64,000 nucleotides of DNA from Maylandia zebra (Eukaryota; Chordata; Actinopteri; Cichliformes; Cichlidae), in the NCBI RefSeq assembly GCF_041146795.1, contig NC_135180.1:35324294-35388293 (forward strand), read 5' to 3'. The position numbers were made by a program, and so were the translations under genes. Below are positions 1-64,000 of this stretch, piece by piece; the first letter of the stretch is position 1, and the number at the start of each line of letters is the position of its first letter. Under the pieces are notes generated by a model that saw only the letters and a list, made by a program, of their open reading frames with translations, was not told where the DNA came from and ran no database searches.

Positions 1-1122
1 ACATTGACGCTAAACGATTTTGCTCTGCAACGGCTGCGCTTCAGCTTAACCCATCTAATGGCTCTGTCCCACTTGAACCCTGTGTGTGGGTGTTATCTAG
101 AGCGTTATGAAAAGCAGCCTCAGGCCACCAGCCAGCCTGAGAGTCAGGGGTGGAGAGGTGTGTGTGTGTGTATGTGGTTTATGTGCGTAGGTGCATAAAT
201 GTGTGACAGGAGAGGGGAACTGGACATGAGGTAGTGGGGCATGCAGGCGCTCACAAGAGAGAGAATATTTTGGGTTAATTTTCAGGTTAGAAAACAACCT
301 GTGTGAAATGTATGACAGCTAGCTCTGCTGGTCTTTCTGTCTTTTACTTTTAGACTTTATTTCAGACTTTTCATTTTTCTTGAAAAGTCTGAAATAAAGT
401 CTGTTTGCGAACAGCTCATTATAATTTCACCTGTTGACGTCTTTGATTTGAATTGTAAAATCAAACCGGACAAATAATTATTTTTAAATTGTTAGGTTGT
501 TAAATATACTCAAGGATAATTCACCTTTTATCAGCCAGCCAGTTATCAGTGTCCATAGATTTTGTTTAATACTGCAAACTAATGATGGAGCTTGTCTTTA
601 ACCCCAGTTTAAGCCATGAAGAAACCCAGTTACGTAATGATTGATTAAGTGTTTTTAAATGCACTTGGCATGTTAAATCCAACTTAAAGCCATAAGTCTG
701 CTAATAATCTGCACTTGATGTCAAAAAATCCAAATGAAAGATGAAAAATACTTATTTTGCTATCGAGTGTTTTCTGCCACCGATTCATTCGAGCCTTTGT
801 TTGTCACATCACTGCTCGAGGTGGCGTGTTTTTCCAGTGAAGATGGGTCACACTGGTCTATTTGGGGTCTGAAAGTGAAGTGAAAATGCGCAGTTTTGCG
901 ATTGTTGCCTAACACTGGCTCAAACAGCCTACGCTGCAATTATAATGTGAATGTAACTTCTCTGGTTTGATTCTGTTTATGTTGAACGCGCTTCCTTCCA
1001 GATGTTTGGAAAAGCCGTAATCAAATATGTATAAATGGTTTGGTGCTTGTATGGTTCCTGAACAGTTGCACTTGTTCTAATAGTCTAACTTGCAACTTCT
1101 CCACCCTCACCCACCTCTCCAG
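1..1122 (+). other. mark4: mark4 intron (left edge)
   Basis: No exon recognised. It contains a short (GT)n-like patch near 159-190 and the perfect hairpin at 352-402. The open frame running into 1040-1405 is coding only from about 1123. Confidence 0.6.
352..402. repeat. Perfect 22-bp inverted repeat with 7-nt loop
   Basis: Left arm 352-373 (begins AGACTTTATTTCAGAC) is exactly complementary to right arm 381-402; the loop is 374-380. It lies in a mark4 intron. At 51 nt it is shorter than typical animal miRNA precursors, so a replication-generated palindrome or a small foldback is more likely. Confidence 0.9.
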
Positions 1123-4100
1123 TTCCACATCCCACCGCCTCCCCCCTGCCTCCCCCTCTACCCACAGCATTGCAGGTGCCTCTGGGACCTCCTCCTCATC
1201 CTCCACGCCTTCCTCCCGTCTGTCCCGGGGATCCACAGTGAGGAGCACTTTTCACGGAGGGCAGATTAGAGACCGCCGGCCTCCCTCTCACGCTCCTCCA
1301 GCGTCTCCTACGCTGTCCCACGATGCCAGCCCACTGCCCCATGCCAGGACCCGGGGTACGACCAACCTGCTCAGCAAAATCACCTCCAAGCTGACTCGCA
1401 GGTAAGAGGAGAAGCTAGATGTTTGAATGTCAAGTCTTACTGTTTTTGAAAGCTTTAAGTAACAAAGAAACAGGGAGTGGACGGGGCTAACTGGTAGAAA
1501 CACAGTGGCTTGTTAATAAATCTGCACGTATTTTTGTTAAATGTTTAGTAATACTGCTAATCGTTGTGGTAAAGTGACAGTACAGGCCTGTCTGATTATG
1601 AGCTTACAACTAGACAGTGTAGTTCTGCACATGAAGATCATTTCGATAACCTTGCTGCCTGTCACGTCTCCTTAACCAGTACTAACCTACCAGCCTTCCT
1701 TCTCTAATAATTCAGCTTTACAGGCTTCAGAACTTGTCCTCCGGAGTGTCAGACCTGGGTCTAATAGTGTTCAAATATTGTTCGCCAATTTAATTTTCTC
1801 ACATTCAAGATTCTCAGTCTTTTTTTTTTCGCCACATCCACATCTTCATGGAAATATCCACCCACTGCTAACCACAGATTCAAACATCACAGAATACTAA
1901 AGTTACCGTTTACTGCACTAATTCATGTTTAGTTATTTAGATTTGACTGTGGGGGCTGTGTAATGTTCCAAGTGTGTACATCTTACTACACTACAAGACA
2001 AAATATGAATTACTCTGTCCTGAAGAAGTAAAGCTGTCTGCATGTAACAGTAAACCAACAGTAAACACACACATCCACACAATCCTGCGACATCGATGGA
2101 CAGTATATGAAGACCAGTTTAAATTTATAAAAATTCGATTTTATTCAGCATGGTTACCTCCTTTTTTTCAGTTCCTCCCATGAACTGTATTCCTGAGGCA
2201 CCTCCGCCTTACTGCACCTTAGTGGCAATTAAAGCTAAAAAGGTAAATGATAACCTATCTGACCCAGGTCTGCGCGCTAGGTGGACACACTGTATGTCTT
2301 TCACGGTTGTTCTTGGCTGCTTATTGTTGCTTTATCTGTTTGTTTGTTTGATTCTTTAACCACTTTGGCTTTTTCTTGCCAGTCACCTTCCAGTCTTCTA
2401 TCCTTCTTTTCTTGAACTACAGTACCTGATGTTGAATTCTTCACCTCTTCTACCTGTGCTTCTTACTGTCACTCTGTGTTGTCTACCCCTTCACTTGCTT
2501 TTTCTTCCACTCACATCTCTCTTTCAAAAACTTTCAATTTTCCATTTTTTTCCATTCCTCTCATCCTCTCTTCACCTCCTTCTCTTCTTCCTCTCTCCTC
2601 CTAGGGTCACTCTTGACCCTTCTAAACGTCAGAGCTCAAACAAGTCCATGTCGGGCTGCACCCTCCCGCAGGGAACAAAAACAGTTAGTAAGTCTTCCTT
2701 TCCCATGTTTTCTGGCTGCTTCTGTCCATCTGACTGTCTGTCTGCCTGCCAGTGCTCAGTCATCCCCTCTACCCCTCATTCACTGTTGCAGTCTGTTGCA
2801 GGTCAGAGTTTAGTTATATGAAGTTTTATCTGAGGCAAAGCTACTCTAAAGGTAGTAATTAATATAAATAAGTCAACTGTCTCAGTCAAATATTTCCACT
2901 AAAATTTATATTTTAGCTTCATGGTGGTAAAATCAAAATTTTGATTTTTTTTTTTTTTAAGTGAAGAATAGTTGATAAAGGAAATAACATAAGCAGGTCT
3001 TAAAAAAATATTAGATGGCCTTTGAAGTACTATCCAAAGACATGTATGCAAAACGTCCGGCCCCACCAGTGGATTCAAACCCAGAACCAGTTTGCAGGAT
3101 ACGTGTGAGAGAAAATATGAAAAAGCCTAATATGCAGTTGGAATTTGGGTATAAAGCATATTTGTCTTGTATATCTTGGCTGTTAAAATACACAATATGC
3201 TTATAGACTAAACGCGGGGTTCTTGTGAGCATTGAGTGTGCATGTGAAATGCTGCCTTTCTTTATGTTGGTCAGCACTATTTGATCTGCAGCATCGACAT
3301 AACTGCTCAAAAGTTCTTCGATTTATTAAAGACATTTTTATTTTTGTAAAATCTCTTTATTATTTATTATTTTCATTACATCCATCTTCTTATCTGGATC
3401 AAGTCCGATCAAATCTTTTACTTAAATAAATGAGTACTCAAAACATAATAGTGCATAACTTTGGGCTACGTTGTGTTTTCTGGTTATTCATTGTGCATTC
3501 ATACATAAAATGGATAAAAACAGTTGTTGCTGCATTAAAAGGTTTTTTAAAAGTCCCACGCTTAACTTGCTTACCATGCAGAAATTTGTTGTGATACATC
3601 TTCTCCTTTTATGTTACTTGATGTGCTTATTCACCCATGCTCGGTCACTGTTTGTACACACTCGGTTTTATGTTTCCATTAACTGACGTAAAAGGTTATA
3701 AAAATCCAGGATTCAAACTTCCCTTTAGAAAGTTGAAATGCAGTAAGACTAAACTCTGCAGATGTGTGACTTAAAGTTGTGGCCAAGTCCACTGATGAAA
3801 TGTTTGATGGTTGCTTCTTCCAGTAGAGCAGCTTTATCTCAAAACCAGCGTGTTTGTGTTTCTAAAACTCTGATCAGCTGCTGTCTGCTTTAGTGTCTCT
3901 TTGTCACTCCTCCCATCTCCAGTGGCTCAGCTTTAGGCTGTAGCACTCACTACAGGCTGTAAACAGCACAGCACCATTACCTGCTTCTAGCAAAGCACTC
4001 AAAAGCAACAAAAATGTGAATTATTTCTATTTTAAATGTATGTTTAAGTTTTCCTTTTTACTGTAGTATGGCTTTAAATGTTACCATCAGGTAGGATGCT

Positions 4101-7100
4101 AGGTCTTTTAGCTATTACAGCTAGAAATCACTACTCACAAACAAGCGCATGGACAACACGCACACTCTTGTTCATGCAGAGTGTAGAATAAACAACACTA
4201 TGGAGATGTGTGTGTATGTTTGTGCGTTCCCTGGAGTATGAGTTTATTGCAGATCAACTGCACTACTTTGAGTCACAAAATCAACACCATATGTTTGTCC
4301 ATGCTGTTAACAAATCATCAGTCGTGCAGCAGCAGGGCTTTGGATTCTCAGAGAAAGCAGAGAAACCAGGACAGAAAGGAAGGGGAGTGTATTTTATACA
4401 CGAAAGACACAGGGGGTGAAGGAAGAAGAGCTGAGATGAAGACAGGCAGGTTCTATCCCTCTGAAAAGTGTGACATATGGTGCGTTCCTGAATGGGTTTT
4501 AGCAGCAACGTATGTCAAAAATATCACTTTTATCCACTTCTAGATAACTGTCTTGATTTTTTTCTTCACATCTAATGTTATAAAATATTATTTCAAGTGT
4601 TTAAAAAGATATTTTTGACATCAGTCCACAGCTAAGGATTCTTTCTAGAGCAAACAAACTGAGGAAAGGTCTGAAGGGTTTTTCAGGTTGGTATTAGGAG
4701 ACTAGAAGGCTGTGCACAGGATGCACAGGACGTTTTAATTTAGACTAAGGCAATGTGGAGGTTGCTGTAATGGTATACAAGGTGGCAGAAAGCTAATGGA
4801 TCATGCTGTAACTGTTGACAATTAATGCGATACAACAAATATGTTGAACCGTGACTGTAAATGTACCCAGCGTGCGTCTTAGCGCTCCGCAGGAGAAGAG
4901 GCTTGTAAGAAGCATCTGGGCCTGCTACAGTCATCCTAACCGACTGACCCAGCATCACTGCCGTTTTAAACCAGGATTAGTTATATAACCACAGTTTATC
5001 TGTGTCTTAAACTGGGATTGCGCGCAGCTCTCCCTCACGATACCAGCAGATTGTTCTGTTACACTGCCGCAAATTGTCTGTCTGTCTCTCGTCCCAGTTT
5101 CGGTCTTTTTTTCCTCTCCCTTTTTGCGTCCTTGTCCTCTTCTTTTTGTTCTGCTTCTCTCTCCCCCACACAATCTGTTTTTTTGCAGTTTACATACTTT
5201 AGCGTTTGCACACAGTCACTGACTCACAGCAGAGTCTGGTCAGTCTGCCACTCCACACTCTTTGCTCACAAAACACTTGAATTCCTTCATGAGGATGCGA
5301 TGCTCCTTGTTTTGGAGGAGCAGGAGTGTTATTCTCGTTCTTTACACAGACAAGATGTCAAGGTCATAATCTTTATAGAGCACCTCAAACTCAATTATAA
5401 TGGTCAAGTTTAGTGTTCTTAAACCTAAAGAATTCCCCTCGAGATATTTGCTCAATAATTACTTGGATAACTTTTTCCCGTAAAGGTGTATCCCAGTGGT
5501 TATTCCTGGGGATTAGGACAGATCGCTCTCTACTTTTTATTTTGTGTGACGCAGTCAAAACATTGAGCTACGCAATCTAAACATTTGTTTAGCCCTGATT
5601 AAAACCTCTGCACCACAACAGCTCCTTAGTCAGAGCAACGGTCATCTTAGTTCATATTAGGTTTCATTTTTCAAACTTAATCTGTCAGTGAAAACTCACT
5701 GCTGGCTCCTTCAAAGTCACCCCCATTTCCAGGAATAGAGATCAGGTTGCCATGCTGGCGGGAAGGAAGCCATCAGTCAAGTGCGTGAATAGCAACAGTG
5801 GCCCCCGGTGGACACAGATGGGATCTGTATTAACCAGCCCGTCTGTGTGAGTGTAATCGTAGCAAATCATGTGGTCCTGGAGACGGCACAAACTACAGGA
5901 GAGAGCAGACAGAAAATCAATGACATGCAGCTATTAAAGAGGGTGGAGGAGAAGAAGAAGTGCTCAGTGCATCATGGGAACTAACTAACTATAAGCTTCA
6001 TCAAAGAGGAAAGTTTGAATCCTAATCTTAAAATTAGAAAGGGCTTGGTCTCCTGAATCTGAACTACAGATGAAGGCTCTATGTCATAGTGTCCTATATC
6101 TACTAACCGGAAGACCGGTGGTTCAATCACTGGCTCCTCTAGTCTGAATGTCCTCAGCGAGACGCCGAACCACAAATTGCTGCTGATGCATCCATCAGCG
6201 TGAGAGTGTGGGTATCATATAAAAAAAGAGCGTTCACAGAATAGAGCACTGTCTGAATGTGTGGTCTGCATGAGTGTGCGTGAATGGATGCATACGACCG
6301 CTCGCAGTGCAGTAGGAGTAGAAAATGGCAGTCTATTTGTCCAGTATAAGCTAAAACAAAAGTCGTGAAATGCAGTCGTAAAGCCTGTGAAAAAGCTGTC
6401 AGTACAAATGTATCTCATGAGTACCCTGCTGGCATCTTGCAACTCACTAATTTGTGCTTCTACCAGCAGTAAAGTCTGCGTTTGCGTGAGTCGTGTAACA
6501 CAAACTATGTGTTGAGACCTGGTCTGCTGCCATAAATTCACCCCCTCGGCATTTGTTCATCCTTCTCACTCGTTTTGTCGATTTTTGTGGTTTCACATCC
6601 ATCCAGTGTTTCAGTGCAGTGAGTGCAGGTCGGTGATCCATCTGTGATTTGAAGATCATGTTCTGTGTCGTGTTTAGTGGATTGGTCCATTAGCTGTGCT
6701 GCTGATTGACAGGAAATGGGGGTGGGGGGTGTAGAAGGGGAGGGGTTGTGTGAGAAAGCGGTTGGCCGATTGATTTCTAACAGATAAATTTTTTTTTTTC
6801 TTCTTGAGGGTCACAGACGAACCTGAGAGAATCAGCAGATCTCCGGTCACAAGGTGAGTAAACATGTTTTAACCAGTACAGGAAATAAAGTTCCAACAGA
6901 GGCTATTTTTCACACGGAAACATGTCGAAGCACGCTGGAGGCAGAAAGACACATCGTGCACACTCACTGAATTCAGGGTTCAGTTAGCAGAGCCATGTTT
7001 TCACCAATCACAGGTTCACATGTGATGCAGGTTTGCAGCAGTAACCCTCGATACCCTACAAAGTGTTTTTTTTCCCCTTATGCAGCCGAAACAGGTCATG

Positions 7101-8848
7101 AATAATGAAACGCATCAGGCTATTTATAAGAAAGCTCAGCAGTGTGAGTGCCTCTGTCACATTTGTCGCCAAAGGTCAACGCTTGTGAACTGTTACAGAT
7201 AAAAGGTGCTTCGCTGCATTTGTTAAGGCTTTAGTTACCAATTATTTTTCAAATTCAAATTATTAATTAAGGAAATTATCCCATCCATGTAGTGTAGATT
7301 AAGGAGAGAATCTTAGGCTTTACTGTTAGGTATAGATTAAGTTACTCAGCACTATAAAGAATAATTGAAATTTGGTTTGTTTTTTTCAGTGTATTGTATA
7401 ATGACCTGCTCTATTCCCTCTCTACAGTCTCTATAATGTGCTATAGCACATCTAGATCATCTTAAAGTCTTTGTCAAGTTTAAAGGCAAATACAAAACTT
7501 GATACATCATGTAAAGTCTCTTCCTTGCAAGCATCTTAAATAAAAAATAAAAAGACGTATGTAAACCTCTGTATCAGAAATGTGACCTGCTATAAATGGC
7601 TGTTACTGCTGTCTATTCTTTTCTTTTATTTGTTACTGAGAGGCTACAGAGATGAAATCACACTCATGCTGTTTCATATTATTTATATGAGACATACTTT
7701 AACAGAAATCATGGCCAGCATACAGCACACAGAGATATTTTTCACCTCTGGATGAAATTCAAAAATATTTTTGTCAGTAATCAAAAGCCACATGAGACCA
7801 CTGAATCATAGCTCAGAGGTCGCATTCATTTCTTGTACTGTAATCTCTGTAAACTGAGTCTCGGTCTCTCTTTATTTTACTCAAACTGGTGTGCGCTCCC
7901 TCTCAGCCTCAGCTGCTCCAGCCCAGTCTCAGGTTAAAAACAGCAGGTAAACCAGCTGCACCAGGCTAACATTAGCAAACGGACTGTGGTGGTAGATGCT
8001 GAGTGTGTCTCCCTGTGGTAGATAATAGAACTATAATGCTGGACTAATAGAAAATGCATTAAATTATATTTTTTACCAGCAGGTTTTATGCTGTTTGTTG
8101 TCACTTGTTGCTCCAGAACAAGAAGTCCATTACAGACGATAATTATTGATTACACTGAACACTGACCACTTTCATGTTACTCATTATAAAACATTTTTAA
8201 AGAAGAAATGTTTATTTTCATATCTTATTTGAACAGCAATTATGTGTTAGTGTAGAAAATAGACTTTGACTCATCTGTGTCCTAGGAACAGAATCAAAAT
8301 CCAGTGATGTGTGTGATATTAATTGTCTTTCTTCTCCTCCCCTCCCCCTAACCACTCATATTCTCACACAACCACACATTCAATCACTTGTCTTCACACT
8401 TTACCATTCATCATCCTACATTTAAATCTCTTCTTCTGCCTTTGCTCTTCTCTTAAAAACTTTCCATCTATCTCCTCCATTTGCATCACCCCTCCCTTTT
8501 CTTAACCTTTTCAGTCGCCATCTATCTGGGCATCAGAAAGCGGCCGAGCCCCGGACCCCCCGATGCGGCTGGGATGTGAGGGTACGGAGCCCCCGCGACC
8601 CGGCCGAGGTGGTGCTAGCGCTGCGTGAGGCGGCACAGGGCTGCGGCTGCCAGGTCCACCTGGCCGGGCCTTTCCTCCTGTCCTGCACCCACGGAGCAGC
8701 CGGGGCCCGCGTGGCCTTCGAGGCCGAGGTCTGCCAGCTGCCCAGCGGGCTGGGCCAGAGCAGCGGTGTAAAGTTCAAGCGCCTCTGGGGGGCACCGTTA
8801 GCCTTTAGAGACATTGCCACCAAAGTGTCCAAGGAGCTGGAGCTCTGA
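1123..8848 (+). CDS. mark4: MAP/microtubule affinity-regulating kinase 4, 3' part (long, KA1-containing isoform)
   Basis: Partial gene: kinase and UBA exons lie left of the window. MARK kinases phosphorylate tau/MAPs on microtubules. Exons seen for the long form: 1123-1401 (spacer, with [13 protein letters not shown] and [15 protein letters not shown]), 6809-6853 ([14 protein letters not shown]) and 8515-8848, stop TGA 8846-8848. Junctions are all AG/GT and share the same split-Arg/Ser phase. The last exon encodes the KA1 domain, which binds acidic lipids and autoinhibits the kinase; it contains [29 protein letters not shown] and ends KELEL, as in the family. The exon 1 start at 1123 was chosen because [14 protein letters not shown] aligns with the MARK2 spacer; 1168 is an alternative acceptor. 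Divergence from MARK1/2/3, the short-isoform exon, and position beside ckm identify MARK4. Confidence 0.93.
2420..2604 (+). promoter_or_regulatory. mark4: Long polypyrimidine tract before the mark4 cassette exon
   Basis: About 150-180 nt upstream of the 83-nt exon are almost wholly C/T, with many TCTT/CTTCT motifs (for example around 2575-2604). The downstream flank 2693-2755 is also pyrimidine-rich. Such tracts are the usual binding ground of PTB-type splicing repressors. Composition is seen directly; regulation is inferred. Confidence 0.45.
2605..8579 (+). CDS. mark4: mark4 short-isoform tail (cassette exon and frame-shifted last exons)
   Basis: Alternative reading of the same gene. Cassette exon 2605-2687 (acceptor CTAG, donor GTAAGT) continues the Arg codon split at 1401 and encodes [17 protein letters not shown] onward to TKTV. 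At 83 nt it shifts the frame, so exon 6809-6853 is read as [15 protein letters not shown]. The final exon then reads [10 protein letters not shown] and stops at TGA 8577-8579, replacing the KA1 domain. The human MARK4 short isoform, recalled from knowledge, has a nearly identical tail. The stop lies in the last exon, so the transcript should escape nonsense-mediated decay. Translation and junctions are seen directly; use of this isoform in fish is inferred. Confidence 0.82.
2688..6808 (+). other. mark4: mark4 intron, about 4.1 kb
   Basis: No coding similarity recognised. An A/T-rich run near 2940-2960 and a SINE-like patch near 6093-6235 are the only structures noted. Confidence 0.5.
6093..6235. 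repeat. SINE-like patch with tRNA B-box-like motif
   Basis: Contains GGTGGTTCAATCACTGGCTC near 6117-6136, close to the RNA polymerase III B box, then text (CTGAATGTCCTCAGCGAGAC) resembling a common teleost interspersed repeat. Identification is by recollection; boundaries are approximate. Confidence 0.4.
6854..8514 (+). other. mark4: mark4 last intron
   Basis: AT-rich intron without recognised exons. Its final 190 nt (from about 8322) are pyrimidine-rich up to the TTTTCAG acceptor at 8508-8514. Confidence 0.55.
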
Positions 8849-11800
8849 GGGCAACCGGGGGTGGGGCAGATTGACAACGCACAGGACAGGTTAATGAATG
8901 ATGAGGGATGCAGAGGAGAAGGGTCACAAGCCCTCTTCTCTTCATCCCTGGGCTCCACCTCAGCTGGCGTGGCTAATGATGCCTCGCCTCCGCCAAAGAC
9001 CCTCTTCTTCTGATGCCACCAGTCACAGGCAGACAAATGGATACACAGATGTGGATAGCCCACCGCTGCAGGCTTATGATGACCCTTGACCTTGGAGCTG
9101 TCAGTGACCTACAATCCCTGCTTAACACCACCACTATAAAAAAATGAGCCCATAGAGTCAGACTGTTTTTGTTTTCATGATTTCATATTTGATGATGATG
9201 ATGGGGATGGTGCGAATGATGGAGCTGAATAAGTTGTTGTTGTTGACATTGTTATTCCTTTTGTATCATATTTGTTGTCATTCCTTTTTAAAGAGCTGCT
9301 ATTTAAAGAAATGTTTTCATTTTTGTGTATTAAGTTTATTTTCTTTCTTTAGTGCTTTTAAAACGGGCAGACATTTGGCAAACGTCACATATTTAAGTGA
9401 GGGCGTAGTGTGACCTCCGGCCTCTAGAGGGAGACATGCAGAAATGCAAAGACAAGCGTTGCAGAATTTCTGCCCATCCATGAACAAAAGTGGTGTTTCT
9501 GCTCATTTGGGAGTCTGACGTGTTTGTATCATTTCAGGTAAACTGCTTCTCTGCCTGCTGGGCTCATAGCTGGCAGGTGAAGTGCTTACAGACAAGCAAA
9601 GCTGCCTAATAATACAGGACCAACCTGATTATTTAAGCGTTCGCTCTGATCCTTAAAAACAAATACAACTTCACCAAATGTTTGTCCTTTAAAGTGCTAA
9701 GTTTAATGTGTTCCTTGCAATAGAAGAAATTAATTTTAATACCTAACAGGAAGTTCCTGTATCCATGTTGGTTTCATCAGTTTTATGTTGTATTTTTCTT
9801 AAAAAGACAAACAAAAACAACAAGCCAATCGGAGTGCATTATTGTGACACAGACACACAAGTTAAACAACCAGTGTGTAGGATTTTGTAGCATCTAAGAG
9901 TGAGGTTGGGGAAAACATCCTTACAACCACATGTTAGGCTCTCTCTTAAGCCGGTCTTTGGGTTTCTTAGTCTGACCCAGTTGACGGTTCGATGCTCTGG
10001 ATGCAGGACAAGCTCTCACTGTGTAGATACAAATGGCTAAAGTTAAGCTAAAAATGTGCAATGCGTAGTTACATGTGCTTATACACTAATGTAAACATAA
10101 CTATGAATGCCATATACATTTCTGCTAATGGAGCTTCGGGACTCCTACGCACTGGTCCTGATGAAAGTAGTTCCAGTAAATAAAGAGTAAAATGCATTTA
10201 ATGAAAATACATTTTTGCCCATCAAAATTTTAAAAAGGAATACTTCTTTAAAAAAATGGCAACTAAAAAAATCCACTTCCTGTTTTACCAGGCTAATCCA
10301 AACACGATTTAACCTCCTGCTTCTGACAGTCTCCTGGATCACTCATGACCTGCTCAGGGTTTTGTTTTAGCCACATGCCACACGAAGTCTTATCAGTTCA
10401 CCCTGGAATCGCTGTTTTCCCTTCACCTAACCATAAAGGCTTGAGCTGGCAGATGCTGAGAGGTTAAAAACTTGGTCCATTTTCCAAAAGTGATGACTCA
10501 TATTTTTAATAAAAACATTCATAAAAGGAAGAAAGAGACCTTTAGGTTTTTTTCGTCATAATTTTATCCCCAAACATACTGTAGTGTAGGAGCTGATGCT
10601 TCACTGGGTAGTTAACAGTACGAAACAGTATCCCAGCTTTTTGCTTCACTTGAGTGTAGTGCAATGCAGACACAAAGCCAAGAATCAAGACTTGAATAAG
10701 CACCGATTACGATTAACAGGGCTCCTTGTTTGTTTTATTATTTTTTTTTATTGCTGTAACCTTTTTGAATTTTGTTGAGCACTTTCTTTTCTATTTTTAA
10801 AAACTTTTTCCCCTTTTTTCTTTTTAACATCCCATTTTTTTCTTTCACCCATTTAAAGCCCACTACAAAGAATACTAAGAATCATCCTGAATGTCTTTCT
10901 TTGCTTATATGGCTGCTTGACTTTACATGGTAAAACCAGCTGTGACGTCTTCAGGTTTCCAGGTAGATGTGCCACTTGGTTACAGTGACGTTACTGTAAC
11001 CAAATTAGAGGGAACCGATGTACAGGTACGTTTAAAAAGTACCAAATTTCTGATGAACTCTCAACTCAAATGAAAATCTGTCTTACATCAGTCTTTTTTT
11101 TTTTGTGCTTTATTACACTGATTTCTTCTTTGAAACCTCTTTACCAAACTGTAGACTTTATCCTCTGTTTACCAATCAGACTGCAGCACTGCTGGAAGGT
11201 GTATGACTGTTGACCAACCAGACTTAAGTATTGCTGTAAGAGGTTTTTGACTGTTAACCAATCGAACTCCTGCTTTATCAAAGCTTGTGGCGTGCGCGTT
11301 GATGAGGCAGTAGTTTAAAGGGGGAATGTGACCTTGAATGACCTTTAAGAATTCATTTTTCTTTTATAAAAACAACACTTTGCTGCTCATTAAAGATCAT
11401 AGTTACCAAAATTATACCAACAGAGACTCCGCTTAGCGCTACGGTGATCACACATTGGTGCACGGACACTGATAACTCCAAAATCAAAAGGTTGTTGTAC
11501 GTCTATTGTAACTCTATAAAGCTACGCAACTATAACTTGTCCTTTTCAAGTATGCAGCATCTGACAAAACACTGGGAATGGAAATGTTGGATGTTAGAGC
11601 AGATTTGTGATCTTTCACTACAGCAATTTATCTGTTTCATGGGAGATTTCAGCCGCGGCAGGTCTCCACCGCTGTCTGATAATGTGAAGCTGTGATTTAG
11701 GGCTAGTTTTTCAGATTTCTTTCTTTTTTGTTTGTTTTATTTTTTTATTTCGTGTATAACGGAGCCTCGCCCCGTGGGGCTGTTCTCTAGATACGGTTAG

Positions 11801-12447
11801 GGCCGCGCTTTAAGGCTACAGTTCTGTTGTGTAGTGTGTTTAAAGCCGTCGCTGTTATCAGTAAAACTTAACTTATGGGCTGAAATTACAGAAATGATCG
11901 ACCTGCAATCCTGCATGTCTCCTTGGAAATAATGTGTCACACAAAAATAAAGACTTTCAACCTAGTTCTTATTTTATGTCTGTTTTGTGATTGCTGCCAG
12001 TGAAATTAATGTTCTCTTCTCAGGAGATCTCATAAAGAAAAGATGACATAACCAGGAAGCTTGATTGTCACATGGGGCATCATTTAATAGTCCATTATAT
12101 TGTACAACCAAAAAAAATTCCTTTGGTGTGCGTGTACATAGCCATGGTCAGACTATGTATGGATTGATCCCAGGATGTTACCGAGATGATGAGAAGAGAG
12201 ATGGTTAGAGTTAGAAGAAACCAAAGACAGTAGAGGAGAGGATGAGAGGAGTAATGATGGCAGAAATAAGTAAGAAAGGAAGGAGGATAAAGAGAAGTGG
12301 AGTGTCTGTTGACGGAAAGAAGAAAGCAGAAAGTAGCCAGTTGGCCGAAACCAGTAAAATAACTTAAGGCTACCGCTTCATTTTTTTATAAAATAAAAAA
12401 ACAAAACAAACTCCGACAGTCATTCGATCGTGGGATGTCTGTCCACT
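8849..12447 (+). other. mark4 3' UTR and mark4-ckm intergenic/3' region
   Basis: Follows the KA1-frame stop and runs to the ckm stop on the opposite strand, so the two genes converge. No coding region recognised. AATAAA motifs on the + strand occur near 10182 and 11946 and either could end mark4. An interspersed-repeat-like patch starts near 9866. The ckm 3' UTR occupies the right end, but no canonical AATAAA was found for it. Confidence 0.45.
9866..9990. repeat. Interspersed repeat fragment
   Basis: CAGTGTGTAGGATTTTGTAG followed by CATCTAAGAGTGAGGTTG resembles the end of a widespread teleost repeat. A second, inverted copy may be the patch near 32930-33148. Boundaries are not defined. Confidence 0.35.
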
Positions 12448-15400
12448 TTACTTCTGGGCGGGGATCATGCCATCAATGGACTCTCCCTTCTCAAGCTTCT
12501 TCTCCATCTCAACCATCAGCTTGACGCCATCGACCACCAGCTGGACCTGATCCACCTCAGAGGAGCCCAGACGGTCAGCGTTGGAGATGTCGAACACGCC
12601 ACCCACAGAGGCTGTGTCCACACCGCCTGTGTCAAAAGATGAGGACAATAAGAACAAGAAGGCTCAAGAGGAGGTGTAGGGGGAGGAGGAGTTACCCTTT
12701 AGCCACTGACGTAGTACATGCCATCAGCAAAGACAACTATTCCCTTTTATCAGCTTGTTTCAGAGGCACAGCTGGATGACGTGAAATTAAAGGCTCATTC
12801 CCACATCAAGTAATTTTACTGGAACTTAGACACACACACACACACCCACACCATCCGTCCCAAAAAAGTGACACTGAGGTGGTTGTTTGTACACTAAATG
12901 CTTAATATGTCTGTTTATAGCTTCAAAAGCATTTTTCCGCACCTGTGCCACGCTTCTGCAGACGCAGCCTGGTCAGGATCTCCTCAAACTTGGCGTGTGT
13001 GCTGAGCTTGGGCAGCTTGACGTGCACGCCACCACGCAGGCCGGTTCCCAGGTTAGAGGGGCAGGTCAGGATGTAGCCCAGATGCTCGTTCCACATGAAG
13101 CCGTGGTTGTGCTTCTTGAAGATCTCCTCAATCTGAACGGTGAAGAGTAAGAAATTATTCATCCTACGGTTGTTTAAGAGCCCAGCGAGTCCAAAAAAGG
13201 AAACCATAGAAAGTCCTGTTTGTGAGTATTACCTTCTGCAGGCCGACACAGAAGCGTCTGAAGACCTCCTTCATGTTGCCTCCCTTCTGCATGGAGATGA
13301 CACGCAGGTGATCCTCCTCGTTCACCCAGACCAGGAAGGTCTTGTTGTCGTTGTGCCTAGAGGAATAAAACCCAGCTCAGTTTTATTTGATTTACAGGCA
13401 ACAAGCAGCACTTCTTAAAGAAATTTGTGCCACACTTGCAGGCTTTCTCTCTATATTCAACCAATAAATTGTTAAGTTGACCTTGAAGATCTCTGTGGAT
13501 ATAGTCAAATGACTTACATCATTTGTAAAGGATGTAAGTTTAAACTGCAGCTTCAGCAAACATGAGACGCTTTAAGAGATGTTTAAAAGAAGAAATAATT
13601 GGTGTTTTCTTCATATTATGCAGACAGATGGTAATGATGTCAAAGCTTTGCTGAGGAAGGGCAGATGGGAGAATTTCTCTCAGATGTTTCTAATGTGTTT
13701 GTGTTTTCATAAACGGAGAAAAGCTGCTGTCTCGGCTGATTACAGCACGTATCTGATCACCCTGCTTTTTAAAGAGGAGGAAAAAAAATAGAATTGTCTT
13801 CAGATTTATTGATTTCCCATTTCTGTTTCTCACCAGATGCCTCTGGCGTCAGGCCAGTCGCGGGCCATACCGGCGCAGGTCAGCAGGGGGGACACAGGCT
13901 TGTCAAACAGGAAGTGATCAGCGATCAGCTGCTCCTGCTCGGCATCAGTCATGCCATCCAGGGGGTAGTACTTTCCCTTGAACTCACCCTCCAGGCTGGA
14001 CAGTGCTGAGGAAGGAAGGTGTGCGGCACAAAGATGTCAGTCTGTGAATAAAATGAGTTTTATAAACATGTGGGTTATTCTTATAGGTTTGACATTTAGC
14101 GTTTACCCTCGATGGACAGATTCTGGATGGCTCTGCGCTCTCCACGGCTGTTGTGGGGGGGCAGGGTGAATCCCTTGATGCTGCGGCCAGTACGGACACG
14201 GCTGGAGAGCACATAGTTGGGGTCCAGGTCATCACCACCCTGGAACACAACGCAGACATTATAATTATGTTATAGTATTTCATAGTATATATTTTGATTT
14301 CATTTCTATAATAAATTAATGTGTCTTTCATTGACAAACTCAAAGAAATGAAATGTGGACCCACATTTTGAGGGATGTGGAAGTTAACTTCTAAGTTAGT
14401 CCAGTTCAAGTACATCAGCTTTAACACAGTTTAGGGAATGAATGTGATTAGGCTGGTGTAAATGTGGAATATCGAACAACACTTGACTCTTCACCTTCAG
14501 GTTCTCGAAGTTCAGGTCGGTCTTGTGCTTGTCGGTGGGCTTGTATCCACCATGACGGTCGGAGATGACTGGGTCCAGCAGGTCCTTGAAGACCTCATAG
14601 GACTCCTCATCACCAGCAATGCAGCCCACAGTCATGATGAAGGGGTGACCTTGGGACAAGAAGGAGAGTAGGAAAGATTTTAACCATGCTGTATATCAAA
14701 TAAAGTAGCAGTAAAATAAAAAGTATACAGGAAATGTCTTCACTCTTAATCTTTGTCCGTTTGGTCAAATTCATTAACACAACCAGCCTGACGAGCAGAT
14801 GCTGACGAGTCTGGGATGTTGTGCTGTGTTGTTGTACAGGTGTGAACTTCTTCAATCTTACAGCCTGACTAACACCACCCGTATTAAAAGGAAACAAAAA
14901 TTTAAATGCCTTTGAAAATGAAGTGAATCGTTCCTGAACCGGCAACAAAAATGTCAAACTAGGAATGAAATAAAAGTAAAACCTATAATGTCAGTAACCT
15001 AATCACAGGTCGTATTTGGTTACAGGTTGTGCTACAGTTATTCATGTCTCGTGGTGTCTGTTTGCCTTTGCTTCTCACCAGGGTTGTCGACACCGGTCTG
15101 GATGACATCATCCACGGTGAAGCCGCTGGGGGTGGACTTGCTTCTCAGCTTGCCGTAGATCTCCTTGCTCAGCACCTACAGCAGATAACACACGCAGGTC
15201 AGCCATGTGACTCACCTGTCTTTACCGGGAAATCTAAGAGATCCCGAAAGAAGTAATCACCGCATTTTTGTGGCATGCATCGTCACAAAACCCTGAATCA
15301 TGTCTCGTTGTAACGAAATAGCATCTAAGCCCATGTGTGTGGCAGTAAAGTGTCCATGTTTAGACCATGTCAGAGCAGGGTTTGTACCTTGGCCATGTGG

Positions 15401-15480
15401 TTATTGTGCTTGGTCAGATCGGGGTACTCGTCGTCCACCGAGAACTTCATTTTGTAGTCGTTGTGGCAGTTCTTCGTCAT
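12448..15480 (-). CDS. ckm: Creatine kinase, muscle type
   Basis: Cytosolic phosphotransferase (creatine + ATP to phosphocreatine + ADP), dimeric, abundant in muscle sarcomeres. Eight coding exons on the minus strand: 15388-15480 (ATG at 15480), 15079-15175, 14495-14649, 14107-14239, 13834-14005, 13233-13356, 12943-13132, 12448-12626 (TAA). They sum to 1143 nt, 380 aa, one shorter than human CKM. Landmarks: [14 protein letters not shown] near the N terminus, [33 protein letters not shown], the active-site motif [14 protein letters not shown] with its reactive Cys, and C-terminal MIPAQK. All phases match across junctions. An intron falls after codon 31 (MAK/VLS), splitting what I recall as one coding exon in human. 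M-type rather than B-type is supported mainly by synteny with mark4/klc3/ercc2. Confidence 0.96.
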
Positions 15481-15500
15481 GGCTGTGATTCTTACTCCAC

Positions 15501-16912
15501 CTGACAGGAGACGGGGGAAAGAGGACAGTGTGCTGTTTTAATTATTTAGGCGGGATCATGCAATGTTTCCCTTATCAGAATAATATGACATCCATGAAAA
15601 AAATGTGTTTACTTAATTTACCAGTTATCACTTGGTGTCTATCTGGTGTGGTTATGTAAGAAAAGTCCGTCTTCCTCTTTGATCTTTTATTTTTTACTTT
15701 TTAACTTCTCCCTTCTGTCTTCTTCACGTCCCCCCCCCCCCCCCCCCTCTCTCTTTGTCAGCTGTGCTATGTCCCCCCTGCTCTTTCTTTCTCCCAGACG
15801 TCTCACCACCTGTCTCCCCCTCACAGCAAACATTATTAATAGCATAGTCATGCCCCCTCCTCCACTGCACCCGTCCCACCTCAAGCTCATAACGATGATT
15901 GGCTTTCTCTCCCATCTCACTCAATTCAACGTAACGTCAGCTTCCAAGGGAGGCGAAAGCCTGCATGGAGTAGTTTTCCACAGAAGTAATTCAGCTTTTA
16001 AAATAGCTTTAACAAAATGAAAACAGCAGAAAATATTAATTCTCAGAAATAAATGAGGTTCACAGTTTTATTTTTCTATGCTCTATGATCAATTTTGTTT
16101 ATTTCATTTAATTCCTTTTTAGCTGAGAAAAAGCAGTAAGAAAGAAGAAAACTACTTTGGTCACATAACCTTTTTAACTTCTGCAGAAATTAATTCAATA
16201 ACAGTTTAGGAATCTGAAAAGGCAACCGGCGCTGCAGCTTCATAATCAATCAGGTTGTTGTCAAGAATAAATACGCAACTCCTCCTCACTTCTTTCTTTT
16301 TCTGTTTGCTGTCAGTGTCTCTTTCCTTGAGGCCGAGCTCAGTTAGTGGAGGTGCATTAAACTGATGATGACACCTGGTGCAGCGAAAAGGTCAAAGCCT
16401 GCATGCCTCACAGACGGCTGTGCAAGTTCCATGACTATATCAAGCGCTCCTAAACTATTCAAAGACATACCTCAAGCCAGTGCTGCAGGCGTCAGCAACA
16501 GATGACAGATAGACGCAACTGCTGGCGCAACACTACAGCACTACAAATGGATATGCCCTCAACCCCACACTGCTGCTCACGTCCAAGAATCTTTCAAAGA
16601 AATGCCTACGTTTCAGGCTACAGTGTGCATCGGTAGAAGAGTATTTAAAGTTTATTTTAGTAGCTTCCATCCCAGAAAAAACGTTTCACAAAAATCCAAG
16701 ACAGAAATGCAGAGGGGGAGTACGTTTTCACGGCTCGGTGTTCGCCAGCGGTGCGGAACCATTCAGTTTTCTGGTTTCCCTCTCAGACCAATTTTGTTCT
16801 CAAAAGGTTTGATCCATATTTAAATGGGAAAAACATCAGAATATTTCCCTTTCATTTACCAAAAAGTCAAACTGAAACATTGCATTCAGGGTTGTTTTTT
16901 TTTTTCTTTTAC
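15501..16912 (-). other. ckm: ckm intron 1
   Basis: Intron between the noncoding leader and the first coding exon. It contains an 18-nt run of C on the + strand (15730-15747) and a pyrimidine-rich + strand stretch. No other gene recognised. Confidence 0.55.
15730..15747. repeat. Poly-C / poly-G homopolymer
   Basis: An uninterrupted run of about 18 C on the + strand (G-run in the ckm pre-mRNA), flanked by CT-rich sequence. Confidence 0.85.
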
Positions 16913-17040
16913 CTGCTTAGGAGAAAAGAAAGAAGTAACAGATCCCGGGATCAGATCCTATCCACCAAATATAGGGGTCGCCCAGCTCTACCAGGTGATG
17001 GACTAAAGTATTTATACTCAGACCTCTGCTGCTATTGGCT
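16913..17040 (-). promoter_or_regulatory. ckm: ckm promoter and noncoding exon 1
   Basis: On the minus strand a CCAAT box (complement of 17034-17038) is followed by TATAAATA (complement of 17009-17016), which predicts transcription starting near 16980-16985. The predicted leader ends at a donor, CTAAGCAG/GTAAAAG, at 16913, and joins an acceptor (CTGTCAG) at 15501-15503, with the coding ATG 20 nt inside the next exon. The leader holds a CArG-like CCTATATTTGG (minus strand, near 16965-16978), and a CAGCTG E-box sits at 17160-17165; both suit muscle genes. Elements are seen directly; the start site is inferred. Confidence 0.65.
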
Positions 17041-20000
17041 GACTGGACTTGGGGTCACCTCATTTGATTGGGTAGAAAGGGTTTTCCGTGCCCGGCTGAG
17101 TTTCTAAAAGGCAAGAACCGAGATCACACAACACTGGAGACAAGGGACAGACAAGGCAACAGCTGCAGCGGGAGGTCCAACCCTTCACCTTCTGTCTGCA
17201 TGTAACTGTTTCATAGCAGCCTGCAGGAAAGGACACGGTTATCTGGAAATATCTGTGTATTATATGCATGCAAAGCAGGGAAATTGTGTCCACATGTTCC
17301 AAGTTATTTAACCTGGTTACAGAGTAACTGTAATTGAATTTAGATAAAAGGTACAAATGTCAAAATCCCAAAGTCATGCAGGAATATATGTATCTAGCGT
17401 TTAGTAAGATACTGTGAAATACTAATTTAGAAGAACATTTGCCTCATCTGTTGTTTTATTTTTTATGTTTAACATTTTTTTATGTTAACCAGTCCTTAAA
17501 ATATATCTTGGGGGAAGAGTGGGAGGAGGAAATTCCTTAGTTCAACCCTTAAAATATGGAAGAACATCAATTTTTATAAATGATTTTAATTAAAAACATA
17601 CTAAAAAGTAATTTTTGTTGTCACCAAATATGTTCAGGCTAATACTGTGCAGCCTTGTGTCGATCATGCATGAAGCTTTTAATCTGGTTTGACATGGTCA
17701 CTTGTTACAGTAAGAGTGGGAGACTCTGATGGGCATTTGAACCCTGCTTTCGTGTTTCATAAGTGTTCTCGGAGCAGAGTGACCGGAGTTCTCCCTGTTA
17801 TCACATTTATCAGCTAAAATAACCACTTTGTCTTGGATTACATCACCGTGATATTCTGGATTACAGATTGGATTTCACTGAGCTGTGGCCCTCTCATCGA
17901 CCAATTTGCTAAGTGGAGGAGTCTCCATGTGTGACTTTTAGATATGGGGTACAGCCCCCTGTGTGATGTAGGGATGCATAGTGACAGGCTGTGCAAACTC
18001 AAAACATTTGGCAAGTCAGAGAAGAGAAAACCTCTTTACATGTTTATCTCTGAAGATGTGAGAAGTTAAGCGTCTGTCTGCTTCCTGTTCTCTCCTCTGG
18101 ATTTTAACCAGTTCCACTCAGTATCCTGTCTCGTGTGGTTCAGATTGCTCAGGTCCTGCTCTGTTATGTACAAGCGCCAGCATCATTACCCTCCCAGCAG
18201 TAATATGATAAACCTGGGTAATCTACACGTAGACAGATGCTAAATCATCCACATCATGTGACAGAAAGTAGACATTGTGGGGTGGAGCTGAGAGGCGCTG
18301 TGACGCAAATGGCAGTCTCGGGTAAGATCCAGCAATAACTGAGATTACGCCACATTTCATATCTCACATATTTCTATGCATTCATATCAAGAGATGGATT
18401 ACAATTATCCCTTCAATCTCACCAAATAAACCTCCTATCTTCTCAACTAAATGAATAATCAGAGTGATGGGAATAAAAATTGGTGCAATATGTAACAGAT
18501 AAGTGCAAAAAAAAAGCCTGGAGGAAATTTTAGTACAAAAGAAGGAGATTGTACAAAGCTGCAGAACCGGTTTGGAATCAGCATGATTACATGTTAGCAG
18601 GAACACCGACCCTGCATCTGACAATAATCACAGCTCTGCTGACGTCTCTGAGACTGTGGCAGTCATAGCTCATGTTCCTTCCTCTAAACTCTTTTTGGCT
18701 GCAGCTTTAACTGTTCACAGAAATTACTTGTAGCATACTTGTAAGTATGTCACTTGTACCATGGTTGCTTAAGCGTAAGCATGCAGTGTGTTCCAGCCTG
18801 CAGGACAAATGTTGACCTGCCGTCAGAGCGCACAGTCCGCCTGTGGACATCCGTCTTCCCAGTGAACTAACCGGACACTGTGTGCTGTGTATAAATGTTA
18901 ATAAGTGTCATTTAATGCGTGATACTTGCAGTCTTCTTGTCTGTGTTCTTATTCTCTTTGAAGAATCGGACATTGGTTTTAGAAGACGAGTAGATTATGT
19001 ATACATCTCTAGCATTACTTTCTTTGACCTCCATGTTTTAGAAGCAGCTCTTGTTGTCCTGAGAGAGGTTCCTGTAGTAAACTGAGATTTGCAAATCACT
19101 TATAAGTGTTAACTGCCCTTGTCTGTGTAGTTAGAAGTGATACCTGTCAGATGAGAGCAACAACTTTTTGTGCTACCTTTGCATCAAGCTGATGTCAGCT
19201 TGGCACAGATTTCCTTATATGGTCTTCTTGGGCACTGAGTCTTTGGAAGTGGAAGTGAGCATAGTAGGTCACCCTTAACTTGTGCCTCTGAAATCATTGT
19301 GAGTAGCAGTGAATGCACGGTAGAGCCCAGAGTGTGGAGCATTTAAATCAGCTTATTTTGTAGCAGAACAAGTTTGACATTCAAACCTGTAGAGAAAATA
19401 AAACCAAAGACGAAACAAAAGACGTTTCTGTTTAGTAACCGTCACAGGGACGTCATACTGTGTTCAGGTTAAACGGTCCACCGGTCATTTAAATGCCCAG
19501 TTTTCTAAAAATTTGCTATCACTTGAATATAAATGGATCATCTGTGATTCAGTGTACTTTCACAGTCAGTGTGGAACAACTTTTGTCTTCACACAACACG
19601 TTTCTGCACATTTGTGGCTTCAGATTTCTGCAAGAGTGTTGTGTTCATGAGTGCAGGACTTTAGAGAGTCACCCTGAGTCTCTGCTCCTTTGCTCTAAAT
19701 CAACCAACGGGCTCCAGTTTCACAGCTGTGGCCTGACCATCCACAGACATGGCTTTCCAAATTAGTCTTTCCCTCATGTCGCTGCATGTTGCTCGCCCGC
19801 TGTTAACACGCGCTCGCATGAATGAATGTGCACCCACTTATTACCATAACAACCAGTAACAGGACGTCAGTGTGTGCTCTTTAATATAAACAGCGACACT
19901 CATGCATAGCTTTTAATTAGTCAGCAAACAAATAAATGTATCCCCTACATACCTCTAACATGAAAAACAAAGGGATACCCATTCATATCTGATTCAATTG

Positions 20001-22203
20001 CATGAATAATATAATATCTAGCAGCCCATAACTGGTCTCTAAACTCTATTTCACATTTTAATGTGCAGTTTTACCCTCCACTGCATCCTTTCAACATAAA
20101 TCCTCCTCAATAAAACTCAAAGGTCAGGCTGACTGACGTGTGATATCTGCTGTGTGTGTGTGTCTTCAGCCCATTCAGACCAGTTAGTTCTGTAGCTCGT
20201 TTGCCACTGAGGCACAGCTCCAGCATCCCAGTTTAGACTGTCACCCTATCCCCCAGCACTCGCCCATACTGCACTCCACCTCTCCGCCCTCCAACACATC
20301 CCCAGAACCATGCAGCTGCCTTGGGGGAAACGGGCACCAAGGACAGTTATGTAAACCAGGAACACTGTGTGACTCATTTGTAATGATTTTCATCTGAAAC
20401 TCAGAAGCACTTACATACCGAATAACACAATATTGACGTGAGCACATAATCCAAGTTTGTTCGTTTTTTTTCCCCTGATGTTAAAGCGTTGTGTTGTTAA
20501 AAGATTTGTACATCAGCTCTGACACTCATGAAGCAACAGGATAAAATAGTCTGCACAGATTCAGTTTGTGTGTGTGCAAACGTGTGCATGCATAGTTGCA
20601 TAACTTATTATAATCAGTTACAACAGGCTTATATTTTTGCCTAGTTTTAGACTAACACTTAAAAGTTTACTTATTAAAAGTAAAAAATTTTAACATCCAT
20701 CCATCTGAAACTGGACTGAAAATAAAATAAAAACTGATTTAAAAAAAAACACTCAATATAACAGCTGTGGGCGAAGCATTCATACAAACATGCAAGATCT
20801 CATAACAATCAAGGATGTGGCCTTTACCATTATGTTGATGTATCTGTTAGCACTGCAGGTTTATTTGTGCTTTTGAGCAGTTATGCTTCCTGATTCCCAG
20901 ACATTGTTTTGAGCATTAAGGCAAGAGACACGGAGTATTTCATAAACTCTGTTTGGGTCGACTTCAGCATGATAGTAGATTCTTATTCACAGCAAAGGCT
21001 TCAGGGAGCAGCTGAGGGCTACAAGCATTCACACATTCACACATGGGTGTTGCCAGGAACAGCTGGCAGCCTAGGCCACTGATGGCATCCCCTGATGCAT
21101 GTTTGTGATATTTCTTTCTACGTTATTAAACAACAGCTTCTTAATTTGCTGTTGTGGTACTTGTATTCAGAGAAGAGAGATAAATAAAACCCAGAGGATT
21201 GAAAGTTTGTGACGCTTCAAAGGCGTGGTGTTGTTTCGAACTTAACCTGAAACAAAATCACCTCTTAATCCCTGGGATAACTTCATTAAGTCTCTCATGA
21301 AAGATGTTAGAAATCTTAGGAAGTGGCAGCAGCCAGGATTCGGGATGCTCGTGCCTTCTTAGCTTCTGATCTGGACTAACAGCTTCGAACTAACAAGTCC
21401 TGAGCCAGAGGAGCAAAAAATTATGTTAGCAGCTTGCGGCGCTGCAAATAGACTCGGGCATTTGTAAGACAACTCTGTGGACCTGTGTGGATTGTGTGAA
21501 GGTTAAGGCTGTTACACAGTGGAAAGTGCCGGGCTCACTGAAGAAGAATGATGTATATGTATGTTTTAGTTTAGGGTAAAACACTGATGAGGACAACAAG
21601 ATGTGCACTGAAGAAAAGCAACTGCCTTTTCTTTATCTAGGTGCACTTAGGTTATTTTAAAAAGTTCTGCACGTGAGTAATGTCACCTTCCGAGGTGTGT
21701 GTTATGTTCACATAAAATTCATGTTTAATTTAATTTAATTTCTATAATCTTAGTTTAGCTCTTTTTTTTAAATAAACTGGAAGTACAGAATTTACTCCAT
21801 ATGTTAGGAGATGAGATCTTAGTTTTTTCTTTTATCCATGTGTCCAGTGACTGCACACTTACAGGAACACTGGCTTTATTAACATTTGAAGAGCAGCACT
21901 GAACAGTCACTGATCATTGCAGAAGTTGCATTCGTGGTGGCCTGTTAATACGCTGTCCTACAAAAATAAAATAAAAACATTAGAAACTATCTGACACATT
22001 TAGACGAATTCAAGTCTGAACACAACATGAGTGGAAAAAATCATCACAATCACAAAGAAAATATTTTTCTTGAAATAACTGTGATGAATTTTTACACATC
22101 AGTGCAGAAATGTTTCATTATTGAAAAACAAAAGTAGAGATGCTGAACTAAACTAATACGTATGTGGCCGCAAAATGCAGAAAACGCAATAAATTCAATT
22201 TTC

Positions 22204-22458
22204 AATTCATTTCAATTTTATTTATATAGCGCCAAATCATAACAACAGTCACCTCAAGGTGCTTTATGTTGTAAGGTAGACGCTACAATAATACATACAG
22301 AGAAAAACCCAACAATCATATGACCCCCTATGAGCAAGCACTTTGGCGACAGTGGGAAGGAAAAACTCCCTTTTAACAGGAAGAAACCTCCAGCAGAACC
22401 AGGCTCAGGGAGGGGTGGGGCCATCTGCCGTGTCCAGTTGGGGTGAGAGAAGTAAAGG
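22204..22458 (-). repeat. Teleost interspersed repeat (LINE/SINE tail type)
   Basis: Begins with AATTCATTTCAATTTTATTT and continues through ATATAGCGCCAAATC, CACTTTGGCGACAGTGGGAA and GGAAGAAACCTCCAGCAGAA to GTTGGGGTGAGAGAAG. This text is familiar from many percomorph genomes. The AT-rich left end looks like the 3' tail of a minus-strand retroelement. Family name not assigned. Confidence 0.65.
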
Positions 22459-23739
22459 TAAATACATTTTGAATCAAGTAAAAAATTTATTAAACTTAAT
22501 AAAGTCAAATGCACTAACTTACTCTCAGTAAGGAGATGATTTGCATGTATGGTTGGTTGAAATTAGAACATTTTTCAGAAAGTTCTTCCTGATTTTAAGA
22601 GACTCGTCTGTGTTTGTAAATCAAAGTCTGTCCAGATGTTTGGAAGTGTGAATCCTTATAGTCCAACCTGACACTGTGGCTAATGTATTAAATATATGTC
22701 TTTGTATTTTCATTTTATTTAACAGTAGAAAGTAAAAGATTTCTTTCTTAAACTTGCATAAACTTTAAACACACGAAAATAAAACCTGAAAAATTATGTA
22801 AGTCACTGCTATCAGGGGTTGAATGTGCCCTCATGCAGCATCACCGGTTCTCAGAGCGTGTTTGTCAGTCTAGTGTCCACATTCAGTGATCAGTAAGTGA
22901 TATCAAAACCAACAGAAAATGGACACAAAGCAGGGAGATTTATCGAAGAATGACAGGAAGATGATGAGCCATCACTGCAGCATCACTTTTGTGTGAGGAA
23001 CACAGTGGGAGGGGTTTTTCTGAATACAACATCATGCAACTAGTTTATACGCTTTTCAGATCCCAGTTTGCGACTGTCTGTGATCTTGGTGTGAATCCTG
23101 TGGAGGCTGTGGAGGTGAAGCTTCAGTGAAACACGAGCTGCTCGTGAGGGGAGCTCGAGGGTGAACCATGGAGGTCTATCTTTAGCCCCGCCTGACCGGC
23201 CCTCGGATCTCCAGTGCCAGTTCTCCTGATTGAATTGCACTGACTCAGCCGTAAGTCAGGCGTTCCCTCGCTCTGTTCATTCATTCGCCGTCAGTTGAGT
23301 CGACGGAGAAGAAGACGGTTTAACAGACACACACCAGGAAACAGTTAATATTTAACAGTTTTGTTGTAAAAGACATTGACGATTTATCTGGGATTAACTC
23401 ACAGTATTTATTATTCATAATTTTCCTTCACGTGTATGTCTTTATTTACTATCATGAACCTGAAAAGGCTTTTTAGGCACCTGCATCTTGTTTTTTTTAG
23501 CCATGCCAGCAGCACAGGGATAGCCCTGTTGGGTGAGCAGGCCACCTCTTTGGTTCACACCTGCTTCATGGATTGCAGTAAAACTTGATATTCAGAAGAT
23601 GAATCATGTTGACCTTGATGATCTTGTCCTTTACATTTCATCTGCCCAGCTCTTTGGTTTCCAACTAAATGAAACATATTTCTGCCCAGTGCTTACTAAC
23701 ACAAATTATACAACCATGCTAAAATGAGATGAGGAATAT

Positions 23740-24205
23740 AGCCTCAACATGCCCTCAGTGTAGAGCGAGCAGATCTGACACATATGTTCTGGCCTTGCCC
23801 ACGATCGTCTCCCTTATGGTTAAGAATTTTTAACATTTTCAAAGACAATTCGTACATTATGCTCTTGCATAATCAACTACTTCAAAAATCAGTAAAAATT
23901 AATCTAAAATAAGAAAGGGGGGAAGAGCGATGTAGCTTCTAAAAACATGGATGTTGTTTCTGAGTCTGCAAATTGATGCTAATTTAAAGTGCTCTAAAGC
24001 TGCATTTTTAAAGGCCATCAGGGGGCGACACGTGTGGTTCCTAAAAGACTTCCTATAGCAATCTCTGAGGGAACAATGCTCTGCCCTGACCTTCGTTCAC
24101 GCTGAGACTGAAGAAGTCACTTGGACGAGTGACGAAATGTTTCTCCCACTGAAAACGCTACGTCCAGATGGACAGAACCTTTTGGGACTTTTATGGGGGG
24201 ACAAT
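23740..24205 (+). mobile_element. Decayed L1-like LINE C-terminus plus 3' repeat tail
   Basis: At 23763-23852 one frame reads ERADLTHMFWPCPRSSPLWL, the Cys/His/Trp pattern typical of the end of L1-type ORF2. The preceding CPQCRAS lies in another frame, so the copy is frameshifted. Around 24080-24190 follows a known teleost repeat text (GACTGAAGAAGTCACTTGGA, ACGAAATGTTTCTCCCACTG), ending with ACAATAAAGTATATTG near 24200. Whether these parts are one element is uncertain. Confidence 0.5.
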
Positions 24206-24292
24206 AAAGTATATTGTATGGTATCGAATTACTTTTTTCATTTTTGCTATGTCCTGCTGGGAAAATCCCCATGAACCTGCACTATTTCTGAT

Positions 24293-24362
24293 GACCAGCA
24301 GGGGGCAATCGCTGTGGCTGCAAAAGAACAAAGAAGTCCATAGGAAAACAACTCTACTGCCC
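24293..24362. repeat. Short interspersed repeat fragment
   Basis: CCAGCAGGGGGCAATCGCTG followed by TGGCTGCAAAAGAACAAAGA and AAGTCCATAGG. A related piece (CATCAGGGGGCGACACGTGT) lies at 24015-24035, so two copies flank the LINE tail. Confidence 0.4.
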
Positions 24363-24512
24363 TAATTGGAGTTGAATGTATGTTATCTTTTATGTACAGA
24401 CACCAAATACCTGTGGAATATCTGCATGCTGAACTTTTTTTTCTCTACCTTAGTCTTAGTCTACCCCCGATCATTTATTTCTCATTTTAAATCAGCAGTG
24501 TTGGCCAGACAG

Positions 24513-24513
<1 letters not shown>

Positions 24514-24572
<59 letters not shown>
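24514..24572. repeat. (TG)n microsatellite
   Basis: About 29 uninterrupted TG dinucleotides. It creates a Cys/Val-repeat open frame that is not a gene. Confidence 0.97.
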
Positions 24573-24574
<2 letters not shown>

Positions 24575-25539
24575 GTTGCATAATTCTTTGAGCATGCTCG
24601 TTTACATAGTGAATCCCTGAAGTGTTTTAATGTGTATCCTTGTCCATGACTGTGCATGCAAACAGGGTGCAGGGACTTCCTTCCTGTCAGCTGCTAGTTG
24701 GATCGCCAGCATAAAATACCAGCACCTCTGTAATCCCAGCTTTGATGTCAGTTTCTCATCTACCTCGCCTTTGCACCCAACCCCACCCCCGCAAAAAAAA
24801 AGAAGAAAAGAAAATAGCATTCAAAAAATATTCAGACATCTCTTGTCTTGTGTCGCAGTCACAGGCGACTCCATATCTGTCATACATGTGATATTTAGCA
24901 TGTTATGTGTTCGTTAAAAAAGTGTAGAAAAATAATTAAGGATGCAGAGTTTTAATGTTGGTATTTTTAGTGTTGAGGCTGTAATGATAGGCAGTGCTGC
25001 TAATGTGTCCTCAGAGCCAGTCACAGTGAGGTGACAGCAAAATGAAATGATATAGGATATCCAGTCATGAAAGTAAAGTGTGTCTCATTAGAGATGTGTG
25101 CGTATGAGTATGTTTGAAGATTAAGCCCCTCAATAAAAAAGCTTTCGTTGACATTATATTAAATGATTTAATAAATACAAATTTTAAACATGCCAATTAG
25201 AAATGGAACACTTTGCAGAACATTAAAGAAATAAGGCAATGAGTAAAAACTGCTGCCTTAAAGCTGGCATGACTTTACGTTTCGCTGACTCAGCAGCCAA
25301 GTCTTAACACATTATTATGAAGGTCATTTTGGTTTATAGAAAGATCTAGAGGGCTGAACTGATTCGGTGGGGCTTAACCTTTGCAGTGCTTGTCCCCACA
25401 GGTCCTCAGTGTATAGTTTTAAGGTAACACCAGTGGTTCCAGTGCAGTTACAGTCAGAGAACAGTTACTATTCATAAGCTAAGCCATGAACCAAGGAGAG
25501 AAAATTAACCAACCATCAGCTGTCACGGTGCAAAAAGCA

Positions 25540-25745
25540 GGCTACAAACTGGAAAGGCCACCAGTCTATCACAGGTCTAACACAGAGACCATTCACGCCT
25601 ACAGCTGATTTAACCTAACATGCATGTCTTTAGACAGGCATGGGGAAAAGATGCATAAAGGCTCCAATCACCTGGTGGAGTCAAGCCCAGGACCTTCTTC
25701 CTGGGAAGAAACTGTGCTACCCACCAAACCAACATGCTGCCCTGA
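25540..25745. repeat. Interspersed repeat, diverged copy
   Basis: Shares order and text with 37146-37441: ACCAGTCTATCACAGGTCTA, ACATGCATGTCTTTAGACAG, CCACCAAACCAACATGCTGC versus their counterparts there. Diverged, so probably an older copy. Confidence 0.5.
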
Positions 25746-27658
25746 AAATAAAGCAATCATTTTCATTGTTTCTTAAATATATACTTTAAAATGATTGCTT
25801 TGTTTTCAGTCGTTGGAGGACCTTTGTAATAAAAGTATATTATTAATAATAACTGCTGCATATGACTTCTTTCTTTTCATGCTTTTGACTATTGCCTCAC
25901 CCCCAGTCCTTGTCTGGGGACTTACAAATGTGAAAATATATGGCCTAATAAAAATACTCACTTTCCCACAATCCTTCTCTACCTCTGCTGCTCCAGATGT
26001 GCATGACTAAGCCCATTAGGTCCTCCTGTGAGTCATGGTAAATCTAAGTGACAATCTACAGTTTGAATTACACATTAAAAGACACTTAAACGTCTTAGTC
26101 TGACTCCTCCATCAGCTGGTGGGCGGCGGATCTTTACTGATTCAGTTTCAGAGGCAGGACAGCTTTGCTCTTTATTATTGTGTTTAAGGCTGAGTGGAAC
26201 TTTCTAAAGACCAAAATAGTGTCGATCATTAAGGCCATTGTGTAACTCCTTTGAGGGATTTCTTTGGTCTCTGGAGGGCGACTTTAAAGGTTGATCACTC
26301 GTCTAAACAGCTGTGGTTATATACATGTAACTCATCATCAACATCCCTTCATTTATCAGCATTTGCTTTATTTTTCATAATATGTTACTGTGGTTATTCT
26401 TGTATTGTTTTGTGATATTATGGTTAAGTTTAGCTGTGCTGCCTGCAGATGATCAGCTGTAAACAGTTTGCATACATCATTTCCACCGTGACAAACATCA
26501 AATGTGGTTTAAAGTCCATTGTAACTAATAAAATCAATTAATTTTAGTAAATTTCCAGTCTTTGCTGTTCTTCTGAGGCTGATGAGTTTCCAGGATGCAC
26601 TGCAGACTTCAGTGATTACTGGGCTTCCTGTATTAAAGTTTATTTCTTTATCACAGCTGCACAGAATACTGAACCTAAAGTTATGTTAGGAGCCAGTGAT
26701 GTTAGTAAAACTATTTTAATTAATTCTGGAACTGACTAGCTCTACTTTAAGACCTGCGTTTACCTGCAAAATGTCAGCGAAAGACAAACAAAGAGACTGC
26801 TTCTAGTTATTCTCACCCAGTCTGCCTTTGCTCCTGTAAACAAGGGTGTGTGAATTTTACATTGTCTCACACTTCCCTCTACACACACAGACCCACACAT
26901 ACACATTTTTCAGATCCTGTTTGTTTGCAGTTGTCTGTTGTTAAGCTGCTGAGCCGCAGCCCCGGTGACTCCCATTAGACCTGCTGTAATGCTCATTTGA
27001 CTTTAATAAGACTAATGCTGGTTCAACAGTGACCTCTAGGTCTCTCTCTCACACACAGGCACACGCACAGACCACCCAGTTAATCTGACTGAAAGGACGT
27101 GCTAATCTCTGACAACGCAGCAACAATACAACAAAATGAGAAAACAGAGGAAGCAAACAGGAACTTAAATAAACCACAGCACTGAAGGGAGCCTGGCTGT
27201 CAATATAACTGTGTCTCCATGGATACATAGCAAAGCTACAACCACCAACCTTTTTAAACACGGGACTGTTTTAAGCAGCAAATAGTCTGCATTTTAAATG
27301 ATAAAGAAACCAAGATCCAAGTTTGTTTGTTTATTTAAATAAATAAGTTTACACCCACAGTTGTCACTTGTAAGGTATAAGAAGAGAAAGTTAAGAGCAG
27401 AGAACAAACAGATGACGTAAATATAACGAAATGTTATGTGAACATATGACTGATTTTACTTCAAAAATAACACTATGATGCTAAACTTAGCCTCAGATGT
27501 GCATTCATCCTCACTTTACCTTTACCTTTAATTTTTAATCGTTTAAAAGTTAAAGACAAAAGATAAAGACACCAAATTTTAAAATACACATTATTGTCAA
27601 TATTTTACCATTAATATTAATATTAGAGTTATATTTGACTAATTCATATTAGCTGAAA

Positions 27659-27682
27659 ATAGATAGATAGATAGATAGATAG
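27659..27682. repeat. (GATA)n microsatellite
   Basis: Five to six tandem GATA units. Confidence 0.9.
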
Positions 27683-28374
27683 GCAGTTCGTCTCTTCTGC
27701 AGATAGGTGGCTTTGTCCTGGGACAGGACGTCACAGTCGCGGTGTATGATGGGAAATTTGGGATCAGGTAAGCTTCTGCAAGTCGTTCAGCAGAGCGGAC
27801 ACAACAAACAGACAAATACCGGAAATCATGCGAGTTTACCTTCAAAATTAAAGCCTTTCTTTCATTATGGATTTCTCTTCCTAAAACGATTAATATTGGG
27901 GTTTTTAGAATCAGGGATCAGGGAATACAATTTCTTGATGTGCAATTTCTACAGTAATGTGGAGCCATAATACAGCTTCATTTGTCCATCGTACTGTGGA
28001 ACCCTTGGGTCAAACACAGCATGTTATGTGTCTTTGCTTGTGCTGAGAAATGCCCATCATAAATGTGTTTTATGGAACATGATACCAAGGAACAGAAAGA
28101 CAAATTATATTCTTCAGAATTGGCGAGCACCTTGTGCCAATTTAGTCTAACTGATTAATAACTTTACCTGAGGGAGAAATAAAATGCAAGCTGTGTTAAA
28201 AATAGTTGTGAGGAAAAATATTAATCCATCCATTCATCTAGTGACAGAATGCAGAAATCAAGCTCATCTGACAGGAATTCACTTTTCTCAGTGTTTCCAG
28301 TTACTTTTCTTCTTTCGATTGCTCCATTTATGACTCACTGTAGCGGATCATCTGTCTCGTTCTCACCCTATCAC

Positions 28375-28500
28375 TAGCATCCTCTTCTGTCACATCAACA
28401 TGACACACTCTGCATGTCCCTCCTCAATACCTTCTCTTTTCCTTCTGCCTGGCATCTCCATGTTCATCATCCTTTGTCCAACACATTGTTGAGGTATGCA
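28375..28500 (-). mobile_element. RTE-type LINE fragment
   Basis: CTGCATGTCCCTCCTCAATA, CCTTCTGCCTGGCATCTCCA and CATCCTTTGTCCAACACATT correspond to text of the same family at 49670-49760. It resembles the 3' end of RTE-type LINEs read on the minus strand. Identification by recollection. Confidence 0.5.
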
Positions 28501-28859
28501 GTCATTAATTATTTTATCACTAATAATTGCAGTTTAACATTCTTAAACTGAAAATAGATCCATTGATTAAGAATATATATGGATTAAACAACAATCATAG
28601 AAGTACAAGTGAAATCAAGAAGTACAGGGTCCCGTGTACAACATTTATTTTGAAGTCGATAAGCGGAAGTTCAGTTCTGCTAAAGCTAGCTTGATGCTAT
28701 TGGCTGCGTAATGACAGGAGGAGGCGGCAGGTGAACGATTAACAGCGTTCACTTTTCTCCGTCCCGCCTCTTTAAAAATAAATAAACTGAAAATTACTGT
28801 GAGCGGAGATGTTCCGCAGTGACTGACGGGCTCCAGTTTACACATAAAAACCATTATTT

Positions 28860-28913
28860 CATTCAAACTGTGGATCAACACGAAAGCGCGCCGCGGGAGT
28901 TTGGACTTAGCAG
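28860..28913 (+). promoter_or_regulatory. klc3: Candidate klc3 noncoding first exon
   Basis: A small GC-rich patch (AAAGCGCGCCGCGGGAG) ends at a good donor, TTAGCAG/GTAGGC, after 28913. The first klc3 coding exon is preceded by an acceptor, GTTCTCAG, at 31366-31373, with ATG at 31413, so an upstream leader exon is expected. That this is the leader is inferred. Confidence 0.33.
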
Positions 28914-31373
28914 GTAGGCTATAAATAACTGTCGGTTGTTGTGGATATGAAATGAGGCGCAGCAGTCTGTGTGAGAGAGACATCTTTTGTTTTGTTTTTT
29001 TTATTGTGTTGTTGTGCAGGAAGATGTTTCTGTCTTGTAGCTGCAGCAGCCGGTGGTGTTTAGACTCAGTGGACACTTTTAAAACTGTTGACAAACACAC
29101 AGCTGAAATGTGCTGTTGAAATGTGACGCAGCGCTGTTTGTGTCCAGCAGCATTTTATTATCACCAGCGTCCTTATAAAGGTTGGAAAAGACACTTAAAT
29201 CCATCATGGCTGCTTGGACAGATGGCCAGACATCCAGTTATAAACACATGGGCGGATTATGAGATACTGGGGCCCTGGGCACAAACATGTCAGAGCCCCC
29301 CCAGAGGAACTGTCAGTGGAACTACAACCCCAGTGGCTGCCACTGTGGAGGGATAGGGTGGCACATGATACACACTGGTGCCCAATGAAAGGAGCCGCCA
29401 AAAGAAGAAGCAGCTCTTGTTTGTCCATGTAGAAGTGGATTTTCTGTCTTGTCAACTTGTTTCTATTATACATTTGTTTTTCTTAATCTTAAAAGTCTTA
29501 AAAGTGTGATCCTGTATTAATGCAGTTGATGGCATGACATGCAAAAAGAGGTGTTTAATAGTGACTAAAGTGACCTTCATGTTGTTTGTTTGCTTGTGAA
29601 CCCTCGTATTTAGCTCCAGAGCCTCACTTTGCTTCTGTGTGTGATCAGAAAAGAGGAAACTGAAAGCTATGAGTTTTTCTTTGTGGTGAAGTTGCTGACA
29701 GCTGTGAATTGTGTTTCTGGGTTTTCTCCACAACATTCCTGTAGCGGAGTAGCCAAGTACTCCCTGACAGTGCTGAATTACAGTGTTCTTTACATTTTTA
29801 ATCCACTTTACATAGAAAAAAAGTGCATTCAGTGAAACCAATAAGAAATCTGCTTCTGTGTAGTTTTAGGTTGGAGTTACCTGTGAAAGGTAACTCTCCT
29901 CACACACTTTGCATTGAGAATTAATCACATTTAATACTGTTTAAAACCAGCAAGCCTTAAAGTGGACCGAGTTAACACAGGATCTGCTTTTATTCAGTCT
30001 TACTGACCTTTCACTGAGAACGAGTAGGTCTTTGTGTGGACACAAAGACCTACTCTATTTACCTTTGTAATCAAATTCAAATTCAAATTTTATTTGTCAC
30101 ACACACAACCATACACAGTATGACATGAGGTGAAATGCTTGTAGCTGTGCAATGCAATGCCCGACCATTAAATGACAGTGGTTTTACAGTATTTACAATT
30201 TACAGGTTATACAAAATTTACAGATTTAACTTAGAAATTTACAGTAAAAAAATGTGCAAATAGCAGAAAGAGATTATAAATTATAGGAAGTGTGCATGAA
30301 GAAAAACCAGAGTGCATGTGGTGATGTGATGTGTGTGGGAGAGTCCAGTCCTACACCTGGTTCAGGGCCCGAATAGCCTGGGGGAAGAAGCTCCTCCTCA
30401 TTCTCTCTGTTTTGGCTTTAAGGGAGCAGAAGTGCTTCCCAGACCTCAACAGTGAGAAGAGTCCATTGTTGGGATGGGAGAGGTCCATCATAATCTTCCT
30501 AGCTTTGGACTTGCACCGCTTGGTGTAGATGGACAGCAGGTCAGGGAGTTCTGATTGAATGATGCGTTCGGCTGAGCGCACCACTCTTTGCAGATCTCGT
30601 CTGTACCTGCTGTATTTATGTCTAGTGGTCCCTCACTCAGCGTTATTGTGGTTTTAATTCTTTGACTAAATAGAGTCTAATATTTTGAGACTGTTTTCTA
30701 TAAAATGACTATAGCAGAAACGATTTTGACTCAGGAATCTCAGCTAGAAGATGAAACACATGTCAACATGTAGGTATGAATGAGACCTACAGGGTGATGT
30801 GACCCTTGAAGTTTCCTGAAAAAGCAGCAGACATGGTCTTAATGAATCATCTATTGCACTATAAGTCAGATTCTGAGTGGTTGTTCCTGTTTCCGTTGGT
30901 CCCAAAGCTTGTTGCTGTAGTTCTGCCACAGCCCTCGCACTGAGGGACCCTTCAGCAGGCACGAGGCTGACTCATCAGAGAGTCACTCCCTTCATGGGGC
31001 TGGATTCAGATTAAACAAACATTATCAGAGTTTACTTTTGCTTGCATTTTTCACAGACCTTCCATGTAGTCTATTTATCCACCAGCTGTGTCACGTATAC
31101 ACTTCACCAACAGCACTTTTAAATTATGCTTTAAGCCACCTTTCATATTTTAGAAAATCCATCTGTGTTTACTATTGCACTGCTGCTTCTACTTCTAGTA
31201 CTTCAGCGGCTTCAGTTACTGCTGCTGTCAGCTTCTGTTATCACTTTTACTCATAAATATTTCAGCTGCATGTAGCACTGATCCCCCTACAGCTCTCACT
31301 CTGCCGTTACTGCTAAATAAATGCATAATAAACTCCCACTGCAGATAATGCTGTAACGATGTGCTGTTCTCAG
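28914..31373 (+). other. klc3: Probable klc3 first intron
   Basis: No coding exon recognised. It contains the LINE fragment at 30068-30612. If the leader exon at 28913 is wrong, this is intergenic. Confidence 0.35.
30068..30612 (-). mobile_element. LINE 3' end (L2/Rex-like), minus strand
   Basis: Minus-strand frame 30351-30584 reads VRSAERIIQSELPDLLSIYT and ends RRSFFPQAIRALNQV, the form of a LINE ORF2 C-terminus. The 3' tail, read on the minus strand, ends in AAATTTGAATTTGAATTT around 30070-30090. The sequence is little decayed. Clade assignment (L2/Rex1) is from recollection. Confidence 0.65.
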
Positions 31374-31412
31374 GTCGGTCGCAGTGAGAAAAGGAACCTC
31401 GGAGCAGCAGCC

Positions 31413-39130
<7,718 letters not shown>

Positions 39131-41662
39131 CGCAAAAATAAGAATATCCCCTAAAAACGCAACACCTTTCAAAGATGACGATCGGCACAGAGCAGTGTGT
39201 TTAATCAGTGTGGGAACATCAGGCCTGAGTGGATTCATCATTTTTAGTCTTCAAGGAAAAAAAGATAATTGACTCGACTAAGATGCTTCCAAAAATCTGA
39301 CTTTTAAAATTAGTTTGTTTCATTCTAAAAACGCACAATTTCAGTTTTTTCTTTTTAAAAAAAACAAAACAAAACAACAAAGCATAAATAGAGGGCTGGG
39401 TCATGTGATGAATTTTAACTTGACGTTATCGGAATTGCACTATGACATTTTCTTCCGGATCACTTGAAGTTTTAAATCCCGTCATTCCTGGTTTTAGGTT
39501 CAGTTCTATGATTTCCAGTTAACTTTTGATCTTGAACTCGTAGGACCTGGCGTCCACATATGTGGACATCACATTTTGGGTTGTCTAGACCACAATACAA
39601 AATTTTTCCCCAATCAGCTCAAATAGCAAACAGAAATTAAAAATGCATGCCATGAAAGAGTTCGCGTCTTAGCAGGTTAATTTTAAGTTGTGCTAAAATC
39701 ACTTTAATCTAGTTTAAATGCATTTCCCCTGCAGACTGTGTTTTTACACAAACGTGACCACGTTACACTAAGGAAAGCGGCAATCTGTAGGTTAACATTT
39801 GAACTATGGGAAATTTTAAGACACTTCACTTGATGCTTTGATACTAAAGATCATATTTTTTAAATGGAGTTGTTTGTAATTTGAGAAGCAGTGCAGGGAT
39901 GTAAAGTTCTTTACACAATTTTTAAAATGTAAAGTGTAATTTTACATTCAAGGAAGATGATAAGCTATCAAAGTTTACACTGTTTAAAGTAAAAAAAAAA
40001 AAAAAAAAAGGTACGTGTATTTTGCCTTTAAAATGTGCTGGTCATGTATAATTTATATTGTTAGACTGCTGCGTTATTGGACCAGAAGTCCTGTTCGGAC
40101 ACGATGAAAATAAGGAACAACTTAAAAAACAAACAAACAAACAAGTAGGAGCAGTTTCAGGATTCCAGCTGTTGGTTTGCACCTTGTGAAAACAAATTGT
40201 CTTTACAAAAGCAAATATTTGACTTTTTAACTTAGTACTTTTTACAGTCAGTACTTTTGCACATATGTACATAGGTAATATCTTCTAACTGCTTATGGAT
40301 GTAAATCATTCTCTTAGGCTACGTTCACACTGCAGGCGAACGCGCATCAAATCCGATTTTTTTGACCCTCTGCGACCCATATCCGATCATGGTGTGACAG
40401 TGTGAACGGCACAAATCCGATATTTTCAAATCCGATCTGGGTCACTTTCGTATGTGGTACTGAATCCGATACATCTACATTATTATGTAAATAACAAAAT
40501 AACTTCAAGCAAAAATTGGGAAACGTCAAGTCCGAAGTCTTTATATTAAGGGCCATCAGTCAAACAATATTGTTTGCTCTGGGTCTAAACAGAGCGCGTT
40601 GTGTGTGACGTCTTCTTTTGTGCATGCGGGTCGCTTTGAGCGTTCACACTAGAGCGCGTTTGCTGTTACATTTTATTTGTAGTGTGAACAAGCAGACAAA
40701 AAAAATCAGATTTGATCAAAAAATCGGAATTGAGCATTAAGACCTGCAGTGTGAACGTAGCCTATGTTCAGTATTTATTGATTATCCGTTTGTTGCATTT
40801 TGAATTTCAGATGTGTAAAAGTCTCCTTAGGTTTTTTGCTGTGTGCCCAAATGTCAGCTTTGGCCTGATAATATTAAACTGGTTTTGAGGTCGAGATGAA
40901 AGTCTTTACCGAAAGCCGCCGTGTAGATTTATACAATGTTTCCAAGGCAAAGCACAAGAACAAGTAGTAAAAATAGCAGCGGCGGTACAGCTTTGTAGCC
41001 AAGTTGAAAATGTTTCTGGCAAACATCACTGATGTCTAACCAGGAAAGTAATCAAATCATGAGACAACCAACAAGCAATGAGAGAGGACGGGTGGATCGC
41101 TCAGCAGCCGAGTGATACATAAATATGATGGTGCATTCGAGGCTTTCACTCTACGCTGGTAGAAGTAGCATTATCAACTACTGAGGTAGCCTACGTTTAG
41201 ATATTGATGTATTCTTCTAATGTTACATCTATGCTTTTCACTGAAATGCCTGAAATCTACTACTACAAAAAGATTCAAATAATGTGGAATGTCATTCTAC
41301 TTTCTGATATTTATTAGAGATATTTTTTTAAACTAGTTGAACTGAAGATTTGTTACAAAGAGCGTTGAATAACAAGTTTTACACAAACCCTAACACCTGA
41401 GAATTCTGATAATAGACTGGGTCCCTGAAAGCAGCATTACCACCTGATCCATGAAGATTTTCATTCCATGAGACTCCTCGTAGGAATCTTGTTTTGCATT
41501 TACAGTGGTAGAAGACAGCCACTGCAGTCTGTTTAAAGGGCTGAAGTCGCACCGTGTTAGCTGCTGTTAAACGACAGTCTGTTACAAGCTGAGTGAAGCA
41601 CATGTAAGAATGTGGAAAAGATGAATATTTGTTTTATATTTGCAAATTTGAGCTGTAATAAA
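39131..41662 (+). other. klc3: Probable klc3 3' UTR with poly(A) signal
   Basis: After the klc3 stop the first AATAAA on the + strand is at 41657-41662; an ATTAAA occurs near 40873 and another at 41744. The 3' UTR may therefore be about 1.7-2.5 kb and include the TIR element at 40315-40764. A run of about 20 A lies near 39991-40009. The extent is inferred from signals only. Confidence 0.45.
40315..40764. mobile_element. Non-autonomous DNA transposon with 22-bp TIRs
   Basis: The left end 40315-40336 (starts TAGGCTACGTTCACACTG) and right end 40743-40764 are perfect inverted repeats of 22 bp. The 450-bp interior has no significant frame and is rich in CGATTT/AAATCCGAT words. If the outer TA is the target duplication, the insertion fits a TA-specific family; no 8-bp duplication was seen. 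Superfamily not assigned. Confidence 0.85.
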
Positions 41663-42999
41663 TTAAACTAAGCCACCGATAACCCTTGTATATGTGTGTT
41701 TTCTTTCCTCTGTTTGTCTGAAAATGTTTTCAGGGTTTCATAAATTAAAGCCCTTTTTTGTCTAAATATTAAGATCAGCGAGTGATGGATGAACACTTTC
41801 GATTCAAACACTTCCCACAGAAGAAAAACACAAGTCAGCTGTTAAATACAAACATTTATATTCCAGCTTCCTGGTTGGAAAACAGTATAAAACAGCATTT
41901 ATGTACAGCTGCAGTAGAAAAGGAACCTGACAGTATTCTTGTCTGTATGACAGACGCTGCACAGACACCAGTGTTAGTGTCACATCTCTGATGCAACACG
42001 CTGACCTACTGACACATTTCACCAATCAAAAGAAATTAAAAAAAAAACTAAATGAATTGAAACTTCTGCATCACGGTAATGCTGAAGACTGAAACACGCA
42101 CATTTAGAACTTAGTGTATATTTGTCTTATTTCTAGTCAAAATTATCTCATTACACTTAAAATAAGACACAATCAGCTACAGGGCAACATTTCAGTAAGC
42201 TAAAGGAACTTGTTTCAAGACAGTGAATCTTGAAACTAGAGAAAAACTAGAGATTTTTCACTTGTTCCACTGGCAGATTTTTTTCACTTAATACAAGATA
42301 TTTTAGCTTAAAATAAGTGAAAAAATCTGCCAGTGGAACAAGTGAAAAATCTCTAGTTTTTCTCTAGTTTCAAGATTCACTGTCTTGAAACAAGTTCCTT
42401 TAGCTTACTGAAATGTTGCCCTGTAGCTGATTGTGTCTTATTTTAAGTGTAATGAGATAATTTTGACTAGAAATAAGACAAATATACTTGGTAAGATTTT
42501 GAGTTTTTGCAGTGTGTTGCTGGATTTTCTGTAGCATGTGCGTCTGCAGAAGCAAAGGCTTCTTCCTTTGATTAATAAAGGGGAAAATAAGTTTACTGCT
42601 CCGTACTTCAGTGAAAAGCTGAACAGAGTACTGAAATATGTACTTAAGTGGTTCAAAGGTCTGCAGATGGTCTACTCTGCAGACCGAGTGCAACCTTAAA
42701 TACTGACTGACCCATGAGCGGCTTTGACTGAGGCTCACATCGTTGGTGTGGGAGCGGCTCTCCTGTCAGAAGTCATTACTGTCACCAGCAGAGCTGAAAA
42801 TACTTTAAATACTTTTACAGTATTTTTACCACTTGGGGAAAAACAGACACTTAAAACATAATTCTGAGTTTTTCCTTCCTAAAGTTAAGGTGGACCTGCC
42901 CTTTTAGAGCCGACCCATATTTAACCCTAGTCTGGTGACAGCTGATGACTCGGTTTATGGTGCTGCTGTGGTGACAATGTCATACGGTTCGTGTCACCT
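41663..42999. other. klc3-ercc2 tail-to-tail interval
   Basis: Contains the foldback element and presumably the ercc2 3' UTR (minus strand). No canonical AATAAA for ercc2 was found between 42100 and 43000. Confidence 0.4.
42116..42487. mobile_element. Foldback element: 372-bp near-perfect palindrome
   Basis: The sequence from 42116 (GTATATTTGTCTTATTTCTA) inward is the near-exact reverse complement of that ending at 42487 (TAGAAATAAGACAAATATAC), with arms of about 170 bp. Only about 12 nt each side of the centre (near 42301) fail to pair. The right side continues GTAAGATTTTGAGTTTTTGC to about 42525, with no left counterpart, so the left end is truncated. It lies between the 3' ends of klc3 and ercc2. 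The class is a MITE-like foldback; family name not assigned. Confidence 0.9.
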
Positions 43000-50498
<7,499 letters not shown>

Positions 50499-53400
50499 CT
50501 TCACAGCACGTTTAGCGGAAGCTCCTCTTCTTTTTACGTAACTTGTGTTATTTTAAAACAGTCATTAAAATTTGAATGTGCGCCAAAAACACAAAACAAA
50601 ACGCCGCATTAGCAACGCCACAGCCTGCTACAGCATTTAATTCTTCTTCGTTTATCGTTTGAACGCTATCAGACGGATTACCGCCCCCTGCAGGCCAAAA
50701 GGAAAACTAAATACTCCTCTGTAATGCTTCGAAGTTACATTTAAAACCCGTTATTTAATCAGTTTATAGTTATTATCGCCTTTTATTTATTTTATTTATG
50801 TATTTACATTTAGATTTGACTACGACTACTTCAACTGGAAGTGTTAGCCTGCTGCTATCGACGCTAACTTTGACCACATGCGAGTCATAACAATTTCATT
50901 TCCGGTGAATAGTTTGAAAAAGAAACGCTAACATAAATGGTATACTGTGTTGCCAAACATCGACACAAACAGCTGTTACATCTTACTGTGTAGCTGTAAA
51001 TGTGACTTTTCGGTCGTCTTGCTTGTTACGTTATAGTTGTAATTCACAGCTGTGCTTTCTCCATGCTTTCGTTCATTATTTGGGCTTCAGCGTCTACAGC
51101 AAAGGCATGCATGTGTTGGGTAATTTCATTATATTTTGTGTTATTTGGAATACCCTATTATATAACTTTATTTTCACAGGCTTTTCCGGAAGTAGTTCTA
51201 AGTCAGCTGCATTAATGAGATTTTAGTCATTTTAAAGAGTTGCCATTCCAAAGAATGACCACACGGGGGCAGCACATGGCAATAAAATCGCCCTTGTGCA
51301 CACTAGAATCACTACAGTCCTTTCAAAATACTCCTATTGGGATGAGTTTTTCATCCGCTACCAAAACAAAGCAATCTGAATTCTCAGAATATATTAATAA
51401 ATAATTTTAAATAGCCAGTCAACAAAATTACAGTCCTTTGTTGTTGTTTTTTGCTTTCCATGTTCTTCAGTTTCACACATATTAACATTTATTATACAGA
51501 TTTACACTTTTACTGCACCTGCGCTGAATTGAAAACTAGTTTTTAGTGGTTTGAAATTTAATCTGAAAACTATTAAAAATGAATCTTTTTGTATTTTTTT
51601 TGTAGTTACATCACTGTGGTTCAGGTTTGGAAATCTTTATTCACCTCATCGCTGCATGTGAAAAACACCCATAAAGTATGCCTACTAGTGTTAATGTCTG
51701 TAAAGTGTGTGTCTGCAAAGAAGCAACCGCAAAGTTTTTGCAGTAGGAAACATTTTATTTGTACATTTACAGATTAATTATACATCATAGATGACATTTG
51801 AATAATAGGCTACTGTGAACATGCAGACAGTGAACGTCAGGGAGGCAGAGAGTGAGCCACAGCATGTATAAAGACATATCTCAAAACTCAAAGCAGCACC
51901 TTTTCTTATTCTTACCCTTAAAGCTTTTAAACAACACCAACATTAAGCATACCCAGCTTCTCTCTGATGATATATTAAAAAAAAAAAAAAAAAAACCACA
52001 AGGTTAAACCTGCCAGTGAAATGTTGATTAAATGGGATACAATCATATTAGAGGATGACAGTAAAGTCAGCAGCAGCAGAGTTGATGTAAAAGAGTGGAG
52101 ATGTCAACATTTCATCCCCAAATCACACCTTAGAAAGGAAAGATGAAGAATTTAACCTGCAGCATTAAACTAGTAGTATTAGCAGTTTGTAGCTTAGTTT
52201 ATGTATGCAATGTTAACTCTGCTGCATAAATACACATTTATCCTGAAAGAATTAATAGCTGTGCATCTGGAGATTCCTCCTGTTTTCCCAGGCCGATCTG
52301 GAGACAAATATATTTGACTCTGCAGAGAAGTGAGCAGGAAATCCTCAGTGAGAGTCAGATTAACAGGCGATACAGATTAAAGGGAGCAGTGGTGATGTTA
52401 CTGCAACTGTGCTGGTTAACTTGGAGCAGGGCTGCCAACTTTCTGCTCTCAGTTGGGGTGAGATGAGGGCAGCGATGTTTATGTGGGACAATTAAACACA
52501 CAAAAATGATGCATGTCACAGGTGAAGGACAGCCTGCATTTCCTCTGATAACTTGTTCGTTTTGCACACTTCTCTATCCCACGCTCTCAGCTGGGATGTA
52601 CTTGTGGATCAGCGCAGCTGTTTTACTTTTCTATACTAGGTCCATTAAAAATGTGGGAAGCTGTCTCAGAATGTGGGACAGTTTTAAAAGACGATAATCT
52701 TTTTTGTGTCATTTTTGGATGCCTCCTCACTTTAAATAACCCAGAAAGAGGAGCAGCGACGTATTTTAGGTAATTTTCAGGATAAATCTGCCAAATTTGT
52801 TTTGCTGGTAAAAATTCTAAACGCCTCTTGGCTTATTTTATTGGTTAAATTAATGATTAAAGATGTCGTCCTCCTATACAGCCTGCTGTTACGGTAAACA
52901 TCCATAAACACTGTAAGTTGAAAAGTTTTTTTGAAAAGCTTTGTTGCAGGGTTAATTAATAGTTCTAAATAACTAATACAGTTAGCTCTGTTGGACTGTT
53001 TGGTTAAATATGTGCAGCTGTTTCGCTGTGGGGACTCCCACATGTATCCTTGTGAAGCTGCAGGTATTTAATACACTCACAGGAAAGACTTCCCCCATCA
53101 GCTGAAAGCAACAGGATGCTTATGGACCTGTTTTGGTTCTAAAATGGGCAGAAAACACCTGCCCAAAAATAGATGCAAATGGGTGTATTTGTTTTAAATA
53201 AAGGAGGGTCTGCAGGTTTGTTTGGACACCGTGAGAATGATGGTGTGCATGTAACCGTTGGCAACCCCGTGTTATAGTTTAAATGTCTATGTGCATGAGG
53301 TTCAGCTTTGAAGGCTCGAGCAGCAACGTCCTGCATTTCAAGCTTCTTGAAGTCTTTTATCACCTTCAGACTCAGCTCTCAGGAGTTGGTGAAAAAAAAA

Positions 53401-53524
53401 AAAAAAAAAGTTCTCCTCCCTCCTCCGTCAGTCCCTCCATCTTTTGTCTCCATCAGTCTGTTCAGAGTTTTAAAGGATATATTAAACCATGTATAAATAT
53501 ATCTTTTTGTCTCATTAATCTCAA
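50499..53524. other. ercc2 upstream region and cdc42ep 3' region
   Basis: The ercc2 ATG has context GTGAAGATGA and no TATA box close by. On the minus strand, downstream of the Cdc42 effector stop, an AATAAA (complement of 52837-52842) could be its poly(A) signal, about 690 nt after the stop. A-runs lie near 51971-51993 and 53393-53409. No other gene recognised. Confidence 0.45.
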
Positions 53525-54433
53525 TCACAGCTCGCAGTGGTTGTCCTCAGCTTTGTAGCGGTCCATGATGCTCAACACATCCTCCAGGATGGATGGGCCC
53601 AGATCCAGGTTCAACCCCGCAATGGAGTCAGAGCGCGACACACCAGAGGGCTTTGTGAGGCCAGCGTGGTGGAAGACGGTGCAGGGCGACTCGCTGCGTT
53701 CGCTCCGAAGATCCTCGTTGCTCAGGTAGGTGTCGGAGTCCAGGCTGAGGCCCCGGCGAACGTCCTGTGGCCCGCAGATCTCTGACATGGAGTCCTCGGA
53801 GGAGCCCTCAGAGAGGGAGCCGGAGGAGGGGACGAGTCTGCGGATGGCTGGGGAGAGGGAGATGTCACGGCAAGGCTCGGACGCCAAGCGACCCACCACG
53901 CCGTTCTCACAGAGCGACACAGTCGGGTGCTGCTGGCGCTGACCGTCTCTCTGGCTGCAGCCATTGTTCTGTTTGGGGCTAGCCGCAGGAGGCTGCTGAT
54001 GGTGGTGGGAGGGACCATCCAGATGGAGGCGCGGCGGTTTGGGTGGAGCCTGTTCGTGAGCGATGAACACAGGCATGGAGATGGTGTTCTTCAGCAGGCC
54101 GCTGGACGAGTGCTGGTAATGGAAGCCGTTAAAGGCGTAGCTGTGCACGTCATCTTTCGCGGTGAGGCCCTCTCCCAAGTCTCTCTCCATGCTGTGCGAG
54201 CGGGCGTGGCCGTTCTGCGTCCGGCTCGTGGGTGGCAGCATGTCCATCTTACCCTGGAGGAAGCCCACGTCTCCAAACATGTCGCCCTCGCCTTCGGGCC
54301 CTACGTGTGCGCTGTGACGCACGTCGCCCAGCGGGGGGCTGATCATATCACCTGAGAGGACGTCCCGGAGCTTCAGCTTCTTTCCCTTCTTGGGAGTCGT
54401 TGTTTTTAGGTACATGGGCGTCTTTGCAGGCAT
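53525..54433 (-). CDS. Cdc42 effector protein (BORG family, CDC42EP2-like)
   Basis: Single-exon 302-aa protein. Family members bind GTP-Cdc42 through a CRIB motif and organise septins and actin. The start at 54433 was chosen over the upstream ATG at 54544 because MPAKTPMYLK matches the family N terminus and has A at -3. Order: basic stretch KKGKKLKLRDVLS (15-27), CRIB ISPPLGDVRHSAHVG (31-45), DMFGDVGFLQGK (51-62), a LLKNTISMPVF block, APPKPPRLHLDGP (possible SH3 ligand), Ser-rich middle, and C-terminal LDLGPSILEDVLSIMD. The PPKPPRLHL block and C-terminus are closest to CDC42EP2, the first ten residues to CDC42EP3. CRIB Phe is replaced by Val38. Paralogue assignment is open, so no symbol is given. 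Confidence 0.88.
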   Translation of the reverse strand: MPAKTPMYLKTTTPKKGKKLKLRDVLSGDMISPPLGDVRHSAHVGPEGEGDMFGDVGFLQGKMDMLPPTSRTQNGHARSHSMERDLGEGLTAKDDVHSYAFNGFHYQHSSSGLLKNTISMPVFIAHEQAPPKPPRLHLDGPSHHHQQPPAASPKQNNGCSQRDGQRQQHPTVSLCENGVVGRLASEPCRDISLSPAIRRLVPSSGSLSEGSSEDSMSEICGPQDVRRGLSLDSDTYLSNEDLRSERSESPCTVFHHAGLTKPSGVSRSDSIAGLNLDLGPSILEDVLSIMDRYKAEDNHCEL

Positions 54434-57400
54434 CTTGATGTGGCGGTTGGGTTCCTCGGGCCGTTTGAGCTCCAGCAGGAGAAATTCAGCGGGAAGCAAA
54501 CAGTGCTGAGTTGATAAGAAGCTCTCTTGGCTGTTTTTCCCCACTCTCAGCTCAGATATTCAGTCTGTTCTGCTTCTCCAAGCGAGTAAACAAGTATTTA
54601 GGTCGGTCAGAGTAGCGATAGCAACCCGGCGGTTGAGCCTCACACTGACATGTGACTCAGGAAGGGAGAGGAGAAAGGTCTTGATCTCAGATCAGCTCCC
54701 TCTGTCTTCCCCTCCTACGCAGAAAATCCATATCAAAGCGAACGCCGAGCCCTCGTCTCCTCAAACTCTCGTCTTTATCCTGGCTCAGGCAAAGAGCACG
54801 CAGGGGATCAAGAGTGGGATCTCTGGCTGCCTTGCCGTCTGCTGCCCGGTCGGTCCTCCAAGTTCCTCAGAAACTTCAGGAATGTGACATCAAAACACTG
54901 GAGATCTGTGAGGAGAAATCAGAGCGAAAAGGGAGTCAAAAAGCGGCTGAAAGAGATCGAGGGGGAGAGGAAAAGCAGATAGATGGGACAGAGTGAGGAA
55001 TGAAGCCAGGGGGGAGATTTACAAGCACTTTTTCAGAGAGCCAGAGGACACTTGAAGGAAAACACTCCAAGAATCCACAGTGTTTGCTCAGAGGGCCCTG
55101 CCTGCCCCACACTGTGTGAAAATGTGTGACTGGAGGTCCTCGGGCTGCTCTTACAGAGTCACGCATTAGTCTTGCATTCCCAAAGACCCTTCAGCCTCAT
55201 CAGTGGAAACAAATTACCACACTGAAACTGTCGGTTTCAAAACACCTCGTGCCTAATCACAGCATCTCATCAGGAAATAAAGTGTCTTTCCCGAGAAAGA
55301 CACAGGGAACACCCGAAGCCTCGAGATCAGAACTCCAGTTATTTAACTGGTTAAACATGTAGAAGTGCAGGTTTTTCAGGACCACAGTTTATCCACAGCT
55401 CTTCAGTTTCCACTCTTTTACTTCAGTCATAGCAGATTAAACCTACTAACACTGAGAGTCGCCTCACCAATGGTTAGAAAACAATAAAGGGGTGAAAAAA
55501 CAGGGAAATATCCGATACTGACAAAGTGTCTGAGGTGAGAATTTGTTCTATGCTCAGTAACACGCTGACATTATGCATCTGTGTTAAATTGCTTAGGAAT
55601 GGAAAAAACCAGCTAGTGTGAATGGCTGAAAGAGGCCAGTAGTAAAAAGCAGTTTGTGTGTTCAGTAAGAGCAGAAAAGAGTCAAGTGCCAGTCCTTTTA
55701 CTCACTGAAGTCCAGTTTTTACACCTACAGTGCTTAAAAAAAAAAAAAAAAAAAAAAATGTATTAGAGCATCTGTCATAAAGACAAGTACACAAATAATT
55801 TAGATATCTGTCAGAAAAAAAAGACTGAATTTACGTTTAGATACCCAAATCTGAGCCGGCAACCTGAGAAGTGAGAAATTAATCAAGCATTCAACCGCTA
55901 AAACTAATTTATTGTTCGTGTTTGCAAAAAAACTAATTTGGTGTCTTAATTAAAAAAAATGTTTTAATATTTTTTCAGTATTTTTGGTAAAAGTACATTT
56001 GAAAATTCACAGATAACAACAATTATTATAATTTAATATTAAAAATTTAAAGAGTAAATTACCATTAGACAAAAATAATAGCTAATTACCAGTTCTGTTA
56101 ATTTAGGGCAGCTGAGGCATAAACCTTAGATTGGGTGATCTTAAAAAAAACAAAAAAAACAACTGTTTTAGTTTTTGATTTTAGTTTATTTAAGGTTACT
56201 TTAATAACCCTGGAAACGGCAGTACTTCCCTTGGTAAAAGCTACACTCGCTCTCTCGCTGTCATTTTTGACACCGTCTCTGCTGCACAGAGCTGTTGCTT
56301 TTGCTTCTTCAGTGACCCAAAGACTTGCATTCAGACAAGCCTCCATCATTTAATAGGCGAATTAGAGAAAAGCTTTCCATGCATCGTTTAGAAAAACAGA
56401 AACAGCAGAACCAGTTCAGAGCCATCTGGTTGTATGTTAAAAACCAGTTGACCCACTTTTGGTCAACCTTTGGAAGAATTTGGTCTTGAATAGTTTGTTT
56501 TCTTGTATAATTTTCAGATCTTGTGAGTCAAATTGCTGCTTTATGTGCGGTCTCCGTGTTTAGAAATGAGAGAAGCACGCTCGCAATGAGCATAAAAACA
56601 TTTTTCTTTAAATCGCACAGCCGTCATGTGTTTCTTGTGACTGCCCGACCCTCACTGGGTGTGTTTACTGAGAATACTTTGGATTGCTTAAACAGATCTC
56701 TTTCAACAAATAAAATCTGCCGTCTTGAGTCATATTCGTGCCTCCGTCTGAGTGAAAAAACTTTATCAGCAGGGTTGATTTGTGCAGCTCTGAATCGTTA
56801 CTGTCCCGGTGTTAAATCTTTGTATTTCTGATGACTCTTATCAGTTCTGACTCAGTCGTGGTTATTTTTCTTTAGCTTTTTAAATACGTAATAAACATTA
56901 AAAATACCAGAGTGAGATTTTTAGCTCAGCTTCAGAGTTTCCAGCACATCACAGAGGCATCTGAAGGGGACCTGTGAATCTCACACTGGGGTCAGACTGA
57001 GGTCAGGTTAGAGTACAAAAAACATGCGGCTTGAAATTTGAAAGAGGGTCTGAAATGAGTAAACTTTGAGTTCAGTTTGAGATTGAACTGTTTGCTTCTT
57101 TTATACAAGTTGCTTCACTTCTTCAGAAATTCTCAGTCCTCCTGTGATTTTGCTCTGGGACAAACTCTCATCAGTTATCAGGATTTTATTTCCGTCTTTT
57201 GGTATTTTCCAGCTGCCCCGTCAAACGGAGTTCTTGGGAAACCGCCGGCACAAACGGGAGAACTTCAGCTTTGGTGGAGTCTTTTCGCGTTGCAACATGT
57301 ATCCTGCGACACATGCAGGCCACCCAGGGGACACGCTTTAATGAGGCCTGAAGTTTCAAAACACTGCTATGTGGAAAAAAAAGATTCCTCACAGGTTACA

Positions 57401-57784
57401 CCCTGGAATAAAAACAGTCAAACGAACAGGAGCAAACACATGCAACACAAGTGAAATTTGCTTTTCTCAAATTCAGTGAACAGAAGGAGAGGGGGAGGTT
57501 TCTTTAACCAGCATTCAGAGTGTGAAAACAGAGAGTGTGGCTCTGGGTTCAGGTTCATTTAAGACCGAGGTCAAACTTCACTGTGCTGATAAATGATTAG
57601 AAACTATGCAGCTCTCATTTATTCTTTTAATCAAACCAACTGGATGTGTTTTAATAACATTACAAGTAGTTATCCTCTCTGTCAAAACAGAGCCCACTGA
57701 GCATTGGTGGTTTTTAGATATCGGAGTGAAAAAAGAAGTGAAATCTTATTTAAAAGCTGCTAAAAACAACTGAGATACACTCCC

Positions 57785-58662
57785 CGGACGCTTCATTAGG
57801 TACAGCTTGCTAGTACTGGTTTTTCGTTCAGAACTGCGTTAATTCTTCATAGCACAGGTTCAACAAGGTGCTGCAAGCTTCCCTCTAAGATTTTGGTACA
57901 TATTTAGTTGACAGCGTCACACAGTTACTGCAGATTTATCAGCTGCACATCCATGATGTGAATCTCCTGTTCCAGTACATCACAAAGGTGCTCGATTGGA
58001 TTGAGGCCACTTGAGTAACTGTCTGAGATGATTTGAGGTGTGCGACACAGTGTGTTGTCCTGCTGGAAGCAGTTATCAGTAGATCAGCATGGCTGTAAAG
58101 AGATGGACGTGGTCAGCAGCAACACTCAGGTGGACTGAGGACTTTAAATGTTGGTACTAAGGAGCCCAAAGCGTGCCAAGAAAAGCTGACAGGAGTGCGC
58201 ACTGTGGTCTTCTGCTGCCATAACACATCTCCTTCAAGGTTCGATGTGCTGCATGCTCAGTGATGCTTTTCTGCACAGCTATTTGAGTTAGTGCTGCCTT
58301 CTTGTCAGCTCAGCGCAGTCTGGTCTTCTCCTGTGACCTTTGACATAAACAAAGCATTCTTGCCTAGAAAACCGACGCTCATTTTCTCTCTTTTGGACCC
58401 TTCCCTGTAAATCCTACGGATGTTTGTGTAAGAAAATCTCAGCAGATCAGCAGCTTCTGCAACACTCAAACCAGCCCGTTTGTCACCAACAACCACACCA
58501 CACTCAAAGTCACTTAAATCACCTTTCTTCCCTTTTCTGATGCTCAGTTTGACTTTTAACAGGTCGTCTTGATAATGTCGAGAGTTGCATTAATGAGCAT
58601 GTGAACAGTATAAAATTAAATTGCTGTCTGTATTGACCGGGCAGTTAAATAAAGTGGCTCCA
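57785..58662 (-). pseudogene. Decayed Tc1-like transposon
   Basis: Minus-strand pieces match Tc1-like transposase order. The DNA-binding part at 58305-58540 reads DLSDFECG then RAGLSVAEAADLLRFSYTNI. Near 58050-58090 comes CFQQDN; near 57950-58000 SNPIEHL and IHIMDVQ; near 57850-57900 LQHLVEPVL. Stops, frameshifts and internal deletions separate them. Ends retain degenerate inverted repeats: CGCTTCATTAGGTACAG (from 57789) against CCACTTTATTT on the other strand (near 58650). About 880 bp, inactive. Confidence 0.75.
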
Positions 58663-59089
58663 GTTAAGCAGACCTGAATCATTTGTTGTACCGTCTGTTT
58701 TAATTAGCTCAGCTCTGACACACGATGGTCTGATGAACTCAAATCTCCGGGATGAAGACACACGGCTCTCTTCTGTGATGAGCAATCGGAAGTTCAGACA
58801 GTGTCTGACGGGTGAAAACACCTCAAACCCTTCCCCCGATACATACTGGCAAAGACATGAAAGGGTAACTTCCCCACTTATTAACACTCCAGGTGTTTTC
58901 AGCCCAGTTAGCGTCAGGCCTCTATGGAGGCCTAAAGACTTTCTTAATGAGTTTATGGTTTAAATCACGAGTTTGAAGTCTCAATTAACACTATATGATA
59001 TTCACTCAATATTTTGGTTTCCAGGAATTAGACCAACAAGGAAGATGAAGCAGAGTATGAGTTAGGGTGTGGCTATTTTGTGATTCACA

Positions 59090-59960
59090 AGTCATCATGA
59101 GCGGTTTCTCCCTCAGTTCCACCCCCAGCTGAAAAAAGTCAAAATGGTAAAAGGCTTCAAAAGCCCACTGGTGGGTGACGTTACACTGGTGACATCCATG
59201 CTTCTTCATCATCATCGTCATCATCATGTTTCAGATGTCAGATCTTATCCTGCACGACAGCAATTACTGCAGGATAAACATAGTGTAGTAAAAAGTGAAA
59301 TGGTTCCTCCTGAGTCGTAAGAATGTGGCTAAACTCCAACAAGACTATTTAAAGAAAAAGACACAATTGAGGTCACAGATAATCACGGGTCAATAAAAGC
59401 CGATACAGGCCTGATCTGTAACAACTACTGAAACCTCCTAAACCAACGTGGAAGTGCCAGAAACTGCAGTTCAATGAATGACCTCTTGATGTAGCCGCAG
59501 TGACGTCACCGGTAAAGTCCTCTGATGAAGCCTCAAGCTGAGGTATCCAACTTTGAAACGAGGGTCACTGCGTACTCATATCCCAACTAAGGCCAGCTAT
59601 GAAACATGCTTTATCCTCCTTTGTGACTCTAATGCAGACCAACAGTGCAGTTTAACATAGTCCAAGTTCAAACACGAAACTGATGTAACGCACATAAGTT
59701 TATAGCTATTGCTAATTTTCAACAATTGTCCCTTGTTGGGCTGACAATCAAAATTTCCAAAAATAAACTTTGCCCTGCGTTCAGTATCACTTCAACCAAG
59801 CAACTGACACAACAAACTCATCGGGAAGGTGTTCACCAACGTCATAGAGCGAAGGGGACGTTTTCTATATATCAAGTCGCCCCCTGCTGGACAAGTAAAT
59901 GCCAGTTTAAGGTATAAATCACCCATTTAACCTGTTTTCAGGCTCTGAGCTTGAAATTAT
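59090..59960. repeat. Repeat-rich block
   Basis: Patches such as AGCCCACTGGTGGGTGACGT (near 59161) and CGCCCCCTGCTGGACAAGTA (near 59879) are text seen in common teleost interspersed repeats; the latter resembles the inverse of the CAGCAGGGGGC patch at 24293. Element edges not defined. Confidence 0.35.
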
Positions 59961-61744
59961 TATCTGAATGACAAGTGGATGCATGCACTGGTGTAGGCTG
60001 CCTCTCCACTAACTCACCTCACTGAATTGCACGTCTTGAGTGGAATTTTTGGAGCATTTTGAATGATAAATAATGTGGGTTGTTATGTGGATATTGGTTC
60101 TATGAGCCCATCCAAGAAGCTCCAGTTCTGATGGGTGAAATTGAAGCCTATGATTAGGGACAAAACAAGACTTCACCATCCCATAGATGACATTATGGCA
60201 TCTTTTATTGCCTATTGTACCAGATGTGATTTACACCCTCATTTCCTTCATTTCTCTCTCTGGTCCTACAACAACACTTTGCACAAACAGCTACGAGCAG
60301 CAAAGGAACCGAGCAGGGCAGCAACTCTCTCCGTCTGACAGCCAGAACATTAAGATGACATCATAAACAGCTCCGTCTAATTTGAGCCTCTGAGAGTCAC
60401 AAAGAAAGCGACATTAACTTGTCAGCGCTCATTTTAACACAAAGGGGGCAAAAAAAATACCAGTTATATTTATGCAGCACAAGTCCAAGCAAAGAAACAC
60501 CACACCTGATGAACTAAAAAAATATATATATAATGAGACTGACCACGACTGTACAAAGACAAACAGGAATAATGGACCGGTCAGAACTGGTACAGAAGGG
60601 TGGAGGCTTCTTCAGATGCTGGAGAAACAGTTTCTCTGGATTTTTATGAGTTTTATGGTTAAATTTGACTCAAAAGGCCTGGAAAAGGAGACAAAATGCT
60701 TTATTTTTTACCCATATTTTAATGGATCTCTACGTGTCAAAGCTTTGTACGCTATTTATTTGTTATTTTCACATTTGCCAACTAAACTTTCGATAACATG
60801 GCCATCAAAACGTATTTCCAGCAGCTTCATGGTCTAACAATCCCAATATGCATCTACAATTACAACACCTACAGACTCAGGAACAGCTGAGAGCAGCAAA
60901 CAAACTGCTGGGCCTCTCTTTTTGCTGGGCTTTTTACTCTGGCAAAAATACTGTGACAGAAAAAGTCATGTTTGTCCACTCACTCTCAACGAGTTATTCC
61001 AGTTAATTCATGAAATAAAACGTGTAAGATGCTTTTAAAAAAAATAGTATCAGATATAACTCAATTTCTAACTAACAGGCTTCATTATTAGTTTTGTGGG
61101 ATGGGCATGGCTGGCTGGCCTCCTTTCTGAGTGACTGCTTTTATCCGGTGATGAAATAATGGGGGAGGTTTCTTCTGGGATGAAAACAGAGCCTGAAGGT
61201 TCAGTAACTAGTCTGATTAGTTAGAAAATGATATGAATCATATTCTATTCCGTCACAGTCATCTTGACGTAATTGCAGTGTTTTTGGCAAAGTGCTCCCC
61301 ACCACCATCGTCAAAACACCGAATGAGGAAGAATGGCACTCCTTTTCTCCTCTGGAAAATCATGCCTCAAAGTAATCAAGCTGTTCTGGCCCTGACTTTC
61401 CTTTTATTTTAATTTGTCACCCATTTGTAGGAGAAAACGTGGTCATATTCCTGCAGCGAAGGCAGTTTTGTGTAGAAGGAGTCGCAGAGCTACAAACTTC
61501 GCTTGCATCTAAGTGACAGAGAGGAGACTGTTGTGTAATGTTATTAGTGAGGAAATTCAATCACTGAAGTCATCACCATCACACAGAGAGACGCTCACAC
61601 TGATGGCTGGGACAGACTTGAATTACTTAATACAAGATCACAAGGAGTGCAATTAATTATGCAGCCAGTTCCCAAAAGATCAGACAACCAATCGCAGCGC
61701 TTCTTATTTTTTAGTAGATCTCTCTAAAACCAATTTCTTATCCC

Positions 61745-62060
61745 TGGCTTTTACCACACACACACACACACGTGTCGGGTATTCCTGTCTTGTGGGGACA
61801 TCTAATGCTTTCCCTAGCCCCTTACCCTAACCATGAAAAATGAATGGCTAACCCTCACCCTAAACCTGACTGTAACCCTGTCACCAAAAGGACATTTTGA
61901 GTCTCAAAATGCCTTCAAACTGGTGGGCACCAGGATTTTGGGCCCCACAAGTAGTAAACTTTCAATTTTTGGTACCCACAAAGATATGAATACACGCTTA
62001 TACACACGTACCCCTACTGGGAGCTTTGTAGTGTCGATGAAGCGTGACTCCAATGTTTGT
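61745..62060. repeat. Interspersed repeat with telomere-like CCCTAA-type words
   Basis: A (CA)n start (61753-61770) is followed by CTTGTGGGGACATCTAATGC, CCCTAGCCCCTTACCCTAAC and GTGGGCACCAGGATTTTGGG. This is a common fish repeat in which loose CCCTAA words occur. It is not a telomere. Confidence 0.6.
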
Positions 62061-62894
62061 TGTCCTTGAGCTCAAGCGTGGGTTCCCAGCGCAATTCTGT
62101 CTCAACCACAACATCAACATAAAACTGACGGACCTCTGAGCCTCACTGCGACACACCGAGGTGGGCATCACATACATGTGTACTCCTATTCGCCCTATCA
62201 GCCTAAATACGAACGGAGGGAGAAACTCTCAGACGGCTGGTTGGGATTTCTTTGCATCACCTTTCCTGGAAGCTGGAATTTGGGCCACTGCTGATGATGC
62301 AATCAACCACAGAGGAGGCCGAACTAACATCTGTTTCTGCTCTCAGGCCCAGTTTGTTTAAAGTCTCTCCACCAAAACGGACCGGAGCCACCCATGAGTC
62401 CTGTCATCTCCTGGGACAAACACGTACTACACGCCTGAACGCGCGACTCTGCGGCTGCTTTCATTGTTGTTATTCTCCGCAGAGTGGCGCGTAATTGCGC
62501 TCAGCAGGCGACTGTTGACAAAAGCTTTTATTTTCTCCTCCATTAATCCGTTTATTTTTGCCATAAAAGCAAAGCTTACTCCGTCTGTTATCTGGCTGTT
62601 TTCCCACAAGGTGGTTTCACGCTAATGCAGTTTGTGTCTGAGAGCTGATGGTGACTAATTTTCCATCTATCATTCGTGCCGTGGGTGTACATCCAGCCTG
62701 CTTCTCCTTGGCTGATAACTCACAGCGATTATTGCTAAGTACAGTAAAGCAGACTTCATGTGAAACCCCAGGTGACGCAATGTGCGCTGTAACGAGTCTT
62801 TAATGTTGAACAAACCCTTTTTTCTGGCTTTAGGTTTAACGTTACTGTTCCTCCCCCACCCGCTCATAAATGTCTGGAGGATAATAATCAAAAA

Positions 62895-62925
62895 TATTCT
62901 ATTTTTCTATTCTATTCTATTCTAA
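62895..62925. repeat. (TTCTA)n short tandem repeat
   Basis: About four to five TTCTA units beside a TTTTTCTATT run. Confidence 0.75.
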
Positions 62926-64000
62926 AATGCTGCCAAACTGAATGAAGGCGAACTCTAGTTAACTTCCCCTCTCTCCCTCCGTGCGCGTTATGTAACTGCA
63001 GCCTCTCAGATCATCCCATGTCCTCCTGAAGCCTTCCTGCAGCTGACTGATTGGTACCATTGGAGCAAATCGACACATGCAGCCACAGATACAGGTCCAG
63101 TCAGCTCTGACTGACCCACGAGGCTTTTGTTTTCAAGTATTAATAAACTTTAGCCGATATACATACATATTTTTTACAAAAACAAAACATCAGACTCTTA
63201 CAGCGAGTGTCTCCTGGCTGTGACCTCCACTCTTGGGTAGTAGTTTGCTCCTGAAGCAGCACATGTAGCAGTGACGTGCTATAAAATAGAGTAATATGTC
63301 AGCCTCCCCCGTCTGGGGGGGGGGGATGTCTAAGGCGCTTCTTCTGCAACACTTAATCTTCTTAGAAATTAGATCATCACGAGCCCAGATGGGGAGCGAT
63401 TGTCCAACATCGCCTATTCTGTCACTGCGCGGTGAGTCAGAGTTGACTGGTGGATGAAATAAGAGTCTGGCTGTATTGTGTCCCCAGAAAAAAAAGTATT
63501 TTAGAAATTAAATTCATTAAACACGCATAGCTTTACGTTGTTTATGACGTCAGGAGTCGGGGACACGTGCTGAAACCTTTATTTTTAAACACTGCGTTCC
63601 TTCAGATTTGTCTGCTCGTTGAGCCAAACTGCGCAGGCAGCGCACGCTGAAACTAAAGGGAGTGCCTCTCAGAAAACACACACACATGTTCATAAATAAA
63701 ATCACACACTGCTTCATTCTTCTTATTTTTGTTACACAAAACTACAAATCTCCTCAAAGTGTAATCTATGACCACAAATCAACAGCTGACCACACAAAAA
63801 AAAGATAAAATAAAGTGATTTATCTGATATGTACCTACAGTTCCGTCATTCTCCGGGAAATAAACCCACTCTTCTAGTTTGGTTGTAAAATCCACCGACA
63901 CAGGGCTGAGGTGCAGGGCAGGTAAACCTCTTAGTGACGGCTGATTACTGTCTCTTGAGCGCTCTGAGCGGAGAAAGTAAACTGGTCACCTCTTCGTCCC

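Follow-up and report, generated by a model that had tools for sequence, protein, structure and literature searches.

A cassette exon is predicted to switch the C-terminal reading frame of Maylandia zebra mark4, with selection on the overlap very probably acting mainly on the short tail

A mark4 gene of Maylandia zebra carries a C-terminal frame switch that was probably already present in the ancestor of MARK3 and MARK4, and its two-frame overlap has very probably been selected mainly for the short tail. In the window (the whole 64,000-nucleotide stretch of DNA analysed), skipping of a cassette exon would, at the sequence level, yield a long kinase ending in KA1, a putative membrane-binding domain, and its inclusion is predicted to yield a tail with the core LRE[S/T]xDLRxQVA[I/M]YLGI[K/R][K/R] and no KA1.

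Exon structure and the two readings

The gene in the window (C14) is MARK4: pieces of its upstream kinase/UBA exons scored 505.8 bits against MARK4 structures, with MARK1 next at 482.4, and those of a second mark4 copy (C10) also matched MARK4 structures best (514.5 versus 486.5 bits). We use L for the KA1 frame, read when the cassette is skipped, and S for the short frame, read when it is included. The cassette measures 83 nt (3n+2), so its inclusion shifts the frame of the 45-nt exon and of 65 nt at the start of the last exon, giving a two-frame overlap of 45 + 65 = 110 nt whose third frame contains a stop (Table 1). The first-pass annotation had proposed that about 110 nt of mark4 are read in two frames, toggled by an 83-nt cassette, which proved correct base for base, and that both frames are open across the splice junction, which we reproduced for both product readings. 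The skip product continues through KA1 to the stop of the long isoform, with KA1 matching PF02149 (E 8.4e-13) as well as the KA1 structures of MARK1 and MARK3. In the inclusion product the overlap bases read as (R) plus 35 residues, and the stop falls at 8577 as had been noted, the 10-residue piece given there being followed by 11 more residues. The short product had no Pfam match at E 1 or better and a single, unconvincing PDB match (E 0.084). Since its stop lies in the last exon, the short mRNA should escape nonsense-mediated decay.

Upstream, exon A has an open frame and a donor at 1401 (CGCAG/GTAAGA, the slash marking the exon boundary); its acceptor at 1167 is modest, with 4.3% of AG sites scoring equally high, and DNA similarity to the C10 copy starts at window position 1216. 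Between exon A and the cassette, a second stretch resembling an exon (about 2171-2241) has a good acceptor but hits a stop when joined to exon A.

Table 1. Features of the mark4 frame switch, in window coordinates
Feature	Position	Strand	Description
mark4 upstream exon (exon A)	1168..1401	+	Spacer, with SKITSKLTR + AG at its end; start provisional
Candidate repression site	2361..2604	+	Pyrimidine-rich tract with PTB-type motifs; left edge set by eye
Cassette exon	2605..2687	+	83 nt (3n+2); 28 residues; ends CTAG/GGTCAC ... CAGTTA/GTAAGT; homologues on C10 (83 nt) and C19 (80 nt)
45-nt exon	6809..6853	+	GAG/GGTCAC ... CACAAG/GTGAGT; read in both L and S
Last exon, two-frame start	8515..8579	+	Acceptor TTCAG/TCGCC; L and S readings
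Short-isoform TGA stop	8577..8579	+	Within KA1 codons W-D-V-R
Remaining KA1	8580..8848	+	Long isoform only; stop 8846-8848; PF02149, MARK1 and MARK3 KA1 structures

Constraint on the two frames

Across the overlap, the two fish mark4 copies are identical at 30/36 residues in S and at 21/36 in L, and 13 of the 19 base changes fall at S third positions (P 0.0019); such fish-fish comparisons are pairwise and from a single genome, so branches are not resolved. In the mark4 pair, L third positions have changed in 4/36 overlap codons versus 48/88 KA1-only codons (P 6e-6), or about fivefold less often. A model with constraint on L only (runs with S open) predicted 24.5 identical S residues versus the 30 observed (P 0.004), and one with constraint on S only (runs with L open) gave a mean of 22.4 identical L residues versus 21 observed. 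Judged from sequence, selection on the overlap thus appears to act mainly on the short-tail reading, the data being explained by S-only but not by L-only constraint, and in the fish copies the L reading is conserved no more than a side effect of S would be, apart from staying open; it would then serve as a tolerant linker into KA1. The bias towards S-silent, L-changing differences between C14 and C10 was not significant by zone (7 versus 1, P 0.07; 5 versus 2, P 0.43), the contrast between the mark4 pair and the mark3 pair was significant only over the whole overlap (P 0.025) and not in the same 22 codons (7:3 versus 8:13, P 0.14), and S third-position enrichment between mark3 and mark4 was not significant (10/20, P 0.09; 8/16, P 0.13).

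The human comparison used DNA inferred from two assumed protein sequences, which fixed 104/110 bases; the overlapping parts of the assumed human tails are encodable by one DNA. These tails, which we take to have 126 and 62 residues, fit the lengths of both human forms exactly (752-126 = 688-62 = 626). Fish and assumed human overlaps agree at 26/36 residues in S and 18/36 in L, and 20 of the first 21 tail residues match the assumed human tail. Within the first 63 nt, 9 of the 11 changes relative to the inferred human DNA lie at S third positions and 10/11 are S-silent and L-changing; the last 45 nt had no S third-position enrichment (3/16, P 0.86).

When the KA1-frame protein was held fixed, synonymous codons were randomised and S matches counted, the 26/36 match to the assumed human tail (mean 8.5) was reached in 0/50000 runs. 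Over the first 22 codons, the S matches between C14 and C10 (19/22), between the mark3 copy C19 and C10 (16/22) and between C19 and C14 (14/22) were each reached in 0/20000 runs, and the cassette-less mark3 copy C15 stayed near expectation (4/22 versus C10, 6/22 versus C14 and 6/22 versus C19). By itself an open frame says little: S stayed open in 5.95% of 50000 runs, and C13 and C3, MARK genes without the tail, likewise have last exons whose shifted frame runs open as far as the KA1 stop.

An alternative interpretation is that the cassette only removes KA1 and that the tail sequence is irrelevant, its conservation being a side effect of the KA1 frame. KA1 is indeed the known functional module, and since KA1 codons dictate the S stop, the S frame is in part a by-product, but we consider this interpretation very unlikely because the L-only model is rejected, L third positions change less often in shared codons than in those read only as KA1, and the S matches exceed those of every shuffled run in all three comparisons, with C15 near expectation in 3/3. 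Conservation of the overlap for RNA, through enhancers of splicing or structure close to weak exons, and not for the S protein, appears less probable still: exonic enhancers are plausible given so small an exon (45 nt) and a weak cassette donor (TTA/GTAAGT), but the changes follow an S-frame three-base period both between fish copies and against inferred human DNA, which RNA signals would not give, and C15 keeps the 45-nt exon despite its decayed S frame.

True two-way dual coding, in which both frames of the overlap are under strong amino-acid selection, we rate as unlikely. Consistent with it, neither frame is interrupted in any of the three genes that carry the switch (C14, C10 and C19), 57% and 54% of S-only runs break L with a stop, and L exceeds the codon-shuffled expectation against the assumed human sequence, its 18/36 being reached by 15/50000 runs that randomised codons under a constant fish S protein, a reverse test that ignores shared ancestry. 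However, the L identity of the fish copies is what S-only drift would give, and over the first 63 nt nearly every difference between fish and human alters L and leaves S silent. We keep only part of the suggestion that dual coding has been preserved since the fish-mammal split: the toggle and its conservation stand, its age was probably underestimated in view of the homologous mark3 switch, and the guarding of both frames appears unlikely, only S displaying amino-acid constraint between fish copies. The S frame itself does appear to be under the protein-level selection expected of dual coding.

The switch in sister genes and the origin of the stop

In the second mark4 copy the cassette is 83 nt long and the small exon 45 nt, and the tail reads SQMNLRESGDLRSQVAIYLGIKKRPSPGPSDVAGI-stop; in C19 the corresponding lengths are 80 nt and 45 nt, and the shifted-frame tail ends ...SPPSLRETGDLRAQVAMYLGIKKGKIKTVNPAPSDSLGV-stop. 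C19 was located via its KA1 exon; the genome-wide tail search did not list it. In C15, a 208-nt intron without a cassette separates exon A from a retained 45-nt exon whose S-frame likeness to the tail is at chance level. The notion that the cassette is splicing noise or a decayed exon, unused in fish, draws on its weak donor (log-odds 1.7, where the exons on either side score 7.1 and 8.3) and is the least credible of the alternatives, extremely improbable in our estimation: the cassette protein is 23/27 identical between C14 and C10, with 13/17 codon changes at third positions, TTA/GTAAGT is kept in 3/3 genes, and weak donors are typical of regulated exons.

Elsewhere, C13 has a 45-nt exon in the corresponding position, but when shifted it reads YLVRERPVPGQKHQ, unlike the tail. 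Cassette-like matches were weak in the 30 kb read for C13, C3 and C15; the top one, located in C3 (E 0.035) and falling between exon A and KA1, is not part of any open 3n+2 exon bounded by AG/GT. Searching viral_contigs with a DNA pattern back-translated from S gave 0 matches.

The short-frame stop lies within the first codons of KA1. TGA occurs at the same KA1 position in 6/6 MARK genes found, and the KA1 opening codons W-S-(M/V)-K frequently, if not invariably, contain TGA when read in the shifted frame, so the stop is almost free. The C-terminal -G-hydrophobic was set aside as a PDZ ligand, its glycine coming from the KA1 tryptophan codon and the stop from the codons after; an amphipathic helix in the short tail was rejected, helical moments being no greater than those of shuffles in 4/4 tails (one of them the assumed human tail).

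Because both gene types carry the switch in this genome, it is probably older than the MARK3/MARK4 split and was present in their common ancestor, its date being read from gene content. We consider it likely that the switch arose before the vertebrate genome duplications, that the S tail, and not the annotated KA1-frame reading, is the selected product of the overlap, with a stop borrowed from KA1, and that a MARK3 short form lacking KA1 is to be expected in vertebrates that have kept the cassette. MARK3 is not known to have such a short isoform.

Regulation, function and relation to known systems

CU-rich tracts sit upstream of the cassettes, at the 3' splice site, in C14, C10 and C19. In C14, the 150 nt before 2605, the only part scored, are 82% pyrimidine, and the count of PTB-type motifs was reached by 13/15048 background windows, compared with 37/15048 for C10 and 222/15048, a weaker signal, for C19. 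RBFOX sites were absent from 2304-2604 and 2688-2988. The human case makes it probable that PTBP1 represses the fish cassette in non-neuronal cells via the upstream pyrimidine tract; a review states that PTBP1 regulates MARK4 exon 16 exclusion (PMC10835012), and ASCOT lists a MARK4 exon, without naming it, in retina, brain and muscle (PMC6952364). Reports on brain conflict, MARK4S being mainly in brain in one paper and MARK4L highly expressed in brain in another.

Published descriptions consulted here characterise MARK4S by a C-terminal domain that differs or is absent. The tail is the better-guarded reading, probably kept since before MARK3 and MARK4 parted, and so should have a function of its own, most likely as a protein-binding motif of a neuronal kinase released from KA1 control. 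A short MARK3 isoform is predicted, the mark3 copy C15, lacking cassette and tail, offers a natural experiment, and variants silent in MARK4L may alter a conserved MARK4S residue.

The closest known system is human MARK4S/MARK4L, like the fish gene in type and switch, skipping giving the KA1 form and inclusion the short tail; PMC9355243 assigns exclusion of exon 16 to the longer, 752-aa form and inclusion to the 688-aa form. The human cassette differs in being 80 nt (as inferred from the assumed tail) versus 83 nt in fish, and within the overlap L has diverged further between the two than S has. This human switch was already known; its sharing among paralogues (C10, C19) is new here. The fish exon resembles PTBP1-repressed neuronal cassette exons in its pyrimidine tract, human MARK4 exon 16 being PTBP1-regulated. 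With splice-driven dual coding, as set out in PMC13247117, it shares a non-triplet exon that recodes downstream sequence, and the 110 nt recoded surpass the C. elegans threshold of at least 60 nt in the second frame. It differs in being common to paralogues, one of which lacks cassette and tail, and in that the alternative frame is the more constrained in fish; PMC13247117 reports similar conservation scores in one comparison.

Exons and splice signals of the window mark4

Spliced readings of the window agree at every coordinate with the first-pass annotation, which had described an 83-nt cassette toggling the frame of 110 nt of mark4 and had located the exons and both frames. The window spans C14:35324294-35388293 in a 962-Mb genome. 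Skipping the cassette gives a reading that runs into KA1 (long frame, L; PF02149, E = 8.4e-13), which aligns with solved KA1 domains of MARK1 and MARK3, and including it gives a reading that stops without KA1 (short, shifted frame, S); the upstream kinase/UBA exon pieces on the same contig (C14) score best against MARK4 structures. A simple splice-site frequency matrix scores the donors of exon A (1401) and the 45-nt exon (6853) as strong and that of the cassette (TTA|GTAAGT) as weak; the cassette acceptor ranks within the top 0.02% of the window's AG sites. Pyrimidines make up 82% of the 150 nt preceding the cassette in C14, and 78% and 75% at the corresponding place in its relatives on contigs C10 and C19, with counts of PTB-type motifs reached in 13, 37 and 222 of 15048 windows, respectively; these tracts fit repression of the cassette by PTBP1, but do not show it.

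Further along the window lie exons resembling a kinesin light chain (KLC); KLC3 lies near MARK4 in human, much as these exons adjoin mark4 here, and an HBB domain, of a kind that occurs in XPD/ERCC2-type helicases, is likewise consistent with the human MARK4 neighbourhood.

Positions of features in the window and, in the last row, on contig C19
Feature	Position	Strand	Basis
Exon A (upstream of cassette), end	1401
Cassette, 83 nt	2605-2687
45-nt exon (overlap)	6809-6853
Last exon, first 65 nt (overlap)	8515-8579
Exons resembling kinesin light chain	31332-38777	+
TPR within these	37556-37939	+	E 1.4e-10
Segments of these	31332-31766; 38439-38777	+	no Pfam match
Open frame like a retroelement reverse-transcriptase remnant	36331-36699	+	by eye; no Pfam match
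HBB domain	46493-46999	-	PF06777, E 3.8e-13
Cdc42 effector, one 344-aa open frame	53528-54559	-	BORG_CEP E 3.9e-24; PBD E 4.6e-6
27-nt exon-like stretch, mark3 (locus L009)	about 6524570-6524541		match RNMSFRFTKR; AG/GT ends

Constraint on the overlap in two mark4 copies

A genome search with the short tail returned four places, two being parts of the window and two lying on C10, whose gene has MARK4 as its best structure score and carries the 83-nt cassette, 45-nt exon and last exon in phases identical to those of the window gene. All paralogue tests here are pairwise rather than phylogenetic, and within one genome. The two copies share 30/36 overlap residues in S, 21/36 in L and 23/27 in the cassette, and 13 of their 19 overlap differences fall at S third positions (P = 0.0019); classed by their effect on the two proteins, they point in the same direction, not significantly in either zone (P = 0.07 and P = 0.43). 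Changes at L third positions are rarer in the overlap than in KA1-only codons (4/36 versus 48/88, P = 6e-6). Of the two frames proposed to have been kept, only S shows amino-acid constraint between these copies: with L alone constrained, simulated S identity was 24.5 against the observed 30 (P = 0.004), whereas with S alone constrained, L identity was 22.4 against the observed 21, with L stops arising in 57% of runs in one direction and 54% in the other. Selection on L residues is thus not detected beyond the S-only model, and selection for an open L frame is at most weakly supported by these runs.

The mark3 genes and the age of the switch

A KA1 search found six genes in the genome. That on C19 is MARK3-type in its kinase/UBA region (527.7 bits versus 492.8 for MARK2, 491.9 for MARK1 and 491.1 for MARK4); its exon A (GTSNLFSKLTSKLTRR) is followed by an 80-nt cassette (RVSIDPAKRQSAKTGPANPSTQGGKTL), the 45-nt exon and the last exon, its shifted-frame tail being KSPPSLRETGDLRAQVAMYLGIKKGKIKTVNPAPSDSLGV and then a stop. 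The other MARK3-type gene, on C15 (426.7 versus 389.8 for MARK1), has the 45-nt exon, an intron of only 208 nt at the cassette position, and a shifted frame reading GSQSLRGMAELRAPAVTCRRSRKR... with an early stop. These two share 6/22 residues in S and 12/22 in L. Of their 25 changes, 13 sit at L third positions, a pattern opposite to that of the mark4 pair (S3:S2 8:13 versus 13:4 for the whole mark4 overlap, P = 0.025; with the mark4 pair restricted to these 22 codons its ratio is 7:3, not significantly different, P = 0.14). When L was held fixed, codons were randomized in 20000 runs and S identity was scored, S exceeded expectation for C19-C10 (16/22), C19-C14 (14/22) and C14-C10 (19/22), each matched in 0/20000 runs, whereas C15 lay near expectation against C10, C14 and C19 (scores reached in 10307, 2666 and 9550 of the 20000 runs). 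On these results the frame switch probably already existed in the common ancestor of MARK3 and MARK4, and C15, the copy without a cassette, has lost the short frame.

A 45-nt exon also precedes KA1, in the same place and phase, in the MARK gene on C13 (locus L012; VPSEGEASARTETPR); this exon may therefore predate the switch and be common to more MARKs. Judged by their linker peptides and KA1, the C13 and C3 genes are presumably mark1 and mark2. On C19, the 27-nt exon-like stretch lies downstream of exon A and ahead of the frame-shifting cassette, so that this mark3 intron may contain cassettes of two kinds; C3 carries a stretch resembling it (RNLSFRFPRR).

A shifted-frame TGA stands at the KA1 opening, W-S/D-(M/V/L)-K/R, in 6/6 MARK genes, with earlier shifted-frame stops upstream of it in C15. 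KA1 codons often or always produce this TGA (in 12/12 codon combinations for W-S-M-K and in 24/48 for W-S-V-K); the last tail residues are thus partly by-products and the conserved core, LRE[S/T]xDLRxQVA[I/M]YLGI[K/R][K/R], lies upstream of the tail end.

Comparison with human MARK4

Two checks support the human S and L tails used here. A single DNA can encode both, with 104/110 bases fixed, whereas 20000/20000 shuffled short tails became contradictory by the sixth codon. The tail lengths also agree exactly with proteins of 752 and 688 residues. Fish and human tails share 26/36 residues in S and 18/36 in L. Over the first 63 nt, 10/11 differences from the inferred human DNA are S-silent and L-changing, one changes both and none is L-silent only; the last 45 nt are unbiased in this respect, with four differences S-silent/L-changing, four L-silent/S-changing and eight changing both.

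Passages in the literature state that MARK4L, without exon 16, has a moved stop and 752 residues rather than 688 (PMC9355243), that exclusion of exon 16 is under PTBP1 regulation (PMC10835012), and that MARK4 isoforms have a more variable KA1 or lack it, and a fusion carrying MARK1 KA1 is auto-inhibited (PMC6890249). MARK4S is placed mainly in brain in a passage of PMC12027440, whereas PMC7216233 says nearly the opposite, reporting high MARK4L expression there, and a figure legend of PMC6952364 places a MARK4 exon in retina, brain and muscle. A search of one literature library returned no paper combining 'MARK4' with 'dual coding', the listed titles on MARK3/MARK4 splicing and mark4a/4b/3a/3b pointed to no MARK3 frame switch and no fish isoform, and a term search of the main text of a 2008 dual-coding survey (PMC2329644) found neither MARK3 nor MARK4. 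The human short/long switch by exon 16 is already in print.
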